Shown: positions 1-64,000 of the stretch, piece by piece | How positions within the stretch are numbered: position 1 is the stretch's first letter | How the letters are laid out: every line of letters starts with the position of its first letter | Source of the DNA: Gammaproteobacteria bacterium | GTDB taxonomy: Bacteria > Pseudomonadota > Gammaproteobacteria > Pseudomonadales > Halieaceae | Assembly (NCBI GenBank): GCA_024644535.1 | Contig: JAHEKX010000003.1 | Coordinates: 124,001 to 188,000, forward strand | DNA length: 64,000 nucleotides | Direction: 5' to 3' | The notes under the pieces: model-generated | The model's database searches: none | What the model was told of the DNA's origin: nothing | What the model saw: the letters and a program-made list of their open reading frames with translations, nothing else | Translations under genes and position numbers: made by a program

Positions 1-333
1 CTCAATCAAGGTTATTCCGCAGACGAGCAAAAGTGGCAGAAAGCCGAAGGTAAAGCCTACTTCGTTGACTCGCCCGACACTGCCCACCTGAAAGTGTCTT
101 TTTTTGGTCCCTTTTATGCGTCTTATGTCGTTTTCAAACTTGATCCCGACTACGGTTATGCTTTCGTCACGGGCAACACGAAAGAGTATCTTTGGTTATT
201 GGCACGCACCCCCACCGTAAGTGACCAAGTTAAGCAAGAATTTTTGGGCGATGTGGAGGCACTCGGCTATCCGCTCGACCAGTTGGTGTGGGTCGACCAA
301 GAAATACCTAAACCGGTGCGCTCTTACCCGTAA
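1..333 (+). CDS. blc: Outer-membrane lipocalin Blc, C-terminal part (gene cut by window start)
   Basis: The open frame enters from the window edge and ends at TAA 331-333, giving 110 residues. The sequence matches the C-terminal half of bacterial lipocalin Blc: a beta-strand with FFGPFYASY, then YGYAFVTGNTKEYLWLLART, then the closing helix SDQVKQEFL and a final WVDQ strand. Blc proteins are small outer-membrane lipoproteins that bind fatty acids or lysophospholipids and are induced by envelope stress. The signal peptide and the GxW motif would lie upstream of the window. The next gene starts about 90 bases downstream on the same strand. The family call is firm; the ligand is unknown. Confidence 0.93.
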   Translation, partial: LNQGYSADEQKWQKAEGKAYFVDSPDTAHLKVSFFGPFYASYVVFKLDPDYGYAFVTGNTKEYLWLLARTPTVSDQVKQEFLGDVEALGYPLDQLVWVDQEIPKPVRSYP

Positions 334-421
334 TTTGTGCGGGATTAAACTTAGCACCCAGAGCAACATTGAGGTACGATTCGTGCTGGTAGCCCAAGAC
401 ACGAAAAAAAGGAAAGCCTCA

Positions 422-2059
422 GTGGTACAGTCGATGATGCGAGCACTCGTTGCAGTATGCTTAGTGAGCCTGACAGCATGCATGGGCGGTGAATCAAAAG
501 TGGAGCAAGGCAACCGTGAAGGTGTGCTTCATTACGGTAACGGATCCGAACCCCAGGGCCTGGATCCACACGTCGTTACTGGCGTACCGGAAAACAAAAT
601 CATTAGAACCCTATTTGAGGGTCTCGCCGTCAAAAACCCCTACACGCTCGAGCCGGAACCTGGTGTTGCAGAAAGTTGGGATATCAGTGACGACGGCAAG
701 AAAATCGTGTTCCATATTAATCCAAAAGCGCGCTGGTCGAATGGCGACCCAGTAACAGCTCATGATTACGTATGGTCATGGCGTCGTGCGCTTGACCCCA
801 ACATGGGCAACCAATACGCCTATATGCTGTACCCTTTGTTAAATGCAGAAGCCTACGCAACGGGCACGCTTGATGATGCCGAACAGCTGGGCGTTAAAGC
901 AGCCGATGACCTCACGCTGGTCGTAACATTAAATGCACCAACCCCGTACTTTATTCAGCTGATGGACCATTACTCAACCTTTGCTGTACATCCAGACACT
1001 GTTAGCAAGTTTGGTGGCGCTACTGATCGCTTCACCCCATGGACACGAGTCGGCAACATGGTCAGTAATGGTCCCTTTGTGTTGACCGAATGGAAATTGA
1101 ATCGCTACATCCGCTTAGAGAAAAACCCACTGTATTGGAATGCCGACAACGTCAAACTTAACGCTGTCATGTTCTACCCAACCGAGAATCTCACCAGCGA
1201 AGAGCGCATGTTCCGCGCCGGCCAGCTACATTACACGAACGAAGTACCCCTTGAAAAAATTCCTGTCTACCAGGGCATAGACAACTCGCCCTTTGTGCAA
1301 GCGCCTTATCTGGGCACTTACTACTACTTACTGAATACCCAAAAAGCGCCGGTGGACGACGTGCGTGTTCGCAAGGCGCTCTCTATGGCTGTTGATCGCG
1401 AGACCTTGGTCAACACAGTGCTGCAAAACGCCTACGTTCCTGCCTACTCCATTACGCCTCCCGATACCTTAGGGTACTTCCCACCAAAAACTTTTGGCTA
1501 TGATCCAGATCGCGCACGTCAACTGTTAGCAGAGGCGGGGTACCCCGATGGTAAGAATTGGCCTGGACTAGAGCTGACGTACAACACCAGTGAAAACCAC
1601 CGAAAAGTAGCTGTAGCCATCCAGCAAATGTGGAAAGACGTGCTGAATATTGAGGTATCACTCGCCAACCAAGAGTGGAAAGTTTACCTAGATTCGGTTA
1701 ACCAAATGAACTTTCAAATAGCGCGCCGCGGCTGGATCGGCGACTACGTCGACGCCAACAACTTCCTAGATCTATTTATTACCGAAGGTGGCAACAACAA
1801 TACTGGGTACACGGACCCTGTATACGACGAAATCATCTTGCGCGAAGCGCCCAACGCAACGGCGCGTGAACAGCGCTATGCCCTGTTTCGCCAAGCTGAA
1901 ACAATGCTGATGGAAGAAATGCCTATCATCCCTATTTACACCTACACCAGCAAACATTTGATACACCCCAGTGTTAAGGGTATGCCATCTAATTTAATGG
2001 ACTCGCTAAACATTCGCTATGTTTGGCTCGATCCAACCGAAACCCTAAAGGCAGAATAA
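422..2059 (+). CDS. oppA: Oligopeptide ABC transporter, periplasmic binding lipoprotein (OppA type)
   Basis: This is the solute-binding subunit (SBP_bac_5 family) of a peptide importer, about 545 residues, the usual OppA length. Seen in sequence: a lipoprotein signal with lipobox LTAC near residue 20, then the family opening GNGSEPQGLDPH and a WSNGDPVTAHDYVWSWRR motif typical of OppA. The reading frame is open further upstream, but a GTG at 422 sits 5 bases after GGAAAG (411-416) and directly precedes the signal peptide, so I use it; ATG 434 is the alternative. It is followed at once by the two permeases and the ATPase, so it should deliver peptides to that complex. Specificity cannot be read from the sequence. 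Confidence 0.93.
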   Translation: MVQSMMRALVAVCLVSLTACMGGESKVEQGNREGVLHYGNGSEPQGLDPHVVTGVPENKIIRTLFEGLAVKNPYTLEPEPGVAESWDISDDGKKIVFHINPKARWSNGDPVTAHDYVWSWRRALDPNMGNQYAYMLYPLLNAEAYATGTLDDAEQLGVKAADDLTLVVTLNAPTPYFIQLMDHYSTFAVHPDTVSKFGGATDRFTPWTRVGNMVSNGPFVLTEWKLNRYIRLEKNPLYWNADNVKLNAVMFYPTENLTSEERMFRAGQLHYTNEVPLEKIPVYQGIDNSPFVQAPYLGTYYYLLNTQKAPVDDVRVRKALSMAVDRETLVNTVLQNAYVPAYSITPPDTLGYFPPKTFGYDPDRARQLLAEAGYPDGKNWPGLELTYNTSENHRKVAVAIQQMWKDVLNIEVSLANQEWKVYLDSVNQMNFQIARRGWIGDYVDANNFLDLFITEGGNNNTGYTDPVYDEIILREAPNATAREQRYALFRQAETMLMEEMPIIPIYTYTSKHLIHPSVKGMPSNLMDSLNIRYVWLDPTETLKAE

Positions 2060-2061
2060 CC

Positions 2062-2991
2062 ATGTGGCGTTTTATTTTCGGCCGATTGCTACAAGCTGTT
2101 CCCGTCATCTTTATTGTGATTACGGCGACATTTTTCTTGGTTCGTGCCGCACCTGGAGGCCCTTTTGATGCAGAGAAAGCCGTTATCCCAGAAGTAAAAG
2201 CTGCGCTTGAACGACAGTATCGGCTTGACCTTCCCCTGCATGAGCAATATTTTGCGTACTTGGGCGATTTAGTACAGGGCGACCTTGGTCCCTCGTTTAA
2301 ATATCCGGGGCGCAGCATTAACGAGCTCATTGAATCAGGCCTGCCAGTAACCGCCGAACTTGGCGCATATGCCCTGCTAATTGCGCTTATCATTGGCGGC
2401 TTATCGGGAATACTTGCGGCATTGCGCCCCAATACCCTGCAAGACTATATTCCGATGTCGATGGCAATGATTGGTATTTGTATGCCCACGTTTTTGCTGG
2501 GCCCCTTGCTGGTACTTTTTTTTGGGATCGAACTGGACTGGCTCCCCGTATCAGGGTGGGGTGACATCCCTGGCGACAAAATCATGCCCAGTATCACCTT
2601 AGGTGCGGCGTATGCAGCCTACGTAGCGCGTCTATCGCGGGCCGGCATGCTAGAGGTATTAAGCCAAGACTACATCCGTACGGCTCGAGCTAAAGGGCTA
2701 CCCGAGTGGCAGGTAGTTATCAAGCACGGTCTTCGCGGCGGCATGCTACCTGTCGTGGCTTTTTTAGGGCCCGCATTCGCCGGCTTACTGGCGGGCTCCT
2801 TCGTGGTGGAAACAATCTTCCAAATTCCAGGACTTGGACGCTTTTACGTTCAAGCTGCCTTTAACCGGGACTACACCATGATCTTGGGAACCACAGTGTT
2901 TTTATCGACATTGATTGTTCTGTTTAACTTACTGTCTGACATCGTAGCGGCGTGGCTCAACCCTCGATTGCGCGCGCAATTAAGCGAATAA
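2062..2991 (+). CDS. oppB: Oligopeptide ABC transporter permease OppB
   Basis: First membrane permease of the peptide importer, 309 residues. It begins MWRFIFGRLLQAVPVIF, the standard OppB N-terminus with a transmembrane helix, and carries the GDLGPSFKYPGR loop and the inner-membrane coupling segment with DYIRTARAKGLPEW, the EAA-like loop that contacts the ATPase. The ATG at 2062 follows an AAAGG site about 10 bases upstream and lies 2 bases after the oppA stop; a longer frame reaching into oppA is not needed. It pairs with OppC to form the membrane channel. Confidence 0.95.
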   Translation: MWRFIFGRLLQAVPVIFIVITATFFLVRAAPGGPFDAEKAVIPEVKAALERQYRLDLPLHEQYFAYLGDLVQGDLGPSFKYPGRSINELIESGLPVTAELGAYALLIALIIGGLSGILAALRPNTLQDYIPMSMAMIGICMPTFLLGPLLVLFFGIELDWLPVSGWGDIPGDKIMPSITLGAAYAAYVARLSRAGMLEVLSQDYIRTARAKGLPEWQVVIKHGLRGGMLPVVAFLGPAFAGLLAGSFVVETIFQIPGLGRFYVQAAFNRDYTMILGTTVFLSTLIVLFNLLSDIVAAWLNPRLRAQLSE

Positions 2992-2994
2992 CTT

Positions 2995-3870
2995 ATGACC
3001 GACATAACTCTTCAGGCCGAAAAAGGCACATCCTTGTGGGAAGACGCATGGCGCCGTCTCAAGAAAAACAGACTAGCGCTGTTTGGCCTTGGGCTTCTTA
3101 CTAGCTTCGTATTAGTTGCATTGTTGACTCCCTGGATAGCACCCTACGCCTATGATGCTCAAAACTTAGATTTGGGGGCAACTCCTCCCTCTTCTGCTCA
3201 TTGGCTGGGGACCGATATCTTTGGTAGAGACTTACTTACGCAAATAATGTACGGGGGTCGAATTTCACTTGCGGTTGGCTTTGTAGCCACAGCGGTCGCT
3301 TTACTGATTGGTGTGACCTGGGGCGCTATTGCCGGTTATGTGGGCGGCCGCGTGGATGCTGTAATGATGCGTATCGTTGATATCCTTTACGCTTTACCCT
3401 TCATGATTTTTATCGTTTTACTTATGGTTGTCTTTGGGCGCAATTTGCTGTTGTTGTTCTTGGCCATTGGCGCGGTAGAATGGCTAACGATGGCGCGCAT
3501 TATGCGCGGTCAAGTGCAGACACTTCGCAAACAAGAATTTGTAGAGGCCGCTATTTCTCTGGGCTTGGGACCGGCAACAATTATTCGCCGCCACCTCGTC
3601 CCCAACGCCCTTGGGCCCATCATCGTTTACACCACACTAACCATTCCAAGCGTTATGCTACTCGAGGCTTTTTTAAGCTTTTTAGGCCTTGGCGTTCAGC
3701 CACCTGAGACGTCCTGGGGATTACTGATTTCTTATGGCGCAGAAACTATGGAAGAGTACCCTTGGCTACTGTTATTCCCGGGTATGGCGCTCACCCTGAC
3801 GCTATTCGCGCTAAACTTTTTGGGCGACGGCTTGCGTGATGCGCTAGATGTTCGTCGCTCAGCAGACTAA
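2995..3870 (+). CDS. oppC: Oligopeptide ABC transporter permease OppC
   Basis: Second permease, 291 residues. It has the OppC-specific N-terminal cytoplasmic stretch (LWEDAWRRLKKNRLALFG) leading into the first helix, then HWLGTDIFGRDLLTQIMYGGRISL, a strong OppC signature, and the coupling loop KQEFVEAAISLGLGP. It starts 3 bases after oppB stops, without a strong ribosome-binding site, so translational coupling is likely. It forms the heterodimeric inner-membrane pore with OppB. Confidence 0.95.
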   Translation: MTDITLQAEKGTSLWEDAWRRLKKNRLALFGLGLLTSFVLVALLTPWIAPYAYDAQNLDLGATPPSSAHWLGTDIFGRDLLTQIMYGGRISLAVGFVATAVALLIGVTWGAIAGYVGGRVDAVMMRIVDILYALPFMIFIVLLMVVFGRNLLLLFLAIGAVEWLTMARIMRGQVQTLRKQEFVEAAISLGLGPATIIRRHLVPNALGPIIVYTTLTIPSVMLLEAFLSFLGLGVQPPETSWGLLISYGAETMEEYPWLLLFPGMALTLTLFALNFLGDGLRDALDVRRSAD

Positions 3871-3879
3871 GGAGCACCC

Positions 3880-5466
3880 ATGAGTTTATTATCTGTTTCT
3901 GATCTGCGAGTAGATTTTAATACCCGTAACGGCCATACCATCGCCGTTAATAACATAGGTTTTTCGGTCGAAAAAGGCCAAATTACCGCTATTATTGGCG
4001 AGTCAGGCTCGGGCAAATCGGTTGCTTGTTACAGTCTTCTGGGGCTTTTACCGCAACCTCCGGCCAGCATCGAATCGGGTCAAGCGCTGTTTGAAGGCCA
4101 AGATCTATTGCAAATGTCGGAAGCAGAGCTTCGCGCCATTCGGGGTCGGGATATCGCTATGATTTTCCAAGACCCGATGACCTGCCTGAATCCTTTTATG
4201 ACTATTGGTGACCAGCTAATCGAGCCCCTGGTCTACCATAAGAACCTGAGTAAAAAAGACGCCTTAGCTCGAGCGAAAGAACTGCTAGTGGAAGTTGGCA
4301 TTCGCGATCCTGAAACCACCATCAACAATTACCCCCACGAATTTTCGGGTGGTATGCGCCAACGCGTAATGATCGCCATGGCATTGATAAACGAACCCAA
4401 GTTACTCATTGCTGATGAACCAACGACCGCCTTGGACGTCACCATTCAGGCTCAAATTCTAAAGTTAATCGCAGAGCTTCAAACCAAACGCGATATTGGT
4501 GTAATTTTTATTAGCCACGACCTCGCTGTTGTAGCCGACATCGCCGACCAAATTATCGTCATGGAAAAAGGGCACCTGGTAGAGCGCGGAAATCGAGAGA
4601 CCATCTTCAGGGACGCGCAACACCCCTACACGCAGAAACTTCTGGCCGCAATCCCCAGCAATACCAAGGCTACCAGCACTAAACCACCCGAACCCCTCGT
4701 ACAAGTCGCGAATTTGAAAACGTATTTCGAAACGCCCTCGCAGACCGTTAAAGCGGTGGATGACGTCAGCTTTCAAATTAACAAAGGCGAAATTTTGGGA
4801 CTGGTTGGCGAATCGGGCTCGGGTAAGTCAACGATCGGACGCTCAATACTTCGGCTCCTGTCCATTACGGACGGGACCGTAACTTTTGCTGGAACCGATG
4901 TGACCGCACTGGACAAAAGCGGGTTAAAGAATATGCGCCGGCGAATGCAGATGATCTTTCAGGATCCCTATGCCTCGCTAAACCCACGCATGAGTGTCTA
5001 CGACACATTAGCCGAACCGCTAATTCTGCACGGACTCGAGTCACGTAAAACAGTAGAGCAAGCCGTCTTAAAACTGATGGATGATGTGGGCCTAGCTCGC
5101 GCCTTCATTCGCAAGTATCCACACGAGTTCTCCGGCGGTCAGCGGCAACGCATCGCCATTGGTCGGGCCCTTGCCACCAAACCCGACTTTATTGTGGCTG
5201 ACGAGCCTGTATCGGCACTAGATGTCACCATCCAAGCCCAAATTTTAGATTTAATGCTGGACTTAGGACAGCAATATGGCCTGACGATGCTGTTTGTTTC
5301 GCATGACCTGGCGGTTGTCAGACACATTGCAGATCGAATCATTGTGCTTTACCACGGCAAAATTGTAGAAGAAGGCAGCAGTGAAGCTCTGTTCAAGAAC
5401 CCTCAACAGAGCTACACCAAAACGTTACTGCAATCGATACCTGGGCAGTCGCTACTGGCAAGCTAA
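3880..5466 (+). CDS. Fused dual-domain peptide ABC transporter ATPase (OppD-OppF in one chain)
   Basis: One 528-residue polypeptide holds two complete ABC ATPase domains. Domain 1: Walker A GESGSGKS at residues 40-47, signature FSGGMRQRV, Walker [13 protein letters not shown]. Domain 2: Walker [10 protein letters not shown] near residue 310, signature FSGGQRQRI, Walker [13 protein letters not shown]. Each domain is followed by the oligopeptide-family C-terminal segment ([17 protein letters not shown]). This layout matches the YejF/GsiA class, so one subunit replaces separate OppD and OppF. The start follows AAGGAGC with good spacing and lies 9 bases after oppC. It powers the OppABC importer and is the last gene of the operon. 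Confidence 0.95.
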
Positions 5467-5479
5467 CCGAAAACTGGCG

Positions 5480-7117
5480 TCATTCCGCTAACCGCAGGCC
5501 CCAAGGGTGGTAGGGATTCGCCAGCCACTGCTCTAAATCGCCGATCGACATCGGCGTAGCAATATAAAAGCCTTGCGCATAATCGCATCCGCGTTCTTGT
5601 AGGGTTTGCATAGTCGATGCTTCCTCGACACCTTCAGCGACCACCACCTTATTCAGCGCGTGCGCCATCGCTATAGTTGACTCCACAATGATTCGATCGT
5701 CGGCTTCGGCCGATAACCGCTGAATGAACGCTTTGTCGATTTTAACGGCCTTTGCCGGAATACGGCGCAAGTAAGACAGCGACGCAAAGCCGGTACCAAA
5801 GTCGTCAATCGCAATCATGGCCCCCATTTTATCCAAGCGTTGCAGGCTCTCAAGCGCTTTATTGGGGTCGGTCATCATACTGGTTTCGGTCACTTCCAAG
5901 GTCAAAGCGCCCGGCTCTAAGTTCAGCCTATCCAAGACATTACGTAACTGCGCCGTCACATTAAGATCTTGTATGTCCGAAATCGACAAATTGATGCTGA
6001 CGTCTAAAGTTAGCCCACGCATTCGCCAAAGTCGTAACTGACGGGCAGCCTGATCCATTGTCCAGCGGGTCACTTGCCGAATAAGTCCACTCATTTCGGC
6101 CAAGCGCATAAACTCATCAGGGTTAAGCAAGCCTAGGTCGGGGTGATGCCAACGCAACAAGGCTTCAACACTGGTAATCTGCTGGGTATTTATGTTGACA
6201 ATGGGCTGATAGAACAACTCTAGTTCATTGCGGGCCAAGGCCAACTGTAAGTTCTTGTTCATCATTAACCGCTGAGTGGCATTATCATCCCTAGCTGGAT
6301 CGTATAAGGCAACATTCGAACCCACTTTGGTTTTTGCTGAATATAGGGCGGTATCCGCCATCCGCAACAGCTCGCCCCCGTCGTCCGCATGCAAAGGGAA
6401 CATAGCCAGCCCAATACTTATGCCAATGCTGATTTCATGCTCTTCAACACAAAAATAATCATCTGTGGCTGAAATCAGTTTTTCAGCAACCTCTTCAGCA
6501 CCAACGCGGTCGGTTGAGGGCAATACAAAGGCAAATTCGTCACCACCCCAGCGGGCCACGAAGTCATCACCCCGCAACACCTTTTTGAAGCGTTGAGACA
6601 GCTCTTCCAGCACACCATCTCCTACAAAATGTCCTAGGGTATCGTTAACACCCTTAAAACCATTAAGATCTGCCACCAATACCGCGAAATGATTCGACTG
6701 ATCTCGAGCTTGAGCCAAAATTTTGCTCATTTCTACTCGAAAGGCAACACGATTGGGCAAGCCAGTTAGGTCATCGTGCAACGCGTAATAATTGGCGACC
6801 TTGCCGGATGCGATCAAACCATCAATCGATTCGAGCGAATGCCGGCTTAACAACAGACCAAAAAAACTTCCGCCCAACATGATAAGGGACGACAAAATGT
6901 CGTGTACACTGAAGCCGCGCCAATACAGATCAAGAGCAAACGTAAGATAGGCGCCAATAAACAGAAGGGTAGCCGCAAAAAGGAATTGCCATCCCCGCGA
7001 GCGTTCGTTACGTTTAAATACGATTAGGCCGATGGTGTGCGCAGAACCAGCCATTGCGATAATGCTAAGAACAATGATGCCGACGACCACGGCTGTTGTT
7101 GTCGCTTGATCTGTCAT
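5480..7117 (-). CDS. Membrane GGDEF-EAL cyclic-di-GMP signalling protein
   Basis: 545 residues: about three N-terminal membrane helices (residues 8-105), then a diguanylate cyclase domain with intact GGDEF near residue 190, then an EAL phosphodiesterase domain with EALLRW near residue 317 and DDFGTG further on. The GGDEF domain has an RGDD five residues before GGDEF, matching the RxxD product-inhibition I-site. Both domains look catalytically intact, so net activity cannot be predicted. No recognised sensory domain (PAS, GAF, HAMP) is visible; sensing may be through the membrane part. It converges with the opp operon, 13 bases between stops, and is divergent from the hydrolase gene at 7257. 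Confidence 0.93.
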   Translation of the reverse strand: MTDQATTTAVVVGIIVLSIIAMAGSAHTIGLIVFKRNERSRGWQFLFAATLLFIGAYLTFALDLYWRGFSVHDILSSLIMLGGSFFGLLLSRHSLESIDGLIASGKVANYYALHDDLTGLPNRVAFRVEMSKILAQARDQSNHFAVLVADLNGFKGVNDTLGHFVGDGVLEELSQRFKKVLRGDDFVARWGGDEFAFVLPSTDRVGAEEVAEKLISATDDYFCVEEHEISIGISIGLAMFPLHADDGGELLRMADTALYSAKTKVGSNVALYDPARDDNATQRLMMNKNLQLALARNELELFYQPIVNINTQQITSVEALLRWHHPDLGLLNPDEFMRLAEMSGLIRQVTRWTMDQAARQLRLWRMRGLTLDVSINLSISDIQDLNVTAQLRNVLDRLNLEPGALTLEVTETSMMTDPNKALESLQRLDKMGAMIAIDDFGTGFASLSYLRRIPAKAVKIDKAFIQRLSAEADDRIIVESTIAMAHALNKVVVAEGVEEASTMQTLQERGCDYAQGFYIATPMSIGDLEQWLANPYHPWGLRLAE

Positions 7118-7256
7118 CGTGCCACTGCGGGTCCTTCAAGAAGCCGTTGGTAACAAAGCGCCCAATTTTCTTGGCAATGCGCTCAATAAAGTAAACAAGA
7201 TGCTAACAGTAGCATAAACCCGTTGTTTGTCACGGGTACAACAGAGGTTTAATGAT

Positions 7257-8339
7257 ATGAGTGATGCAGAAAACGTTCACTACCAAGGCTTGAGCTATCC
7301 TTTCGGGCGCACAGCGCCTGAAAACAATGGATGGATCCGCGAGGTCGCCCCCGGGGTTCATTGGTTGCGCTTTGAGCTTCCCATGGCATTAAACCATATT
7401 AACTTGTGGCTGCTGGAAGACAATGATGGCTGGACCATTGTAGATACCTGCATGAACATGCCATCAGGCCGCCAACAATGGGAAGAACTATTCACCACCG
7501 TATTACAAAACAAACCCGTTACCCGAGTCATTGCAACCCACCTACACCCCGACCACGTGGGTCTCGCAGGCTGGCTTTGCGAGCGTTTTAATTGCGAACT
7601 TTGGATGTCGCGCACCGATTACACCATGTGTCGCATGTTGGTATCTGACACCGGACGAGCGGCTCCCGAGGCAGGTATCCGCTTTTATCACCGTGCCGGT
7701 TTCAACGAGACGCAGCTCAACAGTTACCGCGAGCGATTTGGGGGATTTGGCTCAGTCGTGTATCAGCTACCAGACTCCTACCGCCGCCTCGTGGACGGTG
7801 ATCACCTAGAAATCAACGGCAACTACTGGCAGATGGTTGTGGGGAAAGGCCACTCACCAGAACATATTTCGCTGTATTGCCCCGCTCTGAAATGTTTAAT
7901 TTCTGGCGACCAGGTGCTGCCCAGAATCACCTCTAATGTCAGCGTGTTTCCAACAGAACCCGAAGGCAATCCGCTGCGCGAATGGCTGCTGTCTAACGCT
8001 AGGATACGAGAACTCTTGCCCGAGGACCTGTTGGTATTGCCCGCTCATGGCAACCCGTTCTATGGCCTGCATAAACGTTTGACCCAACTAATCGATGGTC
8101 ACGAACGCGACCTCGATGCCCTTTACCAGCACCTTAGCGAACCTAGGCGCGCAATCGATTGTTTTGAAGTCTTATTCCAGCGTGTGATTGGCGACGATAT
8201 AGTGATGATGGCCACAGGCGAGAGCATTGCGCACTTGAACTGTCTAAGAGATCGCCGCCGTATTAAACGCTTTTTAGATGAAGACGGGGTTTACTGGTAC
8301 CACGCCTTACCCGAAAGCCGGCAAGTTCGTCTGCCCTGA
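7257..8339 (+). CDS. Metallo-beta-lactamase-fold hydrolase
   Basis: 360 residues. The metal-binding motif HLHPDHVG is near residue 95, followed by GHSPEHIS, SGDQVLP and PAHGNPF, the usual MBL metal ligands. The C-terminal third looks like the winged-helix domain found in LACTB2-like members. ATG 7257 is preceded by GAGG at 7244-7247; an upstream TTG at 7227 has no such support. The family hydrolyses thioesters, lactones, glutathione adducts or RNA; substrate is not readable here. The acyl-CoA dehydrogenase follows 75 bases downstream on the same strand, which hints at an acyl-thioester substrate, but that is inference. Confidence 0.88.
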   Translation: MSDAENVHYQGLSYPFGRTAPENNGWIREVAPGVHWLRFELPMALNHINLWLLEDNDGWTIVDTCMNMPSGRQQWEELFTTVLQNKPVTRVIATHLHPDHVGLAGWLCERFNCELWMSRTDYTMCRMLVSDTGRAAPEAGIRFYHRAGFNETQLNSYRERFGGFGSVVYQLPDSYRRLVDGDHLEINGNYWQMVVGKGHSPEHISLYCPALKCLISGDQVLPRITSNVSVFPTEPEGNPLREWLLSNARIRELLPEDLLVLPAHGNPFYGLHKRLTQLIDGHERDLDALYQHLSEPRRAIDCFEVLFQRVIGDDIVMMATGESIAHLNCLRDRRRIKRFLDEDGVYWYHALPESRQVRLP

Positions 8340-8414
8340 GCCGCATAACCAATAGGCACTCTTGAGTGCACGCAGCGCTGGCGATAGACTCGAAATAAAC
8401 CGCAGGAAACAATA

Positions 8415-9680
8415 ATGGACTTTAATATACCAGAAGAACTGCAGGCATTTTTAGATGAAGTCGATGCCTTCATCGAGGCCGAAATCAAACCCCTTGAACA
8501 GGCTGACGACAACATCCGCTTTTTTGATCACCGTCGCGAACACGCCCGCACTAACTGGGATGAAGGTGGTGTTCCTCGTGAAGAATGGGAAGCTTTACTA
8601 GCAGAGGCTCGTCGCCGCGCCGATGGCGCCGGGGTGTACCGCTACCCCTTCCCAAGCAAATTCGGTGGGCGCAATGGCACCAACCTTGGCATGGCAATTA
8701 TTCGCGAGCATTTGGCCGCAAAAGGCTTAGGCTTACACAACGACCTACAAAACGAACATTCTGTGGTGGGTAACAATATCGGCTTGCTTCTGATGCTGGA
8801 ATACGGAACCCCTGAACAAAAGGTCGAATGGATTGATGGCTTAGCCACCGGCAATAAAGGGTTTGCCTTTGGTATTACCGAACCCAATCACGGATCGGAT
8901 GCCACCCATATGGAAACCACCGCTGTAAGTCAGGACAACCACTTTGTCATTAACGGCGTTAAAACCTGGAACACCGGCATTCATGTAGCCGAATACGATA
9001 TGGTTATGGCACGAACCTCTGGCAAAGCGGGCGACGCGCAAGGCATTACTGCCTTCTTAGTACCCATGAAAGCACCCGGCGTCAAAATCGAAGAATTCTT
9101 GTGGACCTTTAACATGCCATCAGATCATGGAACGGTAAGCTTTACCGACGTAGTGGTTGACGCAGGCGCCATCTTTGGTGGTGAAGGTCGTGGCTTACAG
9201 GTCATTCAACACTTTTTTAACGAGAACCGTATCCGCCAGGCGGCATCAAGCCTTGGCGCTGCACAATACTGTGTGGCCGAAGCCGTAAAGTACGCTAAAG
9301 AGCGCAAGCCCTTTGGAAAACCTCTAGCCACGAACCAGGGCATTCAGTTCCCGCTGGTGGAACTGCAAACTCAAATCGAGATGCTACGAGCGCTAATACA
9401 CAAAACCGCTTGGATTATGGATAACGAAGGTGCTTTTGCGGCATCGGATAAAGTCTCGATGTGTAACTTCTGGTCCAATCGCTTGTGCTGCGAGGCAGCC
9501 GATCGGGCCATGCAAGTTCATGGCGGTTTAGGCTACTCGCGCCACAAGCCCTTTGAACACATCTATCGCCATCATCGCCGTTACCGCATTACCGAAGGCG
9601 CCGAAGAGATTCAAATGCGCCGCGTTGCTGGCTACCTGTTTGGCTTTATGAATCAGAAGGCGCCTAAAGGAGTCAAGTAA
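8415..9680 (+). CDS. Acyl-CoA dehydrogenase family flavoprotein
   Basis: 421 residues with the acyl-CoA dehydrogenase fold: FAD-binding segment GFAFGITEPNHGSDATHMET, a second FAD segment RKPFGKPLATNQGIQFPL, and the C-terminal YRITEGAEEIQMRR, where E of TEG occupies the catalytic-base position of medium-chain enzymes. It oxidises or rearranges an acyl-CoA. The next gene, a kinase-like phosphotransferase, starts 2 bases after the stop, with AAAGGAG inside this gene's end serving as its ribosome-binding site, so the two are co-translated. That pairing resembles the LvaC/LvaA pair of levulinate catabolism; the specific substrate is an inference. Confidence 0.92.
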   Translation: MDFNIPEELQAFLDEVDAFIEAEIKPLEQADDNIRFFDHRREHARTNWDEGGVPREEWEALLAEARRRADGAGVYRYPFPSKFGGRNGTNLGMAIIREHLAAKGLGLHNDLQNEHSVVGNNIGLLLMLEYGTPEQKVEWIDGLATGNKGFAFGITEPNHGSDATHMETTAVSQDNHFVINGVKTWNTGIHVAEYDMVMARTSGKAGDAQGITAFLVPMKAPGVKIEEFLWTFNMPSDHGTVSFTDVVVDAGAIFGGEGRGLQVIQHFFNENRIRQAASSLGAAQYCVAEAVKYAKERKPFGKPLATNQGIQFPLVELQTQIEMLRALIHKTAWIMDNEGAFAASDKVSMCNFWSNRLCCEAADRAMQVHGGLGYSRHKPFEHIYRHHRRYRITEGAEEIQMRRVAGYLFGFMNQKAPKGVK

Positions 9681-9682
9681 AC

Positions 9683-11077
9683 GTGATTACTCGGCTGCAA
9701 ACTTTTATCGAAAATCACCTTGGTCAAAATGCCAAGGTGGAAAACGCCAAGTTACTGACCGGTGGCGCAAGCCAGGAAACTTGGCGGATCGATATCGAGC
9801 AAAATGGCAGCCACTCACCTTACTGTTTGCGCCGCGCAAAGGACAGCGAATCAGAGCAAGCATTAGATCTAGGGGGCGTTGGCCTCATGGTCGAAGCCGA
9901 ACTCATTCAAGCAGCACACCGTGCGGGCGTTAAAGCCCCACAGATAGTGGCTCTTATTAGCAACGAAGACGATCTTGGAATTGGTTTTTTAATGCAGTGG
10001 CTAGAAGGCGAGACGCTCGGCCACAAAATTGCCAGAGCATCTGAGTTCGAAAGTATTCGCTCTCAACTAGCGCGCCAATGCGGCGAACAACTCGCCTTAA
10101 TCCATTCAATGGATACCCAACCTTTCTTGCAGGCGGGCAGCTTACAAAAAATGGCGGCCGGGAATTTTATTCAACAAACCTACGACCAGTATTTATCGTT
10201 GAACGTACAGCAACCCATGCTGGATTATACCGCGCGCTACTTACTCGAGAACGCCCCCACGCAACACGACTATGTGCTTAACCATGGTGATTTTCGCAAC
10301 GGTAATTTAATGATCGATCCCGATACTGGCATCAGTGCCGTATTGGATTGGGAGCTCGCCTCAGTCACCGACCCGGCCAAAGATATCGCTTGGCTTTGTG
10401 TCAATTCATGGCGTTTTGGCTGTAACGAATTGGTCGTGGGCGGCTTTGGCGAGCTAGACGAGTTACTTGCGGCCTACAACGCGACCAGCGGCCGCAACAT
10501 CAGCGTCGATGAGATCAATTACTGGATGGTGTTTGGCTCGTTTTGGTGGTCAGTGTGCTGCTTAAGCATGGGCAATACCTACAAAACGGGGGTGAATACC
10601 TCAATCGAACGCCCCATTATTGGTCGCCGAGCCTCAGAGGGCCAGCTTGATTGCGTTAACCTATTGTTACCACAAACCTTCGAAATCATTCCCCAAGAGC
10701 AAAACCAAGTACTGCTTCCGACCGATGCAGAACTTGCCGACGCCTTGCAACAACACCTGAAAGAGAATGTCGCGCCGCTGTTGAAAGGCAAAGACAAATT
10801 CCTAGCACAAGTCGCCGCCAATGCCGCGGGTATTTTGGCCCGCAGTGCGCGTTACAGCGCCACGGCTCAAACTCAAGCCAACAATCGCCTGCAAGCCCTA
10901 CTGGGTGAACATGAGCCCCTCGAGGACCTGAACGCCAAACTGTGCGAGCATATTCGCGGGGGGGTTATCGACTTGGACAATACTGCTTTGCAAGCGCACT
11001 TGCGCGCCACCGTTGAAGCCCAGGTTGTCATCGATCAGCCGCAGTATGTGGAGTTTTCCAAGCGGGGCGCGAGCTAG
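9683..11077 (+). CDS. APH-type phosphotransferase, probable 4-hydroxyacyl-CoA kinase, with C-terminal accessory domain
   Basis: 464 residues. The N-terminal ~330 residues are an aminoglycoside-phosphotransferase-like kinase: nucleotide-site TGGASQETW near residue 27, catalytic loop NHGDFRNGNLM and metal-binding VLDWELAS. The last ~120 residues form a separate helical domain (LPTDAELADALQQHL, LAQVAANAAGILAR) that, from memory, resembles DUF6285, a small protein often encoded separately next to such kinases (LvaB in the levulinate pathway). This would make it a kinase-partner fusion. Starts at GTG 9683 with AAAGGAG at 9666-9672. In ACAD10/11 and LvaA systems this kinase type phosphorylates 4-hydroxyacyl-CoA; true aminoglycoside resistance is unlikely. 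Confidence 0.85.
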   Translation: MITRLQTFIENHLGQNAKVENAKLLTGGASQETWRIDIEQNGSHSPYCLRRAKDSESEQALDLGGVGLMVEAELIQAAHRAGVKAPQIVALISNEDDLGIGFLMQWLEGETLGHKIARASEFESIRSQLARQCGEQLALIHSMDTQPFLQAGSLQKMAAGNFIQQTYDQYLSLNVQQPMLDYTARYLLENAPTQHDYVLNHGDFRNGNLMIDPDTGISAVLDWELASVTDPAKDIAWLCVNSWRFGCNELVVGGFGELDELLAAYNATSGRNISVDEINYWMVFGSFWWSVCCLSMGNTYKTGVNTSIERPIIGRRASEGQLDCVNLLLPQTFEIIPQEQNQVLLPTDAELADALQQHLKENVAPLLKGKDKFLAQVAANAAGILARSARYSATAQTQANNRLQALLGEHEPLEDLNAKLCEHIRGGVIDLDNTALQAHLRATVEAQVVIDQPQYVEFSKRGAS

Positions 11078-11084
11078 CTCGCGC
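11067..11084. repeat. Perfect 18-bp palindrome at the end of the phosphotransferase gene
   Basis: GCGCGAGCTAGCTCGCGC reads the same on both strands and contains the TAG stop (11075-11077) of the phosphotransferase gene. It lies between convergent genes. There is no loop and no T-run on either side, so it is not a standard intrinsic terminator. It may form a cruciform or be chance in GC-rich codons. Confidence 0.6.
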
Positions 11085-11086
11085 TG

Positions 11087-11275
11087 TTACTTACCCCCGG
11101 TCTTTCTTTTTGTTTGAGTGTGCTTGACGATTGTTGGCCAACCGCCCAACAAGGGCATAAACCAAGCCGCCAACACCCACCAATGATCGCTCCAATTCAA
11201 GGCGCCGAATGTGAACCCCCCCAGCATAAAGCATGATACGGTGATAACTAAAATGTTTAATGCTCTCTGACTCAT
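11087..11275 (-). CDS. Small two-helix membrane protein, unknown function
   Basis: 62 residues: a first hydrophobic helix (ALNILVITVSCFMLGGFTFGA) and a second (WWVLAAWFMPLLGG) followed by a basic tail. No family recognised. It is the third gene of a minus-strand set with the XRE regulator and the 136-residue protein upstream, with 33 bases between its start and the XRE stop. Only a weak ribosome-binding site is visible, and short length lowers confidence, but coding fits the strand and spacing. Confidence 0.55.
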   Translation of the reverse strand: MSQRALNILVITVSCFMLGGFTFGALNWSDHWWVLAAWFMPLLGGWPTIVKHTQTKRKTGGK

Positions 11276-11308
11276 CTATTATCCTACCGATTAACCTGAT
11301 TCAATTGA

Positions 11309-11608
11309 TTACCCCAACCAATAACCCAGAGCGAAAGCCACCAAAAAGGTCACTGCCACATAAGGTAATACCGTGTTGTTTCCAGTCTCGCTCGAAGCAC
11401 TAACTGTGCTTCGACTATCGACCAGAAGTGCCGAGACATTTGCCTCTAACACGCTTGCTAGGGCTTTAGTCGTCTCCATAGACGCCACACCCGTTTTCTC
11501 TAAGCGCTGAATAGTCCTGATATTAAGATCACAAATATCGGCAAGCTGCTGCTGAGTCCAACCGCGTTGTCGGCGAGTATTTTTAATAATGTCTTTATCA
11601 ATTAGCAT
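11309..11608 (-). CDS. Tail-anchored XRE-family HTH regulator
   Basis: 99 residues. Residues 5-60 are an XRE/Cro helix-turn-helix (RRQRGWTQQQLADICDLN, then RTIQRLEKTG). A short Ser/Thr-rich linker leads to a single C-terminal hydrophobic helix (VLPYVAVTFLVAFALGYWLG) that ends the protein, so it should be a membrane-bound DNA-binding protein. A good AGGGGGCGG ribosome-binding site precedes ATG 11608. The gene upstream ends 9 bases before, and it also ends in a hydrophobic helix, so the two products may meet in the membrane. Target genes are unknown. Confidence 0.83.
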   Translation of the reverse strand: MLIDKDIIKNTRRQRGWTQQQLADICDLNIRTIQRLEKTGVASMETTKALASVLEANVSALLVDSRSTVSASSETGNNTVLPYVAVTFLVAFALGYWLG

Positions 11609-11617
11609 AACCGCCCC

Positions 11618-12028
11618 CTACAGCAACCACGAGGCCACAGCATAACCGACGGCAGCGCCCACAGCCCCAAAGCCGAGCAAAACCTTCCAGCTCGTAGGCT
11701 TTGGATTAGCTCGAGCCATCGCTTCCGTCTCGTAAATAACTTCACCGCCTACGGCTGCGCGAACCATGATTTTTGTCATAAAACGTTCCATCGAGATGGA
11801 CAAGGTCATTTCATCATCACCCACTTGCAAGATGTGCTCGCTTCGCAGGGCGAATATCTTGGTATCGACGACCTTTTCATCATCTATCCAAATTTGCTCT
11901 CTCGATGAAAAACTCGCAAGATTCAAAATAACCTGATGCTCTTTGTAAACAAAGGCAAGCGTAATGCCTCTTCTGACAGAGAAGTCGAACTCATCATTCA
12001 GCTCTAGAGGTGATTTATCGTGGTGCAT
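11618..12028 (-). CDS. Unknown protein with beta-rich domain and C-terminal membrane anchor
   Basis: 136 residues. Residues 10-100 alternate in a way typical of beta-strands (HQVILNLASF, EQIWIDDEKV, HILQVGDDEMTLSI), faintly like the FAIM beta-sandwich, though I would not assign it. Residues ~112-134 form a hydrophobic helix (WKVLLGFGAVGAAVGYAVAS), so it is tail-anchored with no signal peptide. First gene of a minus-strand trio with the tail-anchored XRE regulator and a small membrane protein, divergent from the esterase at 12158. It could be the ligand- or stress-sensing partner of the regulator; that is a guess from context. Confidence 0.7.
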   Translation of the reverse strand: MHHDKSPLELNDEFDFSVRRGITLAFVYKEHQVILNLASFSSREQIWIDDEKVVDTKIFALRSEHILQVGDDEMTLSISMERFMTKIMVRAAVGGEVIYETEAMARANPKPTSWKVLLGFGAVGAAVGYAVASWLL

Positions 12029-12157
12029 ATTTAAGGTCCTTGAGGCTCAACTGAGGCTTAAGTCTAGGTTCAAAAACTGCTAATTGCGCCGACACACTTG
12101 CGACTGTCGTAAAACTGTCCGATAGTTAGGTGCTATTAACAACAAGAAACCAAAATA

Positions 12158-13045
12158 ATGATACAAAAACTACTTGCTTGGATTCTTAGGCGCTATTACG
12201 TCAGTGTAAACCGCAAAGCCAATCCCGAAGCACACACCCAACGCACACACGCAATCAATATTCCCAGTCGCGACGACACGCGTAAAATTCCCGCTAGACA
12301 CTACTCGGCCTGCGACGAAGGCAAACCGCTCATTATATTCTTTCACGGTGGCGGTTGGGTCATTGGTGATTTAGAAACTCACGATGCCTTGTGCGCCAAA
12401 CTCAACCAAGTTACCGGTTGTGCGGTTCTCGCCATAGATTACCGTCTGGCGCCAGAGCATCGCTACCCCGCCGCGTTTGAAGATGCACTAGATGCTACGA
12501 CATGGGCTGCAGAGCAGCTTGATGTGCTGACCGATGCAAGCACTCAACTGATTGTTGCGGGCGATAGCGCCGGAGGTAACCTTGCGGCAGCGGTCTCACT
12601 AAATCTGCCCGAAGCCGCGCGTGCAAGCCTAGCGGGCCAGGTACTTATTTACCCCGTCACCGAATACTACTTGTCAGGCTATCAAAGCTACATCGACAAA
12701 GGTAAAGGCTACGCCCTCAGCAAAACCTTAATGCACTACTTTTGGAATACCTACTTGGGCAAAAAGTTTGCAGACTCAGATGCAGCCGAGGCCAACGCCA
12801 AAACCACATTGCCTGGCACCTATGAAGACCTGAGCGCTATGCCCAAGACTTTTCTGTCGACTGCAGAGAGCGACCCTCTGCGAGACGAGGGCATCGCCTT
12901 TAAAGAGGCTTTAATCAGCGCAGGCATCACAACAACTTACCAGCATTTTTCCAATTCGGAGCATGGCTTTGCGACAGCACCCGGCTTGGACCCCGAGGCC
13001 GTGCGGCATATTGAATGCATTAACGAGTGGATTGCCACGCTGTAG
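12158..13045 (+). CDS. Alpha/beta hydrolase, hormone-sensitive-lipase (bHSL) family esterase
   Basis: 295 residues. It has the oxyanion-hole motif FFHGGGWVIGD near residue 67, YRLAPEHRYPAA, and the nucleophile motif GDSAGGNLAAA with Ser near residue 143; Asp (SDPLRDEG) and His (HGFAT) complete the triad. These motifs define the HSL/family IV esterases, which cleave short- to medium-chain esters. No signal peptide, so cytoplasmic. It stands alone on the plus strand, closed by a bidirectional terminator. Confidence 0.92.
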   Translation: MIQKLLAWILRRYYVSVNRKANPEAHTQRTHAINIPSRDDTRKIPARHYSACDEGKPLIIFFHGGGWVIGDLETHDALCAKLNQVTGCAVLAIDYRLAPEHRYPAAFEDALDATTWAAEQLDVLTDASTQLIVAGDSAGGNLAAAVSLNLPEAARASLAGQVLIYPVTEYYLSGYQSYIDKGKGYALSKTLMHYFWNTYLGKKFADSDAAEANAKTTLPGTYEDLSAMPKTFLSTAESDPLRDEGIAFKEALISAGITTTYQHFSNSEHGFATAPGLDPEAVRHIECINEWIATL

Positions 13046-13063
13046 ACGCTTTACAGCGCTCGA

Positions 13064-13092
13064 CAAAAAAGGGCCAATGGCCCCTTTTGTTT
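13064..13092. terminator. Bidirectional intrinsic terminator between esterase and alcohol dehydrogenase
   Basis: Stem GGGCC (13071-13075), loop AAT, stem GGCCC (13079-13083). It is flanked by TTTTGTTT on the plus side and by A6 (T-run on the minus strand) on the other. It lies between two convergent genes and should stop transcription from both. Confidence 0.85.
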
Positions 13093-13115
13093 GACTATTT
13101 AGCCGCTATCAAAGA

Positions 13116-14315
13116 CTACACCGTCATCGCATCAAGCATTGCTAGGACATCGGCAGGCATCATCAAACGTGGTACCGGATAAGACACGGCTTCAAGGACG
13201 GCGGCTTGAGCAATCGCCGCGTGGTCCTCGCGTTTGATCGCATCCAGAGCCGTACCGATATCCAAGGCGGCATTCAAGGCTTTAACCGCATCAATAAAGG
13301 CTTGGGCTTTAGCACCTTGCGTGGACGCATCGGCGCCAACACCGACTAAATTGGCCAGCTCGGCTAAAGCCGCCTCGGCGGGCCCTTTGCTGAACTCGAG
13401 TACGTATGGCAGTACCACGGCGTTGGCCAACCCATGCGGCACACCATAGTAGGCGCCAAACTGGTGAGCAATGGCGTGCACATTACCAACGTTAACTTGG
13501 TTAATCGCGAGCCCGGCGTGATACGCAGCCATAGCCATAGCCGCGCGCGCATCGTGATCGCTAGCATCCGCATAAATTTTAGGCAAAGCATTGAATACCG
13601 TTTTAATCGCGACCTGAGCGTGCTCTTTGCGGGTACCGCGATCCCAAGTACAAATATAAGCCTCAATCGCGTGCGTAAGCGCATCCATACCCGTTGCGGC
13701 AGTAATAGCCGGGGGTAAGCCTTGCTGAAGAGCAGGGTCAACCGCTGCCGCTTTTGGCAATAACGATGAACCACTAATGACCACTTTGGCGTGATCTTGA
13801 ACGTTGGTAATTACGGCGCCGGCAGTTGCCTCAGAGCCGGTACCTGCTGTGGTTGGAATGGCAAAAAGCGGAATGGTCTCGTGCTTAACCTTGCCAAAAC
13901 CAACCCAATTTTTGGGGTCCTCGTCGCTGGTAGCGGCACCCGACATAATCTTAGCGCAGTCGATGACCGAGCCGCCACCCACTGCAACAATCACTTGGCT
14001 GCCCGCAGCTTTAAGTACATGCTTACCGGCGTCGACTTGCTCGAACGTTGGATTAGGCTCGATATCATCGAAATACGCGACCTCGACGCCCGCGTCTAGT
14101 AGCTCTTTAATCGCGGCCTCGGTCACCCCAAGCTCTCGCAGAATTTTATCGCTAGCGACTAAGATCTTGGTGTAGCCTTGGTCCAGCACGTAACGGCAAA
14201 GCTGCCGACTCGAGCCAGGCCCTGTAAATGCCAGGTGCGACATACCAGGAGCTAGCCCGGCTAGGCTTTTCATAAGCCCCATCAGTATAGCGTGCTTGAA
14301 GCGAATAGATAGCAT
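13116..14315 (-). CDS. Iron-containing alcohol dehydrogenase
   Basis: 399 residues of the group III (Fe-ADH) family: NAD-binding GGGSVIDCAKIM, GTGSEATAGAVIT, and the metal-site segment DALTHAIEAYICT with histidines of NVHAIAHQFGAYYGVPHGLAN. It interconverts an alcohol and aldehyde with NAD(P). AAGGAG precedes ATG 14315. The acyl-CoA synthetase gene is upstream on the same strand with 15 bases between, so they form an operon; together they could turn an alcohol into an acyl-CoA via an aldehyde, though the aldehyde dehydrogenase step is not encoded next to them. Confidence 0.93.
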   Translation of the reverse strand: MLSIRFKHAILMGLMKSLAGLAPGMSHLAFTGPGSSRQLCRYVLDQGYTKILVASDKILRELGVTEAAIKELLDAGVEVAYFDDIEPNPTFEQVDAGKHVLKAAGSQVIVAVGGGSVIDCAKIMSGAATSDEDPKNWVGFGKVKHETIPLFAIPTTAGTGSEATAGAVITNVQDHAKVVISGSSLLPKAAAVDPALQQGLPPAITAATGMDALTHAIEAYICTWDRGTRKEHAQVAIKTVFNALPKIYADASDHDARAAMAMAAYHAGLAINQVNVGNVHAIAHQFGAYYGVPHGLANAVVLPYVLEFSKGPAEAALAELANLVGVGADASTQGAKAQAFIDAVKALNAALDIGTALDAIKREDHAAIAQAAVLEAVSYPVPRLMMPADVLAMLDAMTV

Positions 14316-14330
14316 GTTGACTCCTTGTTG

Positions 14331-16016
14331 TTATTTGAAAATGACTTTGTTGCCTTGCGTCGACCATGCTTCGTAGTGCTCAGCGTAGGTTTCATCAATT
14401 ACATTGCGCTTGATCTTGAGTGTTGGTGTCGTAAACCCGTTTTCGGGTGTCCACCGCTCTGGCACTGCAACCAAACAACTTAGACGCTCATGTGGATCAA
14501 GGGTTTTGTTGACCTCAACCAAATGCGCTTCGAGCTCTTGTGCCATTCGCTTGGCCGTTTCTGAGTCCGCTGTTTCAGTTTGCGCTATATCGTTCAAGTT
14601 AAGCACCGCGATGGGTTGCGGCAAATTCGCACCGGTGACGCATACCTGCTCGATTAACGAGTTAGCCAACAAACGGTTCTCGATCGGCGCGGGGGCCACG
14701 TACTTGCCCTTGCTGGTTTTAAATAGCTCTTTAACACGACCTGTAATGTGCAAACGGCCATTAGCATCAATTCGACCCTGATCGCCAGTTCGCAAAAAGC
14801 CATCTTCAGTAAGTGTTTCAGCGGTAATTTCTGGCGCCTTGTAGTAGCCCACCATAGTAGTAGGTGACCGCACTAAGACTTCGCCAATATCGCTGATTAC
14901 GCATTCCACTGCGGGGTTTGCTCGACCTACGGCACCCGGCAAAGTTTCACCTACGGGCGTGCTATGTGAGTAAGCAAAGTTCTCAGTCATACCATAGCCT
15001 TCTTGAATTTCCAGGCCCAAATCACGATACCATTCAATCAAGCTAACACTTAAAGGCGAGGCACCGCTCAACGCAACTCTGGTTTGATCAAGACCCAAAC
15101 CCTGTAACAACTTGCGGCGAATAATCTTACCTACAATGGGCAGGCGCTTTAAAAGGTTTAGCTTAGACTCGCCCACTTTGGCCAGTACCCCCTGCTGAAA
15201 CTTCATCCAAATACGGGGCACCGCAAAAAACAGGGTCGGTCTCGCGCGCTGCAAATCATCGGCAAAGGTATCCAGTGAATACGCAAAATACACCGTGAAG
15301 CCGCTGTAGAGCTGCGCCGTTTCTAGCGCGGCTCGTTCAGCAACGTGCGCTAAAGGTAAATAAGACAAGCAGCGATCATTGGCATTGGCATCATATAGCA
15401 AACCCGACAAGATCCCGGTATTACCCACGGTTCTAAAGCTGTGCATGACGCCTTTAGGCATACCCGTGGTGCCAGAGGTATACACAATAGTCGCCAAGTC
15501 ATCCATATCGGGCTCGGTGCGCTCAGCGAGCGGCTCTGAACTTGTAAGAATAGCTTCCCACTCGGCGGCCTCATCAATCGTGGGCGCATCAGGAAAACGA
15601 ATTATCGGGAGTTTATCCGGCAAGCCAGACACCATAGCCTCGAAATTATCGAGCTTACCCACGAACCCATAGTTTGCACCGCTGTGTTCGATAATTTGGC
15701 GAATCGTTTCGGCGGCTAAGTTAGGATACAAGGGCACTGTGACACCACCCGCCATCCATATTGCCAAATCGGCCATGATCCAATGGGCGCAATTTTTCGA
15801 GAAGAGAATAACTCGATCACCGCGCTGCAAGCCCTGTTCACGCAAGTAGCTAGCCACACGCTCAGCTTCATCTGCCACCTGTTTCCAGCGCCACTCTTTG
15901 ATCACGCCCTCTGAGTAAGGCTGAATGTAAGCTACGCGATCGGGCTGTTGCTCGACTTGCTGATAAAACGCAGCTAAGGGGCTAATTACCTGAGCTTCAA
16001 GCTCGCTCGGCGTCAT
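14331..16016 (-). CDS. AMP-dependent acyl-CoA synthetase (long-chain / LACS-like)
   Basis: 561 residues with the adenylate-forming enzyme motifs: P-loop-like YTSGTTGMPKGVMHS near residue 190, EGYGMTENFAYS, LRTGDQGRIDANG and GRVKELFKTSKGKYVAP containing the C-terminal hinge and lysine region. The FKTSKGKYVAP form is characteristic of long-chain and bubblegum-type synthetases rather than acetyl-CoA synthetase. It activates a carboxylate with ATP and CoA. A strong GAGGAGG precedes ATG 16016. First gene of a two-gene minus-strand operon with the iron alcohol dehydrogenase. Confidence 0.92.
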   Translation of the reverse strand: MTPSELEAQVISPLAAFYQQVEQQPDRVAYIQPYSEGVIKEWRWKQVADEAERVASYLREQGLQRGDRVILFSKNCAHWIMADLAIWMAGGVTVPLYPNLAAETIRQIIEHSGANYGFVGKLDNFEAMVSGLPDKLPIIRFPDAPTIDEAAEWEAILTSSEPLAERTEPDMDDLATIVYTSGTTGMPKGVMHSFRTVGNTGILSGLLYDANANDRCLSYLPLAHVAERAALETAQLYSGFTVYFAYSLDTFADDLQRARPTLFFAVPRIWMKFQQGVLAKVGESKLNLLKRLPIVGKIIRRKLLQGLGLDQTRVALSGASPLSVSLIEWYRDLGLEIQEGYGMTENFAYSHSTPVGETLPGAVGRANPAVECVISDIGEVLVRSPTTMVGYYKAPEITAETLTEDGFLRTGDQGRIDANGRLHITGRVKELFKTSKGKYVAPAPIENRLLANSLIEQVCVTGANLPQPIAVLNLNDIAQTETADSETAKRMAQELEAHLVEVNKTLDPHERLSCLVAVPERWTPENGFTTPTLKIKRNVIDETYAEHYEAWSTQGNKVIFK

Positions 16017-16182
16017 GTGAACCTCCTCGTTAGTATTGTGTGTTTACGGCTCAAACATCAGCTAGTATTCATTGTCGGCACCTTTTTTTCCAGTGCTAAT
16101 GGAGGAATTGCTGTGCTTAAATGGCACTCTGTCGTCAATAGACGCAAAGCCATTAACCTCTGCTCAATAATAGGACACTCGC

Positions 16183-17178
16183 ATGCATTTGCCCGATACG
16201 TTTAAGCATATTTCAGTCAACCCAGAGAACAAATCCTTGTATTTGGATGAATCCAACCTAGCTCCGCCCATGGGTCGAGATGTTTTAATTAAAGTCAGTG
16301 CGGCAGGCATAAATCGTGCCGATTTATTACAGCGACAGGGTTTGTATCCGGCGCCAGCAGATGCTTCGCCGATTTTAGGACTAGAGGTCTCTGGTCTGAT
16401 CGCGGCCGTGGGCTCTGAGGTCACACAATGGCAGGTGGGCGATCGTGTTTGCGCCTTGGTTCACGGCGGGGGTTACGCAAACTACTGCACTATTCGTGAA
16501 GACCAATGCCTGCAAGTACCAGACAACATAGAACTCGAAGCAGCGGCGGGTTTACCCGAAGCGCTCCTAACCGCGTGGCATAATGTGTTCGAACGAGCCC
16601 AGTTACAGCCCGGCGAAACACTTCTCGTTCAAGGCGGATCCAGCGGGATTGGCAGTATTGCCGTGCAAATGGCAAAACTGTGGCGAGCGAAGGTCATAGC
16701 GACCGCTGGTGGTGCGGAAAAATGCCAGCGCCTCAAAGACCTTGGTGTCGATTTGGTCATCGACTACCGCGAGCAAGACTTTGAGACCGAGGTAAAAGAC
16801 TTCACAGAGGGCCGCGGTGCAGATGTTATTTTTGATATGGTCGGTGGTGATTACATCCAAAAAAACATCAATTGCGCGGCTGTTGAAGGCCGCATCGTCA
16901 ACATTGCGTATCAGAACGGTTTTGTCGCAGAAATTCATTTTGGACTGGTGCTAATGAAACGGCTTAGCTTAATGGCCTCTACACTTCGTCCGCAATCATT
17001 TGATCGCAAAGCAGAAATGGCCCTCGCGATCAGTCAGCATTTTGGTGACGCCCTGCAACACGGTCGTTTGAGACCCGTGATCGACTCAATGTATCCACTT
17101 AAAGAAGCCGGCAAAGCTCAAAACGCTATGGCTCAGGGCCAACACTTTGGAAAAATTCTGCTGCGTTGCCACAACTAG
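16183..17178 (+). CDS. NAD(P)H quinone oxidoreductase, zeta-crystallin/PIG3 type
   Basis: 331 residues of the zinc-free medium-chain dehydrogenase family. Seen: AAGINRADLLQRQGLYP (PIG3 signature), GLEVSGLIAAVG, VQGGSSGIGSIAVQMAK (nucleotide-binding, near residue 145), ADVIFDMVGGDY. No zinc ligands in the usual places. These enzymes reduce quinones or enones with NADPH. It is a single gene divergent from the acyl-CoA synthetase operon; the 166-base gap between them holds both promoters, not individually resolved. Confidence 0.93.
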   Translation: MHLPDTFKHISVNPENKSLYLDESNLAPPMGRDVLIKVSAAGINRADLLQRQGLYPAPADASPILGLEVSGLIAAVGSEVTQWQVGDRVCALVHGGGYANYCTIREDQCLQVPDNIELEAAAGLPEALLTAWHNVFERAQLQPGETLLVQGGSSGIGSIAVQMAKLWRAKVIATAGGAEKCQRLKDLGVDLVIDYREQDFETEVKDFTEGRGADVIFDMVGGDYIQKNINCAAVEGRIVNIAYQNGFVAEIHFGLVLMKRLSLMASTLRPQSFDRKAEMALAISQHFGDALQHGRLRPVIDSMYPLKEAGKAQNAMAQGQHFGKILLRCHN

Positions 17179-17218
17179 ATCCAGTACAGCGCCATAATTC
17201 ATGGCGCTTGGGAACCGA

Positions 17219-17665
17219 CTAATCTATAAATAGGGTCGAGGGCCTGCGGCTCCAATACGCGTAAGCCCATCCGCCCAAGGCGCCAGCGCCACCCTGCAAC
17301 AACAAGCCCATCGCTGGACGCGCTCCCGCCACGCCCCAAAGACCAAGTACCATCTTTAGAATCAAATGCATGGCCAACAGCGCGACAAAACCGGCCAAAG
17401 CGTAAAGCCAAACCCTGTGTGCCGGAAAAAACCGAGAAATCTGACCCGTCACCAAAAAGGCAATTAAGGCGGCGATACTGACAAGCGCTAAGTAGGGCAT
17501 GAGCAAGCCTTGCAGGTCTAACCAGGTTGTATTCAAACGTACTGGCCAGGGAACACTCGCCCCTAAAGCCTGCAAGCTGGCTAAGTTCACTTGAGTAATT
17601 GCGACCGAGCCCAAAAGATAAATCATTATCACGGCAGCAAAATACGCTTTAACATAACGCCACAT
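17219..17665 (-). CDS. Uncharacterised integral membrane protein
   Basis: 148 residues with four predicted hydrophobic helices (YFAAVIMIYLLGSVAI; LMPYLALVSIAALIAFLV; VWLYALAGFVALLAMHLIL; a C-terminal Gly/Ala-rich helix AMGLLLQGGAGALGGWAYAY). I choose ATG 17665 because GAAGG lies about 11 bases upstream; an in-frame start at 17710 would overlap the opposite gene's promoter. No family recognised. It converges with the quinone oxidoreductase and diverges from the sugar dehydrogenase. Confidence 0.7.
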   Translation of the reverse strand: MWRYVKAYFAAVIMIYLLGSVAITQVNLASLQALGASVPWPVRLNTTWLDLQGLLMPYLALVSIAALIAFLVTGQISRFFPAHRVWLYALAGFVALLAMHLILKMVLGLWGVAGARPAMGLLLQGGAGALGGWAYAYWSRRPSTLFID

Positions 17666-17732
17666 GTGCTTCACACCTTCGCTAATTTTATGCGCTATAC
17701 TGACACGCAACTATAAAGATAGGAAGCCAGCC

Positions 17733-18818
17733 ATGTCTATTCGTCCATATCTACAGCGCTTGAGCCTTGCTTTGGCTCTCGCCTCAACGCCGGTACTGGC
17801 CGATTATCAGCTAACCGAAGTGGCCAACGACCTCGATCACCCCTGGAGCATCGCGTTTTTGCCCGATGGAGACTACTTAGTCGCCCAGCGCCCCGGCACA
17901 TTATTGCGCGTCAGAACCGACGGATCTATAACACCGATAGAGTCAACACCTGAGACTTATTTTGCAGGGCAAGGTGGCTTTTTTGATGTGCTGACCCAAA
18001 CATCCGAGAGTGGTACGCGCATTTTTTTATCCTATGCCAAAGGCAAGCCCGACAGTAATGGCACAGCTGTTTATGCTGCCGACTTGGTGGGCAATGAACT
18101 TAAAAATGGTCGGGATATTTTTTGGGCAAAAACCTTAAAAGACACCCCTCAACACTACGGCGGCCGCATGGTCTTTGGCCCAAATGATACGATATTTTTG
18201 ACAACAGGCGACGGTTTTGACTATCGCGAATCGGCTCAAGATAAGCGTTCAGAGCTTGGCAAAGTGGTGCGTATTAAACTTGACGGCTCGGTACCTAACG
18301 ACAACCCTTTTAAGGGTGAACTCAGCGAGCGTATTTGGAGCTATGGACATCGCAACCCCCAGGGCCTGGCGATTGACAGCGCCGACGGCACGCTTTACTT
18401 GCACGAACACGGCCCCAAAGGCGGCGATGAAATCAACCGAATCGAACGCAGTCATAATTATGGCTGGCCCTTAGCCACCTATGGTGTTAATTACAGCGGC
18501 GCGCGCGTATCGCCCTATACCGAATACCCCGGAACGCAGCAACCCATACACCACTGGACGCCGAGTATCGGCCCATCGGGCTTTGCCATTTATAGAGGTG
18601 ATATGTTCCCTGAATGGCAGGGCAATCTATTTGTCGGCGCTTTAGTAGATCGAGAAATACGACGGCTAACACTTGAGAACGGGTTAATCACCTCAGAGCA
18701 AACCGCATTCCCAGAAATTCGCGAGCGCATTCGTGACATCCGAGTAAGCCCCGAAGGCGCCCTGTACATCATTACCGATGGCGCGAAGGGACGAATCGTT
18801 AAGATCACAAAAAATTAA
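17733..18818 (+). CDS. Periplasmic PQQ-dependent aldose sugar dehydrogenase (YliI/Asd type)
   Basis: 361 residues. Signal peptide at the N-terminus (LSLALALASTPVLA) and the soluble glucose-dehydrogenase beta-propeller motifs: DHPWSIAFLPDG, GGRMVFGPNDTIFLTTGDG, YGHRNPQGLA, LHEHGPKGGDEINR, HHWTPSIGPSGF. The family uses PQQ and calcium in the periplasm to oxidise aldoses, passing electrons to quinones or cytochromes. AGGAAG at 17721-17726 supports ATG 17733. No PQQ biosynthesis genes are in the window. Confidence 0.92.
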   Translation: MSIRPYLQRLSLALALASTPVLADYQLTEVANDLDHPWSIAFLPDGDYLVAQRPGTLLRVRTDGSITPIESTPETYFAGQGGFFDVLTQTSESGTRIFLSYAKGKPDSNGTAVYAADLVGNELKNGRDIFWAKTLKDTPQHYGGRMVFGPNDTIFLTTGDGFDYRESAQDKRSELGKVVRIKLDGSVPNDNPFKGELSERIWSYGHRNPQGLAIDSADGTLYLHEHGPKGGDEINRIERSHNYGWPLATYGVNYSGARVSPYTEYPGTQQPIHHWTPSIGPSGFAIYRGDMFPEWQGNLFVGALVDREIRRLTLENGLITSEQTAFPEIRERIRDIRVSPEGALYIITDGAKGRIVKITKN

Positions 18819-18910
18819 GCCCTGTTTTACTTGATTTTTAAGCTGAGCACGCTACCCTGCGCGACCGTAGAGCGCAGGTGCGCGTAGAGTTGAAATTAAC
18901 AGGGAATATC

Positions 18911-19954
18911 ATGCGTTTCGCCATATTGTTAATCGCTTTCTGGACAAGCATTCAAACCTCTTTTGCCGCAGCGGAAAACAGTGCTACCAATATCCCGGAC
19001 AGCATCACTCTAGCTAACGGGTCTGTTATTCACGGCACCGTCAGTAATATCAAAAACGGCAAAGTACATATCAACACTGACTTTGCGGGCACGCTTCAAA
19101 TCGACTCTAAGAAAATCGTTGAAATGAGCACCCACAACCCCGTGGTGGTAAAGCTAAGCAATGGCACCGTCCTTGAAAACGTCCTGATAGAATTGGTTAA
19201 TCAAACCCCGATATTACAGACCGTAGGGACCCAATCAGAGGCAGTCGTTGCACTTACCGATATTGTCGCCATCAATCCAGAACCTTGGCAGATCGGAGAA
19301 GGTTACAAACATGAAGGCGGCGCTTCACTAGCCCTGGTGCAACAACGAGGCAACTCTGATACCGACCAGCTAGATTACAAGCTCGAAGGAAAATGGACCG
19401 GCGACGACGACCGTTTCAGCGTCACGGCCGAGGGAGAGCTTGACGAATCTGATGGCATGACGAACGCCGAAAACTGGCTCGTTACCGGCAAATACGATCG
19501 CTTTATGGGGGGCACTACTTACCTCGGAGTCAACAGTTCGCTAAAACAAGACGTTTTTGCTGATCTTGACATGCGGTTTTACCTAGGGCCCTATTTTGGC
19601 CGCCAATACTACGACACCAATCGTTTCAAGTTATCGGCTGAGCTCGGTTTAACCTACGTGCAAGAAAATTACATTAGCGCCGATGATCGAAGTTACCCGG
19701 GTGCTAATTGGACGGTGAGCATAGGCAGCGATATTTTTGGGGCCGACACCGAGCTCTATTTGACCCACAAAGGCATTTGGGATCTCGATAGCCTAGAAGA
19801 TATCGTATTGGACACTCGAATAGGCTTAAAAATTCCCCTGTTAATGAACATTCAAGCGGCAGCCGAGTATAGCCTCGAATATGACTCGGGTGCGGTTGCA
19901 GGGGTCGATGAAATTGACCAGAGCCTTAAAGTTCGCTTTGGTTACCGCTGGTAG
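18911..19954 (+). CDS. DUF481 (YdiY-like) outer-membrane beta-barrel protein
   Basis: 347 residues. Signal peptide (RFAILLIAFWTSIQTSFAAAE), an N-terminal region with two LANGSVIHGTVSNI / LSNGTVLENVL repeats typical of proteins preceding DUF481, then the DUF481 beta-barrel: GGASLALVQQRGNSDTDQ, followed by alternating strands and the ending LKVRFGYRW with a C-terminal aromatic residue, as expected for BAM-inserted barrels. AGGGAA lies just before ATG 18911. Function of the family is unclear; YdiY is acid-induced in E. coli. Its last 29 bases overlap the convergent transporter gene. Confidence 0.88.
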   Translation: MRFAILLIAFWTSIQTSFAAAENSATNIPDSITLANGSVIHGTVSNIKNGKVHINTDFAGTLQIDSKKIVEMSTHNPVVVKLSNGTVLENVLIELVNQTPILQTVGTQSEAVVALTDIVAINPEPWQIGEGYKHEGGASLALVQQRGNSDTDQLDYKLEGKWTGDDDRFSVTAEGELDESDGMTNAENWLVTGKYDRFMGGTTYLGVNSSLKQDVFADLDMRFYLGPYFGRQYYDTNRFKLSAELGLTYVQENYISADDRSYPGANWTVSIGSDIFGADTELYLTHKGIWDLDSLEDIVLDTRIGLKIPLLMNIQAAAEYSLEYDSGAVAGVDEIDQSLKVRFGYRW

Positions 19955-21338
19955 CACGGCCTGCGACTACCACTTGCATGCGGGTGACCTCAGACCGTGT
20001 TAGCAGCATGCCAAAGGTTAGTAAAAAGGCCACTACCAAGGGCACCCCTGCGCCGGCCATGTACCAACCTGCCAATCCATTAAGTGCTGCCTCTGGCACC
20101 GACCCCGGAGGCATATCTCGATTCAACCCAATTATATCCAGCACGACTCCACCATAGGCGGGACCCATCACAGAAGCCATTTTGGTCGAGAAATTTAATG
20201 CCGCAAAAAAACTCCCCTCTTGCCTGTGTCCAGTATGGTAATCATGCTCGTCGGCAATATCGGCGGCGATGGATTGGGACATTATCGCTCGCAGCAGAAA
20301 GAAATACATGAACACAAACATGAACAACAGGTTAATCCAAAGGATCAATGGATCGCCATTCCCGGGCCAAAACCCCAATAAACGAGGCGGATACAGCCAT
20401 ACGCCATTTAGTATCATCAAGCCCAGCGCAAAGCGCAGAATTTTTGGCTTCTCGTAACGGTGTACCCAAAAGTTTAAAGTCGCCATCACAGCGCCGATCG
20501 CGACCAAGCTCGGTCCAGCCAAGATAAGCGAAATTTCAAAAGCCGAAAATTCCCAAAAATAAATCCAAGCCAACATATTCAAGCTGACAATGACTCCGTA
20601 GGAGACCGTCGCGAAAATGTCGTAACCCAACAAGAACCGAAAATTACGATTCGAAAAAGTTTTCACAAAGGCTTTGAACATAGAGTGAGATTGGGCCGGC
20701 ACCGCCGGAGTCGGAGCCTTCAAACAGCAAGTTATAGTGCCAGTAACCCACACTAGCACACAGCTCATTAAGCCGTAATAGAAATACCGCTCACTCAAAA
20801 ACCGCCCGTCAACGCCGTTTTTTTCTGCAAAGATAGTCGTCAGCGCCACTGCAGGCAACATAACCGACACAAAAAACATGACCGCCATGCGCGCACCAAT
20901 AACCTTAGAACGCTCGTGGTAATCCTGGGTAATGTCTGTTGATTGAGCCAAATGTGGAATAGCGAAGAAAGTCACGGCGATACGCACCCACAGCGACCAA
21001 AATAATAGCCAAGCTGCAAGCGCGTATTGACTGTCACCCAAAGCTTCAGGGGGCGCAAACAACCCGATAAAACCCAGACCCGTAGGAAGCAAACTAGCGA
21101 TCATGAAAGGACGGCGGCGACCCAAATTAGAACGCAGTCGGTCTGACCAAGCACCCACCAAAGGGTCCGATACGGCATCAAACAGTAAACTTATTGAAAT
21201 AACAATGCCGGTTAGCGTTCCCGACAAACCCAGAACTTGGGTGTAAAACAGCAGCACAAACATAGTATACGCCGCTTCCTTCGCGGCATAGACCGCACCA
21301 CCAGGGCCATACATCCATTTTGTTTTTATCGATACCAT
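19926..21338 (-). CDS. GPH-family (MelB-like) sugar:cation symporter, MFS superfamily
   Basis: 470 residues with about twelve membrane helices. The N-terminal half has the MFS_2/GPH signature FDAVSDPLVGAWSDRLRSNLGRRRPFM, and the mid region HEYHTG-like DEHDYHTGHRQEGSFFA is typical of GPH symporters. They import sugars or glucuronides with Na+ or H+. The frame extends to a TTG at 21350, but ATG 21338 is preceded by GGTAGG and is preferred. Substrate unknown; neighbouring PQQ sugar dehydrogenase and the hexuronate genes at 36-39 kb make a sugar or uronide plausible. Overlaps the convergent DUF481 gene by 29 bases. Confidence 0.88.
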   Translation of the reverse strand: MVSIKTKWMYGPGGAVYAAKEAAYTMFVLLFYTQVLGLSGTLTGIVISISLLFDAVSDPLVGAWSDRLRSNLGRRRPFMIASLLPTGLGFIGLFAPPEALGDSQYALAAWLLFWSLWVRIAVTFFAIPHLAQSTDITQDYHERSKVIGARMAVMFFVSVMLPAVALTTIFAEKNGVDGRFLSERYFYYGLMSCVLVWVTGTITCCLKAPTPAVPAQSHSMFKAFVKTFSNRNFRFLLGYDIFATVSYGVIVSLNMLAWIYFWEFSAFEISLILAGPSLVAIGAVMATLNFWVHRYEKPKILRFALGLMILNGVWLYPPRLLGFWPGNGDPLILWINLLFMFVFMYFFLLRAIMSQSIAADIADEHDYHTGHRQEGSFFAALNFSTKMASVMGPAYGGVVLDIIGLNRDMPPGSVPEAALNGLAGWYMAGAGVPLVVAFLLTFGMLLTRSEVTRMQVVVAGRATSGNQSEL

Positions 21339-21456
21339 GCCTACCGCCAAATTACGTCAGCACTAAGACTATGATGAACTTGGCCACTTGTCGACCAGCA
21401 CTTTTGTATTCAGATCGACTATACTTGCACCTCGAAAACTCCAACACGAGGCGCCC

Positions 21457-22074
21457 GTGAAAGCACTACTTGTTTTTACGCTGACCATCAGCGCGGCACT
21501 GGCTCAAGCTGAAATCGACATCGAGGCTGGCAAAGCACGCTACGCCGAATGCAGTGCCTGCCACGGAGTTCATGCCGAAGGCAATGCCGAGCTAAATGCG
21601 CCGGCGCTCAGCCATTTACAGCCTGTGTACATTGTGCGCCAGCTGCAAAATTACGCGACGGGGGTGCGCTCGGGCGAGCCGGGCACGCCAGCGGCGATCA
21701 TGGCCGCTTCCGTTCAGGGTTGGGACAATATCGCCGAAAAGCGCAATCTTGGGGTCTACATCAACTCTTTACCCAGCTCTACTAAGGCTAGGACTCTCAG
21801 TGGCGATGCCGAGCAAGGCGCCACCGCCTATAGAAACTTGTGCGCAGGCTGTCACGGACGGAATGGTGAAGGCAAAAATGTACTTCACGCGCCAGCTTTG
21901 GCCGGTGCTGACGACTGGTATCTATTAGCGCAAATGAAAGCGTTCCAAGACAAACGCCGAGGCAGTCATCAGGCTGACCAATTAGGTGCGCAGATGCAAA
22001 GCATGGCCAATCTCGTTAATGATGACGGCCTATTGAACATAATCGCTTACTTGCAAACTCGCCAGCCAAACTAG
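21457..22074 (+). CDS. Periplasmic dihaem cytochrome c (c4-like)
   Basis: 205 residues. A signal peptide (KALLVFTLTISAALAQA) is followed by two similar cytochrome c domains, each with one haem-binding motif: CSACHG near residue 32 and CAGCHG near residue 129. This is the tandem c4/c553 layout that shuttles electrons to terminal oxidases. GTG 21457 is chosen because GAGG (21448-21451) lies 5 bases upstream and the signal peptide begins there; the frame's upstream ATG would add an implausible leader. Converges with the next gene, overlapping it by 4 bases. Confidence 0.9.
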   Translation: MKALLVFTLTISAALAQAEIDIEAGKARYAECSACHGVHAEGNAELNAPALSHLQPVYIVRQLQNYATGVRSGEPGTPAAIMAASVQGWDNIAEKRNLGVYINSLPSSTKARTLSGDAEQGATAYRNLCAGCHGRNGEGKNVLHAPALAGADDWYLLAQMKAFQDKRRGSHQADQLGAQMQSMANLVNDDGLLNIIAYLQTRQPN

Positions 22075-22493
22075 GGTTTATTTTTAGCTCTGTTCTTCAT
22101 GATAGCTTGGTAGCGCGTTTGCAGATAATCGTGCTGATCTAAATCTTTAAATGCATCAAGCCGAGAGTTTGGCTTATCTTGAGCCACCTCTTGAGTGTTT
22201 GATACTGCAGGTGTCTCAGGTTTCACTTTACCTCCTGACGTCGCACTGTCTGGCTTAGGGCGCCACTGCCAAATGAGTATGCCAGCCGCACCGTACAGCA
22301 AAGCACTTTTTGCCACCAGCATGTAAATGGCTAAGTCGGGGTGGGTCTGAGCAAAAAACGCTTGTAAATCACCCAACAAAAAATACGACACCAATAACAG
22401 CAGGGCCGTTGCTCCCAATCGATGCAGCTGTTTTTTATGGCGTTTCATAAAAAACAATAACGTGGAATATTTTGCGACCTTAAACAGGGACAT
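22071..22493 (-). CDS. Uncharacterised membrane protein with charged cytoplasmic tail
   Basis: 140 residues: two hydrophobic helices (LGATALLLLVSYFLLGDL; MLVAKSALLYGAAGILIW) and a ~70-residue hydrophilic C-terminus. ATG 22493 follows the stop of the upstream gene by one base (TGATATG), indicating translational coupling. No family recognised. The three genes 22071-23506 overlap or abut and read as one unit with the enoyl-CoA hydratase-like gene. Confidence 0.7.
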   Translation of the reverse strand: MSLFKVAKYSTLLFFMKRHKKQLHRLGATALLLLVSYFLLGDLQAFFAQTHPDLAIYMLVAKSALLYGAAGILIWQWRPKPDSATSGGKVKPETPAVSNTQEVAQDKPNSRLDAFKDLDQHDYLQTRYQAIMKNRAKNKP

Positions 22494-22494
22494 A

Positions 22495-22731
22495 TCAGAT
22501 TCCGATATTAATACCCAATAGCAAAGCAACAACGCCAAAACCACGCCAACCAATGCTCGACCAGATTTCTCGCTCTTTCTCAGCTATCAAAAACTCGAGG
22601 TCTTCGTCGCTATAGTCGCGCTCGGTGCGCCCAGCGTGGATTATATCTTGGCGCACTTTATCCACTGCACGATCACGCAGTTTTTGCCGGAAAATATGCG
22701 GTACTCTAAGCGCTTTGGGTTTATCGTCCAT
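22495..22731 (-). CDS. Small protein with C-terminal membrane helix, unknown function
   Basis: 78 residues: a basic helical N-terminus (VPHIFRQKLRDRAVDKVRQD), an acidic segment (YSDEDLEFLIAEKEREIW), then a C-terminal hydrophobic helix (GFGVVALLLGINIGI). Its start lies inside the last 11 bases of the enoyl-CoA hydratase-like gene and its stop is 1 base before the next start. The packing and strand support a real gene; no function can be assigned. Confidence 0.68.
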   Translation of the reverse strand: MDDKPKALRVPHIFRQKLRDRAVDKVRQDIIHAGRTERDYSDEDLEFLIAEKEREIWSSIGWRGFGVVALLLGINIGI

Positions 22732-23506
22732 GAAACTCCGGTTTTTGTTTATTCACAAAGGCCTGAAAGCCGGCTTTGGCATCTTCAGTCATCGCACATT
22801 CCGCGATGTAGCGCGTCTCACGCTGCATCTGAGATTCCAGCGAATCGGTTTGCGTGTACAGCATTAACTTTTTTACTTTGCCGTACGCAAGCGTAGGGCC
22901 CGAAGCAAGCTGAGCGGCTAACTTATTCACTTCTTCGTCTAGACTGTCGGCGCTAACGACACTGGTCAGCAACCCCCAATCTAGAGCTTCTTCGGCACTC
23001 AAAGTGCGATTGGTCAAGTACAATTCCGTGGCGCGGCGCACACCAATAACGCGCGGTAAAAACCACGACGAGCTTCCATCTGGCGATAAGCCAATGCCGG
23101 TATAAGCGCTGGTGAATTTACACGACTCTTTAGCAATAGCTAAATCGGCCGCCGCGACTAAGCTTAAACCCGCACCCGCGGCCACGCCATTCACTTTGGC
23201 AATCCAAGGTTTTGCCATGTGGGCCAAACGCGAAATGGCAGTGTGCAAGTACAGCGTAATTTCCGCAAGGTCTTTATCCGCTTGCTCGGATACCGCAAAC
23301 GACGGCACGTCTCCACCAGCGCAAAACGCTTTATCGCCAGCACCGGTTAACACAACAACGCGCACATCGCTGTCAGCTGCCACATGCTCTGCAGCGTCGT
23401 TAAGGGCCTTTGCCAGATCCAAACTGATCGCATTAAACGCCGATGCCCGATTCAAGGTAAGCGTTGCCACGCCACCCTGAATCTCTACTAATACTTGTTC
23501 GCTCAT
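22721..23506 (-). CDS. Enoyl-CoA hydratase/isomerase family protein (PaaG-like active site)
   Basis: 261 residues of the crotonase fold: DKAFCAGGDVPSF (oxyanion hole), VNGVAAGAGLSLVAAADLAIA, then GIGLSPDGSSSWFLPRVIG. In classic hydratases this last segment begins with PE(I/A); here the Glu is replaced (AYTGIG) and an Asp follows in SPD, as in the isomerases PaaG and related proteins. So it is more likely an isomerase than a hydratase. AAGGAA precedes ATG 23506. First gene of a three-gene minus-strand unit with two small membrane proteins. Confidence 0.86.
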   Translation of the reverse strand: MSEQVLVEIQGGVATLTLNRASAFNAISLDLAKALNDAAEHVAADSDVRVVVLTGAGDKAFCAGGDVPSFAVSEQADKDLAEITLYLHTAISRLAHMAKPWIAKVNGVAAGAGLSLVAAADLAIAKESCKFTSAYTGIGLSPDGSSSWFLPRVIGVRRATELYLTNRTLSAEEALDWGLLTSVVSADSLDEEVNKLAAQLASGPTLAYGKVKKLMLYTQTDSLESQMQRETRYIAECAMTEDAKAGFQAFVNKQKPEFHGR

Positions 23507-23540
23507 GATGATTCCTTATTAATCGTTGTTGCAGTATAAC

Positions 23541-24884
23541 TCAGTCTAGGGCTGAGTCTGCATCACCCAATCGCTCGACCAAACCCGCCAACAACGCATT
23601 CATGCCTTCATGCACTCGGCTTAATCCCAAACGAACCACAACAAGTTCTTGCTCGGGCAACACAACCACAAACTGACCACTGTTACCGCCGGCATAGAAT
23701 AGATTTTCGGGCGCATCCGGAAAAGCAACGCCATCATTATTCAGCCAGAACCCTAAACCGTAGTCCTTACGCACGCTCGATGGCTTCGGCGTAGTCACAT
23801 AATCCATCCACCCCTCGGGTAAAATCGTTTGCTCACCCGCCAGTGATTGGCGCCAAAACTCACCCACTTTTAGCCAATCCCGTGGCGTCATGTACAAATA
23901 AGAAGAGCCAATCTGCACACCCGACACATCGGGCTCGGCGGTAAGATCATCTAAACCCAATACTTGACTAAATCGCGTATCGATCCACTGCCAATAAGGC
24001 TCGGTGAGCGTTTGTTGCCAAAAGTAAGACACCACATTGGTGTCGCCACTCGAGTAGCGGAATAAATTCCCGGGCTCATCCATATGCCCTTGCATTACTG
24101 GGACTTCCCAGGCGACATCAGCCCGATACAGCATTTTGGTGACATCATCCCCCGGTGTGTAATGTTCTTTAAAATCTAAGCCTGTGGACATAGCCATAAA
24201 ATGCTCAAGCGATAACTCATCAAACAGACTCTCGTAAAGCTCTGGGCGGTCGGGGTAACGCGCTTGCAAGCTCTCTTTGATTGGTAGACCTGTGCTCAAG
24301 CGGCCAGCTTTTACCTGCATACCCACCCAAGTAGCCATCAGGCTTTTATTCATCGACCACGCCTGCATGGGCGTCGCGTTAGTCACAGGACCAGCGTAGC
24401 GTTCGGCGATTAACTCGCCTTTATGCATGACCAGTACCGCCAGCGTATTACGCGCCCCACCCGTGGGTTCCGAGAATGCCTCATCAAATAAATCGACTAA
24501 ATGCTCAGGTACACCTACATCGGGCTGCACTGCCACATTAGGTCTGGGCACCACGTAATCAGCCGTCTCTGGGGCGTTTAAGGTACAGCCCGTGGCGCCT
24601 AAGTAACGCGCGGTCGAGGTAAAGCCGAGTAAAGAGGAGCTGACCGCTCGACCAGGCTCATCCACCTCGAACGATAGAAAAGGGCGCAGGGGACCCATTA
24701 ATTCCATTCGTGGGTAGACGTCAGTATCCCAAATGAACTGATCCGGCAATTCAGCCACGAAGTGAGTCGAGCACAACTGCTTTGCGGTATAGCCCGTTGC
24801 GATGCCCAGCATCATAGGTGCAGCATTAATACCCAGCAACAATAAAGCGGCAACCAGGGCGCTTATGACGACGGTTTTTTTCAT
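23541..24884 (-). CDS. Beta-lactamase-related serine hydrolase (class C / NylB-like), exported
   Basis: 447 residues. An N-terminal hydrophobic segment (KKTVVISALVAALLLLGINAAPM) exports or anchors it. The serine-enzyme motif SxxK is present as SMNK (QAWSMNKSLMATWVG), and RYSSGDTNVVS supplies the second motif; the C-terminal YAGGNSGQFVVVLPE replaces KTG. The family includes esterases, D-aminopeptidases and 6-aminohexanoate-dimer hydrolases; it need not be a resistance enzyme. GGAAG lies before ATG 24884. Divergent from gor. Confidence 0.88.
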   Translation of the reverse strand: MKKTVVISALVAALLLLGINAAPMMLGIATGYTAKQLCSTHFVAELPDQFIWDTDVYPRMELMGPLRPFLSFEVDEPGRAVSSSLLGFTSTARYLGATGCTLNAPETADYVVPRPNVAVQPDVGVPEHLVDLFDEAFSEPTGGARNTLAVLVMHKGELIAERYAGPVTNATPMQAWSMNKSLMATWVGMQVKAGRLSTGLPIKESLQARYPDRPELYESLFDELSLEHFMAMSTGLDFKEHYTPGDDVTKMLYRADVAWEVPVMQGHMDEPGNLFRYSSGDTNVVSYFWQQTLTEPYWQWIDTRFSQVLGLDDLTAEPDVSGVQIGSSYLYMTPRDWLKVGEFWRQSLAGEQTILPEGWMDYVTTPKPSSVRKDYGLGFWLNNDGVAFPDAPENLFYAGGNSGQFVVVLPEQELVVVRLGLSRVHEGMNALLAGLVERLGDADSALD

Positions 24885-24977
24885 AGGTCTTCCTTCTTCA
24901 ATATGCGGCGATCTTAGCAGTATGGACACAATCAGTTCACTGCTACAATAACTGACTTTCGGTAAAAAGGTGTGAAA

Positions 24978-26342
24978 ATGGGTTCAAACTACGACCTCAT
25001 CGTGATCGGCGCAGGTTCAGGAGGCGTGAGAGCAGCACGTATCGCCGCCAGCTTCGGGGCTAAAGTTGCCATTATCGAAGATCGCTACATGGGCGGTACT
25101 TGCGTCAATGTGGGCTGTGTCCCGAAAAAACTGTACGTTTACGCTTCAGAATTTGGTGCAGCAGTGGAAGATGCCGAAGGCTTCGGCTGGCGCTTTAAAA
25201 ATGCCCCCGAGTTCGACTGGTCCACGCTAACCCAAGCAAAGGTCAAAGAGATCGAGCGCCTTAACGGCATCTATCGCAATATGCTGACCAACTCAGGCGC
25301 CAGCGTGATTGATGGCCGCGGCAAAATCACCTCGGCCACCACGGTAGAAGTCGGCGAGCAAGTGCTCACTTCTGACCGTATTCTCATCGCAACAGGCGGC
25401 TGGCCCGTTGTAGCCGACATCCCCGGCAGCGAGCTCGCGATTACCTCAAACGAAATCTTCGACCTACCAAAATTCCCCAAACGCTTATTAACGATTGGCG
25501 GCGGCTATATAGCGACTGAGTTTTCAGGAGTATTCAACGGACTAGGATCTAAAGTAACGCAAGTCTACCGAGGCGAGCTGTTCATGCGCGGCTTTGACCT
25601 AGACATTCGGCGCCATTTACTGAATGAAGTCAGAATGACAGGAGTTGATCTACGCATGAACACCGATGTCACTCGTTTAGAACGACACGGCGAAGGAATT
25701 TTGGCGCATTTTAACGATGGCACCGAGGCGCACTTTGACGCCGTGCTGTATGCCATTGGCCGGCGCCCGAACCTAGACGGTTTAGGAGCCCTAGAAACTG
25801 GCGTTACTCTTAATAACGACGGCACTATCGCCGCTAACGAGAAGTTCCAAACGGCAGTCCCTACCATCTATGCCCTAGGCGACATTATCGGTGGACCGGA
25901 GCTTACGCCAGTGGCGCTAGCGGAAGGCATGGCTTTTGCTAACCAGCAGTTCGGCCAAGGCGGTAGCGCGCCCGATTACCAATATGTGGCGACGGCAGTA
26001 TTTAGCCAGCCCCAAGTCGGCACCTGCGGACTGACACAAGAGCAAGCTTGCGAACAATACGCTCATTTAAAAATCTATCGCAGTGACTTCAAACCCATGA
26101 AGCACACCATTAGCGGGCGCGAGCAGCGTAGCTTCATGAAACTGATTGTCGACGGCGACAGCGATAGAGTTCTGGGTGCACACATGGTAGGTCCCGATGC
26201 GGGCGAGATCATGCAGGGGCTAGGCATAGCTATTAACATGGGCGCCACCAAGGCTCAATTTGATGCCACCATTGGCATTCATCCGACAGCCGCAGAAGAA
26301 TTTGTGACCATGCGGACACTCAGCGAAGAGATCGTACTATGA
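24978..26342 (+). CDS. gor: Glutathione reductase (NADPH)
   Basis: 454 residues. FAD-binding GAGSGGVRAARIA at the N-terminus, redox-active disulfide GGTCVNVGCVPKK near residue 42, NAD(P)-binding GGGYIATEFSGVFN, second FAD segment IYALGDIIGG, and the C-terminal HPTAAEEFVTMR with the active-site His-Glu pair. These are diagnostic for glutathione reductase, which keeps glutathione reduced with NADPH. AAAAGG with 7-base spacing supports ATG 24978 over the GTG at 24972. The TauE gene overlaps its stop by 4 bases (ATGA). Confidence 0.95.
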   Translation: MGSNYDLIVIGAGSGGVRAARIAASFGAKVAIIEDRYMGGTCVNVGCVPKKLYVYASEFGAAVEDAEGFGWRFKNAPEFDWSTLTQAKVKEIERLNGIYRNMLTNSGASVIDGRGKITSATTVEVGEQVLTSDRILIATGGWPVVADIPGSELAITSNEIFDLPKFPKRLLTIGGGYIATEFSGVFNGLGSKVTQVYRGELFMRGFDLDIRRHLLNEVRMTGVDLRMNTDVTRLERHGEGILAHFNDGTEAHFDAVLYAIGRRPNLDGLGALETGVTLNNDGTIAANEKFQTAVPTIYALGDIIGGPELTPVALAEGMAFANQQFGQGGSAPDYQYVATAVFSQPQVGTCGLTQEQACEQYAHLKIYRSDFKPMKHTISGREQRSFMKLIVDGDSDRVLGAHMVGPDAGEIMQGLGIAINMGATKAQFDATIGIHPTAAEEFVTMRTLSEEIVL

Positions 26343-27106
26343 CAGCCAGCCCTGAAGCTCTGGCCCTACTTGCCTTTTTGGGCGCCGCCTCGGGCTTTTT
26401 AAATGTGATCGCTGGGGGGGGCTCCCTGCTGACCGTACCCGCGTTGGTCTTTTTGGGTTTACCGGGACCGGTGGCAAACGGTACCAACCGTATCGGTATT
26501 TTGCTGCAGAACCTCACCGCAATATGGGCCTTTCGCAACCGCGGTTTCAGCGCCTTCAAACTCAGTTTTACGCTCTCACTCGCGACATTCCCGGGCGCAC
26601 TTGCGGGCGCCTATGCCGGCGTGAAGCTCGAAGGTGAGCTGTTCAATCAGGTGTTAGCCGGCGTCATGATCGGCGTCATGGTTATCATGCAATTTCAAAG
26701 CTCCTGGAAAACCAACGAACAGGTCAGTGAGCGCCCACCTATCTCAAAAGGTCGTTTAATTGCTGGGCATTTGCTTATGGCTGTAGCAGGCGCCTGGGGA
26801 GGCTTTATTCAAATTGGCGTGGGCTTTTTGATCATGCCTATTCTGTCGCGGGTTATGGGTTTGTCTTTAGTCGAAACCAATATGCACAAGGTCTTTATTG
26901 TTGCTTTTTTCTCGGTTGTCGCGCTTTGGGTGTTTGCATCTCAGGGGCAAATCGTCTGGCTCTTAGGCGGTGCTTTAGCCATCGGCAACATGGTAGGTGC
27001 GTATTTTGGCGTCAAAATCTCGGTCGCACGCGGCGAGCGTTTTATTTATTGGACGCTTAACTTGACCTTGATCGCGATGATCGCCAAGCTGCTTTGGGAC
27101 GCGTAG
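26339..27106 (+). CDS. TauE/SafE-family anion exporter
   Basis: 255 residues and about eight hydrophobic helices. The two TauE/SafE half-repeats are visible, each with a Gly/Pro-rich motif: FLNVIAGGGSLLTVPALVFLGLPG and the inverted counterpart GFIQIGVGFLIMPILSRVMG. The family exports sulfite, sulfoacetate or other small anions, and often sits near sulfur metabolism. It overlaps gor by ATGA, so both are made from one message. This suggests a thiol or sulfur-linked cargo, which is inference. Confidence 0.9.
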   Translation: MTASPEALALLAFLGAASGFLNVIAGGGSLLTVPALVFLGLPGPVANGTNRIGILLQNLTAIWAFRNRGFSAFKLSFTLSLATFPGALAGAYAGVKLEGELFNQVLAGVMIGVMVIMQFQSSWKTNEQVSERPPISKGRLIAGHLLMAVAGAWGGFIQIGVGFLIMPILSRVMGLSLVETNMHKVFIVAFFSVVALWVFASQGQIVWLLGGALAIGNMVGAYFGVKISVARGERFIYWTLNLTLIAMIAKLLWDA

Positions 27107-27110
27107 GCCC

Positions 27111-27707
27111 CTAGCTTGAGCGCGTCCACACTAAAATTTGGTTGTTGGCAGGCATGTTGTGCTTAGCTTGAAGCGCCAGTCCACAGCTATGCGCGAGTGC
27201 TTTTAGGTCATCAATATCTCGAATACCCATACTCGGCTTTCGTGCACGCAGACTCTGGTCAAAAGCTTCATTACTGGCACTGGTGTAGACTCCACCCTCA
27301 TTAAAAGGTCCATAGGTTAGAAAGTATCCGCCTGGTAACAAGACTCGAGCCACCCCGAAGAATAGCGATTCGACCTCATCCCAAGACATAATGTGTAAAG
27401 TATTTGCGGTGTAAACGGCAGTGACGACCCCCACCGGCCACTGTAAAACCGACACATCAATTGGTCTTACAGGTAATACCAAATTGGGTAGTTGGGCTTG
27501 CTTTAGACGCCCTTCAGATAAAGGCAAAGACTCGGATCTATCAGAAGGAATCCAGGTAACCTGTGGCAAATTACGCGCAAAATACTCGGCGTGTTGCCCC
27601 GTCCCACAACCGATCTCGAGCACTTGAGCGCCCGCGGGCAAATACTGACACAATACGCTTAAGATCGGTCGTTTGTTGCGCTCGGCCGCCTCGGAATGGG
27701 AAATCAT
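27111..27707 (-). CDS. DUF938-family SAM-dependent methyltransferase-like protein
   Basis: 198 residues. SAM-binding motif I VLEIGCGTGQHAEYFARNLP near residue 33 and motif region VVTAVYTANTLHIMSW; PGGYFLTYGPFNEGG follows. The opening ERNKRPILSVL and the FNEGGVYTSASNEAFD segment are characteristic of DUF938, whose substrates are unknown. It ends 4 bases from the convergent TauE gene and follows the lipoprotein gene by 9 bases on the same strand. Confidence 0.9.
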   Translation of the reverse strand: MISHSEAAERNKRPILSVLCQYLPAGAQVLEIGCGTGQHAEYFARNLPQVTWIPSDRSESLPLSEGRLKQAQLPNLVLPVRPIDVSVLQWPVGVVTAVYTANTLHIMSWDEVESLFFGVARVLLPGGYFLTYGPFNEGGVYTSASNEAFDQSLRARKPSMGIRDIDDLKALAHSCGLALQAKHNMPANNQILVWTRSS

Positions 27708-27716
27708 AGAGCTCAG

Positions 27717-28355
27717 CTAAATCTCGATCGCGCCCGTAGGGTGGGTTGAAAACTCCACGTAAAACACCCGCTCCGCATCACCCTTAATCATGTCGCTTAA
27801 AGACGTTTTCCAGCGCACGCTTTTGCCATCTTCGGCAATTTCACCATTACTCGATAGAATCGCAGGCGCTTCCAAGTACCAAGATAGATGAGAATCGTTA
27901 AACATGCGCGCCACTAGGTTGCGAGCGACACGAGCCATACCGCTATCATCAACCTCGACTTGATAATCATCTAAACGAGACTCGATACGAAAATAATCGG
28001 GACCCAGTTCCCGCATAGCAAATAATTGACTCTTACCCTCACCGGTCTTATTTAAGGTCAGTTGACGCATGGCGCTAATCGGCCCTTCGTAAGTTACACC
28101 GCAATGTAACCCTGTTTCATCGACGTGCTGTTTAACGCGCTTTTCTACGCCTTCGGGGAGCTCATTGTCCAGCTCATCGACTTGAATATCGCAATGGTCG
28201 TCTTCGCTCCAATCCTCAAGGGTTTCTAAAGTATCGGATTTCACCACCACCAAAGCGTCATAAGTCGCAGTATCTCCCGCCACAACCAATCGTTGCTCGA
28301 CGTCAAAACACGCGGTTAAGCTCAGCATCATCGCCACAGCCAATAATTTACGCAC
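27717..28355 (-). CDS. Uncharacterised lipoprotein
   Basis: 212 residues from GTG 28355, which has AAAGGAG 6 bases upstream; a longer frame lacks a site. The first residues RKLLAVAMMLSLTAC form a lipoprotein signal with lipobox LTAC, next residue Phe-Asp, an outer-membrane-avoidance-neutral start. The mature part is acidic, with beta-rich segments (VEQRLVVAGDTATYDALVVV) and two further cysteines (DHCDIQ; LHCGVTY) that may pair. No family recognised. Upstream of the DUF938 gene on the same strand. Confidence 0.8.
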   Translation of the reverse strand: MRKLLAVAMMLSLTACFDVEQRLVVAGDTATYDALVVVKSDTLETLEDWSEDDHCDIQVDELDNELPEGVEKRVKQHVDETGLHCGVTYEGPISAMRQLTLNKTGEGKSQLFAMRELGPDYFRIESRLDDYQVEVDDSGMARVARNLVARMFNDSHLSWYLEAPAILSSNGEIAEDGKSVRWKTSLSDMIKGDAERVFYVEFSTHPTGAIEI

Positions 28356-28537
28356 AACAGTCTCCTTTAATTTGTTGAGCGCGAGCATATCGCCAGCACG
28401 AGCGACAAGCTAGCTCGCACTCGACCAACGGTAAATGCCAAGCGACCAAATGATGCGTCTTCGCGCTAAAATGTCGTGACCTAAAGATCCGAGCGCCGCG
28501 GCGAACGAACAAACCACAACACCAGAGAGCGAGGGCT

Positions 28538-29425
28538 TTAATCTCGATGCAAGCGTTCGAGAATACTGGAAAAATCGCGAGGACCATTACCCTGAGCTTG
28601 GTGTTGCTCGTACATAGATTGCGCCAACTTACCCATCAGGTTATCGACACCCGATTGTTCGGCAATTTGTGCAGCCAACCCCAAATCTTTAACCATTAAA
28701 TCGACCATAAAGCCAGGCTTGTAGTCGTTACAGGCTGGCGCTGTAGGCATAACATCGGGATAGGGGTTATAGACTTCCAAAGACCAGTTTCGGCCCGAGC
28801 TGGCTAACATAATTTCAGACAGCACTTTAGGGTCCAAACCGTTACGCGCACCCATCTCGAGCGCTTCGCATGTGCCGATCATATGCACGGCCAACAGCAT
28901 GTTATTGCAGCCTTTGGCCACTTGCCCTGCGCCCGCGGGACCGGCATGAAAAATTTTACTGCCCATGCCTGCAAGAATGGTCTGGGCTTTGGGGAACACC
29001 GCCTCTGGACCACCACACATAAACGCTAAGGTCCCGCCTGCCGCGGCGGCCACACCACCCGATACCGGCGTATCCATAAATCCTATGCCCAACTCAGCGG
29101 CGGCCTCTCCCACTAGACGCGCAGTTTCGGCATCAATGGTCGAACAATCTAGTGCCACTGTTGACGAGTCCATGTTCGCCAGCAAGCCATCGTCACCTAG
29201 GTAAACCGCTGCGACATGCTTGCCCGCCGGTAGCATGCTAATCACGTAATCCACACCTTTGGCGGCCTTTAAGGCCGAGGTCGCGCGCGCCGCACCTTGA
29301 ACCACCAAAGCCTCGCAAGCGGCGTCTGACAAATCAAAGACACACACCTGATGCCCGGCTTTAAGTAAGTTTGCGGCCATAGGGCCACCCATATTGCCAA
29401 GACCAATAAACGCTACACTCGCCAT
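28538..29425 (-). CDS. mmsB: 3-hydroxyisobutyrate dehydrogenase
   Basis: 295 residues. Rossmann motif FIGLGNMGGPMAANLLKAGH at the N-terminus, substrate loop DTPVSGGVAAAAGGTLAFM, and catalytic lysine in GQVAKGCNNMLLA: the beta-hydroxyacid dehydrogenase signatures in the 3-HIBADH form. It oxidises 3-hydroxyisobutyrate to methylmalonate semialdehyde with NAD+. Last gene of the valine operon, 12 bases after the hydrolase gene that makes its substrate; MmsA, the first gene, takes its product. Confidence 0.95.
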   Translation of the reverse strand: MASVAFIGLGNMGGPMAANLLKAGHQVCVFDLSDAACEALVVQGAARATSALKAAKGVDYVISMLPAGKHVAAVYLGDDGLLANMDSSTVALDCSTIDAETARLVGEAAAELGIGFMDTPVSGGVAAAAGGTLAFMCGGPEAVFPKAQTILAGMGSKIFHAGPAGAGQVAKGCNNMLLAVHMIGTCEALEMGARNGLDPKVLSEIMLASSGRNWSLEVYNPYPDVMPTAPACNDYKPGFMVDLMVKDLGLAAQIAEQSGVDNLMGKLAQSMYEQHQAQGNGPRDFSSILERLHRD

Positions 29426-29437
29426 ACTTGTTTCCTA

Positions 29438-30547
29438 CTACGCTAAATCAGCCAAGGGGTTTTGCTCCCATGGCGCTTGAAAAAATGAGTCCAGCAAGGC
29501 CGCGGGAACCTCTTCAGGCGTTTTAAATTGCCAATTAGGCTGCCGGTCTTTGTCTACTAGCAAAGCACGCACACCTTCTGCAAATTCAGGATGACGCATG
29601 ATGTTGGTACCTAACTGAATCTCGGCCTGGAATACCTCGGCCAAAGACGAGTGTCTTGTCTCGTGTAACTGGCGAGCGATCCATAAAGCGGCGAGCGGCG
29701 ACCCATGCGCCAAACCTTGGGCGGCCTTCGCCAACCAGCGGTCCTCGGAATCCACGTTCGCTTTTATTCGATCTAAGACGGTTAAGATCTGATCGGCATC
29801 ACATAAATCGTCGATCAGGGCTCGATGTGTTGCCACCGCAGATTCTGGCGGTTCAGTGTCAGCACACTTCGCTAAAGCAGCAACAACTGAGCGTGCAAAA
29901 TCGCCATTTTGCTTGGCATCGATTGACCACTTAACGGCGGTTAAATCCCTAAGCAAGGTTTCATATTGGTTGCTGTTCATAAAGCGATTGGCAAGACCTG
30001 TGTAAAGAGCGTCGCCGGCATTAATCGAAGCGCCAGTAATACCCAAGAACAAGCCCGTGTGTCCGGGCATGTGATTTAAAAACCAGCTACCACCGACGTC
30101 AGGGAACAAGGCGATAGTGACTTCTGGCATGGCTATGCGGGTTGTTTCGCTCACAATACGCAGACCACAGCCGGCAAGAATGCCCAAGCCACCGCCCATG
30201 ACGATGCCACTACCCCAGCAAATAATGGGCTTCGGGTAAGTATGCAGAGTGTAGTTCATGCGGTATTCACGCGTAAAAAAGGTCTCCGCGTACTCACAAG
30301 GACCACCCGGAGTTGCCATAGACGAATCGCGTAAAGCCTGAACATCACCACCGGCACAAAAAGCTTTCTCGCCCGCGCCATCAATGAAAATTACCGCGAT
30401 ATCATCACGGTCACGCCAGTCATCTAGCGCACCCTGCAGCGTGTCGACCATATCCAGTGTTAGTGAGTTCAGAGTCTTGGGCACGTCGAGTGTTAAATGT
30501 CCAAGGCGCCCTTGCGCACATTCATGCTCCCCAACGATTACACTCAT
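29438..30547 (-). CDS. 3-hydroxyisobutyryl-CoA hydrolase (HIBCH type)
   Basis: 369 residues, longer than plain enoyl-CoA hydratases and equal to HIBCH. The crotonase core shows KAFCAGGDVQAL, and the HIBCH-specific MPEVTIALFPDVGGSWFLNHM with Glu and Asp in the catalytic positions. The extra ~100-residue C-terminal part (ASINAGDALYTGLANRF, then NIMRHPEFAEGVRALLVDKD) fits HIBCH. It frees 3-hydroxyisobutyrate from CoA, the step that prevents methacrylyl-CoA build-up. Starts one base into the previous stop (TAATG). Confidence 0.93.
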   Translation of the reverse strand: MSVIVGEHECAQGRLGHLTLDVPKTLNSLTLDMVDTLQGALDDWRDRDDIAVIFIDGAGEKAFCAGGDVQALRDSSMATPGGPCEYAETFFTREYRMNYTLHTYPKPIICWGSGIVMGGGLGILAGCGLRIVSETTRIAMPEVTIALFPDVGGSWFLNHMPGHTGLFLGITGASINAGDALYTGLANRFMNSNQYETLLRDLTAVKWSIDAKQNGDFARSVVAALAKCADTEPPESAVATHRALIDDLCDADQILTVLDRIKANVDSEDRWLAKAAQGLAHGSPLAALWIARQLHETRHSSLAEVFQAEIQLGTNIMRHPEFAEGVRALLVDKDRQPNWQFKTPEEVPAALLDSFFQAPWEQNPLADLA

Positions 30548-31335
30548 TACGCGTTCTTCCAGACAGGTTCGCGCTTTTCTAAAAAGGCATTTACGCCCTC
30601 ACGCTGATCTTCAGTCGAGAAAAGCGCGGTGAACTTATCGCGCTCACCGACCAAGCCGTCCGCAATGGCCTTGTCTCGTGCCGAGTGAATGAGCTCTTTG
30701 CACATAGCCACAGAAATTGGGCTTTGTTGCGCCGCCTGCGCCGCTAATTGCTTGGCGACCTCAAAGGCCTGACCGGCTTCTACCACTTGCTCCACCAACC
30801 CAATGCGCTCGGCCGTTGTTGCGTCCACTCGCTCGTTACATAAAATCATGCGCTTCGCCCAACCCTCACCCACTAACCACGCCAGACGTTGCGTACCACC
30901 AGCGCAAGGCAACAAACCAACGCGCGCCTCGGGCAAAGCCATTTTGGCTTGCTGTTCAGCAATACGGATATCACAAGCTAAAGCAACTTCGAGTCCGCCC
31001 CCCATAGCAAAACCATTGATGGCGGCAATCGATACTCCACGAAAGTCCGCCAAAGCCTCGAAGGCTTCGCCAAACAACCGTCCCATTTTATCGGCATTAG
31101 CAGGGTCACCATCGGCAAATAATTTCAAGTCAGCACCGGCCGAGAAAAACTTGTCGCCAGCGCCCGTTATCACCAACGCAAAAATTGAACGATCGGCGTT
31201 AAGAGCCGAAACGACTTCCCGCAAAGCCGGCAAGCTTTCGACATCCCAAGTGTTCGCAGCAGGATTATCAATGGTGATTAGAGCCGTGTGGCCCTCGATA
31301 ACGACTTTGACTTTTTCAGATGGGCTACTACTCAT
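30547..31335 (-). CDS. Enoyl-CoA hydratase (methacrylyl-CoA hydratase of valine degradation)
   Basis: 262 residues: crotonase motifs KFFSAGADLKLFADG, INGFAMGGGLEVALACDIRIA and LPEARVGLLPCAGGTQRL, with the first catalytic Glu in LPEA. The second catalytic Glu position appears as Lys/Arg (GWAKRM), a variation in this subgroup. In this operon it should hydrate methacrylyl-CoA to 3-hydroxyisobutyryl-CoA. It overlaps the dehydrogenase gene by 4 bases and the hydrolase gene by one. Confidence 0.92.
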   Translation of the reverse strand: MSSSPSEKVKVVIEGHTALITIDNPAANTWDVESLPALREVVSALNADRSIFALVITGAGDKFFSAGADLKLFADGDPANADKMGRLFGEAFEALADFRGVSIAAINGFAMGGGLEVALACDIRIAEQQAKMALPEARVGLLPCAGGTQRLAWLVGEGWAKRMILCNERVDATTAERIGLVEQVVEAGQAFEVAKQLAAQAAQQSPISVAMCKELIHSARDKAIADGLVGERDKFTALFSTEDQREGVNAFLEKREPVWKNA

Positions 31336-32492
31336 TTAATTACCTCCAGGGCGCCTTCCATTAGCATTCGACGGGCAATAATAACCCGCATGACTTCATT
31401 CGTACCTTCCAATATTTGATGCACCCGGGTATCGCGCACAAACCGTTCCATCGGGTATTCGCGAATGTAGCCGTAACCACCGAACAGCTGCAGCGCCTGA
31501 TTGCACACGTCAAAGCCTGCATCGGTAGCAAACCGCTTGGCCATAGCACAGTAGGTCGTCGCCTGCGGATCTTTTGCATCTAACTTAAACGCCGCCAATC
31601 GGACCATATTGCGAGCTGCGACCAGCTCGGTTTGCAGGTCAGCCAAACGGAATTGCGTCGCCTGAAACTCTGCAATACTTTGATTAAACTGCTGCCGTTC
31701 TTGCACGTAAGCGGTCGCTTCCACCAAGGCTTGCTGAGCGGTACCGACTGAGCAGGTCGCAATATTAATACGGCCACCGTCCAAGCCCTCCATAGCGATG
31801 GCAAACCCTTGCCCTTCTTTGCCAAGACGATTCGCCACAGGTATGCGAACATTATCAAAGCTAATCATGCGCGTCGGCTGCGCATTCCAACCCATTTTTT
31901 CTTCTTTCTTACCGTAGCTTATACCCTCGACATCGGCGGGAATCAGAAACGCCGAAACGCCTTTTGCTCCCGCATCGCCAGTGCGAAGCATTGCGACTAA
32001 CACATCGGTTGAGCCCGCGCCTGAAATGAAGACTTTAGCGCCATTCACCACGTAATGTTCGCCATCAAGTACTGCGCTGCTGCGCAATGACGCCGCATCC
32101 GAGCCAGCACCAGGTTCGGTTAAGCAATAAGATGCAAGTGTGTTACCCATCACCAAATCGGGGCACCACTGCTCTATAACTTCAGGATTCGCGTATTTGC
32201 CAATCATGTTGGTGGCCATGTTATGAATGGTTAAAAATGCCGCCGTGGTGGTACAGCCACGGGCGAGCTCTTCAACAATCAAACTGGCATCTAAACGCGA
32301 CATTCCCAAGCCGCCGGCAGACTCTGGGGTGTACATGCCCATAAAGCCCATTTCGCCCGCTTGGCGCAGCACCTCTACTGGAAAAATAGACTCAGCATCC
32401 CAGCGCGCCGCATGTGGTGCCATTTCGGCCTGAGCGAAGGCTCTGGCGCTGTCGACATAAGCTTGTTGTTCATCGCTTAAGGAAAAGTCCAT
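31332..32492 (-). CDS. Isobutyryl-CoA dehydrogenase (acyl-CoA dehydrogenase family)
   Basis: 386 residues. Acyl-CoA dehydrogenase motifs: YCLTEPGAGSDAASLRSSA (FAD/substrate), ERQQFNQSIAEFQATQFRLADLQ, QLFGGYGYIREYPMERFVRD, and the catalytic Glu in QILEGTNEVMRVIIARRML. Position between mmsA and the methacrylyl-CoA hydratase gives the specificity: oxidation of isobutyryl-CoA to methacrylyl-CoA. GAGG and GAAGG lie upstream of ATG 32492, 15 bases after mmsA. Confidence 0.92.
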   Translation of the reverse strand: MDFSLSDEQQAYVDSARAFAQAEMAPHAARWDAESIFPVEVLRQAGEMGFMGMYTPESAGGLGMSRLDASLIVEELARGCTTTAAFLTIHNMATNMIGKYANPEVIEQWCPDLVMGNTLASYCLTEPGAGSDAASLRSSAVLDGEHYVVNGAKVFISGAGSTDVLVAMLRTGDAGAKGVSAFLIPADVEGISYGKKEEKMGWNAQPTRMISFDNVRIPVANRLGKEGQGFAIAMEGLDGGRINIATCSVGTAQQALVEATAYVQERQQFNQSIAEFQATQFRLADLQTELVAARNMVRLAAFKLDAKDPQATTYCAMAKRFATDAGFDVCNQALQLFGGYGYIREYPMERFVRDTRVHQILEGTNEVMRVIIARRMLMEGALEVIK

Positions 32493-32507
32493 GCCTTCAA
32501 CCTCGTG

Positions 32508-34004
32508 TTAACGCAAATTAATACTCATATTAGGCTGAGTTCCAGTACTCCCCTCAGTATGTGTCCACTTGGCGGTTACAGTTTTCGTTTCGGTATAGAA
32601 CCGCACCGCTTGTTTACCGTAAGCGTGCAAGTCGCCGCGGAAAGAACCGCGCCACCCAGTAAACGAAAAGAACGGCAAAGGCACAGGAATGGGAATGTTA
32701 ATACCCACTTGACCTACCTTAATTTCGCTTTGATAGTGTCTGGCAGCGCCGCCACTAGCCGTGAAGATTGACGTGCCGTTACCCAGTTGGCAACGGTTAA
32801 TCAACGCAATCGCTTCATCCAATGTTTCTACCCGCATGCAGCACAACACAGGGCCAAAAATTTCTTCTTGGTAAATTGCCATGTCAGTTGTGACGTCAGC
32901 AAACAAAGTAGGACCAACCCAGTTGCCCTCTGGGTAGCCTTCGACCTGCACATCTCGACCATCCAGCAAACAGCGCGCCCCTTGCTCGACACCTTTGGTT
33001 ATCAAATTCAGCACCCGCTGATGCGCTACTTTTGAGATAATAGGGCCATAACTGGCACCAGTGTCATTCCAGACGCCTGGTCTAGCCCTGCTCATGCGCT
33101 CTTTTAGCTCTTCGACCCACTCGTAAGAGTCGCCGACAAATACGGCCACCGAAATTGCCATGCAGCGTTGTCCTGCGGCGCCAACCGAGGCACCTACCAA
33201 AGCATTTAAAGTAGAATTACGATCAGCGTCGGGCATGATCACCATGTGGTTTTTTGCGCCCATCATGCATTGTGCGCGTTTACCTGCTGCCGTTGCAGTT
33301 TTATAGATGTGCTCGCCAACGCGCGAAGAACCCACAAACGAAATCGCTTCCACATCGGGGTGCGCCAAAATTTGGTCGACTTGCTCGGCACCACCATGCA
33401 CCATATTTAGCACACCTTTAGGGGCACCTGCTTCAATAAAGAGCTCGATTAAACGGATCGGAGTTAGCGGCACTTGCTCCGAAGGCTTAAGGACGAAGGT
33501 GTTCCCACAGGCAATCGCCAAGGGGTACATCCACAATGGAATCATAGCTGGGAAGTTAAAGGGAGTAATGCCCGCCACTACACCCAAGGGCTGAATGTAG
33601 CTGTAGGTGTCAATTCCGCCTGCCACATTAGCAACGGTCTCACCCATCATATTTGAAGGCACATTAGCGGCCTGCTCGACGACTTCTATTCCACGCCACA
33701 CATCGCCCTTAGCGTCCTCAAAGGTTTTTCCCGTGTCGTTCGCTAGAATTTCACCCAGCTCGTCATGGTGCTCTTTTAACAAAGCCTGATAGCGCATCAT
33801 CACGCGCGCACGCTCTGCCACCGGCACCAAACGCCAGGTTTCAAATGCGGCCTTGGCCGAGGCCACAGCCAAATCCACTTCGGTGGCGGTTGCCATGGGC
33901 ACCTCTGCCAGAATTTGCTGGTTGGCGGGATTAATAACAGGCATGACCTGCTCGGAAGCGCTTTGAACAAACTCGCCGTTAATAAACAAAGGGACGCGTT
34001 TCAT
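32508..34004 (-). CDS. mmsA: Methylmalonate-semialdehyde dehydrogenase (CoA-acylating)
   Basis: 498 residues of the aldehyde dehydrogenase superfamily. Diagnostic MmsA segments: LFINGEFV at the start, [48 protein letters not shown] and the nucleophile in [11 protein letters not shown]. It converts methylmalonate semialdehyde plus CoA and NAD+ to propionyl-CoA and CO2, ending valine breakdown. First gene of the five-gene minus-strand operon; the 117-base gap to the divergent AraC-type regulator should hold the operon promoter. Confidence 0.95.
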
Positions 34005-34121
34005 GTAGGTTACTCTTTCTAAAGTGACAGGCGCTTAAATTAACACGTGTCTGACAGCTCCGATATTACCGATCTTGGGAAATGCATGGACTATATTGTG
34101 CTTTTTGAGTAGCCTTAGAGC

Positions 34122-34997
34122 ATGAGCGCTCCTTCACAATGGCCACTTCCTGCCAATGGCATCCGTATAGTTAGCCCCGCCTTTATGCTGGAGCGTTTGC
34201 AAGCACATTCGCTTAGCGAGGATCTATATCCCACCGCCCTAGGCTATTACCCAAGCGCCAAAGGTCATCGCATGCAGCGACCCATTCATGACGATTACCT
34301 GATCATATATTGCGTTGAAGGTCGCGGAAAGCTAACGGTAAGCAAAAACCGACACGAGATCGAAGCAGGAGATGTTATCGTACTACCCAAGGGGCAAACC
34401 CACAGCTACCAAGCATTAACAAATAAACCCTGGACCATATTTTGGATACACTATTTAGGTAACAAGGCGCAGGATTATACCGACTACCTGCTTCAACAAA
34501 CCGACTACCGAATTACTCGCGCAGGTAATCACCCCCAGTTGCGCTCTGCTTTCCAGGGCTTATTAGACGTCGCCAGAACCGGCTATGATCTGAGCGCATT
34601 TTTGACTCTCTCTAATCGACTCAAGCTTCTGCTTACAGAGCTTGGGCAAACCCGCTATCAGCAAGCCGCCCCCAAAGGACTCGATCTAGAGGCCACGCAA
34701 CAGCTGATGCGTGAGCATCTAAATAGCCAGATCAGTTTAGATGAACTCGCACAGGCCGCCTTCTTGTCGAAATTTCATTTCTCCAACCGCTACAAACGCC
34801 TAACGGGTTACTCGCCGATCCAGCACTTTTTAAACATGAAAATGGAATACGCCTGTGAACTCCTGGACGCAAGCACCTTAAGCGTCAAAGCCATTGCCGC
34901 CGAGCTGGGATACAACGATCCGCTGTATTTCTCGCGCCTGTTCAAACGTACCATTGGTGTAGCGCCTTTGACCTACCGCAAATCCACACAGGGTTAA
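34122..34997 (+). CDS. mmsR: AraC-family regulator, likely activator of the mms operon
   Basis: 291 residues. N-terminal cupin-like sensing domain (DDYLIIYCVEGRGKLTV, AGDVIVLPKGQTHSY) and two C-terminal helix-turn-helix motifs (LDELAQAAFLSKFHFSNRYK; VKAIAAELGYNDPLYFSRLFK) of the AraC/XylS type. It is divergent from mmsA, as mmsR is in pseudomonads, where it activates mmsAB in response to valine metabolites. By analogy it should control the operon here. The inducer is not shown by the sequence. Confidence 0.88.
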   Translation: MSAPSQWPLPANGIRIVSPAFMLERLQAHSLSEDLYPTALGYYPSAKGHRMQRPIHDDYLIIYCVEGRGKLTVSKNRHEIEAGDVIVLPKGQTHSYQALTNKPWTIFWIHYLGNKAQDYTDYLLQQTDYRITRAGNHPQLRSAFQGLLDVARTGYDLSAFLTLSNRLKLLLTELGQTRYQQAAPKGLDLEATQQLMREHLNSQISLDELAQAAFLSKFHFSNRYKRLTGYSPIQHFLNMKMEYACELLDASTLSVKAIAAELGYNDPLYFSRLFKRTIGVAPLTYRKSTQG

Positions 34998-35061
34998 GCT
35001 TAAATGCGGTTGTATTAGGATTCATCTCGACATACTGTGGCCTGACCAGAAGGAGAAGCCC

Positions 35062-36279
35062 ATGTATCAGTTCAGCGAACAATCTCAGGCATTTCAAGCA
35101 CAGTTGCAGCAGTTTATGGAGCAGTACATTTACCCGAACGAAGCAAGCTTCGAGCATCAACTGGCTAATGCAAGCAACCGGTTTGCTCCGGTTCCTATCG
35201 TAGAAGAGCTCAAGGCGAAGGCCAAAGCACAGGGCCTGTGGAATTTGTTCGTACCCCCCTCTCACGGCGAGTACGCCGACTTTGGCGGCCTGAGCAACTT
35301 CGACTACGCGCCTCTCGCCGAGATGATGGGGCGCGTGGCATGGAGCGCTGAAGTCTTTAACTGCAACGCGCCTGATACCGGCAACATGGAAGTATTCATG
35401 AAGTATGGCACCCAGGCGCAAAAAGATCGTTGGCTTAGACCTTTACTTGCTGGCGAGATACGCTCGGCCTACGCCATGACGGAACCGCAAGTGGCGTCGA
35501 GCGACGCCACCAACGTCGAACTGTCCATAGAAGCCGATGGGGATGAGTGGGTACTAAATGGTCGCAAGTGGTTCATTACCGGCGCAATGTACGAAAAAAC
35601 CGAGATCTTTATCGTGATGGGAAAATCAGACCCAAACAACCCATCCCGCCACTTACAGCAATCACAGGTATTAGTACCCAAGGGCACAGCTGGGCTACAC
35701 ATCATTCGACCACTGACCACTTTGGGCTACGACGATGCACCCCATGGGCACGCCGAACTTCGTTTCGACAACTGTCGTGTACCCAAAGAAAACATCTTAC
35801 TAGGTGAAGGTCGAGGCTTCGAAATTTCGCAAGGGCGACTCGGCCCTGGCCGCATGCACCACTGCATGCGCTTAATTGGCGCCGCCCAGCGGGCACTGGA
35901 AATTACCTGTCAACGCGTGACTCAGCGCGCCACCTTCGGCAGACAGCTTGCCGAACATCAATCCGTTAGAGAAGCGATTGCCGACTGCTTTATAGACATC
36001 GAGACGTCGCGCCTACTCGTGCTTAAAGCCTGCCACAAAATGGACGAGGTCGGTGCCAAGAATGCGCGCGACATGATTGCCGCCGCGAAGGTTGGCGTGC
36101 CTCGCACAATCCAAAACGTACTGGATAAATGCATGCAAATGCACGGCGCTGGCGGCTTAACGGCCGATTACTTCTTGGCCGATGCGTTCAACTATGCACG
36201 CTGGTGCCGCCAAGCAGACGGTCCAGACCAGGTTCACCAAATGGCCTTGGGCAAACAACTTATTAAACAGTTTGGGTAG
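35062..36279 (+). CDS. Acyl-CoA dehydrogenase, ACAD10/11-like
   Basis: 405 residues. Motifs: AMTEPQVASSDATNVE (FAD segment), LNGRKWFITGA, CQRVTQRATFGRQLAEHQSV, QMHGAGGLTADYFLADAFNYAR. At the catalytic-base site the usual EG is replaced by Asp in RQADGPDQVHQMALGK, the form typical of ACAD10/11 and their bacterial relatives. AAGGAG lies close before ATG 35062. It follows the mmsR gene on the same strand and converges with uxuB. Its substrate is unknown; see the finding on the kinase at 9.7 kb. Confidence 0.92.
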   Translation: MYQFSEQSQAFQAQLQQFMEQYIYPNEASFEHQLANASNRFAPVPIVEELKAKAKAQGLWNLFVPPSHGEYADFGGLSNFDYAPLAEMMGRVAWSAEVFNCNAPDTGNMEVFMKYGTQAQKDRWLRPLLAGEIRSAYAMTEPQVASSDATNVELSIEADGDEWVLNGRKWFITGAMYEKTEIFIVMGKSDPNNPSRHLQQSQVLVPKGTAGLHIIRPLTTLGYDDAPHGHAELRFDNCRVPKENILLGEGRGFEISQGRLGPGRMHHCMRLIGAAQRALEITCQRVTQRATFGRQLAEHQSVREAIADCFIDIETSRLLVLKACHKMDEVGAKNARDMIAAAKVGVPRTIQNVLDKCMQMHGAGGLTADYFLADAFNYARWCRQADGPDQVHQMALGKQLIKQFG

Positions 36280-36286
36280 GCTCCCG

Positions 36287-36318
36287 AGCGGACGCGGCGC
36301 TACGACGTCGCGTCCGCT
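36287..36318. repeat. Hairpin with 10-bp perfect stem between convergent genes
   Basis: AGCGGACGCG (36287-36296) and its exact reverse complement CGCGTCCGCT (36309-36318) flank a 12-base loop that contains the uxuB stop codon (36300-36302). It lies just after the stop of the convergent acyl-CoA dehydrogenase gene. No T-run follows on either strand. It may still block read-through or protect mRNA ends. Confidence 0.6.
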
Positions 36319-37709
36319 AGCACAAGTGTCACCGCTGATGTGGTCGCACAACCCCTTACTCGCGAGAAGCTTGCCAAGAGCTGAGCGATAAACACATGGT
36401 CGTCTCGACAACCTGGGGGCACCAGCCCATCTAAGGCCATAAGTTTAGTGACATAAGCACTCGGCTCATCGTCGACACACTGCTTTAGACTCTCCTCTAG
36501 AGGGTCGTTAATTGGGTATGATGCGCCTTGCACACCCGCTCCGCGCAGGTGGGCCATCCAGCAGGCCAAAGCCAAAGCGGCCACGGGTGAATCTAGCCCC
36601 TGCTTCCGTCGATCAATAACGCCACGCAACCAGCGCTGAGGTAGCTTCTGGGAGCCATCCATCGCGATCTGGGACAACTTATGATGCAAACTATTGTTCG
36701 CAAAGCGCTTAAGCAAGGCATTGCAGTATTCATCCAGATCAACAGCAACCTTAACGACGACACGGGCCTCGTCAAAATAGGCAAGCACCAAAGCACGTAA
36801 AGCGGGGTCGTTAACCGCTTGATCCACCGTGGCGTGCCCGAGCAATAGTCCCGCGTAAGCCAATAGCGAGTGCGCGCCGTTGAGCAGACGCAGCTTCATC
36901 GTCTCGTAGGGTTCAACGTCGTCAACCATAGTCACACCGTCGGCCTCCCAGTCAGGACGACCATTGGAAAAATTGTCTTCGACAACCCACTGCGAAAATT
37001 GCTCGGTGACGACAACAAGTGAGTCCTGCTTACCAACCCAGCGCACGGATTTCGCGATAGCCTCATCAGTCACAGCTGGTACGATGCGGTCCACCATGCT
37101 CGATGGAAAACTCATGGCCTGAATGCTGTCTACAAGCTCTGGATAATGCCGCTCGGCTAACAGACGCACGGCGGTTTGAACACGTCGACCATTGTGCGGC
37201 AGGTTGTCGCAAGATAACACGGTAAAGGGTGCAACCCTCTGGAGCACTCGCGCGCGTATTGCCGCCAATAGCAAGCCAGGTACCGATGTAGGCCCATCTA
37301 TGCTTTGCACGTCAGAAGCGATCGCAGGATCGTCCTGGTTCAGGGCCTCACCATTCGACATTAAACCATAACCCTTTTCGGTTACCGTTAGGGTCACTAG
37401 CCGCGTTGCAGGGTCGATTAATCGCTGCAACAAAGCGGATTTGTCAGCACCGGCGAACAGCGTACTGCTTAATATTCGCACATCCGTCACCGTGGCCGCA
37501 TCTTCCGTCTCGTAAGCCACAACCGGGTAACAGTGCCCAGCCTTTTGAAACGCATCGACGATCGTTTGATTAGAGCGAATATTGGCTGCACAAATGTGCC
37601 AAGAGTCATCGCCAGTGCGATCGAAATATAACTGCAGATAAACCGCTTGATGAGCGCGATGAAAGGCGCCCAAGCCTATGTGAACAATCCCGGGCACCGT
37701 TTCAGACAT
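36300..37709 (-). CDS. uxuB: Fructuronate reductase / long-chain mannitol dehydrogenase family
   Basis: 469 residues of the polyol-specific long-chain dehydrogenase family. N-terminal VHIGLGAFHRAHQAVYL (nucleotide binding), SCDNLPHNG near residue 168, and catalytic KLRLLNGAHSLLAYAG with the Lys, Asn and His of the family active site. The gene starts 2 bases after uxuA, so the D-fructuronate reductase (D-mannonate oxidoreductase) role is well supported. It reduces fructuronate to mannonate, which UxuA dehydrates. Confidence 0.92.
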   Translation of the reverse strand: MSETVPGIVHIGLGAFHRAHQAVYLQLYFDRTGDDSWHICAANIRSNQTIVDAFQKAGHCYPVVAYETEDAATVTDVRILSSTLFAGADKSALLQRLIDPATRLVTLTVTEKGYGLMSNGEALNQDDPAIASDVQSIDGPTSVPGLLLAAIRARVLQRVAPFTVLSCDNLPHNGRRVQTAVRLLAERHYPELVDSIQAMSFPSSMVDRIVPAVTDEAIAKSVRWVGKQDSLVVVTEQFSQWVVEDNFSNGRPDWEADGVTMVDDVEPYETMKLRLLNGAHSLLAYAGLLLGHATVDQAVNDPALRALVLAYFDEARVVVKVAVDLDEYCNALLKRFANNSLHHKLSQIAMDGSQKLPQRWLRGVIDRRKQGLDSPVAALALACWMAHLRGAGVQGASYPINDPLEESLKQCVDDEPSAYVTKLMALDGLVPPGCRDDHVFIAQLLASFSRVRGCATTSAVTLVLADATS

Positions 37710-37711
37710 AC

Positions 37712-38902
37712 TTATCCCGCGACTTTTTTCAGGGTAGCCAGGGTGTGAATAACACCGCGCAACTCAGCCAAACCACGCAGGCGTCCTGCGTAAGAATAGC
37801 CTGGGCGAGTCGTATTGGTTTGGCGGTCGACGTCCATGGTGTGCCCATGGTCAGGACGCATGGGTATGGGTAGCCAGTTTTCTGATTGCGCACGACGGGT
37901 ATTTTCTTCATCCAACAGCGCATCCACGATACCGACGATATCGTTGTCGCCATCTAAGTGCTCTGACTCCATAAACGAGCCGTCAGCTTCTTTCTTGATA
38001 TTGCGCAAATGAACAAAATAAATGCGATCAGAAAAGGCTTTCACTAAACTCACTAAATCGGCGTCAGCTCGTGCACCAAAACTTCCAGCACACATCGTAA
38101 TACCATTAGCGCGGCTTTGAAGATGCTCTGTCAGACGGCGCGCATCATCTGCCGTGGACATAACGCGAGGCAAGCCAAATAGCGAAAACGGAGGGTCATC
38201 AGGGTGTATTGCCATGACCACCCCCCCCTCTTCCGCTACCGGAATAACCTCGTCCAAAAAGGCAAATAGGTGACTGCGATAGGTCTCGTTATCGAGTTCT
38301 GCAAACCGCTCTATCGCGGCTTTTACGCCGGCGCGATCATAAGAGCCCTCGCCGCCAGGCAGTCCAGCGATGATATTGGTCTCAAGCGCCTGCACATCTT
38401 GTTCGGCCATCTGCGCAAAACGCGCCTCAGCTTTCGCTAAAATCTCGGCGGTGTATGAAGTTTCGGCACCCGCGCGTTGCAACACGTAGCGGTCATAAGC
38501 GGCAAAATCGGTCATTTCAAATTTTAGCGCCACGCTGCCATTGGGAAGCTTGTAAGATAGGCTGGTGCGAGTCCAGTCGACTACAGGCATAAAGTTGTAG
38601 CACACCGTGCGCACGCCTGCCTTGCCTAAATTGCGCAGCGATTCTTTGTAGTTTTCGATCATGCGCGCATAGTCGGCAGTGCGCGATTTAATATTGTTGT
38701 GAACGGGGACAGATTCCACTACCGACCAAGCTAGGCCGGCCTCTTCGATAATCGCTTTACGTTCCAGTATGTCGGCTAAGGGCCAAGCTTCACCTGTGGG
38801 GATATGATCCAAGGCAGATACGATGCCGGTTGCACCAGCTTGCCGGATTTGACTTAGGGTCACCGGATCGGAGGGGCCGAACCATCGCCACGTTTCTAAC
38901 AT
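37712..38902 (-). CDS. uxuA: Mannonate dehydratase
   Basis: 396 residues, the usual length. Signatures: TWRWFGPSDPVTLSQIRQAG at the N-terminus, GVRTVCYNFMPVVDWTRT, AIHPDDPPFSLFGLPR (metal-binding His), and RPDHGHTMD near the C-terminus. It dehydrates D-mannonate to 2-keto-3-deoxygluconate. AAGGAAT precedes ATG 38902. It is the first structural gene after the GntR regulator; a promoter with a putative operator lies 40-70 bases upstream. kdgK and eda are not in the window. Confidence 0.96.
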   Translation of the reverse strand: MLETWRWFGPSDPVTLSQIRQAGATGIVSALDHIPTGEAWPLADILERKAIIEEAGLAWSVVESVPVHNNIKSRTADYARMIENYKESLRNLGKAGVRTVCYNFMPVVDWTRTSLSYKLPNGSVALKFEMTDFAAYDRYVLQRAGAETSYTAEILAKAEARFAQMAEQDVQALETNIIAGLPGGEGSYDRAGVKAAIERFAELDNETYRSHLFAFLDEVIPVAEEGGVVMAIHPDDPPFSLFGLPRVMSTADDARRLTEHLQSRANGITMCAGSFGARADADLVSLVKAFSDRIYFVHLRNIKKEADGSFMESEHLDGDNDIVGIVDALLDEENTRRAQSENWLPIPMRPDHGHTMDVDRQTNTTRPGYSYAGRLRGLAELRGVIHTLATLKKVAG

Positions 38903-38941
38903 CGCCTATTCCTTGCCATAGCACAAAGTTGCTTTATGACC

Positions 38942-38970
38942 ATTATCGGTAAAGTGGCCTTACCAATCAA
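38942..38970 (-). promoter_or_regulatory. uxuA sigma70-type promoter with embedded GntR operator
   Basis: On the minus strand: -35 TTGATT (38965-38970), 17-base spacer, -10 GATAAT (38942-38947), 4/6 and 5/6 matches to consensus. Inside the spacer is TGGTAAGGCCA (38955-38965), which fits the FadR-type operator TNGTNNNACNA at five of six fixed positions on the plus strand reading TGGCCTTACCA. Binding there would block RNA polymerase, so repression by the upstream-encoded GntR protein is the natural reading. Confidence 0.75.
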
Positions 38971-38987
38971 GCGATTTTAAAAAAACC

Positions 38988-39695
38988 TCACTCCACACCA
39001 CCTGAGCCGGGATCGGTATCGACAATCTGAGCCAACACTCTTCCCAAGTGAGAATGCATCGCCGAACGTGCGGAATCTGGATCGCGGCGCCGAATCGCCT
39101 CGTAAATTTGGCGATGATCTTCAACCGATGGCTGAACACCACTCTGACGCTGCTGTTCGTGAAAAAACATACTCATGGCCGTTGTGGTTCGCCACTCCCA
39201 AAGTCGCTCGATCATAGCAATCATCGCGCTATTCTTGGTCGCCATCGCGATCAGGGTGTGGAATGCCTCGTCCGCGTCTTCGTGTGCATCGGAAGCTTCG
39301 TTTTCCGCCGCCATATCATCCAAGGCACCTGCAATTAAGGCCAAATCAGTATCATTCGCCCTCTGAGCAGCCAGCGCCGCCGCCTCACCCTCGATAAAAT
39401 AACGAGCCTCGATAAGCTCAAGAGGCCCCGGGGCGTCATGGGGGATTGCCGTTCCGCTAAGGTCGGGCGTTTTCACATAAACTCCAGACCCGGAGCGGAT
39501 CTCCACTAGATTAGCAATCTCTAGGGCAATCATGGCCTCACGAATGGTTGGGCGGCTTACCCCAAATAGGGTTGCGAGATCGCGCTCGGATGGTAGGCGC
39601 TCACCTTCTTTGATCTCGCCGTTGCTTACTTTTTCTGCCAGTTGGTCAGCAACTCTCAAGTACAAACGTTCTTGCTTAATCGACTGTATTTTCAT
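38988..39695 (-). CDS. GntR/FCD-family regulator of the uxu genes
   Basis: 235 residues from ATG 39695. N-terminal winged helix GERLPSERDLATLFGVSRPTIREAM, then an FCD ligand domain with probable metal or ligand histidines (DEAFHTLIAMAT; SARSAMHSHL). The frame is open to 39818, but family homology begins at MKIQSIKQERLY; ATG 39707 is also possible. A -10-like TATGAT at 39723-39728 would give a very short leader. It lies immediately upstream of uxuA on the same strand, as ExuR/UxuR-type repressors often do. The effector is probably a hexuronate such as fructuronate. Confidence 0.88.
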   Translation of the reverse strand: MKIQSIKQERLYLRVADQLAEKVSNGEIKEGERLPSERDLATLFGVSRPTIREAMIALEIANLVEIRSGSGVYVKTPDLSGTAIPHDAPGPLELIEARYFIEGEAAALAAQRANDTDLALIAGALDDMAAENEASDAHEDADEAFHTLIAMATKNSAMIAMIERLWEWRTTTAMSMFFHEQQRQSGVQPSVEDHRQIYEAIRRRDPDSARSAMHSHLGRVLAQIVDTDPGSGGVE

Positions 39696-39828
39696 AGAGC
39701 TATTCATAACATATTTGCTCGTATCATACCCGAAAATTACTGCACTACTAAGCGGATTACCTTTCGCTAAAAACATGCCGCTAGAACAAAATTGCGTGGC
39801 ACTCATACATCGAAGCACGACCGGTCAT

Positions 39829-39841
39829 GTGGCCTTACCAA
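39829..39841. promoter_or_regulatory. Second copy of the 13-bp GntR operator-like motif
   Basis: GTGGCCTTACCAA is identical to the sequence at 38954-38966 in the uxuA promoter. Here it lies about 125-145 bases upstream of the GntR gene start, in the 250-base gap between that gene and rnb. This is the expected place for autoregulation. I found no clear -35/-10 pair around this copy. Confidence 0.65.
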
Positions 39842-39900
39842 AGCAGGGTAGCCCAGCGAACCCTGAACTGCAAATAGTTTCAGCCTCTTTGCTACAAGGC

Positions 39901-39924
39901 AAAAAAAAACCGCTGCTTGAGCGG
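39901..39924 (-). terminator. Intrinsic terminator downstream of rnb
   Basis: Read on the minus strand: ACCGCT, loop CAAGC, AGCGGT, then a run of T's (A-run 39901-39908 on the plus strand). A perfect 6-bp stem plus T-run, 30 bases beyond the rnb stop. It separates rnb from the GntR-uxuA-uxuB transcription unit. Confidence 0.9.
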
Positions 39925-39953
39925 TCTGATTGTGCCAATCATAACGGTTGGGG

Positions 39954-41912
39954 TCAGCTATCTGCTTTCAAACCACACGCGGGCACTAATTCGAAATTGA
40001 TCACGCGAGTTTTTGGGTCAAAACCTACGCAGTAGACCTCGACCGCTTGCGACAGCTGAAAGCGACGCGTAGTTGAAGTCAAGCTCGCCGTCCACTTATC
40101 AAAACTAAATTTCTCAGGGTCCTTGCGCAAATCCACAAACCCCTCAAGACCCGAGTCGGTCAGGCGGGCAATAAAACCACTACTACTGATTTGTGCAACC
40201 ACTGCACCTAAAGACGTCTGCCGCTTAAATCCTGTTAGTTTTTTCAAGTAGTTGGCCGCCAACCAGCGCTCGGCGTATACACACGCGTCTCGCGCCGTTT
40301 GAATACTCTTACTTAAACCCTCCAGTACAGACTGCTCGATGCCGGCATCAGTCTGGTGGCGCAACAAGGCTTTTATCTGTCGATGAACCAACAAATCGGC
40401 GTACTTGCGCAAAGGTGACGTACAGTTGGTATAAGCCGGCAAAGCCATACCCATATGCGCACCACCTACCGTAGTCAAGTTAGCACGCGTAAGCAAACGG
40501 TTAACCATTTGACGCAATGGCAATTCATGCTCACTGCTGACAAGCGTTGCCATTATCTGGCGATACCCTGCAACCGTAGTGGGGTCTACCTCAAGAAGCT
40601 CGGGCGCAAACCTCTCGAAAAACTGCTTAGCTTCATCCAATCGGTCGACTCTGAAGCCACTGTGGGTGACAAAAGGACCACTACTTTGCCGCTCTAACAT
40701 GAACTGAGCTGCACACCGATTCGCCACTACCATGCATTCTTCTACCAGCTTTTGAGACGTCAGTTTTTCATTGGGCTCGATCGATTCGATTTGCTTCTGG
40801 TCGTTTAGTACCCAGCGAAACTCTTGGCGATCTTCCATGACCAGCTCATTGGCAGAGCGCCGCTCTCTTAAAACTCGATACAGTTGATACAAAGCCTCGA
40901 CCGCAGAAGTATGCATCACCGGGTCTTCGTTATTACCCGACAGATAGCGATCGACCGCATAGTAACTTAACTTGCCGTGCGATTTGATAATCGCTTCGAT
41001 AAATTCAAATTGGGTTATTTCACCATCGTTCTTGATGTCCGCCTTTAAAACCAGGGCCGGCCGCGGCTCACCTTCAACCAGAGCGCAGGTTTGTTGTGCC
41101 AATAGTTCTGGCATCATTGGAATGACATCACCGTGAAAATAAACCGAGGTAGCACGCGCACGAATAGCCTGATCAAGCTTGGACCCGGGCTTAATGTAAT
41201 CTGCAGGGTCTGCAATAGCAGCGTACAGAGTCCATCCATCGGCGGTCGTTTCGGCGTATAAGGCGTCATCGATATCTTGCGTTTTTGCGGCATCGATCGA
41301 CACAAACCCCAAGCCCGTTAGATCCACGCGGCCCTCTAGGTCAATACCCGCTTCCACCAAGGCCTCTACCTCTTTATTCAAGGCCGGAGACCACTCGTCG
41401 TCTAGACCAAAGCATGCCACCGCGTATTGGTTTTCGATACTGGGAGTCGAGCTATTGCCCAACGCACGCAGGATTTTCGCTTGCGGCTTACCGTCTTTGA
41501 TGGGGTGACGTAATATTGCACACCGAACATGATCACCCGCCTTGGCACCATTGCGAGCGTGGGGCGGAACAAACAACCAGCGAGTTAGATTACCGCAGTC
41601 GGGCTGCACGAAAAACGCTTTGCCTTTGGTCACACAGGTACCAACGAACTCGCCCATAGGGCTTTCGATGAGTTTTTCAATGTCGGCGACAGGTTTACCT
41701 TCTCGGCCCGGATGAACGCACACTCGCGCGCGGTCACCTGGAAGTACTTTAAGCATTTCATCGGGCGGAACAAAAATTTCACGCCCATCATCCAGTACGG
41801 CAAAACCGTAGCGAGATTGAGTACCTTTGATGGTTGCATCAACTCGCTCTTTTTCCGCCTCCATCTGCGATTTTAGGCCTTTAAGGCTGGCCAACGCATC
41901 TTTATCTAGCAT
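39954..41912 (-). CDS. rnb: Exoribonuclease II (RNB family)
   Basis: 652 residues. Layout: N-terminal cold-shock-type domains (GTQSRYGFAVLDDGREIFVP), the RNB catalytic domain with SIDAAKTQDIDDALYAE supplying the metal-binding aspartates, then YTNCTSPLRKYADLLVHRQ and a C-terminal S1 domain. Length and order fit RNase II better than the larger RNase R. It degrades single-stranded RNA 3' to 5'. ATG 41912 is preferred; the frame continues to an ATG at 41942. Neither has a strong ribosome-binding site. Ends before a clear intrinsic terminator. Confidence 0.92.
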   Translation of the reverse strand: MLDKDALASLKGLKSQMEAEKERVDATIKGTQSRYGFAVLDDGREIFVPPDEMLKVLPGDRARVCVHPGREGKPVADIEKLIESPMGEFVGTCVTKGKAFFVQPDCGNLTRWLFVPPHARNGAKAGDHVRCAILRHPIKDGKPQAKILRALGNSSTPSIENQYAVACFGLDDEWSPALNKEVEALVEAGIDLEGRVDLTGLGFVSIDAAKTQDIDDALYAETTADGWTLYAAIADPADYIKPGSKLDQAIRARATSVYFHGDVIPMMPELLAQQTCALVEGEPRPALVLKADIKNDGEITQFEFIEAIIKSHGKLSYYAVDRYLSGNNEDPVMHTSAVEALYQLYRVLRERRSANELVMEDRQEFRWVLNDQKQIESIEPNEKLTSQKLVEECMVVANRCAAQFMLERQSSGPFVTHSGFRVDRLDEAKQFFERFAPELLEVDPTTVAGYRQIMATLVSSEHELPLRQMVNRLLTRANLTTVGGAHMGMALPAYTNCTSPLRKYADLLVHRQIKALLRHQTDAGIEQSVLEGLSKSIQTARDACVYAERWLAANYLKKLTGFKRQTSLGAVVAQISSSGFIARLTDSGLEGFVDLRKDPEKFSFDKWTASLTSTTRRFQLSQAVEVYCVGFDPKTRVINFELVPACGLKADS

Positions 41913-42074
41913 GGAGAGCTTTTCACAAAAAAGAAAAAGCATAACGGAAAAACTCCGGGCTGTCAGTGATTATACGCGGCTTTAACGCAAATTAACGAAA
42001 GCACGATTTTATTGTTGACAGCACGTATAAGCCCGCAGAGACTAAAACCGAATCTTCTTGAAAAGGAACGCTGC

Positions 42075-43511
42075 ATGTCGGTATCGCCCAAGCTTCGAGT
42101 TGAACCCACCCCCCTGACCTCTTCACCCAAAAAAATCTACGTCTTAGACACCAACGTCCTGCTTCACGACCCCAACGCCATCACCGCCTTTAACGAACAC
42201 CATGTCGTCATTCCCATGACCGTTTTGGAGGAACTCGATGATATTAAAGATCGTCGCGATAAAACCGTCAGTCGCGAGGCACGAATTGCCATTAACCTTA
42301 TCGAAAAGATTGTCGAGGGTGCCACGCCAGCAGAATTGCAAGCGGGCCTTGAAATACCAGGCTCAGCGGTCTCTGGCCCCTTAGGGAATCTATCGGTTTA
42401 TGCAGACCAGATTATTGACGATGACGGCGACGTACCTTTTTTAAGTATCAAAGAAGCCCATAGCAACGACAACCGGATCATCAATGTCGCCCTACGGATT
42501 CAAGCGGCCTCAGAAAACAACTTTGTTTGCTTGGTGACCAAAGACATCAACATGCGAATAAAAGCCAAAGGCTCGGGTTTGTTGCATGTAGAAGATTACC
42601 GCCGCGACAAAGTCCTCGACGACATTGACTTACTAGCGCGGGGCTGGACAAAAATCGAGGGTGATTTTTGGTCTGGCGTAGCCGAAGTAGAAACCCTGCG
42701 AGAGGGCGATACGACGCTGTATCGCGTGCCTCATGATGTATTACCTGAGGCCTACCCCAATCAATTCATCTACGATGATCAAGAGTTCATAGCTTGTGTA
42801 AAACGCATGGACAGCCAGCACCTATACCTCAGGGTCGAAGATCGACATCACCTAATGAATCGGCAATTTTGGGGACTGACACCGCGCAATCTCGAACAGG
42901 CTATGGCGATGGCCCTGCTGGATGACAGCAACATTGACATGACGGTGCTAACAGGGCCTGCGGGATCGGGTAAAACATTAATTGCGCTGGCTTACGGCTT
43001 GCACGCCATTTTAGAGGGTGGCAAATACAACAAACTGATTGTGGCTCGATCAACGCCACCAATCGCCGAAGACATTGGCTTTTTGCCCGGCACAGAAGAA
43101 GAAAAAATGGCGCCATGGCTAGCCGCGTTTGACGACAACCTCGAAATTTTGCATGGCGCCGATGAATCCACGACCGGATCGATCGACTACGTTAAAGAAC
43201 GTGCCAACATTCAATTTAAATCGCTCAACTTCATGCGCGGCCGATCCTTCAACAATGCCTATATCATTATCGACGAAGCTCAAGGACTAACCCAGTTTCA
43301 GTTGAAATCGATTATCTCGCGGGTTGGGTCCGATTCAAAAATTGTGGTGCTTGGCAACCTCGCGCAAATCGACAACAAATATATATCGCCACTAAGCTCG
43401 GGCCTCACCTACCTCGTCGAGAAAAGCAAGCCTTACGCCCATGCGGGCATTATGACCATAGGTGGCATTGTGCGTTCGCGCCTCGCTGCTTTTGCAGAAG
43501 AGCAACTGTAG
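42075..43511 (+). CDS. PIN domain-PhoH ATPase fusion (PhoH2-like)
   Basis: 478 residues: an N-terminal PIN nuclease domain (YVLDTNVLLHDPNAI near residue 25; acidic sites through NDNRIINVAL) joined to a PhoH ATPase (Walker A LTGPAGSGKTLIALAYG, Walker B AYIIIDEAQGLTQFQ). PIN-PhoH proteins have RNA helicase and ribonuclease activity in the studied cases. AAAAGGA with 7-base spacing supports ATG 42075. Divergent from rnb, another RNA-degrading enzyme, with 162 bases between. Confidence 0.94.
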   Translation: MSVSPKLRVEPTPLTSSPKKIYVLDTNVLLHDPNAITAFNEHHVVIPMTVLEELDDIKDRRDKTVSREARIAINLIEKIVEGATPAELQAGLEIPGSAVSGPLGNLSVYADQIIDDDGDVPFLSIKEAHSNDNRIINVALRIQAASENNFVCLVTKDINMRIKAKGSGLLHVEDYRRDKVLDDIDLLARGWTKIEGDFWSGVAEVETLREGDTTLYRVPHDVLPEAYPNQFIYDDQEFIACVKRMDSQHLYLRVEDRHHLMNRQFWGLTPRNLEQAMAMALLDDSNIDMTVLTGPAGSGKTLIALAYGLHAILEGGKYNKLIVARSTPPIAEDIGFLPGTEEEKMAPWLAAFDDNLEILHGADESTTGSIDYVKERANIQFKSLNFMRGRSFNNAYIIIDEAQGLTQFQLKSIISRVGSDSKIVVLGNLAQIDNKYISPLSSGLTYLVEKSKPYAHAGIMTIGGIVRSRLAAFAEEQL

Positions 43512-43520
43512 CCGCTCGCA

Positions 43521-43548
43521 GGCCAGGGCAGCTTAACTTGCCTTGGCC
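43521..43548. repeat. Hairpin between convergent PhoH and NTF2-like genes
   Basis: GGCCAGGGCA and TGCCTTGGCC pair over 10 bp with one G-T wobble around an 8-base loop. It spans the ends of both convergent genes. No strong T-run follows, so a terminator role is only possible. Confidence 0.5.
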
Positions 43549-43928
43549 ATATTCTCTAGCATCGCGGCCATTTGATTGCGCACCACATCAATAGCTTTGA
43601 GTGGGCGCACCATCACCTTAAAGTCGGTGATTTTGCCATCGTCATTCCAATGAATAATATCTACACCGTTTACATGGATACCTTCGAGCTCTAGTTTGAA
43701 CTCTAGCATTGCATCATTTGACCCGATGATTTCTCGGACATAAGTAAATGACTCATTCATCAACACGTGGGAGGCCGCAGATAAATACGCGTGAGTTATT
43801 GCCCGCCCTTCCTGAGGTGAATGCACTACCGGCGAGTGGAATACCACCTCGTCGGCCAACATGTCATGTAAGCCTTCGCTGGTGTGATTTTTGGCAAGTT
43901 CATGCCAACGCTTAATAACCTGACTCAT
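43533..43928 (-). CDS. NTF2-like / SnoaL-type small protein
   Basis: 131 residues with the cone-shaped alpha-beta fold pattern of the NTF2 superfamily: helices WHELAKNHTSEGLHDMLADEVVFHSP followed by strands SFTYVREIIGSNDAMLEFKLEL and IIHWNDDGKITDFKVMVRPL. The IHWNDDGKI.DF stretch is typical of SnoaL/ketosteroid-isomerase-like members. No catalytic assignment is possible. 22 bases downstream of the glucosaminidase gene on the same strand. Confidence 0.85.
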   Translation of the reverse strand: MSQVIKRWHELAKNHTSEGLHDMLADEVVFHSPVVHSPQEGRAITHAYLSAASHVLMNESFTYVREIIGSNDAMLEFKLELEGIHVNGVDIIHWNDDGKITDFKVMVRPLKAIDVVRNQMAAMLENMAKAS

Positions 43929-43949
43929 GTTTATCCCTATTTTTTATGT

Positions 43950-44708
43950 CTAGCAGAGGTGTTCCATTTCGGAGTGCGAGCAAGCAGACGTTAGATCGTC
44001 AAAACGATCCAACTTATTAAACCGAATCATGGACTGGATCTCTTTCACGTATTCTTCGCCACGTGTCGAATAACGAGTCAACCCTTCTGCCAACTCGACG
44101 CCTTTGGGGCTACTTAATCGCTTACGCTCTTGCTCTCGAATAAGCCGCAGCTCACGATATGCATCACCGGTATTAAGGTTGTGTACGTAAGCTCTAACCG
44201 AATCCCGAAAATTCGAAAACGATCGAACCTCGTAGGTCTGACCTTTTGGACGCCCTTTTGGCACCATGCCACAACCCGGGGAAAAACACCATTGACCAAA
44301 CAGCGCTTTACCCTTGGTGGCAAATCGAGACCGCCCCCAGTTGCTCTCATTGGCCGCTTGCGCCAACAATAAACTGATGGGTACGACATCAACACGACGC
44401 AAGAGTATGTGCAAGTCGCCAGGATCCACATCGTAGCGTTCTGCAACTTGCTTCAAAAAACGTCTATCCCACCAACCAATAGTATCTTTGGACTCTGCAA
44501 TACCCAAGAGGCGGCCTCGATCTTCCAAAATTTTAGTGTTCACCTTGGTGGCAATCGGTTGAAGATAATTAAAGAATGCCGCTTTGCGCGCTTGAACGTT
44601 TTCGATAGCGGCAAAATCAGGTGGCGCCTGCTCGCTGGCAAAACAACTGGTCAGGGAACAAAGGAGCAAACCTACTAGCCAAACGTGCGGTCTTAATACT
44701 GGTTTCAT
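43950..44708 (-). CDS. Bax-like glucosaminidase lipoprotein (peptidoglycan hydrolase)
   Basis: 252 residues. The N-terminus (LRPHVWLVGLLLCSLTSC) ends in lipobox LTSC, so probably a lipoprotein. The core is a glucosaminidase/Bax domain: LLAQAANESNWGRSRFATKG with the catalytic Glu in ANESNWG, then ALFGQWCFSPGCGMVPKGRP and FSNFRDSVRAYVHNLNTGDAY. It should cleave the glycan of peptidoglycan in the periplasm. Upstream of the NTF2-like gene; divergent from the MBL gene at 44849. Confidence 0.9.
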   Translation of the reverse strand: MKPVLRPHVWLVGLLLCSLTSCFASEQAPPDFAAIENVQARKAAFFNYLQPIATKVNTKILEDRGRLLGIAESKDTIGWWDRRFLKQVAERYDVDPGDLHILLRRVDVVPISLLLAQAANESNWGRSRFATKGKALFGQWCFSPGCGMVPKGRPKGQTYEVRSFSNFRDSVRAYVHNLNTGDAYRELRLIREQERKRLSSPKGVELAEGLTRYSTRGEEYVKEIQSMIRFNKLDRFDDLTSACSHSEMEHLC

Positions 44709-44848
44709 AGCGATACCATTGTTGTGTTTTTTAAATTTTAACCTGCCGCCTTAGTCAACCCGACGGTTATTTGCGGGAATTTTGACCTTCACGCTAATAA
44801 CAAATAGTCTTGTCGCCAACGCCATCTGACAAAGAGACTAGACAAAGC

Positions 44849-45763
44849 ATGGATACGCAGTGCTACCCGGACCACATTTTTTGTATCGACACAGACTATG
44901 TTGCGCCAGGTATCGCTTGCGCCTACATCGTACAAGATGAAGCGGAATGCGCGCTAGTAGAAACCGGCACGGGCCCTGCCTTACCGGCAATGATTGAACG
45001 AATAGAGGCTTTGGGGTTTAACCTTAACCAGTTCAGCGCTGTTATTCCCACTCACGCACACCTAGATCACGCTGGTGCCGCGGGACAGTGGATTGAGGCG
45101 ATGCCTAACGCCAGAGTCTACTGCCACCCCAAAGCTGCCCGCCACTTGATCGACCCCTCCCGCCTTGAGGCATCTGCTCGGGGCGTTTACGGGGATGCGT
45201 TTGATGCACTCTATGGCCGTCTGATGCCTGTGCCCGAGAGTCGCGTAACGGTTCTCGAAGATCAGGACTCAGTGCATATTGGTCAGCGTATACTCACTGC
45301 TCATCACACGCGCGGTCATGCGGATCACCACCTCTGCTTGTGGGACGAACGAAGCCGCGGCTGGTTTACAGGCGACACCTTCGGCATCTGCTATCCAAAC
45401 ATGCAAACGGGCGATTGGCCGTTTGCCTTGCCGGCCACCACCCCCACTCAATTTTGGCCCGATTACTACCAGGAATCCATCGATAGCATCACCGCTAGCA
45501 AGCCTCTGTGGATTTACCCCACCCATTACGGCCGTATCGCGTTTGATGTGCGAACAGCGCAAAGCCTAAAACAACAAATTGGTGCCTACGCCAAAATTAC
45601 CGATATTGAGCTTGCAGCCGAACAACTACAGAACATTACCCTGCACAACTTAACCCAGGCATTGAGCAAGCAAGAGGCAACAACGGTATTAGAAAGTCTT
45701 AGCCAAGATTTGGCCCTAAATGCACAGGGCGTGATACATCGCCTGGCGAATCAAGCACGCTAG
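44849..45763 (+). CDS. Metallo-beta-lactamase-fold hydrolase (second, unrelated copy)
   Basis: 304 residues. Metal motif IPTHAHLDHAGAAG near residue 70, then HHTRGHADHHLCLW and WFTGDTFGICYP, all typical MBL ligands. The order matches glyoxalase-II-like and related quorum-type hydrolases. ATG 44849 begins at MDTQCYPDHIF, consistent with family starts; a TTG at 44810 is the alternative. The C-terminal ~80 residues are helical. Substrate unknown. It is not closely similar to the MBL protein at 7.3 kb. Confidence 0.87.
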   Translation: MDTQCYPDHIFCIDTDYVAPGIACAYIVQDEAECALVETGTGPALPAMIERIEALGFNLNQFSAVIPTHAHLDHAGAAGQWIEAMPNARVYCHPKAARHLIDPSRLEASARGVYGDAFDALYGRLMPVPESRVTVLEDQDSVHIGQRILTAHHTRGHADHHLCLWDERSRGWFTGDTFGICYPNMQTGDWPFALPATTPTQFWPDYYQESIDSITASKPLWIYPTHYGRIAFDVRTAQSLKQQIGAYAKITDIELAAEQLQNITLHNLTQALSKQEATTVLESLSQDLALNAQGVIHRLANQAR

Positions 45764-45866
45764 CGCAAAAGTACCGAAATTTTCAGATTCAAACCAAAAT
45801 CTGACTCACCGTTGCCTTTAGAAACTCTATATACTTAGGGTTTACGTGGTACCTGCGGATTTGATT

Positions 45867-46718
45867 ATGTCGCCTTTTATTTTACTTCAACGCCTATTGC
45901 CTCAACACCTATTGTCTCGCTGGGTGGGGCGCCTTGCTGAACTTAAATATCCAAAATGGCTTAAGAATGCTTTGATCAGAGCTTTTATTAAACGCTACAA
46001 GGTTAATATGGAGGAAGCCTTCGCGCCCTACCCTGAAGCCTACGCCAACTTTAATGAATTTTTTACCCGCGCATTAAAGCCCGGCGCGCGACCGCTAGCG
46101 ATTGCGGATGTACTGAGCCCTGCTGACGGCGCTTTTAGCCAGGTAGGTAAGATCAACGACGACCAGATATTCCAAGCTAAAGGCAAGTCGTTTACTACCA
46201 CAAGCTTGCTTGGGGGCAACGAAGCATGGGCCGAGCTTTTTCAAGATGGCGACTTTGCTACCATTTACTTAAGCCCCAAAGACTACCACCGTATTCACAT
46301 GCCCATTCAAGGCTCGTTGCTAGCCACCCGATACATCCCAGGTGACCTGTACTCGGTAAACCAAACCACAGCCGAGAATGTCGACGGGCTGTTTGCTCGC
46401 AACGAGCGCTTGGTGTGTCTATTCGATACGGAGGCGGGCCCGATGGCAGCTGTCTTAGTGGGCGCCATGATCGTAGCAGGTATCGAAACTGTTTGGGAGG
46501 GACAAGTCGCCCCCCCGGGGTCACAAATTATTACCCGCCATTACGCTCAGCCAGCACCCGCTGTCGAACTCAAGCAAAGCGACGAGCTCGGCCGATTTAA
46601 ACTGGGGTCGACCGTCATTTTGTTATTTGGTAAAGAGCAAATCGCTTGGGAGACCTGGTGCCAAGCGGGCAATGATATCCGTATGGGCGAGTGTATAGCC
46701 TCTAGAATTAATGTTTAA
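45867..46718 (+). CDS. psd: Phosphatidylserine decarboxylase proenzyme
   Basis: 283 residues. The proenzyme self-cleaves at LGST (FKLGSTVILLF) near residue 250 to give a pyruvoyl prosthetic group. Other signatures: FNEFFTRALKPGARP, LSPADG, YLSPKDYHRIHMP with the catalytic His. It makes phosphatidylethanolamine at the inner membrane. ATG 45867 is chosen from alignment to known N-termini (ILLQRLLPQHLLSRWVG); GTG 45846 would extend it by seven residues. Overlaps the convergent rsgA gene by 4 bases. Confidence 0.95.
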   Translation: MSPFILLQRLLPQHLLSRWVGRLAELKYPKWLKNALIRAFIKRYKVNMEEAFAPYPEAYANFNEFFTRALKPGARPLAIADVLSPADGAFSQVGKINDDQIFQAKGKSFTTTSLLGGNEAWAELFQDGDFATIYLSPKDYHRIHMPIQGSLLATRYIPGDLYSVNQTTAENVDGLFARNERLVCLFDTEAGPMAAVLVGAMIVAGIETVWEGQVAPPGSQIITRHYAQPAPAVELKQSDELGRFKLGSTVILLFGKEQIAWETWCQAGNDIRMGECIASRINV

Positions 46719-47734
46719 ACAGGGCGGTCGGCGTCTAATGCGTCGACCAAAATTTGATAACTGCGAAACCTAGCCTCGGTGATACGCCCACCGTCAACGG
46801 CAGCAATTAAAGCGCAATCAGGTTCCGCCTCGTGTTTACAATCTCGGAATCTGCAAGCCCCTAAAAACGGCGCAAACTCTCGAAAGCCTTGCTCTAACTC
46901 AGCGCGGCTCATGTGCCACAAGCCAAATTCACGAATTCCGGGGGAGTCGATCAATACGCCACCAGTGGGCAGATGAAACAAACGCGCTGTCGTCGTGGTG
47001 TGCTGTCCTTTTTGATTGTATTGCGATAATTCGCTGGTGCGCAGTGCGGCCGCAGGCAACAATGAGTTCACTAAAGACGATTTACCCACTCCCGACTGTC
47101 CAACGAACACACTCACGTGGTCTTGCAAAACATCGACCAAAGCCGATAAATCGGCGCGATTCGCGCTGGTTGTCACCACTCGATAACCCAAGGCTTTGTA
47201 AGGTTCAAGCACTGCATCAACCGTATATTTCAGCTCGGGCTGGCCCAACAAATCGGTCTTGTTCAGCAAAAGCAGAGGCTCGATGCCGGCCGTTTCCGCC
47301 GCCACCAAATAGCGATCGATTAGATCGGCATAAGGGGTTGGTTGGGGCGCAATTACAACCACAACTTGATCAATGTTGGCAGCAACGGGCTTGAGCCCTG
47401 TGTAAGGATCTGGACGCTTCAATATGGTTCGACGTTCGTGCAACGCAACTACGACGCCTGCGTATTCACCAGCACAAAACACTACTCGGTCGCCGGTGAC
47501 CAAGGCGGGCAAATTGGCGCGAATAAAGCAACGCTGCCGCTCGCCACTGGCGTCCTCCACCTCCACCTGGGTGCCAAAATGCGAAATAATAAGGCCTTCT
47601 TGCTCGTCGCCTAACTCACCACCGACGAGCAAATCATCGGCTTTATCGTCTCGTTTTTGCGAGCGCTTACTGCGTTCGTCTTGAATTTTTTGAATTCGCC
47701 ACGCTTGCTGCTTGGTTAATTTACGCTTTCCCAC
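46715..47734 (-). CDS. rsgA: Ribosome small-subunit GTPase RsgA
   Basis: 339 residues with circularly permuted GTPase motifs: NKTDLL (G4) comes before GQSGVGKSSLVNSLLP (G1) and DSPGIREFGLW (G3). An N-terminal OB-fold and a C-terminal zinc-binding motif CRFRDCKHEAEPDC are present. It tests and matures the 30S subunit. The start is GTG 47734 with GAGGTGAT about 8 bases upstream. Follows orn on the same strand, a common gammaproteobacterial arrangement. Confidence 0.96.
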   Translation of the reverse strand: MGKRKLTKQQAWRIQKIQDERSKRSQKRDDKADDLLVGGELGDEQEGLIISHFGTQVEVEDASGERQRCFIRANLPALVTGDRVVFCAGEYAGVVVALHERRTILKRPDPYTGLKPVAANIDQVVVVIAPQPTPYADLIDRYLVAAETAGIEPLLLLNKTDLLGQPELKYTVDAVLEPYKALGYRVVTTSANRADLSALVDVLQDHVSVFVGQSGVGKSSLVNSLLPAAALRTSELSQYNQKGQHTTTTARLFHLPTGGVLIDSPGIREFGLWHMSRAELEQGFREFAPFLGACRFRDCKHEAEPDCALIAAVDGGRITEARFRSYQILVDALDADRPV

Positions 47735-47761
47735 TTCGAATAATCACCTCTTCCCCGACCT

Positions 47762-48304
47762 CTAACAGGTCAGTATTTTTTCGCGGTAGTAGCGCAACTC
47801 TTCGATTGATTCGCGAATGTCATCTAGAGCCAAATGTGCTCCCTGTTTCACGAAACCATCGGCAACTGCAGGTGCCCAACGTTGAGCCAAAATCTTTAAG
47901 GTACTCACATCCAAATTACGATAGTGAAAGTAGGCCTGTAATGTAGGCATGTGGCGCGCCATAAAACGACGATCTTGGCAAATTGTATTGCCACACATTG
48001 GTGACTTGCCCGCAGGGACCCACTGCTCTAAAAAGGCAATGGTTTCGAGACTTGCAGCATATTCATCCGAAGCACTGGCCCGGACTCGATCTACTAAACC
48101 GGAGGCTGTGTGGTGGGTAGTATTCCATTCGTCCATTCCCGCAAGAATGGCATCGGACTGATGAATTGCAATGACCGGACCTTCCGCCAATGTGTTCAAC
48201 TCGCTGTCGGTGACAATCGTTGCTATCTCGATAACCACATCTTGATCGGGCTCTAAACCCGTCATTTCCATGTCTACCCAAATCAGATTTGAATCTGAAA
48301 TCAT
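47762..48304 (-). CDS. orn: Oligoribonuclease
   Basis: 180 residues. DEDDh exonuclease motifs: [11 protein letters not shown] near residue 8, [16 protein letters not shown], and [19 protein letters not shown] at the end. It degrades 2-5-mer RNAs and pGpG, the product of EAL-type cyclic-di-GMP hydrolysis, which ties it indirectly to the GGDEF-EAL protein at 5.5 kb. ATG 48304 matches the standard N-terminus [11 protein letters not shown]. Followed by rsgA after 27 bases. Confidence 0.96.
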
Positions 48305-48371
48305 GACTGTTCCCACTTAAAGTTACTTTGTCTGCTTATGATGTGTGGAAATCCGCATTCGAAGCAAGTTT

Positions 48372-49529
48372 TTACGAAAACACTTGTCGATACAAATCGA
48401 CAATTTCCTCGACAGAAGGTACACGAGGGTTATTATTCGGCGAACCCGATGCCAATGCCTGTTCAGCCATCAAGGGTAAATTCGCGTGCCAGCTGTCAGG
48501 GTCAATACCGAAACTCGCGGGGGTTGGAACACTTAAGTCCGAGCAGAGCCGACGCAAGCCACTGACTAATGCCTCGCAGGCTGCACTATTCTCACTGTCG
48601 TGAGCCGCGAAACCCATGTGCCGAGATGCGATTGCGTAGCGAGCCTGAGCGCCGGGTACCGACCAAGCGGTGACGACTGGTAACAGCATGGCGTTACTTA
48701 AACCATGTGGTACGTGGAAGTGTGCACCTATTGGCCGACTCATGCCGTGTATTAAGGTAACCGAAGCATTGGCAAAAGCAACGCCGCCTTGAGTGGCCGC
48801 CAACATCATTGCCTCGCGCGCTTCTCGATCACTAGGGTCGGCGCACGCTTTGGGCAAATACGCTACTACCGAGCGCATGGCATCTAAAGCAATTGGGTCG
48901 GTAAAGGCATTAGCTTTCCGGCTCACAAAGGCCTCTAGCGCGTGACATAGCGTATCTAGGCCTGTATCTGCAGTTAAACGATAGGGCATATCCATAGTCA
49001 GTTCATAATCGACTAGAGCAGCAACTGGCATTAACGCTAAACCAATCCACAGCATCTTCTCTTGTGTTTCGGTATCGGTTATTACCGCAAATTTGGTGAC
49101 CTCGGATCCGGTTCCCGCAGTCGTGGGAATAGCGATAATCGGCAAACCTGAATCTAATGCAAACGGCACTTTGTATTGCCGCATGGGCTCAGAACGGCTC
49201 TGCATGGCAGCCATCGCCTTGGCCGTATCCATAGAGCTGCCACCACCAATTGCGACAAGGCAGTCGTAATTATCCACGTTCAGCGCCGACAATCCGGCGC
49301 GCACCGAATCGGTGGTCGGATCGGGCACGCAGTCAGCAAAGACATCGGTGGCGACATCGACACCAGGCACAGCATCGAAAATCGTATCAAAAAACGGACA
49401 CGAACGAATAAATGGGTCAGTCACTATTAAGGGCTTTGACAGCCCTAACTGCAAGAGGGTTGCGGCTAGCTCTTGACTTGCCCCACCCCCAACTCGAAGA
49501 ATTCTGGGTAAATTCAACTGACTGATCAC
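48372..49529 (-). CDS. Iron-containing alcohol dehydrogenase (second copy)
   Basis: 385 residues from GTG 49529, which has AAGGAG 9 bases upstream and avoids overlap with the FKBP stop. Fe-ADH motifs: GGGSSMDTAKAM, TAGTGSEVTKFAVITD, DTLCHALEAFVSRKAN, MSRPIGAHFHVPHGLSNAMLLP (metal histidines). A paralogue of the 13.1-kb enzyme but clearly different in sequence. Located between the FKBP isomerase and orn genes, 13 bases after the former. Substrate unknown. Confidence 0.92.
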   Translation of the reverse strand: MISQLNLPRILRVGGGASQELAATLLQLGLSKPLIVTDPFIRSCPFFDTIFDAVPGVDVATDVFADCVPDPTTDSVRAGLSALNVDNYDCLVAIGGGSSMDTAKAMAAMQSRSEPMRQYKVPFALDSGLPIIAIPTTAGTGSEVTKFAVITDTETQEKMLWIGLALMPVAALVDYELTMDMPYRLTADTGLDTLCHALEAFVSRKANAFTDPIALDAMRSVVAYLPKACADPSDREAREAMMLAATQGGVAFANASVTLIHGMSRPIGAHFHVPHGLSNAMLLPVVTAWSVPGAQARYAIASRHMGFAAHDSENSAACEALVSGLRRLCSDLSVPTPASFGIDPDSWHANLPLMAEQALASGSPNNNPRVPSVEEIVDLYRQVFS

Positions 49530-49542
49530 CGTTGTCGGCTCC

Positions 49543-50166
49543 TTATTCAATCCCGAGCAAGTGGACTTCAAATATTAACGCGGTATTGGGTGGAATAGCA
49601 TCACCCGCGCCCTGCTCACCATAGGCTAAATGTGGCGGAGCAAACACGCGCCACTTGTCACCCACCGACATAAGCTGCAGCGCTTCTGTCCACGCCGGAA
49701 TAACCTGTGTCACACCAAACGTCGCTGGTTCTCCGCGCTGCACCGAGCTGTCAAACACAGAGCCATCTATAAAGGTGCCGTGGTAGTGCACAACAACGCT
49801 GGACTCTTTGCTTGGGGTCGCGCCAGCCCCTGATTCCAGCACCTCGTACTGTAAACCCGATTCGGTACTAGTAACGCCGTCGCGCGCTGCATTCTGTGTC
49901 ATAAATTGGTCGGCAATCGCACTTTGAGCGGCGCTTTGCTCGGCCTGAACGGCTTGCTGCTTAGCTTGCACAGCTTGGTAGGCCGGGTTTAAGTCAGCGT
50001 CAGATAGCTTACTGGCACCATCGGTAAACCAATCTCGAACGCCCGCAATTACAGCACCAATATCCATGCCTTCGAATTGATTTTTACGTAATTGATCGCC
50101 AAATTGCAGACCAAAGCCATAGCTGACTTTTTGTTCATCGGTTGTAAATTCGGTGTTGTCGCTCAT
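49543..50166 (-). CDS. FKBP-type peptidyl-prolyl isomerase (FklB/FKBP22-like)
   Basis: 207 residues, no signal peptide, so cytoplasmic FklB type rather than periplasmic FkpA. The N-terminal half is the dimerising helical domain (KVSYGFGLQFGDQLRKNQF), the C-terminal half the FKBP catalytic domain: VVVHYHGTFIDGSVFDSS, VIPAWTEALQLM, LAYGEQGAGDAIPPNTALIFEVHLL. It speeds proline isomerisation in folding. GGGGGAAAG lies just before ATG 50166; a longer frame to 50238 is not needed. Confidence 0.93.
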   Translation of the reverse strand: MSDNTEFTTDEQKVSYGFGLQFGDQLRKNQFEGMDIGAVIAGVRDWFTDGASKLSDADLNPAYQAVQAKQQAVQAEQSAAQSAIADQFMTQNAARDGVTSTESGLQYEVLESGAGATPSKESSVVVHYHGTFIDGSVFDSSVQRGEPATFGVTQVIPAWTEALQLMSVGDKWRVFAPPHLAYGEQGAGDAIPPNTALIFEVHLLGIE

Positions 50167-50234
50167 GATCTTTCCCCCTATTTTTAGAACCCCACACCTT
50201 AACAGCTGGATTCCTTCGTGGCGAGACGCGAGCG

Positions 50235-51170
50235 TCATTCAGGGTCAAAAAGTAAAACTTCCACGCGCAATTGCACAGATGCAGTATCGCAATCACACAA
50301 AGCGGACTGCCAGGTATAGCGAGGCTCGACCTCAAACCAAAGGTAATCACGAACATACGATCTGCGCCACGTTATACCAATGTATTTAGCGGCATCCTCC
50401 AAGTCCACGCTCCCTTTCCCTGCCAAGCCGATAAACCATTGACGAGCATGCAGCGACGCGCCCTCGCCTTTTGCATGCCTAGATTGCAAAACCGTGCGCC
50501 ATGAAGTGGGCTCGTCCCCAAGGGTGGTATCAATACGCGTTCGCCAGCGATACAGGTGCCCGCTTGAGACTTTGTTATCAAGCATAACCTCAGAGGAGGT
50601 TTCCCAACCGTCTTTACCGTAGTCAAAGCGATGATAAAAGCGCATGGATACATCATCTGTAACCGGTAGCTGGTTGCGATAGCGTATACCGGGGCGTATC
50701 CCTGAATCACGCCAGTGCGCGGTCAGATCAACACGAGAGAAATTCTGTTTCAACAGACGCCACTGAACACCAAAATCAGGTGACTCACTTCCGGCACCCG
50801 GCATGGTCTCCGATTCCTCGCCGCTCGCATTATCGTCATCGAACATCAAAGCCAGTCGATCATTGATGTTCGGCAGATACAAGGTACCCCGTAGACGAAG
50901 ATGCTCTGCGTTGTTAGCGTTTTCGTTCCAGCCGTAGCGCCCTATCACTCGTAGATAGCTTTTCGCGAGGGCCTCATCCTCGGTAATCTGGTCACCAAAA
51001 ACCCCATCAATCCAAAGTGCCATATTGTCGACCCTTGCGGTCGCCGACTGGTGCGCGAGATCCAGCCAAACAGCCCGCTGCGGTTCGATGGTTGAGTCTT
51101 CTGGTTCGGCCTGCGCCAATGGCGCCGAAATCAATAATATTAGTAGCGTCAATCGGAAGTATCTTTTCAT
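50235..51170 (-). CDS. Exported beta-barrel-like protein of unknown function
   Basis: 311 residues. Signal peptide KRYFRLTLLILLISAPLAQA. The mature protein is rich in amphipathic strands (LRLRGTLYLPNINDRLALM, VSMRFYHRFDYGKD, LWFEVEPRYTWQ) and ends with short charged turns, as expected for an outer-membrane barrel, though the last residue is Glu and not aromatic. Two adjacent cysteines occur near the end (CDCD). No family recognised. Starts next to the divergent cinA gene; on the same strand as the FKBP gene. Confidence 0.72.
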   Translation of the reverse strand: MKRYFRLTLLILLISAPLAQAEPEDSTIEPQRAVWLDLAHQSATARVDNMALWIDGVFGDQITEDEALAKSYLRVIGRYGWNENANNAEHLRLRGTLYLPNINDRLALMFDDDNASGEESETMPGAGSESPDFGVQWRLLKQNFSRVDLTAHWRDSGIRPGIRYRNQLPVTDDVSMRFYHRFDYGKDGWETSSEVMLDNKVSSGHLYRWRTRIDTTLGDEPTSWRTVLQSRHAKGEGASLHARQWFIGLAGKGSVDLEDAAKYIGITWRRSYVRDYLWFEVEPRYTWQSALCDCDTASVQLRVEVLLFDPE

Positions 51171-51281
51171 AACACCATTGTTCCACGTCTTCGCTTAGAA
51201 AAAACTTAACACGGGCCAATCAGTTTTGAGTAGTTATTTAGTGACCGATTGTTACACTAACGCGCACAGCAGGAGATCTTG

Positions 51282-52577
51282 ATGACAGCACTCAACGTTC
51301 AACTATTAATGACCGGCAACGAAGTGATGGCAGGCGACACCATCGACTCCAACTCAGCTTATATGGCCCGTGAGCTAGCGACTATTGGCATAAAAATTAG
51401 CCGCCGAGTCACCGTCAACGACAACTTAGAACAACTTTTGATCGAGCTAAACAGCATGAGTGCTACGGCTGACATTGTTATAATGAATGGTGGCTTGGGA
51501 CCCACGGTCGACGATCTAACATCCGAAGCTTTAGCGGTTTTTAGCGACAGTGCTTTGCAAATACACCCCGATGCGAAGGCACAACTTGAGGCTTGGTGTG
51601 AACGCCGAGGCCAAGCGCTCAACGACGCAAACAAAAAGCAAATGCTAATTCCATCCGGTGCCAACATTATCCCAAACGCAACCGGCTCGGCGCCGGGTAT
51701 CGACCTACAGCATAAGGGTACCCGAGTATTTGCAACCCCCGGCGTTCCGAGCGAAATGCGCCACATGATGCCCATTATTATCGAGCGCATTAGCGCTAAA
51801 TTTGACCTAACGCAGCGTACCACAGTGCGGCGCTTACAAACCTTTGGATTAGGCGAATCTAACGCTCAACAACTTATTAACAACGGTGATTTTGACTGGC
51901 CCAACACCGTAGAGTTGGGCTTTCGCGCCAGCGCACCGCAAATGGAGGTGAAACTCACCATACACGACGACAGCTACCATCAAGACCAAGAACGCTGTGT
52001 GCAATACATCCACACCCTGTTTGGGGACCATATCGTGGGTGAAGGCGATACCACACTCGCCGAGGCCGTATTGAAACTGTTGCAAGAACGCCAGCAAACC
52101 ATCACGACCGCAGAGTCTTGCACCGGCGGGCTAATCGCTAGCGCTTTAACTCAAATCCCAGGCGCCTCGGCAGCTTTTCATGCCGGCTTTGTCACCTACG
52201 ACAATACCATCAAGGCGAGCGTGCTTGGGGTCGCCGAAAATGACTTACAACGCCACGGCGCTGTTAGCGAGCCTGTCGTGCGACAAATGGCTGAGGGCGC
52301 CCTGAGAAAGGCATCCGCCGACTACGCCATCGCGGTAAGCGGTGTAGCGGGCCCCGATGGTGGAACCGACGAAAAGCCCGTAGGCACGGTTTGGGTTGCC
52401 TATGGGTCGAGAAATACCTTGCAGACGCTCAGACTTTTGTGGCCATTGTCACGGCAGCTTTTTCAGACGATGGTCACCGCCTGTACTCTCGACTTGGTTC
52501 GCCGCCAACTGCTAGGGCTACCGAAATACTGTCGTTATGTAGATCAACGCCAAGTCGTACCGACCGACCAGGAATAG
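51282..52577 (+). CDS. cinA: Full-length CinA-family protein (competence/damage-inducible, NMN amidase type)
   Basis: 431 residues: an N-terminal MoCF/molybdopterin-binding-like domain (MTGNEVMAGDTIDSNSAYMA; MNGGLGPTVDDLTSEAL; PGVPSEMRHMM) and a C-terminal CinA domain (TAESCTGGLIASALTQIPG; AVSGVAGPDGGTDEKPVGTVW). The C-terminal domain hydrolyses nicotinamide mononucleotide (PncC activity) and the N-terminal one acts on ADP-ribose in studied homologues, so it recycles NAD. AGGAG at 51271-51275 fits ATG 51282. Confidence 0.93.
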   Translation: MTALNVQLLMTGNEVMAGDTIDSNSAYMARELATIGIKISRRVTVNDNLEQLLIELNSMSATADIVIMNGGLGPTVDDLTSEALAVFSDSALQIHPDAKAQLEAWCERRGQALNDANKKQMLIPSGANIIPNATGSAPGIDLQHKGTRVFATPGVPSEMRHMMPIIIERISAKFDLTQRTTVRRLQTFGLGESNAQQLINNGDFDWPNTVELGFRASAPQMEVKLTIHDDSYHQDQERCVQYIHTLFGDHIVGEGDTTLAEAVLKLLQERQQTITTAESCTGGLIASALTQIPGASAAFHAGFVTYDNTIKASVLGVAENDLQRHGAVSEPVVRQMAEGALRKASADYAIAVSGVAGPDGGTDEKPVGTVWVAYGSRNTLQTLRLLWPLSRQLFQTMVTACTLDLVRRQLLGLPKYCRYVDQRQVVPTDQE

Positions 52578-52582
52578 AGACA

Positions 52583-53224
52583 CTAGGGCTGCAACTGCTC
52601 AATCCACCAAGCGTTCTCGCCTTCACGATAATACCGAAACCGGTCGTGGAGGCGGTTAACACCTCCCTGCCAAAACTCGATGCGATCCGGCACCACGCGA
52701 TACCCACCCCAAAAATCAGGCACCGGAACATCGCCATGGCTGAATTTTTCTTTCATGGCATTCAGCTGTTGCTCGAGTACTGAGCGAGCCGAGATAGGAC
52801 GACTTTGCTGCGACGCCCAAGCCGCCAGCTGGCTATCGCGAGGGCGTGACAAAAAATACTGAGCCGTTTCGAATTTCGAAATTTTGCTCGCCACACCACC
52901 GACAATAACCTGTCGATCCAACTCGTTCCACGGAAAATGCAGCGACACACGCGGGTTATAATCGATTGCTTGCGCCTTGGCGCTTGAATAGTTTGTAAAG
53001 AATACAAAGCCTTTATCCGGTCCCACATCTTTAAGCAGCACCATACGCTGCCACAAATAGCCAGACTCATCTTGGGTCGCAACTACCATGCCTGTCGGGT
53101 CACCAAGCTCTGCATCAATGGCCTGCTGTAACCAGCGGTCAAACTGTTGGTAGGGGTCCGAGCTCAGATCAGAGCGACCAAGCCCGCCCTTAGTGTATTC
53201 TCTTCTGTGATCTTTTAAGCTCAC
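52583..53224 (-). CDS. pdxH: Pyridoxamine/pyridoxine 5'-phosphate oxidase
   Basis: 213 residues. Family motifs: [13 protein letters not shown] near the N-terminus, [40 protein letters not shown] (FMN), and [18 protein letters not shown] at the C-terminus. It makes pyridoxal 5'-phosphate with FMN and oxygen. TTG 53227 and GTG 53224 are adjacent start choices; GGAG has better spacing to GTG. Converges with cinA, with 5 bases between stops. Confidence 0.95.
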
Positions 53225-53241
53225 CAATATCTCCTGACCAT

Positions 53242-54966
53242 TTACTGTGCGCCAGCAACCCAGCCACCGGGCCTACGCGTATCGCTCGCACCTAAAAACC
53301 AACCATCTTGCATCATGATCGATTGGGTTCGACCCAAAGTCCTAACGTTTTCTTCCACGGGGTGCCCCATCGCCTTCAGTTTATCAATAGTGTCCTTGCT
53401 TACGCCGTTCTCAATGCGCAGGGTGTCAGGCATCCACTGGTGATGAACGCGCGCGGCACCCGCGGCGGCGGCAATATTCATATCAAAGGCCATAGCGTTC
53501 AGTATCGTTTGCATAACGGAACTAATAATTAAGCTCCCACCGGGGCTACCTGTTGCCAACCAAGGTTGGCCATTTTTGAACACAAGTGTCGGACTCATCG
53601 AAGACAAAGGTCGCTTACCTGCAGCAATTTCGTTGGCTTGGCTCTCGATCAAACCAAAAGCATTAGGCGTGCCCGGCTTAGTCATAAAATCAGCCATTTC
53701 GTTGTTTAAGAGCACACCCGTACCCGGCACGACGATGTGCGAACCGTAGCTGAAGTTCAAGGTATACGTGTTAGATACGACATTGCCCAAGGTATCAGCC
53801 ACCGAAAAATGCGTGGTATCTAAACTCTCGGTATCGCCAAAATCGCCAGCTTGAATTTCGGTGGCAGCGCGCGCTCGTACTGGGTCAATATCTTTTCGAA
53901 CCTTGGCGGCATACTGTTTACTCAGTAACTGATCAATGGGTACCGGCGAAAAGTCTGGGTCCCCCATGTGCGCCGCACGATCGGCATAAGCGATTTTCAT
54001 GGCCTCGATTACATGGTGAATATACTCCGCAGAATTATGCCCCATGGCTTGCAAATCGTAGGGCTCCAAAATATTTAACATTTGAATGATGTGCGTCCCG
54101 CCTGAGGATGGAGGTGGAGCAGAGATCACCTCGTAACCACGAAAGGTGCCACGAACCGGTTCACGTTCGACTACACGATAATTTTTAAGATCACGTTCGG
54201 TCATAATACCGCCCGACTCTTCCATCGCTTGGGCAATCGTTTTGGCGACCCAGCCCTCGTAGAAGCCCGAACGGCCATTATCGCGAATACTTTTCAGCAC
54301 CTGGCCAAGATCGGGTTGCCGAAAGTTCACCCCAAGCTGCGGCGCTTCCCCCTCAACAAGATACGTATTGGCAGCACCCGGATCCGCTAGCAAGCGTTCT
54401 TTTCGCGTATTCAATTCTTGATTTAAGGCGAATGATACTGAAATACCCTTTAACGCAAGATCAACTGCCGGCTGCAACACTTGCCGCACACTCATCGTCC
54501 CGTAATTTTCTAGCGCGTGAAGCAAGCCTGCGACAGTGCCGGGCACTCCGGCGGACAAGTAACTAAAGTAAAGGCTTTGCCGATCGACATTGCCCAGTTC
54601 ATCGAGATACATGTCACGTTGCGCTCGCCCAGGCGCCATCTCGCGATAATCGATAAACACTTGTTTGTCTTCGGCAGCTAAGTGAATCAGCATAAAGCCG
54701 CCACCACCCAAGTTGCCAGCGCGCGGATAAGTCACCGCTAAGGCAAACCCGGTAGCCACAGCGGCATCAACAGCATTGCCCCCTTGTTGCAAAATAGCGT
54801 AGCCGATTTCACTGGCCAAGCGCTCAGGCCCCACCACCATACCGTTGTGTCCGATTTGCGGTAAAAACCGATTTTGGTAATCAATTATCGGCACCTGCTC
54901 GGTGCCCGGCTGGGCCACCGTGAAAGTAGAGTAAAACAAACTAATCAGTAACAAGCGTTGGAGCAT
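53242..54966 (-). CDS. ggt: Gamma-glutamyltranspeptidase, periplasmic
   Basis: 574 residues. Signal peptide [18 protein letters not shown]; the precursor self-cleaves before the nucleophile Thr in [13 protein letters not shown] near residue 390. Also [32 protein letters not shown], and the C-terminal [11 protein letters not shown] oxyanion motif. It hydrolyses glutathione and transfers gamma-glutamyl groups. ATG 54966 is preceded by GGAAG. Follows pdxH by 15 bases on the same strand but may not be co-transcribed; it complements gor in glutathione turnover. Confidence 0.95.
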
Positions 54967-55052
54967 GGTCGGTCTTCCTTCTACATGCACAGTGTGTTTG
55001 AATCAGGCAGTAACGAGTTGTCAGCCTCTACTGCAGAAGGGAATCATACCGC

Positions 55053-55382
55053 TTGAGCGCAATAAATCCATTACTCATAGCAATTACTGAGCAGCTAGAC
55101 ACTTTAATTATTAGGTTACACTCGGGCACCGATTGCCCGCCCGCCGACCAATTGCGGCTAGAAGGCTTAATGCAAGCAGCTGTTTTACTGAACCTTACCG
55201 ACAAAGCAGCATTGCAACGATTGTTCGAAACACGCTATCGACACTTGACTGACCGCTGCATTAGAGCCCAGTTTGGTGACAATTGGACCGAGTTTTTCCA
55301 TTTCCCTAGCCTGCCACTGTTTGCAAAAGCGGCACCGGTGCAGCCAACGACTAAGACTCATCAATTTACGCGCGAACCTTAG
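55053..55382 (+). CDS. Small uncharacterised protein
   Basis: 109 residues from TTG 55053, with AGAAGGGAA 9-10 bases upstream. The first ~90 residues are helical (LLIAITEQLDTLIIRLH, QLRLEGLMQAAVLLNL, ALQRLFETRYRHLTDR); the C-terminus is Pro/Thr-rich. No signal peptide or family recognised. It ends by overlapping the convergent thioesterase gene by 17 bases. Codon use and the ribosome-binding site support a gene, but it is unsupported by homology. Confidence 0.6.
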   Translation: MSAINPLLIAITEQLDTLIIRLHSGTDCPPADQLRLEGLMQAAVLLNLTDKAALQRLFETRYRHLTDRCIRAQFGDNWTEFFHFPSLPLFAKAAPVQPTTKTHQFTREP

Positions 55383-56148
55383 CCGACTGGCGCGAAATCG
55401 CCACCAACTTGCCGGTGTTATCCCAGAACAAGCCATCCTCTTCGGTAATTCCTTCAGTTAAATAATTAGACCACAGGTAAGCTTGCACGGGTCCGGGGGC
55501 TGGTTTGGCACGAACCTGCACCGTTAACTCAATCGTCGGCACCCAACCAACCGCGCCAAATAGCGAAAAGGCGGGCGGAGGGAATGCGTCCGCAAAAAAC
55601 AGCAGCGATAAGGCATCGGTCGGCGCACCGTCACTGTGTCGAATCCAGCCTTGGAATTCGCCGCGGCCATCGCCTTTGCCATCTTTCATGAAGCTCTGGC
55701 CCTGAGACAAGCGCAAATCCATGCGCTGACTCAATTCAATCGCGGTATTGGGTGTCGGCACAAGTTCTTCCCATTCGGGAATGTCGGGGCGCTCGGTACG
55801 AAGCCAGGTAGGACCTGACAAAGAATCCAAATCACAGCAAGCTCCAGTGACTTGAACTTTGAGCTCGCCGTTCTGGTACATCTTAACCACTGCTTGACTC
55901 GTATTTTTCCCAAGTCGCAAAATTTCGACCTCGCACACCATGGGACCGACAAAGGCGGGCGCAAGATAGAAGGCATTTATCGACAGGGGATCTGACTGTG
56001 GCAGCGCTTCTCCCATTACGCGACCCGCAATCGCCAGTAAATATCCACCATTCATCATTTCGCCGATACGCCAACCCGGCACTAAGTCGGCCTCCCAGCG
56101 AGTTTCGCCAATTCTTTTTACCGTCGTATCTTGCTCGAACAATCCCAT
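55366..56148 (-). CDS. Acyl-CoA thioesterase family protein (double hot-dog, TesB-like)
   Basis: 260 residues. Pattern of two hot-dog domains: FEQDTTVKRIGETRWEADLVPGW with NGGYLLAIAGRVM, DPLSINAFYLAPAFVGPM and a second half with GWIRHSDGAPTDALSLLFFADAFPPP and WVPTIELTVQVRAKP. NGGYLLAI and the SDGAP.D.LSLLFFADAFPP are typical of the thioesterase family protein group. It should hydrolyse acyl-CoAs. ATG 56148 has a GGCAGGG site; an ATG at 56166 is also in frame. Confidence 0.88.
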   Translation of the reverse strand: MGLFEQDTTVKRIGETRWEADLVPGWRIGEMMNGGYLLAIAGRVMGEALPQSDPLSINAFYLAPAFVGPMVCEVEILRLGKNTSQAVVKMYQNGELKVQVTGACCDLDSLSGPTWLRTERPDIPEWEELVPTPNTAIELSQRMDLRLSQGQSFMKDGKGDGRGEFQGWIRHSDGAPTDALSLLFFADAFPPPAFSLFGAVGWVPTIELTVQVRAKPAPGPVQAYLWSNYLTEGITEEDGLFWDNTGKLVAISRQSAKVRA

Positions 56149-56313
56149 ACAACCCTGCCTTATCAACGCCGGTTACTGTAGCCTAAAACTAAAACAGGTG
56201 CACATCAGCTTTCATTGAACCCTTTCGGGCATTGGCCTCGTATCGCACACAAATCAGTTATAGTATAGATTAAATCGGTGTCCGCCCTGATGAACTGGAA
56301 TACGAAGAAAACC

Positions 56314-57555
56314 ATGAACACGCGCATACCTATTATCGCCAGCCTAATAATGTTCAGTGCAGCGCTCTCCGCGCTGGCGCTGGCGCAGCCCTCTGCCGAT
56401 TTAGACATGACTGACAGCGAGGAAGCCATTACCTTAGATACCAGCGAACTAGATGGTTACCAAAATGCGATCACAATCCTTGAGGAAACGGGTGGCGCCT
56501 ACGCCTTGGGGCTGTCGGAAGAATTGTTAGGGCTAGGCTTAGCGCTGCAGCGCTCGGGTCGCCACACGCAAGCGGTCGAGGTTTTCCAGCGCGGCACACA
56601 CATCACTCGCATCAACCAAGGACTGTATAGCGAACAACAAATCCCTTTTTTAAAAGGGTCAATAAATAGCTTAGCGGCACTGCAGGATATTCGTGCGGCA
56701 GACGACCAACAAGATTACCTAATACGGGTTGAAGAGCGCGTATTGCAAGCAGGGCCCGAACGAATATCAGCCTGGCTGTCATATGCTCATTGGCAGCGCT
56801 CTCAGTTTTTAAAAGATCCCGTCGATACGCAGTTTCCCAGGTTGATCCGAATGCTAGACGCTTATCAAAGCGCTCTAAATGAACTCAAAACGTTTGAAGA
56901 TGAACGACAGCTCGTCGCCGATTCACTGTGGGGCCTAATTCAAACCTACTTTTTAGTGACGTCGTTCGACGACGAAAAAGACGCCTCACCCTTTGAACGG
57001 CGGAGCAATTTTGACGAGAATGCACCGCAAGAGAATTTTTATGAATTTTACCGCGACGCCGACCGAGGCGCCCCGCAAGCCATCGAGCTGCTGGTTAATC
57101 TGCTCTCGGAACTACACGGCATCACTAGTTTCGAAGCGTTTCACGCCAGCATCCAAATCGCCGACTGGCATCTTTGGCGCGGCGAACGCAGAACCGCAAG
57201 CGAACTGTATCGCCAGATCGATCAGGTCATTGGGGAACTCGAAGACGAAACACAAATCCAAGAGTTACGCGAGCGATTGTTTAATCGCATTACTTTGCTA
57301 CCGGACATCAGTGGTATCCGCTTGTTGCCACCCGCTGTTCCAGCCGACGAAGGCAACGTGACTCTTAGCTTTGACGTGACCGATCGCGGCAGTGTGCGCA
57401 AGGTTAAACGCGTCGAAGTTGAGGATGGTTTTGATGGCTTGGCCGGCAAGTTTATACGCTACTTACGACACGCTGTATTTCGGCCTCAAGTGATCGAGGG
57501 TGCTACTGCAACCCGAGAAGGAGTGGAGCAATCTTATGTCTTACAAGCTGACTAA
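56314..57555 (+). CDS. Exported repeat protein with TonB-C-like C-terminus (first gene of envelope cluster)
   Basis: 413 residues from ATG 56314; in-frame ATGs at 56278 and 56290 are possible. A signal peptide (TRIPIIASLIMFSAALSALALAQP) is followed by a helical, TPR-like region (ILEETGGAYALGLSEELLGLGLALQRSGRHTQA and later helices). The last ~80 residues, VTLSFDVTDRGSVRKVKRVE through FRPQVIEG, match the beta-alpha-beta pattern of TonB C-terminal domains, but there is no membrane anchor with a Pro-rich linker as in TonB. Secreted to the periplasm. Its end overlaps the next gene by 20 bases. Function unknown. Confidence 0.8.
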   Translation: MNTRIPIIASLIMFSAALSALALAQPSADLDMTDSEEAITLDTSELDGYQNAITILEETGGAYALGLSEELLGLGLALQRSGRHTQAVEVFQRGTHITRINQGLYSEQQIPFLKGSINSLAALQDIRAADDQQDYLIRVEERVLQAGPERISAWLSYAHWQRSQFLKDPVDTQFPRLIRMLDAYQSALNELKTFEDERQLVADSLWGLIQTYFLVTSFDDEKDASPFERRSNFDENAPQENFYEFYRDADRGAPQAIELLVNLLSELHGITSFEAFHASIQIADWHLWRGERRTASELYRQIDQVIGELEDETQIQELRERLFNRITLLPDISGIRLLPPAVPADEGNVTLSFDVTDRGSVRKVKRVEVEDGFDGLAGKFIRYLRHAVFRPQVIEGATATREGVEQSYVLQAD

Positions 57556-58582
57556 CGTGGTCATAGCCGTAAGCCTTGCAGCGCTTACCTCCGCTTGCTC
57601 TACGACCAGCACATCAACATCGACCTCGACGCCCTCGGTGTCACTCCCGCTGCCTAGCTCAAGCTCAAGCTCAAGCTCAAGTTCTAGCTCTAGCTCCAGT
57701 GGCAGTCCGAGCCTTCCCAGCGGTGGCATACCAAGCCCAAGCTCGTCGCAACCCTCTGGCTCTAGTGGCTCGACCAGCACAACATCAACGGCCGGAACCA
57801 GCAGCTCAGAAGCCGGAACTGAAACCAGCGCCAATAATGGCTCTGAAACGGCTTCGATTCCGCCGCCACCCAAAAATGGTAATGGCGACAGTACAAACGA
57901 CGCGCCCACCAACCAAAGCGGCGAACCGGGGTTTGTCGACACCGGCGACCAAAGCAGCGAAGCCCTGCCTACTTTGGTGGATGAAGAGCCTGTGAGTAGC
58001 GCACGCAAAGCCCCACTCGAGATAGGCCAAGCCAGTGGATCCAGCGAGCAAACAAGCGACAATCAAGGTAATGCCGGCGATCAGACGGCCCGTGCCGAGG
58101 CACCAGGTGATTACGCCAGTAATACCGGTGACGACATGAACCAACAAGGGCTACCCCAAACCTCAGGTCCCATGACGCAAGGCGAAAAAATTGCTGTTCT
58201 TGATGCCGAACTCGAGCGCGCCACGGGCGTTTTTGATCAGATTATCTTAGATGCACAATCGCAGCAGCGTGAATCAGACACAGAATCGAACACTCAGTAC
58301 CCGGCTGGCGCGGAAACTGCCAGCACCGACAACAATGAAACCTACGGTAGAATACCGGGCGGCATGGGCAGCCAAGGTGGCGGTGGCGGCATGCGCACCG
58401 GCGAGGTCAGCGCGGCCAACACCACAGCTAAATATCCACCCCCCAACGACATACCCAGCGGCAACGACGATGACGTTATCGCACGCCAGCTTCGCGAAGC
58501 AGCCATGCGCGAACCCGACCCTACAGTACGGGAAAAGCTCTGGAACGAATACCGCAAGTACAAAGGACTTAATCAAGGATGA
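57536..58582 (+). CDS. Serine-rich lipoprotein of envelope cluster
   Basis: 348 residues. Lipoprotein signal TNVVIAVSLAALTSACS with lipobox near residue 20. The next ~200 residues are low-complexity Ser/Thr/Pro/Gly, including a run of 15 serines at residues 41-55 encoded by a hexanucleotide repeat, and act as a flexible tether. Two conserved-looking helical parts follow: EKIAVLDAELERATGVFDQIILDA and the C-terminal VIARQLREAAMREPDPTVRE. Start overlaps the previous gene by 20 bases with GGAGTGGAG upstream. No family recognised. Confidence 0.78.
   Translation: MSYKLTNVVIAVSLAALTSACSTTSTSTSTSTPSVSLPLPSSSSSSSSSSSSSSSGSPSLPSGGIPSPSSSQPSGSSGSTSTTSTAGTSSSEAGTETSANNGSETASIPPPPKNGNGDSTNDAPTNQSGEPGFVDTGDQSSEALPTLVDEEPVSSARKAPLEIGQASGSSEQTSDNQGNAGDQTARAEAPGDYASNTGDDMNQQGLPQTSGPMTQGEKIAVLDAELERATGVFDQIILDAQSQQRESDTESNTQYPAGAETASTDNNETYGRIPGGMGSQGGGGGMRTGEVSAANTTAKYPPPNDIPSGNDDDVIARQLREAAMREPDPTVREKLWNEYRKYKGLNQG
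57656..57700 (+). repeat. In-frame AGCTCA hexanucleotide repeat encoding polyserine
   Basis: Four exact AGC-TCA units (57656-57679) followed by degenerate AGT-TCT, AGC-TCT, AGC-TCC, AGT serine codons to 57700. It codes for 15 consecutive serines. The 6-base unit keeps frame if the number of copies changes, so slippage would alter tether length and not inactivate the gene. Confidence 0.95.
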
Positions 58583-59793
58583 ACATCTTTAAAAAGGTTT
58601 TAGGCCTTGTTATTTTGGCGATAGTCAGTCTCGGCGGCTGTGTATCACAAACTGTCACAACCACCAAAATTCCAGCGATCCAAACGCCAGCAGTAGCGCT
58701 CCCTAACGAGCAACTCTTAGATGTCAGCATCGCCATATTCGACCCTGGTTTAGAGGTCGAGTCGGACGGCGACATCCCGATCTTCCCCGAGGTCCGGCAA
58801 TCGGAAGCTCGGTATATGCCGCAAGTTTTAATGAGTGCTATGCAAGACAGCGGTGCCTGGGGAGCTGTGCGAGTCGTGCCCTCCGACGACCAGCTCACCG
58901 ACTTAATGATCAGCGGCAAAATACTGCGCTCTGATGGCAAAAACTTAGCGCTTGAAATTACCGCGGTGGACGCAACCAACCGCTATTGGATCGATCACCG
59001 TGTTTATAAAGCCGAGGCATCTCGCTACGCCTACTCAACAGCGACCAGAAGCACCCACGATGCCTTTCAAGCCGTGTATAACCGCATCGCCAATGACCTG
59101 TTACAGCACCACTACAAGCTCGAATCCAAAGCTTTGGTGCGAGTCAGACAAGTCGCCGAAATACGCTTCGCCGAGCGCTTTGCAAACCAAGCATTTGAAA
59201 ACTATGTCACCTACGAAGACGGCCGATACCGACTACGAAAACTACCTGCTGAAGGCGACCCTATGCTTGATCGCGTCCGAAAAATACGTGCCCGAGACCA
59301 TTTGTATGTCGACACCTTACAAAGCTACTACGAGCAATTCGGGGGGCAAATGCAGGCGCCCTATCAGGAGTGGCGCAAACTAACATATGAAGAAGCCATG
59401 GCCTTAGAGGAAGTCCGAGCAGAAGCCGCCAGCGATTTATTAATTGGGGGCTTATCGGTGCTAGCGGGTATTTACGCGGCAGCTGAAGGCAACGATGCAG
59501 TAACACGAACGGCCGGGAACGTCGCGATTATGGGCGGCGCCTACATGGTCAAAAGCGGTTTGGATAAGCGCAATGAAGCGGCAATTCATGTCGAAGCACT
59601 TGAAGAACTTGGCGCATCTCTAGAGGCTGAAATCACCCCACAGGTAATACAGCTCGATGACCAAACAATTACCCTAACCGGGAACGTGCAGGATCAATAC
59701 GCGCAATGGCGGTCCCTGCTAGACGACATCTACGAGTCTGAAATTGGCAGCCTGGATCAAACCTTGGAATCGCGTGAGGACGACGCTCACTGA
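58579..59793 (+). CDS. Uncharacterised lipoprotein of envelope cluster
   Basis: 404 residues. Signal FKKVLGLVILAIVSLGGC with lipobox LGGC. The N-terminal ~170 residues have the alternating pattern of lipoproteins like GNA1162/CsgG-type (VSIAIFDPGLEVES; QVLMSAMQDSGAWGAVRVVP; DLMISGKILRSDGKNLALEI), a guess on pattern only. A central Gly/Ala-rich segment (DLLIGGLSVLAGIYAAAEGN) is hydrophobic enough to touch a membrane. Overlaps the upstream gene by ATGA and the downstream gene by one base. Probably faces the periplasm from the outer membrane. Confidence 0.78.
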   Translation: MNIFKKVLGLVILAIVSLGGCVSQTVTTTKIPAIQTPAVALPNEQLLDVSIAIFDPGLEVESDGDIPIFPEVRQSEARYMPQVLMSAMQDSGAWGAVRVVPSDDQLTDLMISGKILRSDGKNLALEITAVDATNRYWIDHRVYKAEASRYAYSTATRSTHDAFQAVYNRIANDLLQHHYKLESKALVRVRQVAEIRFAERFANQAFENYVTYEDGRYRLRKLPAEGDPMLDRVRKIRARDHLYVDTLQSYYEQFGGQMQAPYQEWRKLTYEEAMALEEVRAEAASDLLIGGLSVLAGIYAAAEGNDAVTRTAGNVAIMGGAYMVKSGLDKRNEAAIHVEALEELGASLEAEITPQVIQLDDQTITLTGNVQDQYAQWRSLLDDIYESEIGSLDQTLESREDDAH

Positions 59794-61301
59794 TGCAAAA
59801 ACGCATTGAACCCGCCGAGTTTAAACCTGCGCGAGGTAGCAGTGACACCAAAATCCAGGGAGGTAACAAACCCTGGGGATTGGTCGTTGCTGCTTTACTG
59901 GTCCTGACCGCTATTTACGGCGTTTTTATTTGGCTCCCCGGACAAGTTGAACCAACAATTGCGACCACCGTTCAAAACGATCGAATTTCGGATACAACAC
60001 AAAGACCGAGCCCCGCGAGCTCTCAGGCGAGTGCGCAGAGCTCAGAACTTTCTCCCTTTGAGCAAGCCCAGCTAGCAAAAGCGCGCAAAGAAGCACAAGA
60101 CATCCTCGAGCAAATACTGTTGCAGCAAGCTTTTCTGCAAGAAGCAAAAGTCGAGTGGTGGGGGCAAGTGCCCTATGAGCAGGCCTTAACCAATGCAAAA
60201 GAAGGCGACGAACACTACCGAAACAGAGATTTTGCAAGCGCCATTGCAGGCTACTCAAAGGCGCTGGAAAAACTTACTGAGCTAAGCAACAGCATACCTG
60301 CTCGCGCTGACCTGGCCCAGATTCAAACCAGAGAAGCTATTGAAGTCTTCGACCAGCAAGTGGCACAAAAACAACTGTCCCTGCTAGAAGCCTTAGCGCC
60401 CAACCACGATAGCATTGCCACATTGACCGAGCGTATCGATGTGTTACCGCAGGTTGCACAGCTGTTTGAAAGCGCCCGAAAATCACAGAGCCAAACCGAT
60501 TGGAATGACGCCAAAACAGCGATTGATGCGGCGGCCAAAGCCGATCCCAAGCATCAAGCTGTGAATATTGTTCAAGAAGAAATCCAAGTGGCCTGGCAAC
60601 AAGCGATGTTTGAGAGAACATTAGGGCAAGCCTACGCAGCTATTGCAGATAATGAGTTCGGCATCGCTGCACGTTTAATCCAAGAAGCCAGCGGATATAA
60701 GGGTTTAACCCAAGCGCTAGACCAAGCCAGAGCAACACTAACGCTTGCCGAAACAACTGCGACTCTACGCCAACTTGAACAAGAAGCAAGTGCCGCAATC
60801 GAGCAAGAAGATTGGCAAGGCGTCATCAATTTGTACCAAGAAGCACTGAGCGTCGACCCGAGCATTCAGTTCGCGCAACAAGGGCTTCCGAAGGCGCAAA
60901 GCCGTCTGCAACTTGACGAAGAGATCGACACTGTTTTGAAGGCGCCTGAACAACTGCAAGACCCTGCAGTTACAGCGGCCGCACAGCGACTGCTCGATCA
61001 GGCCCACAACATTACGCCTGCAGGCCCATCGCTGACACTGCAAATTCAAACGCTGCACAATCTAATTGAACAAGCCAATCGTATTGTGAGCGTTACGATA
61101 GAATCGGATGGCTTAACAGACCTGGTGTTAATTCGTCACAGCAACATCGGTAGCACACAGCGATATCAAACGCGGCTTCGTCCGGGCAAGTACACCGTTC
61201 GAGGCACGCGTGTGGGCTACCGCGATATACTCGTTAATTTTGAAGTCAAACCCGAAGACTCTAATCTTCGAGTGTTTGCCGCCTGCAGCGAGCAAATTTA
61301 A
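59793..61301 (+). CDS. Single-pass membrane protein with TPR/coiled-coil periplasmic domain and PEGA-like end
   Basis: 502 residues. A ~28-residue cytoplasmic N-terminus (QKRIEPAEFKP) precedes one membrane helix (WGLVVAALLVLTAIYGVFIW). The long periplasmic part is Gln/Ala/Glu-rich and helical with TPR-like pairs (GDEHYRNRDFASAIAGYSKALEKL; IEQEDWQGVINLYQEALSVDP). The last ~60 residues are beta-rich and PEGA-like (LRPGKYTVRGTRVGYRD). Translational coupling is clear: it overlaps both neighbours by one base (TGATG, TAATG). It shares the N-terminal motif with the next gene product. No family recognised. Confidence 0.8.
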   Translation: MQKRIEPAEFKPARGSSDTKIQGGNKPWGLVVAALLVLTAIYGVFIWLPGQVEPTIATTVQNDRISDTTQRPSPASSQASAQSSELSPFEQAQLAKARKEAQDILEQILLQQAFLQEAKVEWWGQVPYEQALTNAKEGDEHYRNRDFASAIAGYSKALEKLTELSNSIPARADLAQIQTREAIEVFDQQVAQKQLSLLEALAPNHDSIATLTERIDVLPQVAQLFESARKSQSQTDWNDAKTAIDAAAKADPKHQAVNIVQEEIQVAWQQAMFERTLGQAYAAIADNEFGIAARLIQEASGYKGLTQALDQARATLTLAETTATLRQLEQEASAAIEQEDWQGVINLYQEALSVDPSIQFAQQGLPKAQSRLQLDEEIDTVLKAPEQLQDPAVTAAAQRLLDQAHNITPAGPSLTLQIQTLHNLIEQANRIVSVTIESDGLTDLVLIRHSNIGSTQRYQTRLRPGKYTVRGTRVGYRDILVNFEVKPEDSNLRVFAACSEQI

Positions 61302-63349
61302 TGACGCAAAAACGCAATTTAAAGCCCACTGACTTCCAACCTGTAGCGCAGGACACCTCTGCGAACGGCCGACTGGTTCGTCCGTCGTCAGCAAAACTCG
61401 GATTGGCTCTACTCGGAGTGGTTTTTTTTGCAGCTTTGGCCTTTGTGTTTACCGCCAAAAGTTTGACGGTCATCGTCAAACAAACCCAAGAAGCTAAGAT
61501 CAAAATTGAGGGCGGGTTCTCAGTGAACTTTGCTGGCCGGTTGTTGTTGTTACCCGGCGAATACTCCGTTTCAGTTGCAGCAGCGGGTTTTCAAGCTGCT
61601 AAAATCCCCTACACGGCAACGCGCGACGACAGTCAGCAGCTGCAGGTCGAACTGAAACCTCTACCCGGAAAGATCACGTTCAATCTCAACCCAATTAATG
61701 CCACAGTGCAGATAAATGGCGAGTCAGTGCCCGCAACAACGTTGGAATTGGAACCGGGCGCCTACGAAACTCTTGTTCAAGCCGACCGCCATCAAGATAA
61801 AAGCGTAAGGCTTGAGGTCGAGGGCAAAGGCATAACGCAAGAATTTGCTATTACTTTAGATCCGAATTGGGCCGCCATCACAATTCATTCTGAGCCGACA
61901 AGCGCCGATGTTTATGTTAACAATATCCGCGTTGGCACTACGCCCCTAAGCACTGATATTGTAGCGGGGCAACATGAAGTGCGCCTTGAAAAACAAAATT
62001 ATCAGCCAGCAACACGACGAATAGAAATTAACGCCGGAGCCGACCAGATCTTACCCAACATTGTGCTAAAAGAAGCCAACGGTCAGTTCAAAATCGAATC
62101 CGACCCGAGCGCCGTCACCGTTATGCTCGATGATCGCTATAAAGGTCTTACACCGATTTCGTTAACACTTGAGCCTGAGCAAAAGCACAAAATCACGCTA
62201 ACAAAACCAGGATTCCAAACCCTCGAGGTCACACGAAGACTTCCGGCGGGTGGCTCTACACAAGAAATCTTTACCCTGAAACCAATGCTTGGCCAAGTCA
62301 ACTTTGCTATCAGCCCTGCCGATGCCGTAATTAGCGCTAATGGTCGCCAAATAGGACATGGATCGAGCACCTTCGATCTACCACAAGTCGAGCAAAAAGT
62401 GATTATCAGCAAGCCGGGATACGAACCTTTTACCACGGTCATAACCCCCAGAAACGGCATCGCGCAAACGGTATCTGCGACCTTGATGACTGAAGCAGCG
62501 GCGCGCAAAGCTCGGCTTCGCCCCATTGTCAAAGACCCGACGGGAGGAGAGTTAGTGCTGATCGATCCTACCCAGCAGAAGTCCTTCACAATGGGGAGCT
62601 CAAGGCGAGACTCGGGGCGTCGTGCCAACGAAACCGAGAGAAGCGTGCAGCTGACCCGCGCGTTTTACATGGCCAAACAAGAAACCACCAACGCACAGTT
62701 CCGATTATTCGAGGCTTCCCATGATTCCGGGGTAGCCGCGGGTAATTCCTTAAACCGCCAAACGCAACCAGCTGTGCAAGTCAGCTGGCAACAAGCGGCC
62801 CAGTTTTGTAACTGGCTCAGTCGTCAAGAAGGTCTACCTCTTTTTTACAAAGAGCAAAGCGGTATTATCGTGGGCTTTAACCTCGAAGCCTCAGGCTACC
62901 GACTTCCCAGCGAAGCCGAGTGGGAATTTGTGACCCGCGTGACACCAACCGGCGAGCGCAAATTCCTTTGGGGCGAAATATTTCCACCTGTCAATAACAC
63001 TGAAAATTTTGCCGATGCCAGCAGCGCTCACGTCACCGGCCGCATCGTAGCCAACTATCAAGACGGCTATGTAGCCACCGCTCCGGTAGGTAGCTTTAAT
63101 TCGGGACCTTATGGCGTATTTGACCTAGCAGGCAACGTGGCAGAATGGGCGCATGATGTTTACGAGATCCGGACACCGTCGGAGCAAACAGAAACCAACC
63201 CTCTGGGCAAACAAGTGGGCGACAACTATGTCATAAAAGGCGCTAGCTGGTCACTTTCAAAATTGACCGAGCTACGGTTAAGCTATCGAGATTATGGTGC
63301 ACGAGGGCGAGACGATGTGGGATTTAGGGTGGCGCGGTATGCAGAGTAA
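61301..63349 (+). CDS. Membrane-anchored PEGA-repeat protein with degenerate SUMF1/FGE-like domain
   Basis: 682 residues. N-terminus QKRNLKPTDFQP, one membrane helix (LGLALLGVVFFAALAFVF) near residues 33-52, then about five PEGA-like repeats (for example SADVYVNNIRVGTTPLS; VMLDDRYKGLTPISL), and from about residue 412 a SUMF1/FGE-like domain: TMGSSRRD, GYRLPSEAEWEFVTR, FDLAGNVAEWAHDV, DDVGFRVARY. In true formylglycine-generating enzymes two cysteines sit in the segment after V.KGGSY; here it reads IKGASWSLSKLTELRLSYR without cysteine. The domain therefore looks non-catalytic. Periplasmic. Starts in the overlapping TAATG with the previous gene. Confidence 0.85.
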   Translation: MTQKRNLKPTDFQPVAQDTSANGRLVRPSSAKLGLALLGVVFFAALAFVFTAKSLTVIVKQTQEAKIKIEGGFSVNFAGRLLLLPGEYSVSVAAAGFQAAKIPYTATRDDSQQLQVELKPLPGKITFNLNPINATVQINGESVPATTLELEPGAYETLVQADRHQDKSVRLEVEGKGITQEFAITLDPNWAAITIHSEPTSADVYVNNIRVGTTPLSTDIVAGQHEVRLEKQNYQPATRRIEINAGADQILPNIVLKEANGQFKIESDPSAVTVMLDDRYKGLTPISLTLEPEQKHKITLTKPGFQTLEVTRRLPAGGSTQEIFTLKPMLGQVNFAISPADAVISANGRQIGHGSSTFDLPQVEQKVIISKPGYEPFTTVITPRNGIAQTVSATLMTEAAARKARLRPIVKDPTGGELVLIDPTQQKSFTMGSSRRDSGRRANETERSVQLTRAFYMAKQETTNAQFRLFEASHDSGVAAGNSLNRQTQPAVQVSWQQAAQFCNWLSRQEGLPLFYKEQSGIIVGFNLEASGYRLPSEAEWEFVTRVTPTGERKFLWGEIFPPVNNTENFADASSAHVTGRIVANYQDGYVATAPVGSFNSGPYGVFDLAGNVAEWAHDVYEIRTPSEQTETNPLGKQVGDNYVIKGASWSLSKLTELRLSYRDYGARGRDDVGFRVARYAE

Positions 63350-63623
63350 GCTCTGTCGTTTGCTCGCTTATGGAATCGCAGTCACTGCCTTAGGCGCAAA
63401 CGCTGTGGTCGCGCAAACGGTCGCCACACAGACGGCAGACTCGGCGCCGAGAAAGACTGAAGCGCCGGCTGTTACCGATGTAACAGCCAAAACCAAGCCG
63501 CCAGAACCAGAAGTCGGATCCACACCGGCCCAGGCTTCGCCCAGCACAAAAACCGTACTAGACTACGAAGCATCCGAACAGATCTCAGAAGATTTCTCGG
63601 TTTCGTTCCCAGTAGACATATAG
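63339..63623 (+). CDS. Small exported Pro/Thr-rich protein of envelope cluster
   Basis: 94 residues from ATG 63339, within the last 11 bases of the PEGA gene. Signal peptide SKLCRLLAYGIAVTALGANAVVA. The mature part is Thr/Pro/Lys/Glu-rich and disordered in appearance (RKTEAPAVTDVTAKTKPPEPE) with a short hydrophobic end (FSVSFPVDI). An ATG at 63315 with GAGGGCGA is the alternative start. No family recognised; it fits as a periplasmic linker or small partner. Confidence 0.65.
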   Translation: MQSKLCRLLAYGIAVTALGANAVVAQTVATQTADSAPRKTEAPAVTDVTAKTKPPEPEVGSTPAQASPSTKTVLDYEASEQISEDFSVSFPVDI

Positions 63624-63631
63624 GACTCGAC

Positions 63632-64000
63632 ATGCACTGGCTTACCCGTAACGAATTTTTGTTTCAGCTTGCATCCCTACTAGTTGCCGTCATTCTTGTG
63701 CACGGCGTGTATGTAGGACTGGTCAGACCCAGCGCCGATGCCCACCTAGCTGCGCAAGCGGCGCTGCAGGCTGCCAGTGGAGACTTCACCCCAACGCGCA
63801 GTCTGTATGTGGTCATTCGAGATTATGAACAAGAAGCCTGCTTTATTTTGTTGTTATGGGCCTTAGCGATTATGGGGTTCAAACTTCAACGCAACCTTGC
63901 CGAGCGGGCCTTGACCCAAAAAGGGCTAATTGCAATTCCCGAGGGTACCAGCGTGTTGCCCAACGATGCTCGCGCCTACAGCCGCCCCTTAGAAGCTTTA
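63632..64000 (+). CDS. Probable MotA/TolQ/ExbB-type proton-channel subunit, 5' part
   Basis: The gene begins at ATG 63632 and runs off the window; 123 residues are visible. It opens MHWLTRNEFLFQLASLLVAVILVHGVYVG, a membrane helix, then a periplasmic loop with YVVIRDYEQEACFILLLWALAIMG, a second helix, and a cytoplasmic ..IPEGTSVLPNDARAYSR. From memory this pattern (a long-loop N-terminus, DYEQ, LWALAIMG, ..LP.DAR.Y.R) belongs to large MotA/TolQ/ExbB-family proteins annotated in marine gammaproteobacteria. The channel core itself is beyond the edge, so this is tentative. 8 bases after the previous stop. Confidence 0.5.
   Translation, partial: MHWLTRNEFLFQLASLLVAVILVHGVYVGLVRPSADAHLAAQAALQAASGDFTPTRSLYVVIRDYEQEACFILLLWALAIMGFKLQRNLAERALTQKGLIAIPEGTSVLPNDARAYSRPLEAL

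Follow-up and report, generated by a model that had tools for sequence, protein, structure and literature searches.

At the right-hand end of the DNA stretch analysed here lies a run of tightly coupled genes for exported, lipidated or membrane-anchored proteins, raising the question of whether these proteins form a single envelope machine and, if so, what would drive it and what it would do. The stretch, referred to below as the window, is 64,000 nucleotides long and is taken from contig C23 (bases 124001-188000), one of the 28 contigs of a 2.49-Mb genome. A sequence-only reading had described seven plus-strand open reading frames in this region. Compared with the ORF coordinates, all seven positions were correct (Table 1), as were the junctions between the genes, with overlaps of 20, 4, 1, 1 and 11 bases followed by an 8-base gap. 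The size of the block was wrong: it consists of 13 genes and is cut by the end of the window and then by a contig break. The complete g7 was obtained from locus L002 (9633-10436, equal to 63632-64435 in window numbering) and encodes 267 aa. A ninth gene begins 3 bases past g8, just short of the end of C23. With the protein of a relative (L033) as query, g9 was located on another contig of this genome, at the end of C13, and the end of C23 and the reverse-strand start of C13 have exactly 121 bases in common. The join between the two contigs is safe, because relatives show the same order, g1 to g13, uninterrupted on single contigs.

Table 1. The 13 genes of the block. Positions of g1-g8 are in window numbering; those of g9-g13 are in the numbering of locus L115 (contig C13).
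Gene	Position	Strand	Core	Features
g1	56314-57555	+		secreted (signal peptide by eye); weak TPR, sub-threshold TonB_C-like C-terminus
g2	57536-58582	+	core	Ser/Gly/Pro-rich lipoprotein
g3	58579-59793	+	core	lipoprotein, 404 aa, without Pfam family
g4	59793-61301	+	core	periplasmic, inner-membrane anchor
g5	61301-63349	+	core	inner-membrane anchor, four PEGA matches and C-terminal FGE-like domain
g6	63339-63623	+		small; secreted (by eye)
g7	63632-64000+	+	core	MotA/TolQ/ExbB proton-channel protein, truncated by window end
g8	64432-65655	+		4-base overlap with g7; unassigned fold
g9	13730-14821	-	core	vWA-type, membrane-anchored
g10	12732-13739	-	core	vWA-type, membrane-anchored; true start probably internal
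g11	12083-12757	-		lipoprotein
g12	11415-12134	-		lipoprotein
g13	9989-11464	-		M48 protease

The lipidation claimed for g2 and g3 agreed with a crude lipobox pattern, which was present in 48 of 52 g2 relatives and 53 of 54 g3 relatives. Single-pass topology had been proposed for g4 and g5, and each showed one N-terminal membrane segment when the hydropathy of one relative (L033) was scanned. Export of g1 and g6 is backed by signal peptides seen by eye alone. The description of g1 as TPR/TonB-C-like stays weak, since its best scores for TPR (0.0011) and TonB_C (0.079) were both under the Pfam cut-offs.

We examined the conservation of the block at several distances. A scan of genome contigs with g7 gave 349 relatives, and the best 80 loci were taken; these came mostly from entries named Halieaceae bacterium, Haliea, Halioglobus, Parahaliea, Luminiphilus or Gammaproteobacteria bacterium, with one from Lysobacterales. 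Among 41 loci of at least 20.3 kb, all from close relatives selected by g7, the 13 genes were present in one order and on one strand in 37, only g6 was missing in three, and g13 was missing in one. Since the order is kept in 37 of the 41 long loci, the occurrence of the seven genes as a set is far beyond chance, and the co-occurrence elsewhere on which the idea of a single machine had been made to depend was observed. Across wider groups, hits to g3 came from 43 of the 194 genomes searched in the order, spread over 22 of 97 genera; g7 was detected in 31 of 369 genomes of the class (E 1e-25; 23 of 272 genera), and g10 in 16 of 398 genomes of the phylum (E 1e-10), 13 of these 16 belonging to one family outside the class.

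A distant set of 20 loci was assembled from 15 of the 31 class hits of g7 and five of the 16 phylum hits of g10. Together, g2, g3, g4, g5, g7, g9 and g10 were found in 19 of the 20; the exception, L175, has g7 without other core genes within 20 kb, and in L176 g10 comes first and g7 after. All seven were also present in eight of eight loci around the main g3 hits (L194-L201). These results indicate that the core of the block is g2-g3-g4-g5-g7-g9-g10. Outside it, g1 is accessory, being not found or located elsewhere in the distant loci. None of g1, g8 and g11-g13 was seen in the fetched stretches of L179, L180, L182 and L184, and L183, whose contig stops after g10, showed no g1 or g8. Six lone second copies of g3 (L186-L191) had no other block genes in the stretch, the contig of L190 ending just past g3, and two genomes (L192 and L193) carry a second, diverged block in which g2 was undetected.

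The last gene of the window had been suspected to encode a proton-channel protein, and g7 is a member of that family (Pfam MotA_ExbB, 1.2e-15). Thr189 and Thr222 of g7, which we take to be the pore threonines of ExbB/TolQ, were both kept in 31 of 31 rows from the window's genome and the fetched loci. The g7 profile matched no PDB chain at E 0.01, and the protein was far under the cut-off of the ExbB equivalog. A PADLOC scan, which covered genes ahead of g9, gave 13.8 bits (E 0.0054) for g7 against ZorA of the Zorya defence system.

ExbD/TolR and OmpA genes had been anticipated after position 64000. They are absent downstream, where two membrane-anchored vWA-type proteins are encoded instead. 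No ExbD/TolR (PF02472) was detected in the block when the genome itself was scanned, and no OmpA family was detected by Pfam, at E up to 1, in g9 and g10 of the relative L043. The other four MotA/ExbB genes of the genome are all in clusters with ExbD. Directly adjoining pairs of MotA_ExbB and ExbD were located at C23:2878/C23:2391, C16:14212/C16:13742 and C27:100498/C27:100060; the fourth MotA_ExbB (C27:101060) lies beyond C27:100498, ~640 bases from ExbD, and a further ExbD is at C27:99665.

The genes g9 and g10 adjoin, a query with either retrieves the N-terminus of the other, and both were present in 19 of the 20 class- and phylum-level loci; they are tied to g7 through synteny alone. In L043, Pfam gave vWA and coiled-coil matches for the two proteins, with VWA_2 over the cut-off in g9 (1.7e-7) and under it in g10 (0.088). 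Near the start of the single membrane segment of each protein is an Asp, presumably equivalent to the proton site of ExbD/TolR/MotB, which was in frame in 30 of 30 g9 rows and 30 of 30 g10 rows (fetched loci plus the genome of the window). The MIDAS motif DxSxS was likewise present in all 30 g9 and all 30 g10 rows of that set. In three loci of another class (L182-L184), the g9 Asp is in an open frame with no ATG, GTG or TTG before it, and the possible starts ahead of it are a CTG or ATT/ATC codon alone; the Asp there thus needs a rarer start (e.g., CTG), or an error is involved. Separately, 29 matches to the lipobox pattern in g9 sit on the membrane helix and were not counted as lipidation.

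A motor with these features has been proposed. The relevant passages of PMC12204202 (Mol Biol Evol 2025), on its second vWA family, describe TolQ-like proteins accompanied by transpore-helix (TPH) vWA proteins in heterologous pairs and without TolR/ExbD, propose from synteny and AF3 models that TolQ-vWA proteins are proton-driven force transducers, and report an Asp in the vWA membrane helix as proton site together with conserved pore Thr. The block is like this TolQ and paired TPH-vWA motor in having a TolQ-like gene adjoining vWA genes without TolR/ExbD, a heterologous vWA pair (g9 and g10), the membrane-helix Asp and the pore Thr; the likeness concerns the features described in those passages, not the Idiomarina sequences there. 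The label of unknown function given in the sequence-only reading therefore does not wholly apply to the motor part, which has this in silico precedent. PEGA, SUMF1 and sulfatase have 0 mentions in the main text of PMC12204202, so the hub discussed below is not described in that main text. Among the papers listed in searches of the published open-licence literature, none deals with the operon in full. With the present comparison, the TolQ-vWA motor proposed in 2025 gains a parts list, in which a seven-gene core is separated from likely accessory genes.

The tests made set the block apart from Tol-Pal, T9SS, MotAB and Agl-Glt. In Tol-Pal, a TolQ-type stator passes force to outer-membrane lipoproteins. 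The block resembles it in the TolQ-type stator and, as proposed here, in the delivery of force to outer-membrane lipoproteins, but g7 reached 28.4 bits against a TolQ equivalog cut-off of 221, and there is no TolR/ExbD gene. Flagellar-type MotAB differs in its partner, as no MotB-like protein with an OmpA-like peptidoglycan-binding domain was recognised in g9 and g10 of L043. The Agl-Glt core, which according to passages of PMC3169522 is also found in gammaproteobacteria, shares a TolQ-like motor and TPR proteins with the block. However, two ExbD/TolR proteins and an FHA/TonB protein are reported there (PMC3169522), whereas the block lacks ExbD and no FHA match was obtained with Pfam in g1-g8.

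The one product that had been given a named domain with confidence, SUMF1/PEGA, is g5, for which Pfam gave four PEGA matches (1.9e-39) and a C-terminal FGE-sulfatase match (2.7e-38). Cys503 of g5 was conserved in 64 of 70 sequences, and the C-terminal part contained no conserved Cys. L261, L263 and L264, three FGE-like proteins from the same class, showed a Cys pair there when 13 tails were compared; we take this pair to be the catalytic pair of FGE. Because it is missing from g5, the FGE-like domain is very probably not catalytic, and g5 differs in this respect from the sulfatase-maturing FGE. The lipobox pattern was found in 0 of 54 g5 sequences, and g5 looks like an inner-membrane anchored protein and not a lipoprotein. 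In its neighbour g4, TPR was matched weakly and a PEGA-like domain at the C-terminus stayed below threshold; the C-terminal tail of g4 has a conserved Cys.

The combination of an FGE-like domain and a proton motor is reminiscent of type 9 secretion and gliding. In passages of PMC12421860, the FGE-like fold of PorK in the T9SS is described as repurposed and probably without enzymatic activity, being a hub of the ring that PorLM moves, and in passages of PMC12635249, GldK carries outer-membrane proteins through disulfides. The block could accordingly be a functional analogue in which the motor would turn FGE-like hubs arranged as a ring or track and thereby export or move proteins of the surface; as in PorKLMN/GldKLMN, one operon combines a proton-motor gene with an FGE-like domain that lacks the catalytic pair and is probably inactive. 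We regard this analogue as unlikely. Unlike the hubs of PorKLMN/GldKLMN, g5 combines PEGA domains with an N-terminal membrane segment and has no lipobox, and no outer-membrane barrel or translocon was recognised among the products of the block. Against GldK, g5 scored 105 bits (cut-off 350), no better than ten FGE-family controls, which gave 76-138 bits with three of them exceeding g5; the controls were ten of 13 proteins, L271, L279 and L283 being omitted (the reading frames of L279 and L283 looked wrong). A special GldK homology of g5 was rejected on this ordinary score. We also considered a disulfide between g4 and g5, by analogy with GldK-SprF, as each has a single conserved Cys. Both Cys were present in 59 rows, that of g5 was missing in six, that of g4 in five, and neither was present in 0, so that cysteine co-occurrence gave no support to the bond.

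No Pfam family that holds was found for g2, g3, g6, g8, g11 or g12 (g2 and g6 searched as single proteins). For g3, the best Pfam result was one of 35 members at 5.4e-4, and the best PDB profile matches of g3, g11 and g12 were at E 0.035, 0.14 and 0.94, respectively. Profile comparison gave no credible similarity among g3, g11 and g12 past the signal region; the 81.5% probability between g3 and g12 came from an alignment that looks spurious beyond the lipobox. In g2, positions conserved in at least 90% of 68 sequences fall mainly within the last ~40-50 residues, and the protein has a long low-complexity stretch; we read g2 as an outer-membrane tether with a C-terminal docking helix. In g6, residues kept at this level in 61 sequences all lie within the last 15, and the C-terminal end is similarly read as a docking tail. 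The crude lipobox pattern was present in 51 of 54 g11, 40 of 54 g12 and 34 of 50 g13 sequences. According to the sorting rule, a residue other than Asp next to the lipobox Cys directs a lipoprotein to the outer membrane. Asp follows the Cys in none of g2, g3, g11, g12 and g13, which thus point to the outer membrane.

The g13 protein of L043 is an M48 peptidase (Pfam, 1.4e-33), and g13 lies inside the block in 40 of the 41 long loci. Together with the lipobox frequency of g13, this would fit a role in outer-membrane assembly or quality control, in which the machine acts, together with the protease and the lipoproteins g11 and g12, on the assembly of outer-membrane proteins or LPS. We consider such a role for the block quite improbable, as eight distant loci have no g11-g13 beside the core in the fetched stretches (L169, L172, L176, L177, L179, L180, L182 and L184). 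L178 and L183, in which the contig ends right after g10, were excluded from this count.

The pattern of the g8 sequence resembles, in our estimation, that of an actin/Hsp70-like pseudo-ATPase. This identity gained no support from Pfam or PDB: across 40 members, Pfam showed no recurring match, and the PDB profile search gave nothing under E 0.049. No match to GspL or PilM was obtained either, in a comparison that is powerless for g8 because its positive control, GspL against PilM, also failed (2.2%). Since no signal peptide or membrane segment was seen by eye in the alignment, g8 may be cytoplasmic. A cytoplasmic g8 and the MIDAS motifs conserved in both vWA-type proteins would suit a sensor or regulator, that is, a low-flux proton gate whose vWA, PEGA and FGE-like parts bind a ligand or the cell wall and signal to g8. 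We judge this very unlikely: only 13 of the 20 distant loci showed a g8, which suggests that the core can function in its absence, and the proton-transfer residues are conserved as in force-generating relatives.

Taken as a whole, the block probably encodes a conserved, proton-driven envelope machine that is a variant of the TolQ-type motor. To our knowledge, the axle in well-studied 5:2 motors driven by protons is of the ExbD, TolR, MotB or GldM type. With moderate confidence, we favor the reading that the block specifies an envelope-spanning machine of the 5:2 type driven by the proton motive force, in which a vWA heterodimer serves as the axle and acts on a PEGA/FGE-like hub and on lipoproteins of the outer membrane. 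In this model, for which we infer the axle from sequence and synteny, g7 would make up the stator, a TolQ/ExbB-like pentamer, and the helices of g9 and g10 would stand in the pentamer pore as a heterodimeric axle in place of TolR/ExbD. The periplasmic coiled-coil and vWA domains of g9 and g10 would turn or pull. A periplasmic hub would be assembled from g4, with its TPR and PEGA-like parts, and g5, with its PEGA stalk and probably inactive FGE-like domain, while g2 and g3 would be the handles at the outer membrane and g1, g6, g8 and g11-g13 an accessory set. A hub role of g5 would parallel that of PorK, for which a lack of the Cys pair is likewise reported (PMC12421860). What the data show directly is the gene content and its conserved order, the conservation of proton-site and MIDAS residues and the lack of ExbD in the block; how the parts assemble, their stoichiometry, the axle role, sorting to the outer membrane and the transfer of force are our inference. 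The principle would be that of Tol-Pal or PorLM-PorKN, with proton flow at the inner membrane producing force on proteins anchored in the outer membrane. The single-machine idea of the sequence-only reading thus keeps its channel gene and the co-travel of its genes, and loses its gene count and its expected ExbD/TolR/OmpA partners.

As to the job of this proton-driven machine, our best guess, a tentative one, is the organisation of the outer membrane or the positioning of lipoproteins or adhesins; it may also serve secretion or surface motility. Equally tentative is the view that it represents a distinct trans-envelope machine of Pseudomonadota, in which the vWA heterodimer would act as both axle and gripper, turning or pulling an inner-membrane PEGA/FGE hub, and in which an inactive FGE fold would have joined a proton motor independently of T9SS and gliding. 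The block is carried by the culturable marine species Luminiphilus syltensis (L092) and Haliea salexigens (L076), in which the question of what vWA axles move is now testable.

We also considered the block as a mobile element. This was rejected: a search of plasmids with g7 matched three of 72,556 records, none of them at 80% g7 coverage. A promoter scan of 56160-57600 found 0 promoter-like sites versus 1.2 expected. On both strands of L115, seven promoter-like sites were found versus 3.9 expected (sd 2.1), and nine terminator-like sites versus 6.2 expected (sd 2.7).

Outside its last ~15 residues, the small secreted protein g6 is free to vary in sequence (61 aligned homologues). P91 and D93 were invariant, being found in 61/61 rows. 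From its sequence, the C-terminal end of g6 looks like a docking peptide.

We also examined the cysteines of g4, which is membrane-anchored and PEGA-like, and g5, which carries PEGA and FGE-like domains. A single conserved Cys was located in the C-tail of g4 (65/70 rows), and a single conserved Cys was located in the FGE-like domain of g5 (64 of the 70). Because no row lacked both residues (0/70), there was no sign that the two cysteines pair. In three loci from another class (L182-L184), the conserved Asp of g9, a membrane-anchored vWA-type protein, lies inside the reading frame. No ATG, GTG, or TTG was present upstream of this Asp in these loci: either translation of g9 begins there at an uncommon codon, or the annotation of its start is puzzling.

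Coordinates of the features described in the window and in other loci
Feature	Sequence	Coordinates
g4 and g5	window	59793-63349
g6	window	63339-63623
MotA_ExbB/ExbD cluster	G000:C27 (window's own genome)	99665-101416
g7 homologue	L175 (genome G404)	near 8300
Second block copy	L192	9730-17340
Second block copy	L193	

A second paralogue of the lipoprotein g3 was observed in six genomes (L186-L191), without other block genes within the stretch fetched; at L190, the contig ends just beyond the paralogue. In L187 and L189, a gene resembling an rRNA methyltransferase is located near the paralogue. In L192 and L193, a diverged extra copy of the block was arranged as g3-g4-g5-small-g7-g9-g10, in which g8 and g2 were not detected; both genomes also contain the main block.

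The g7 homologue in L175 was present with no core genes within the 20 kb fetched. In the window's own genome, one cluster away from the block contained two MotA_ExbB and two ExbD matches, which we take to be perhaps a TonB2- or Agl-like system.
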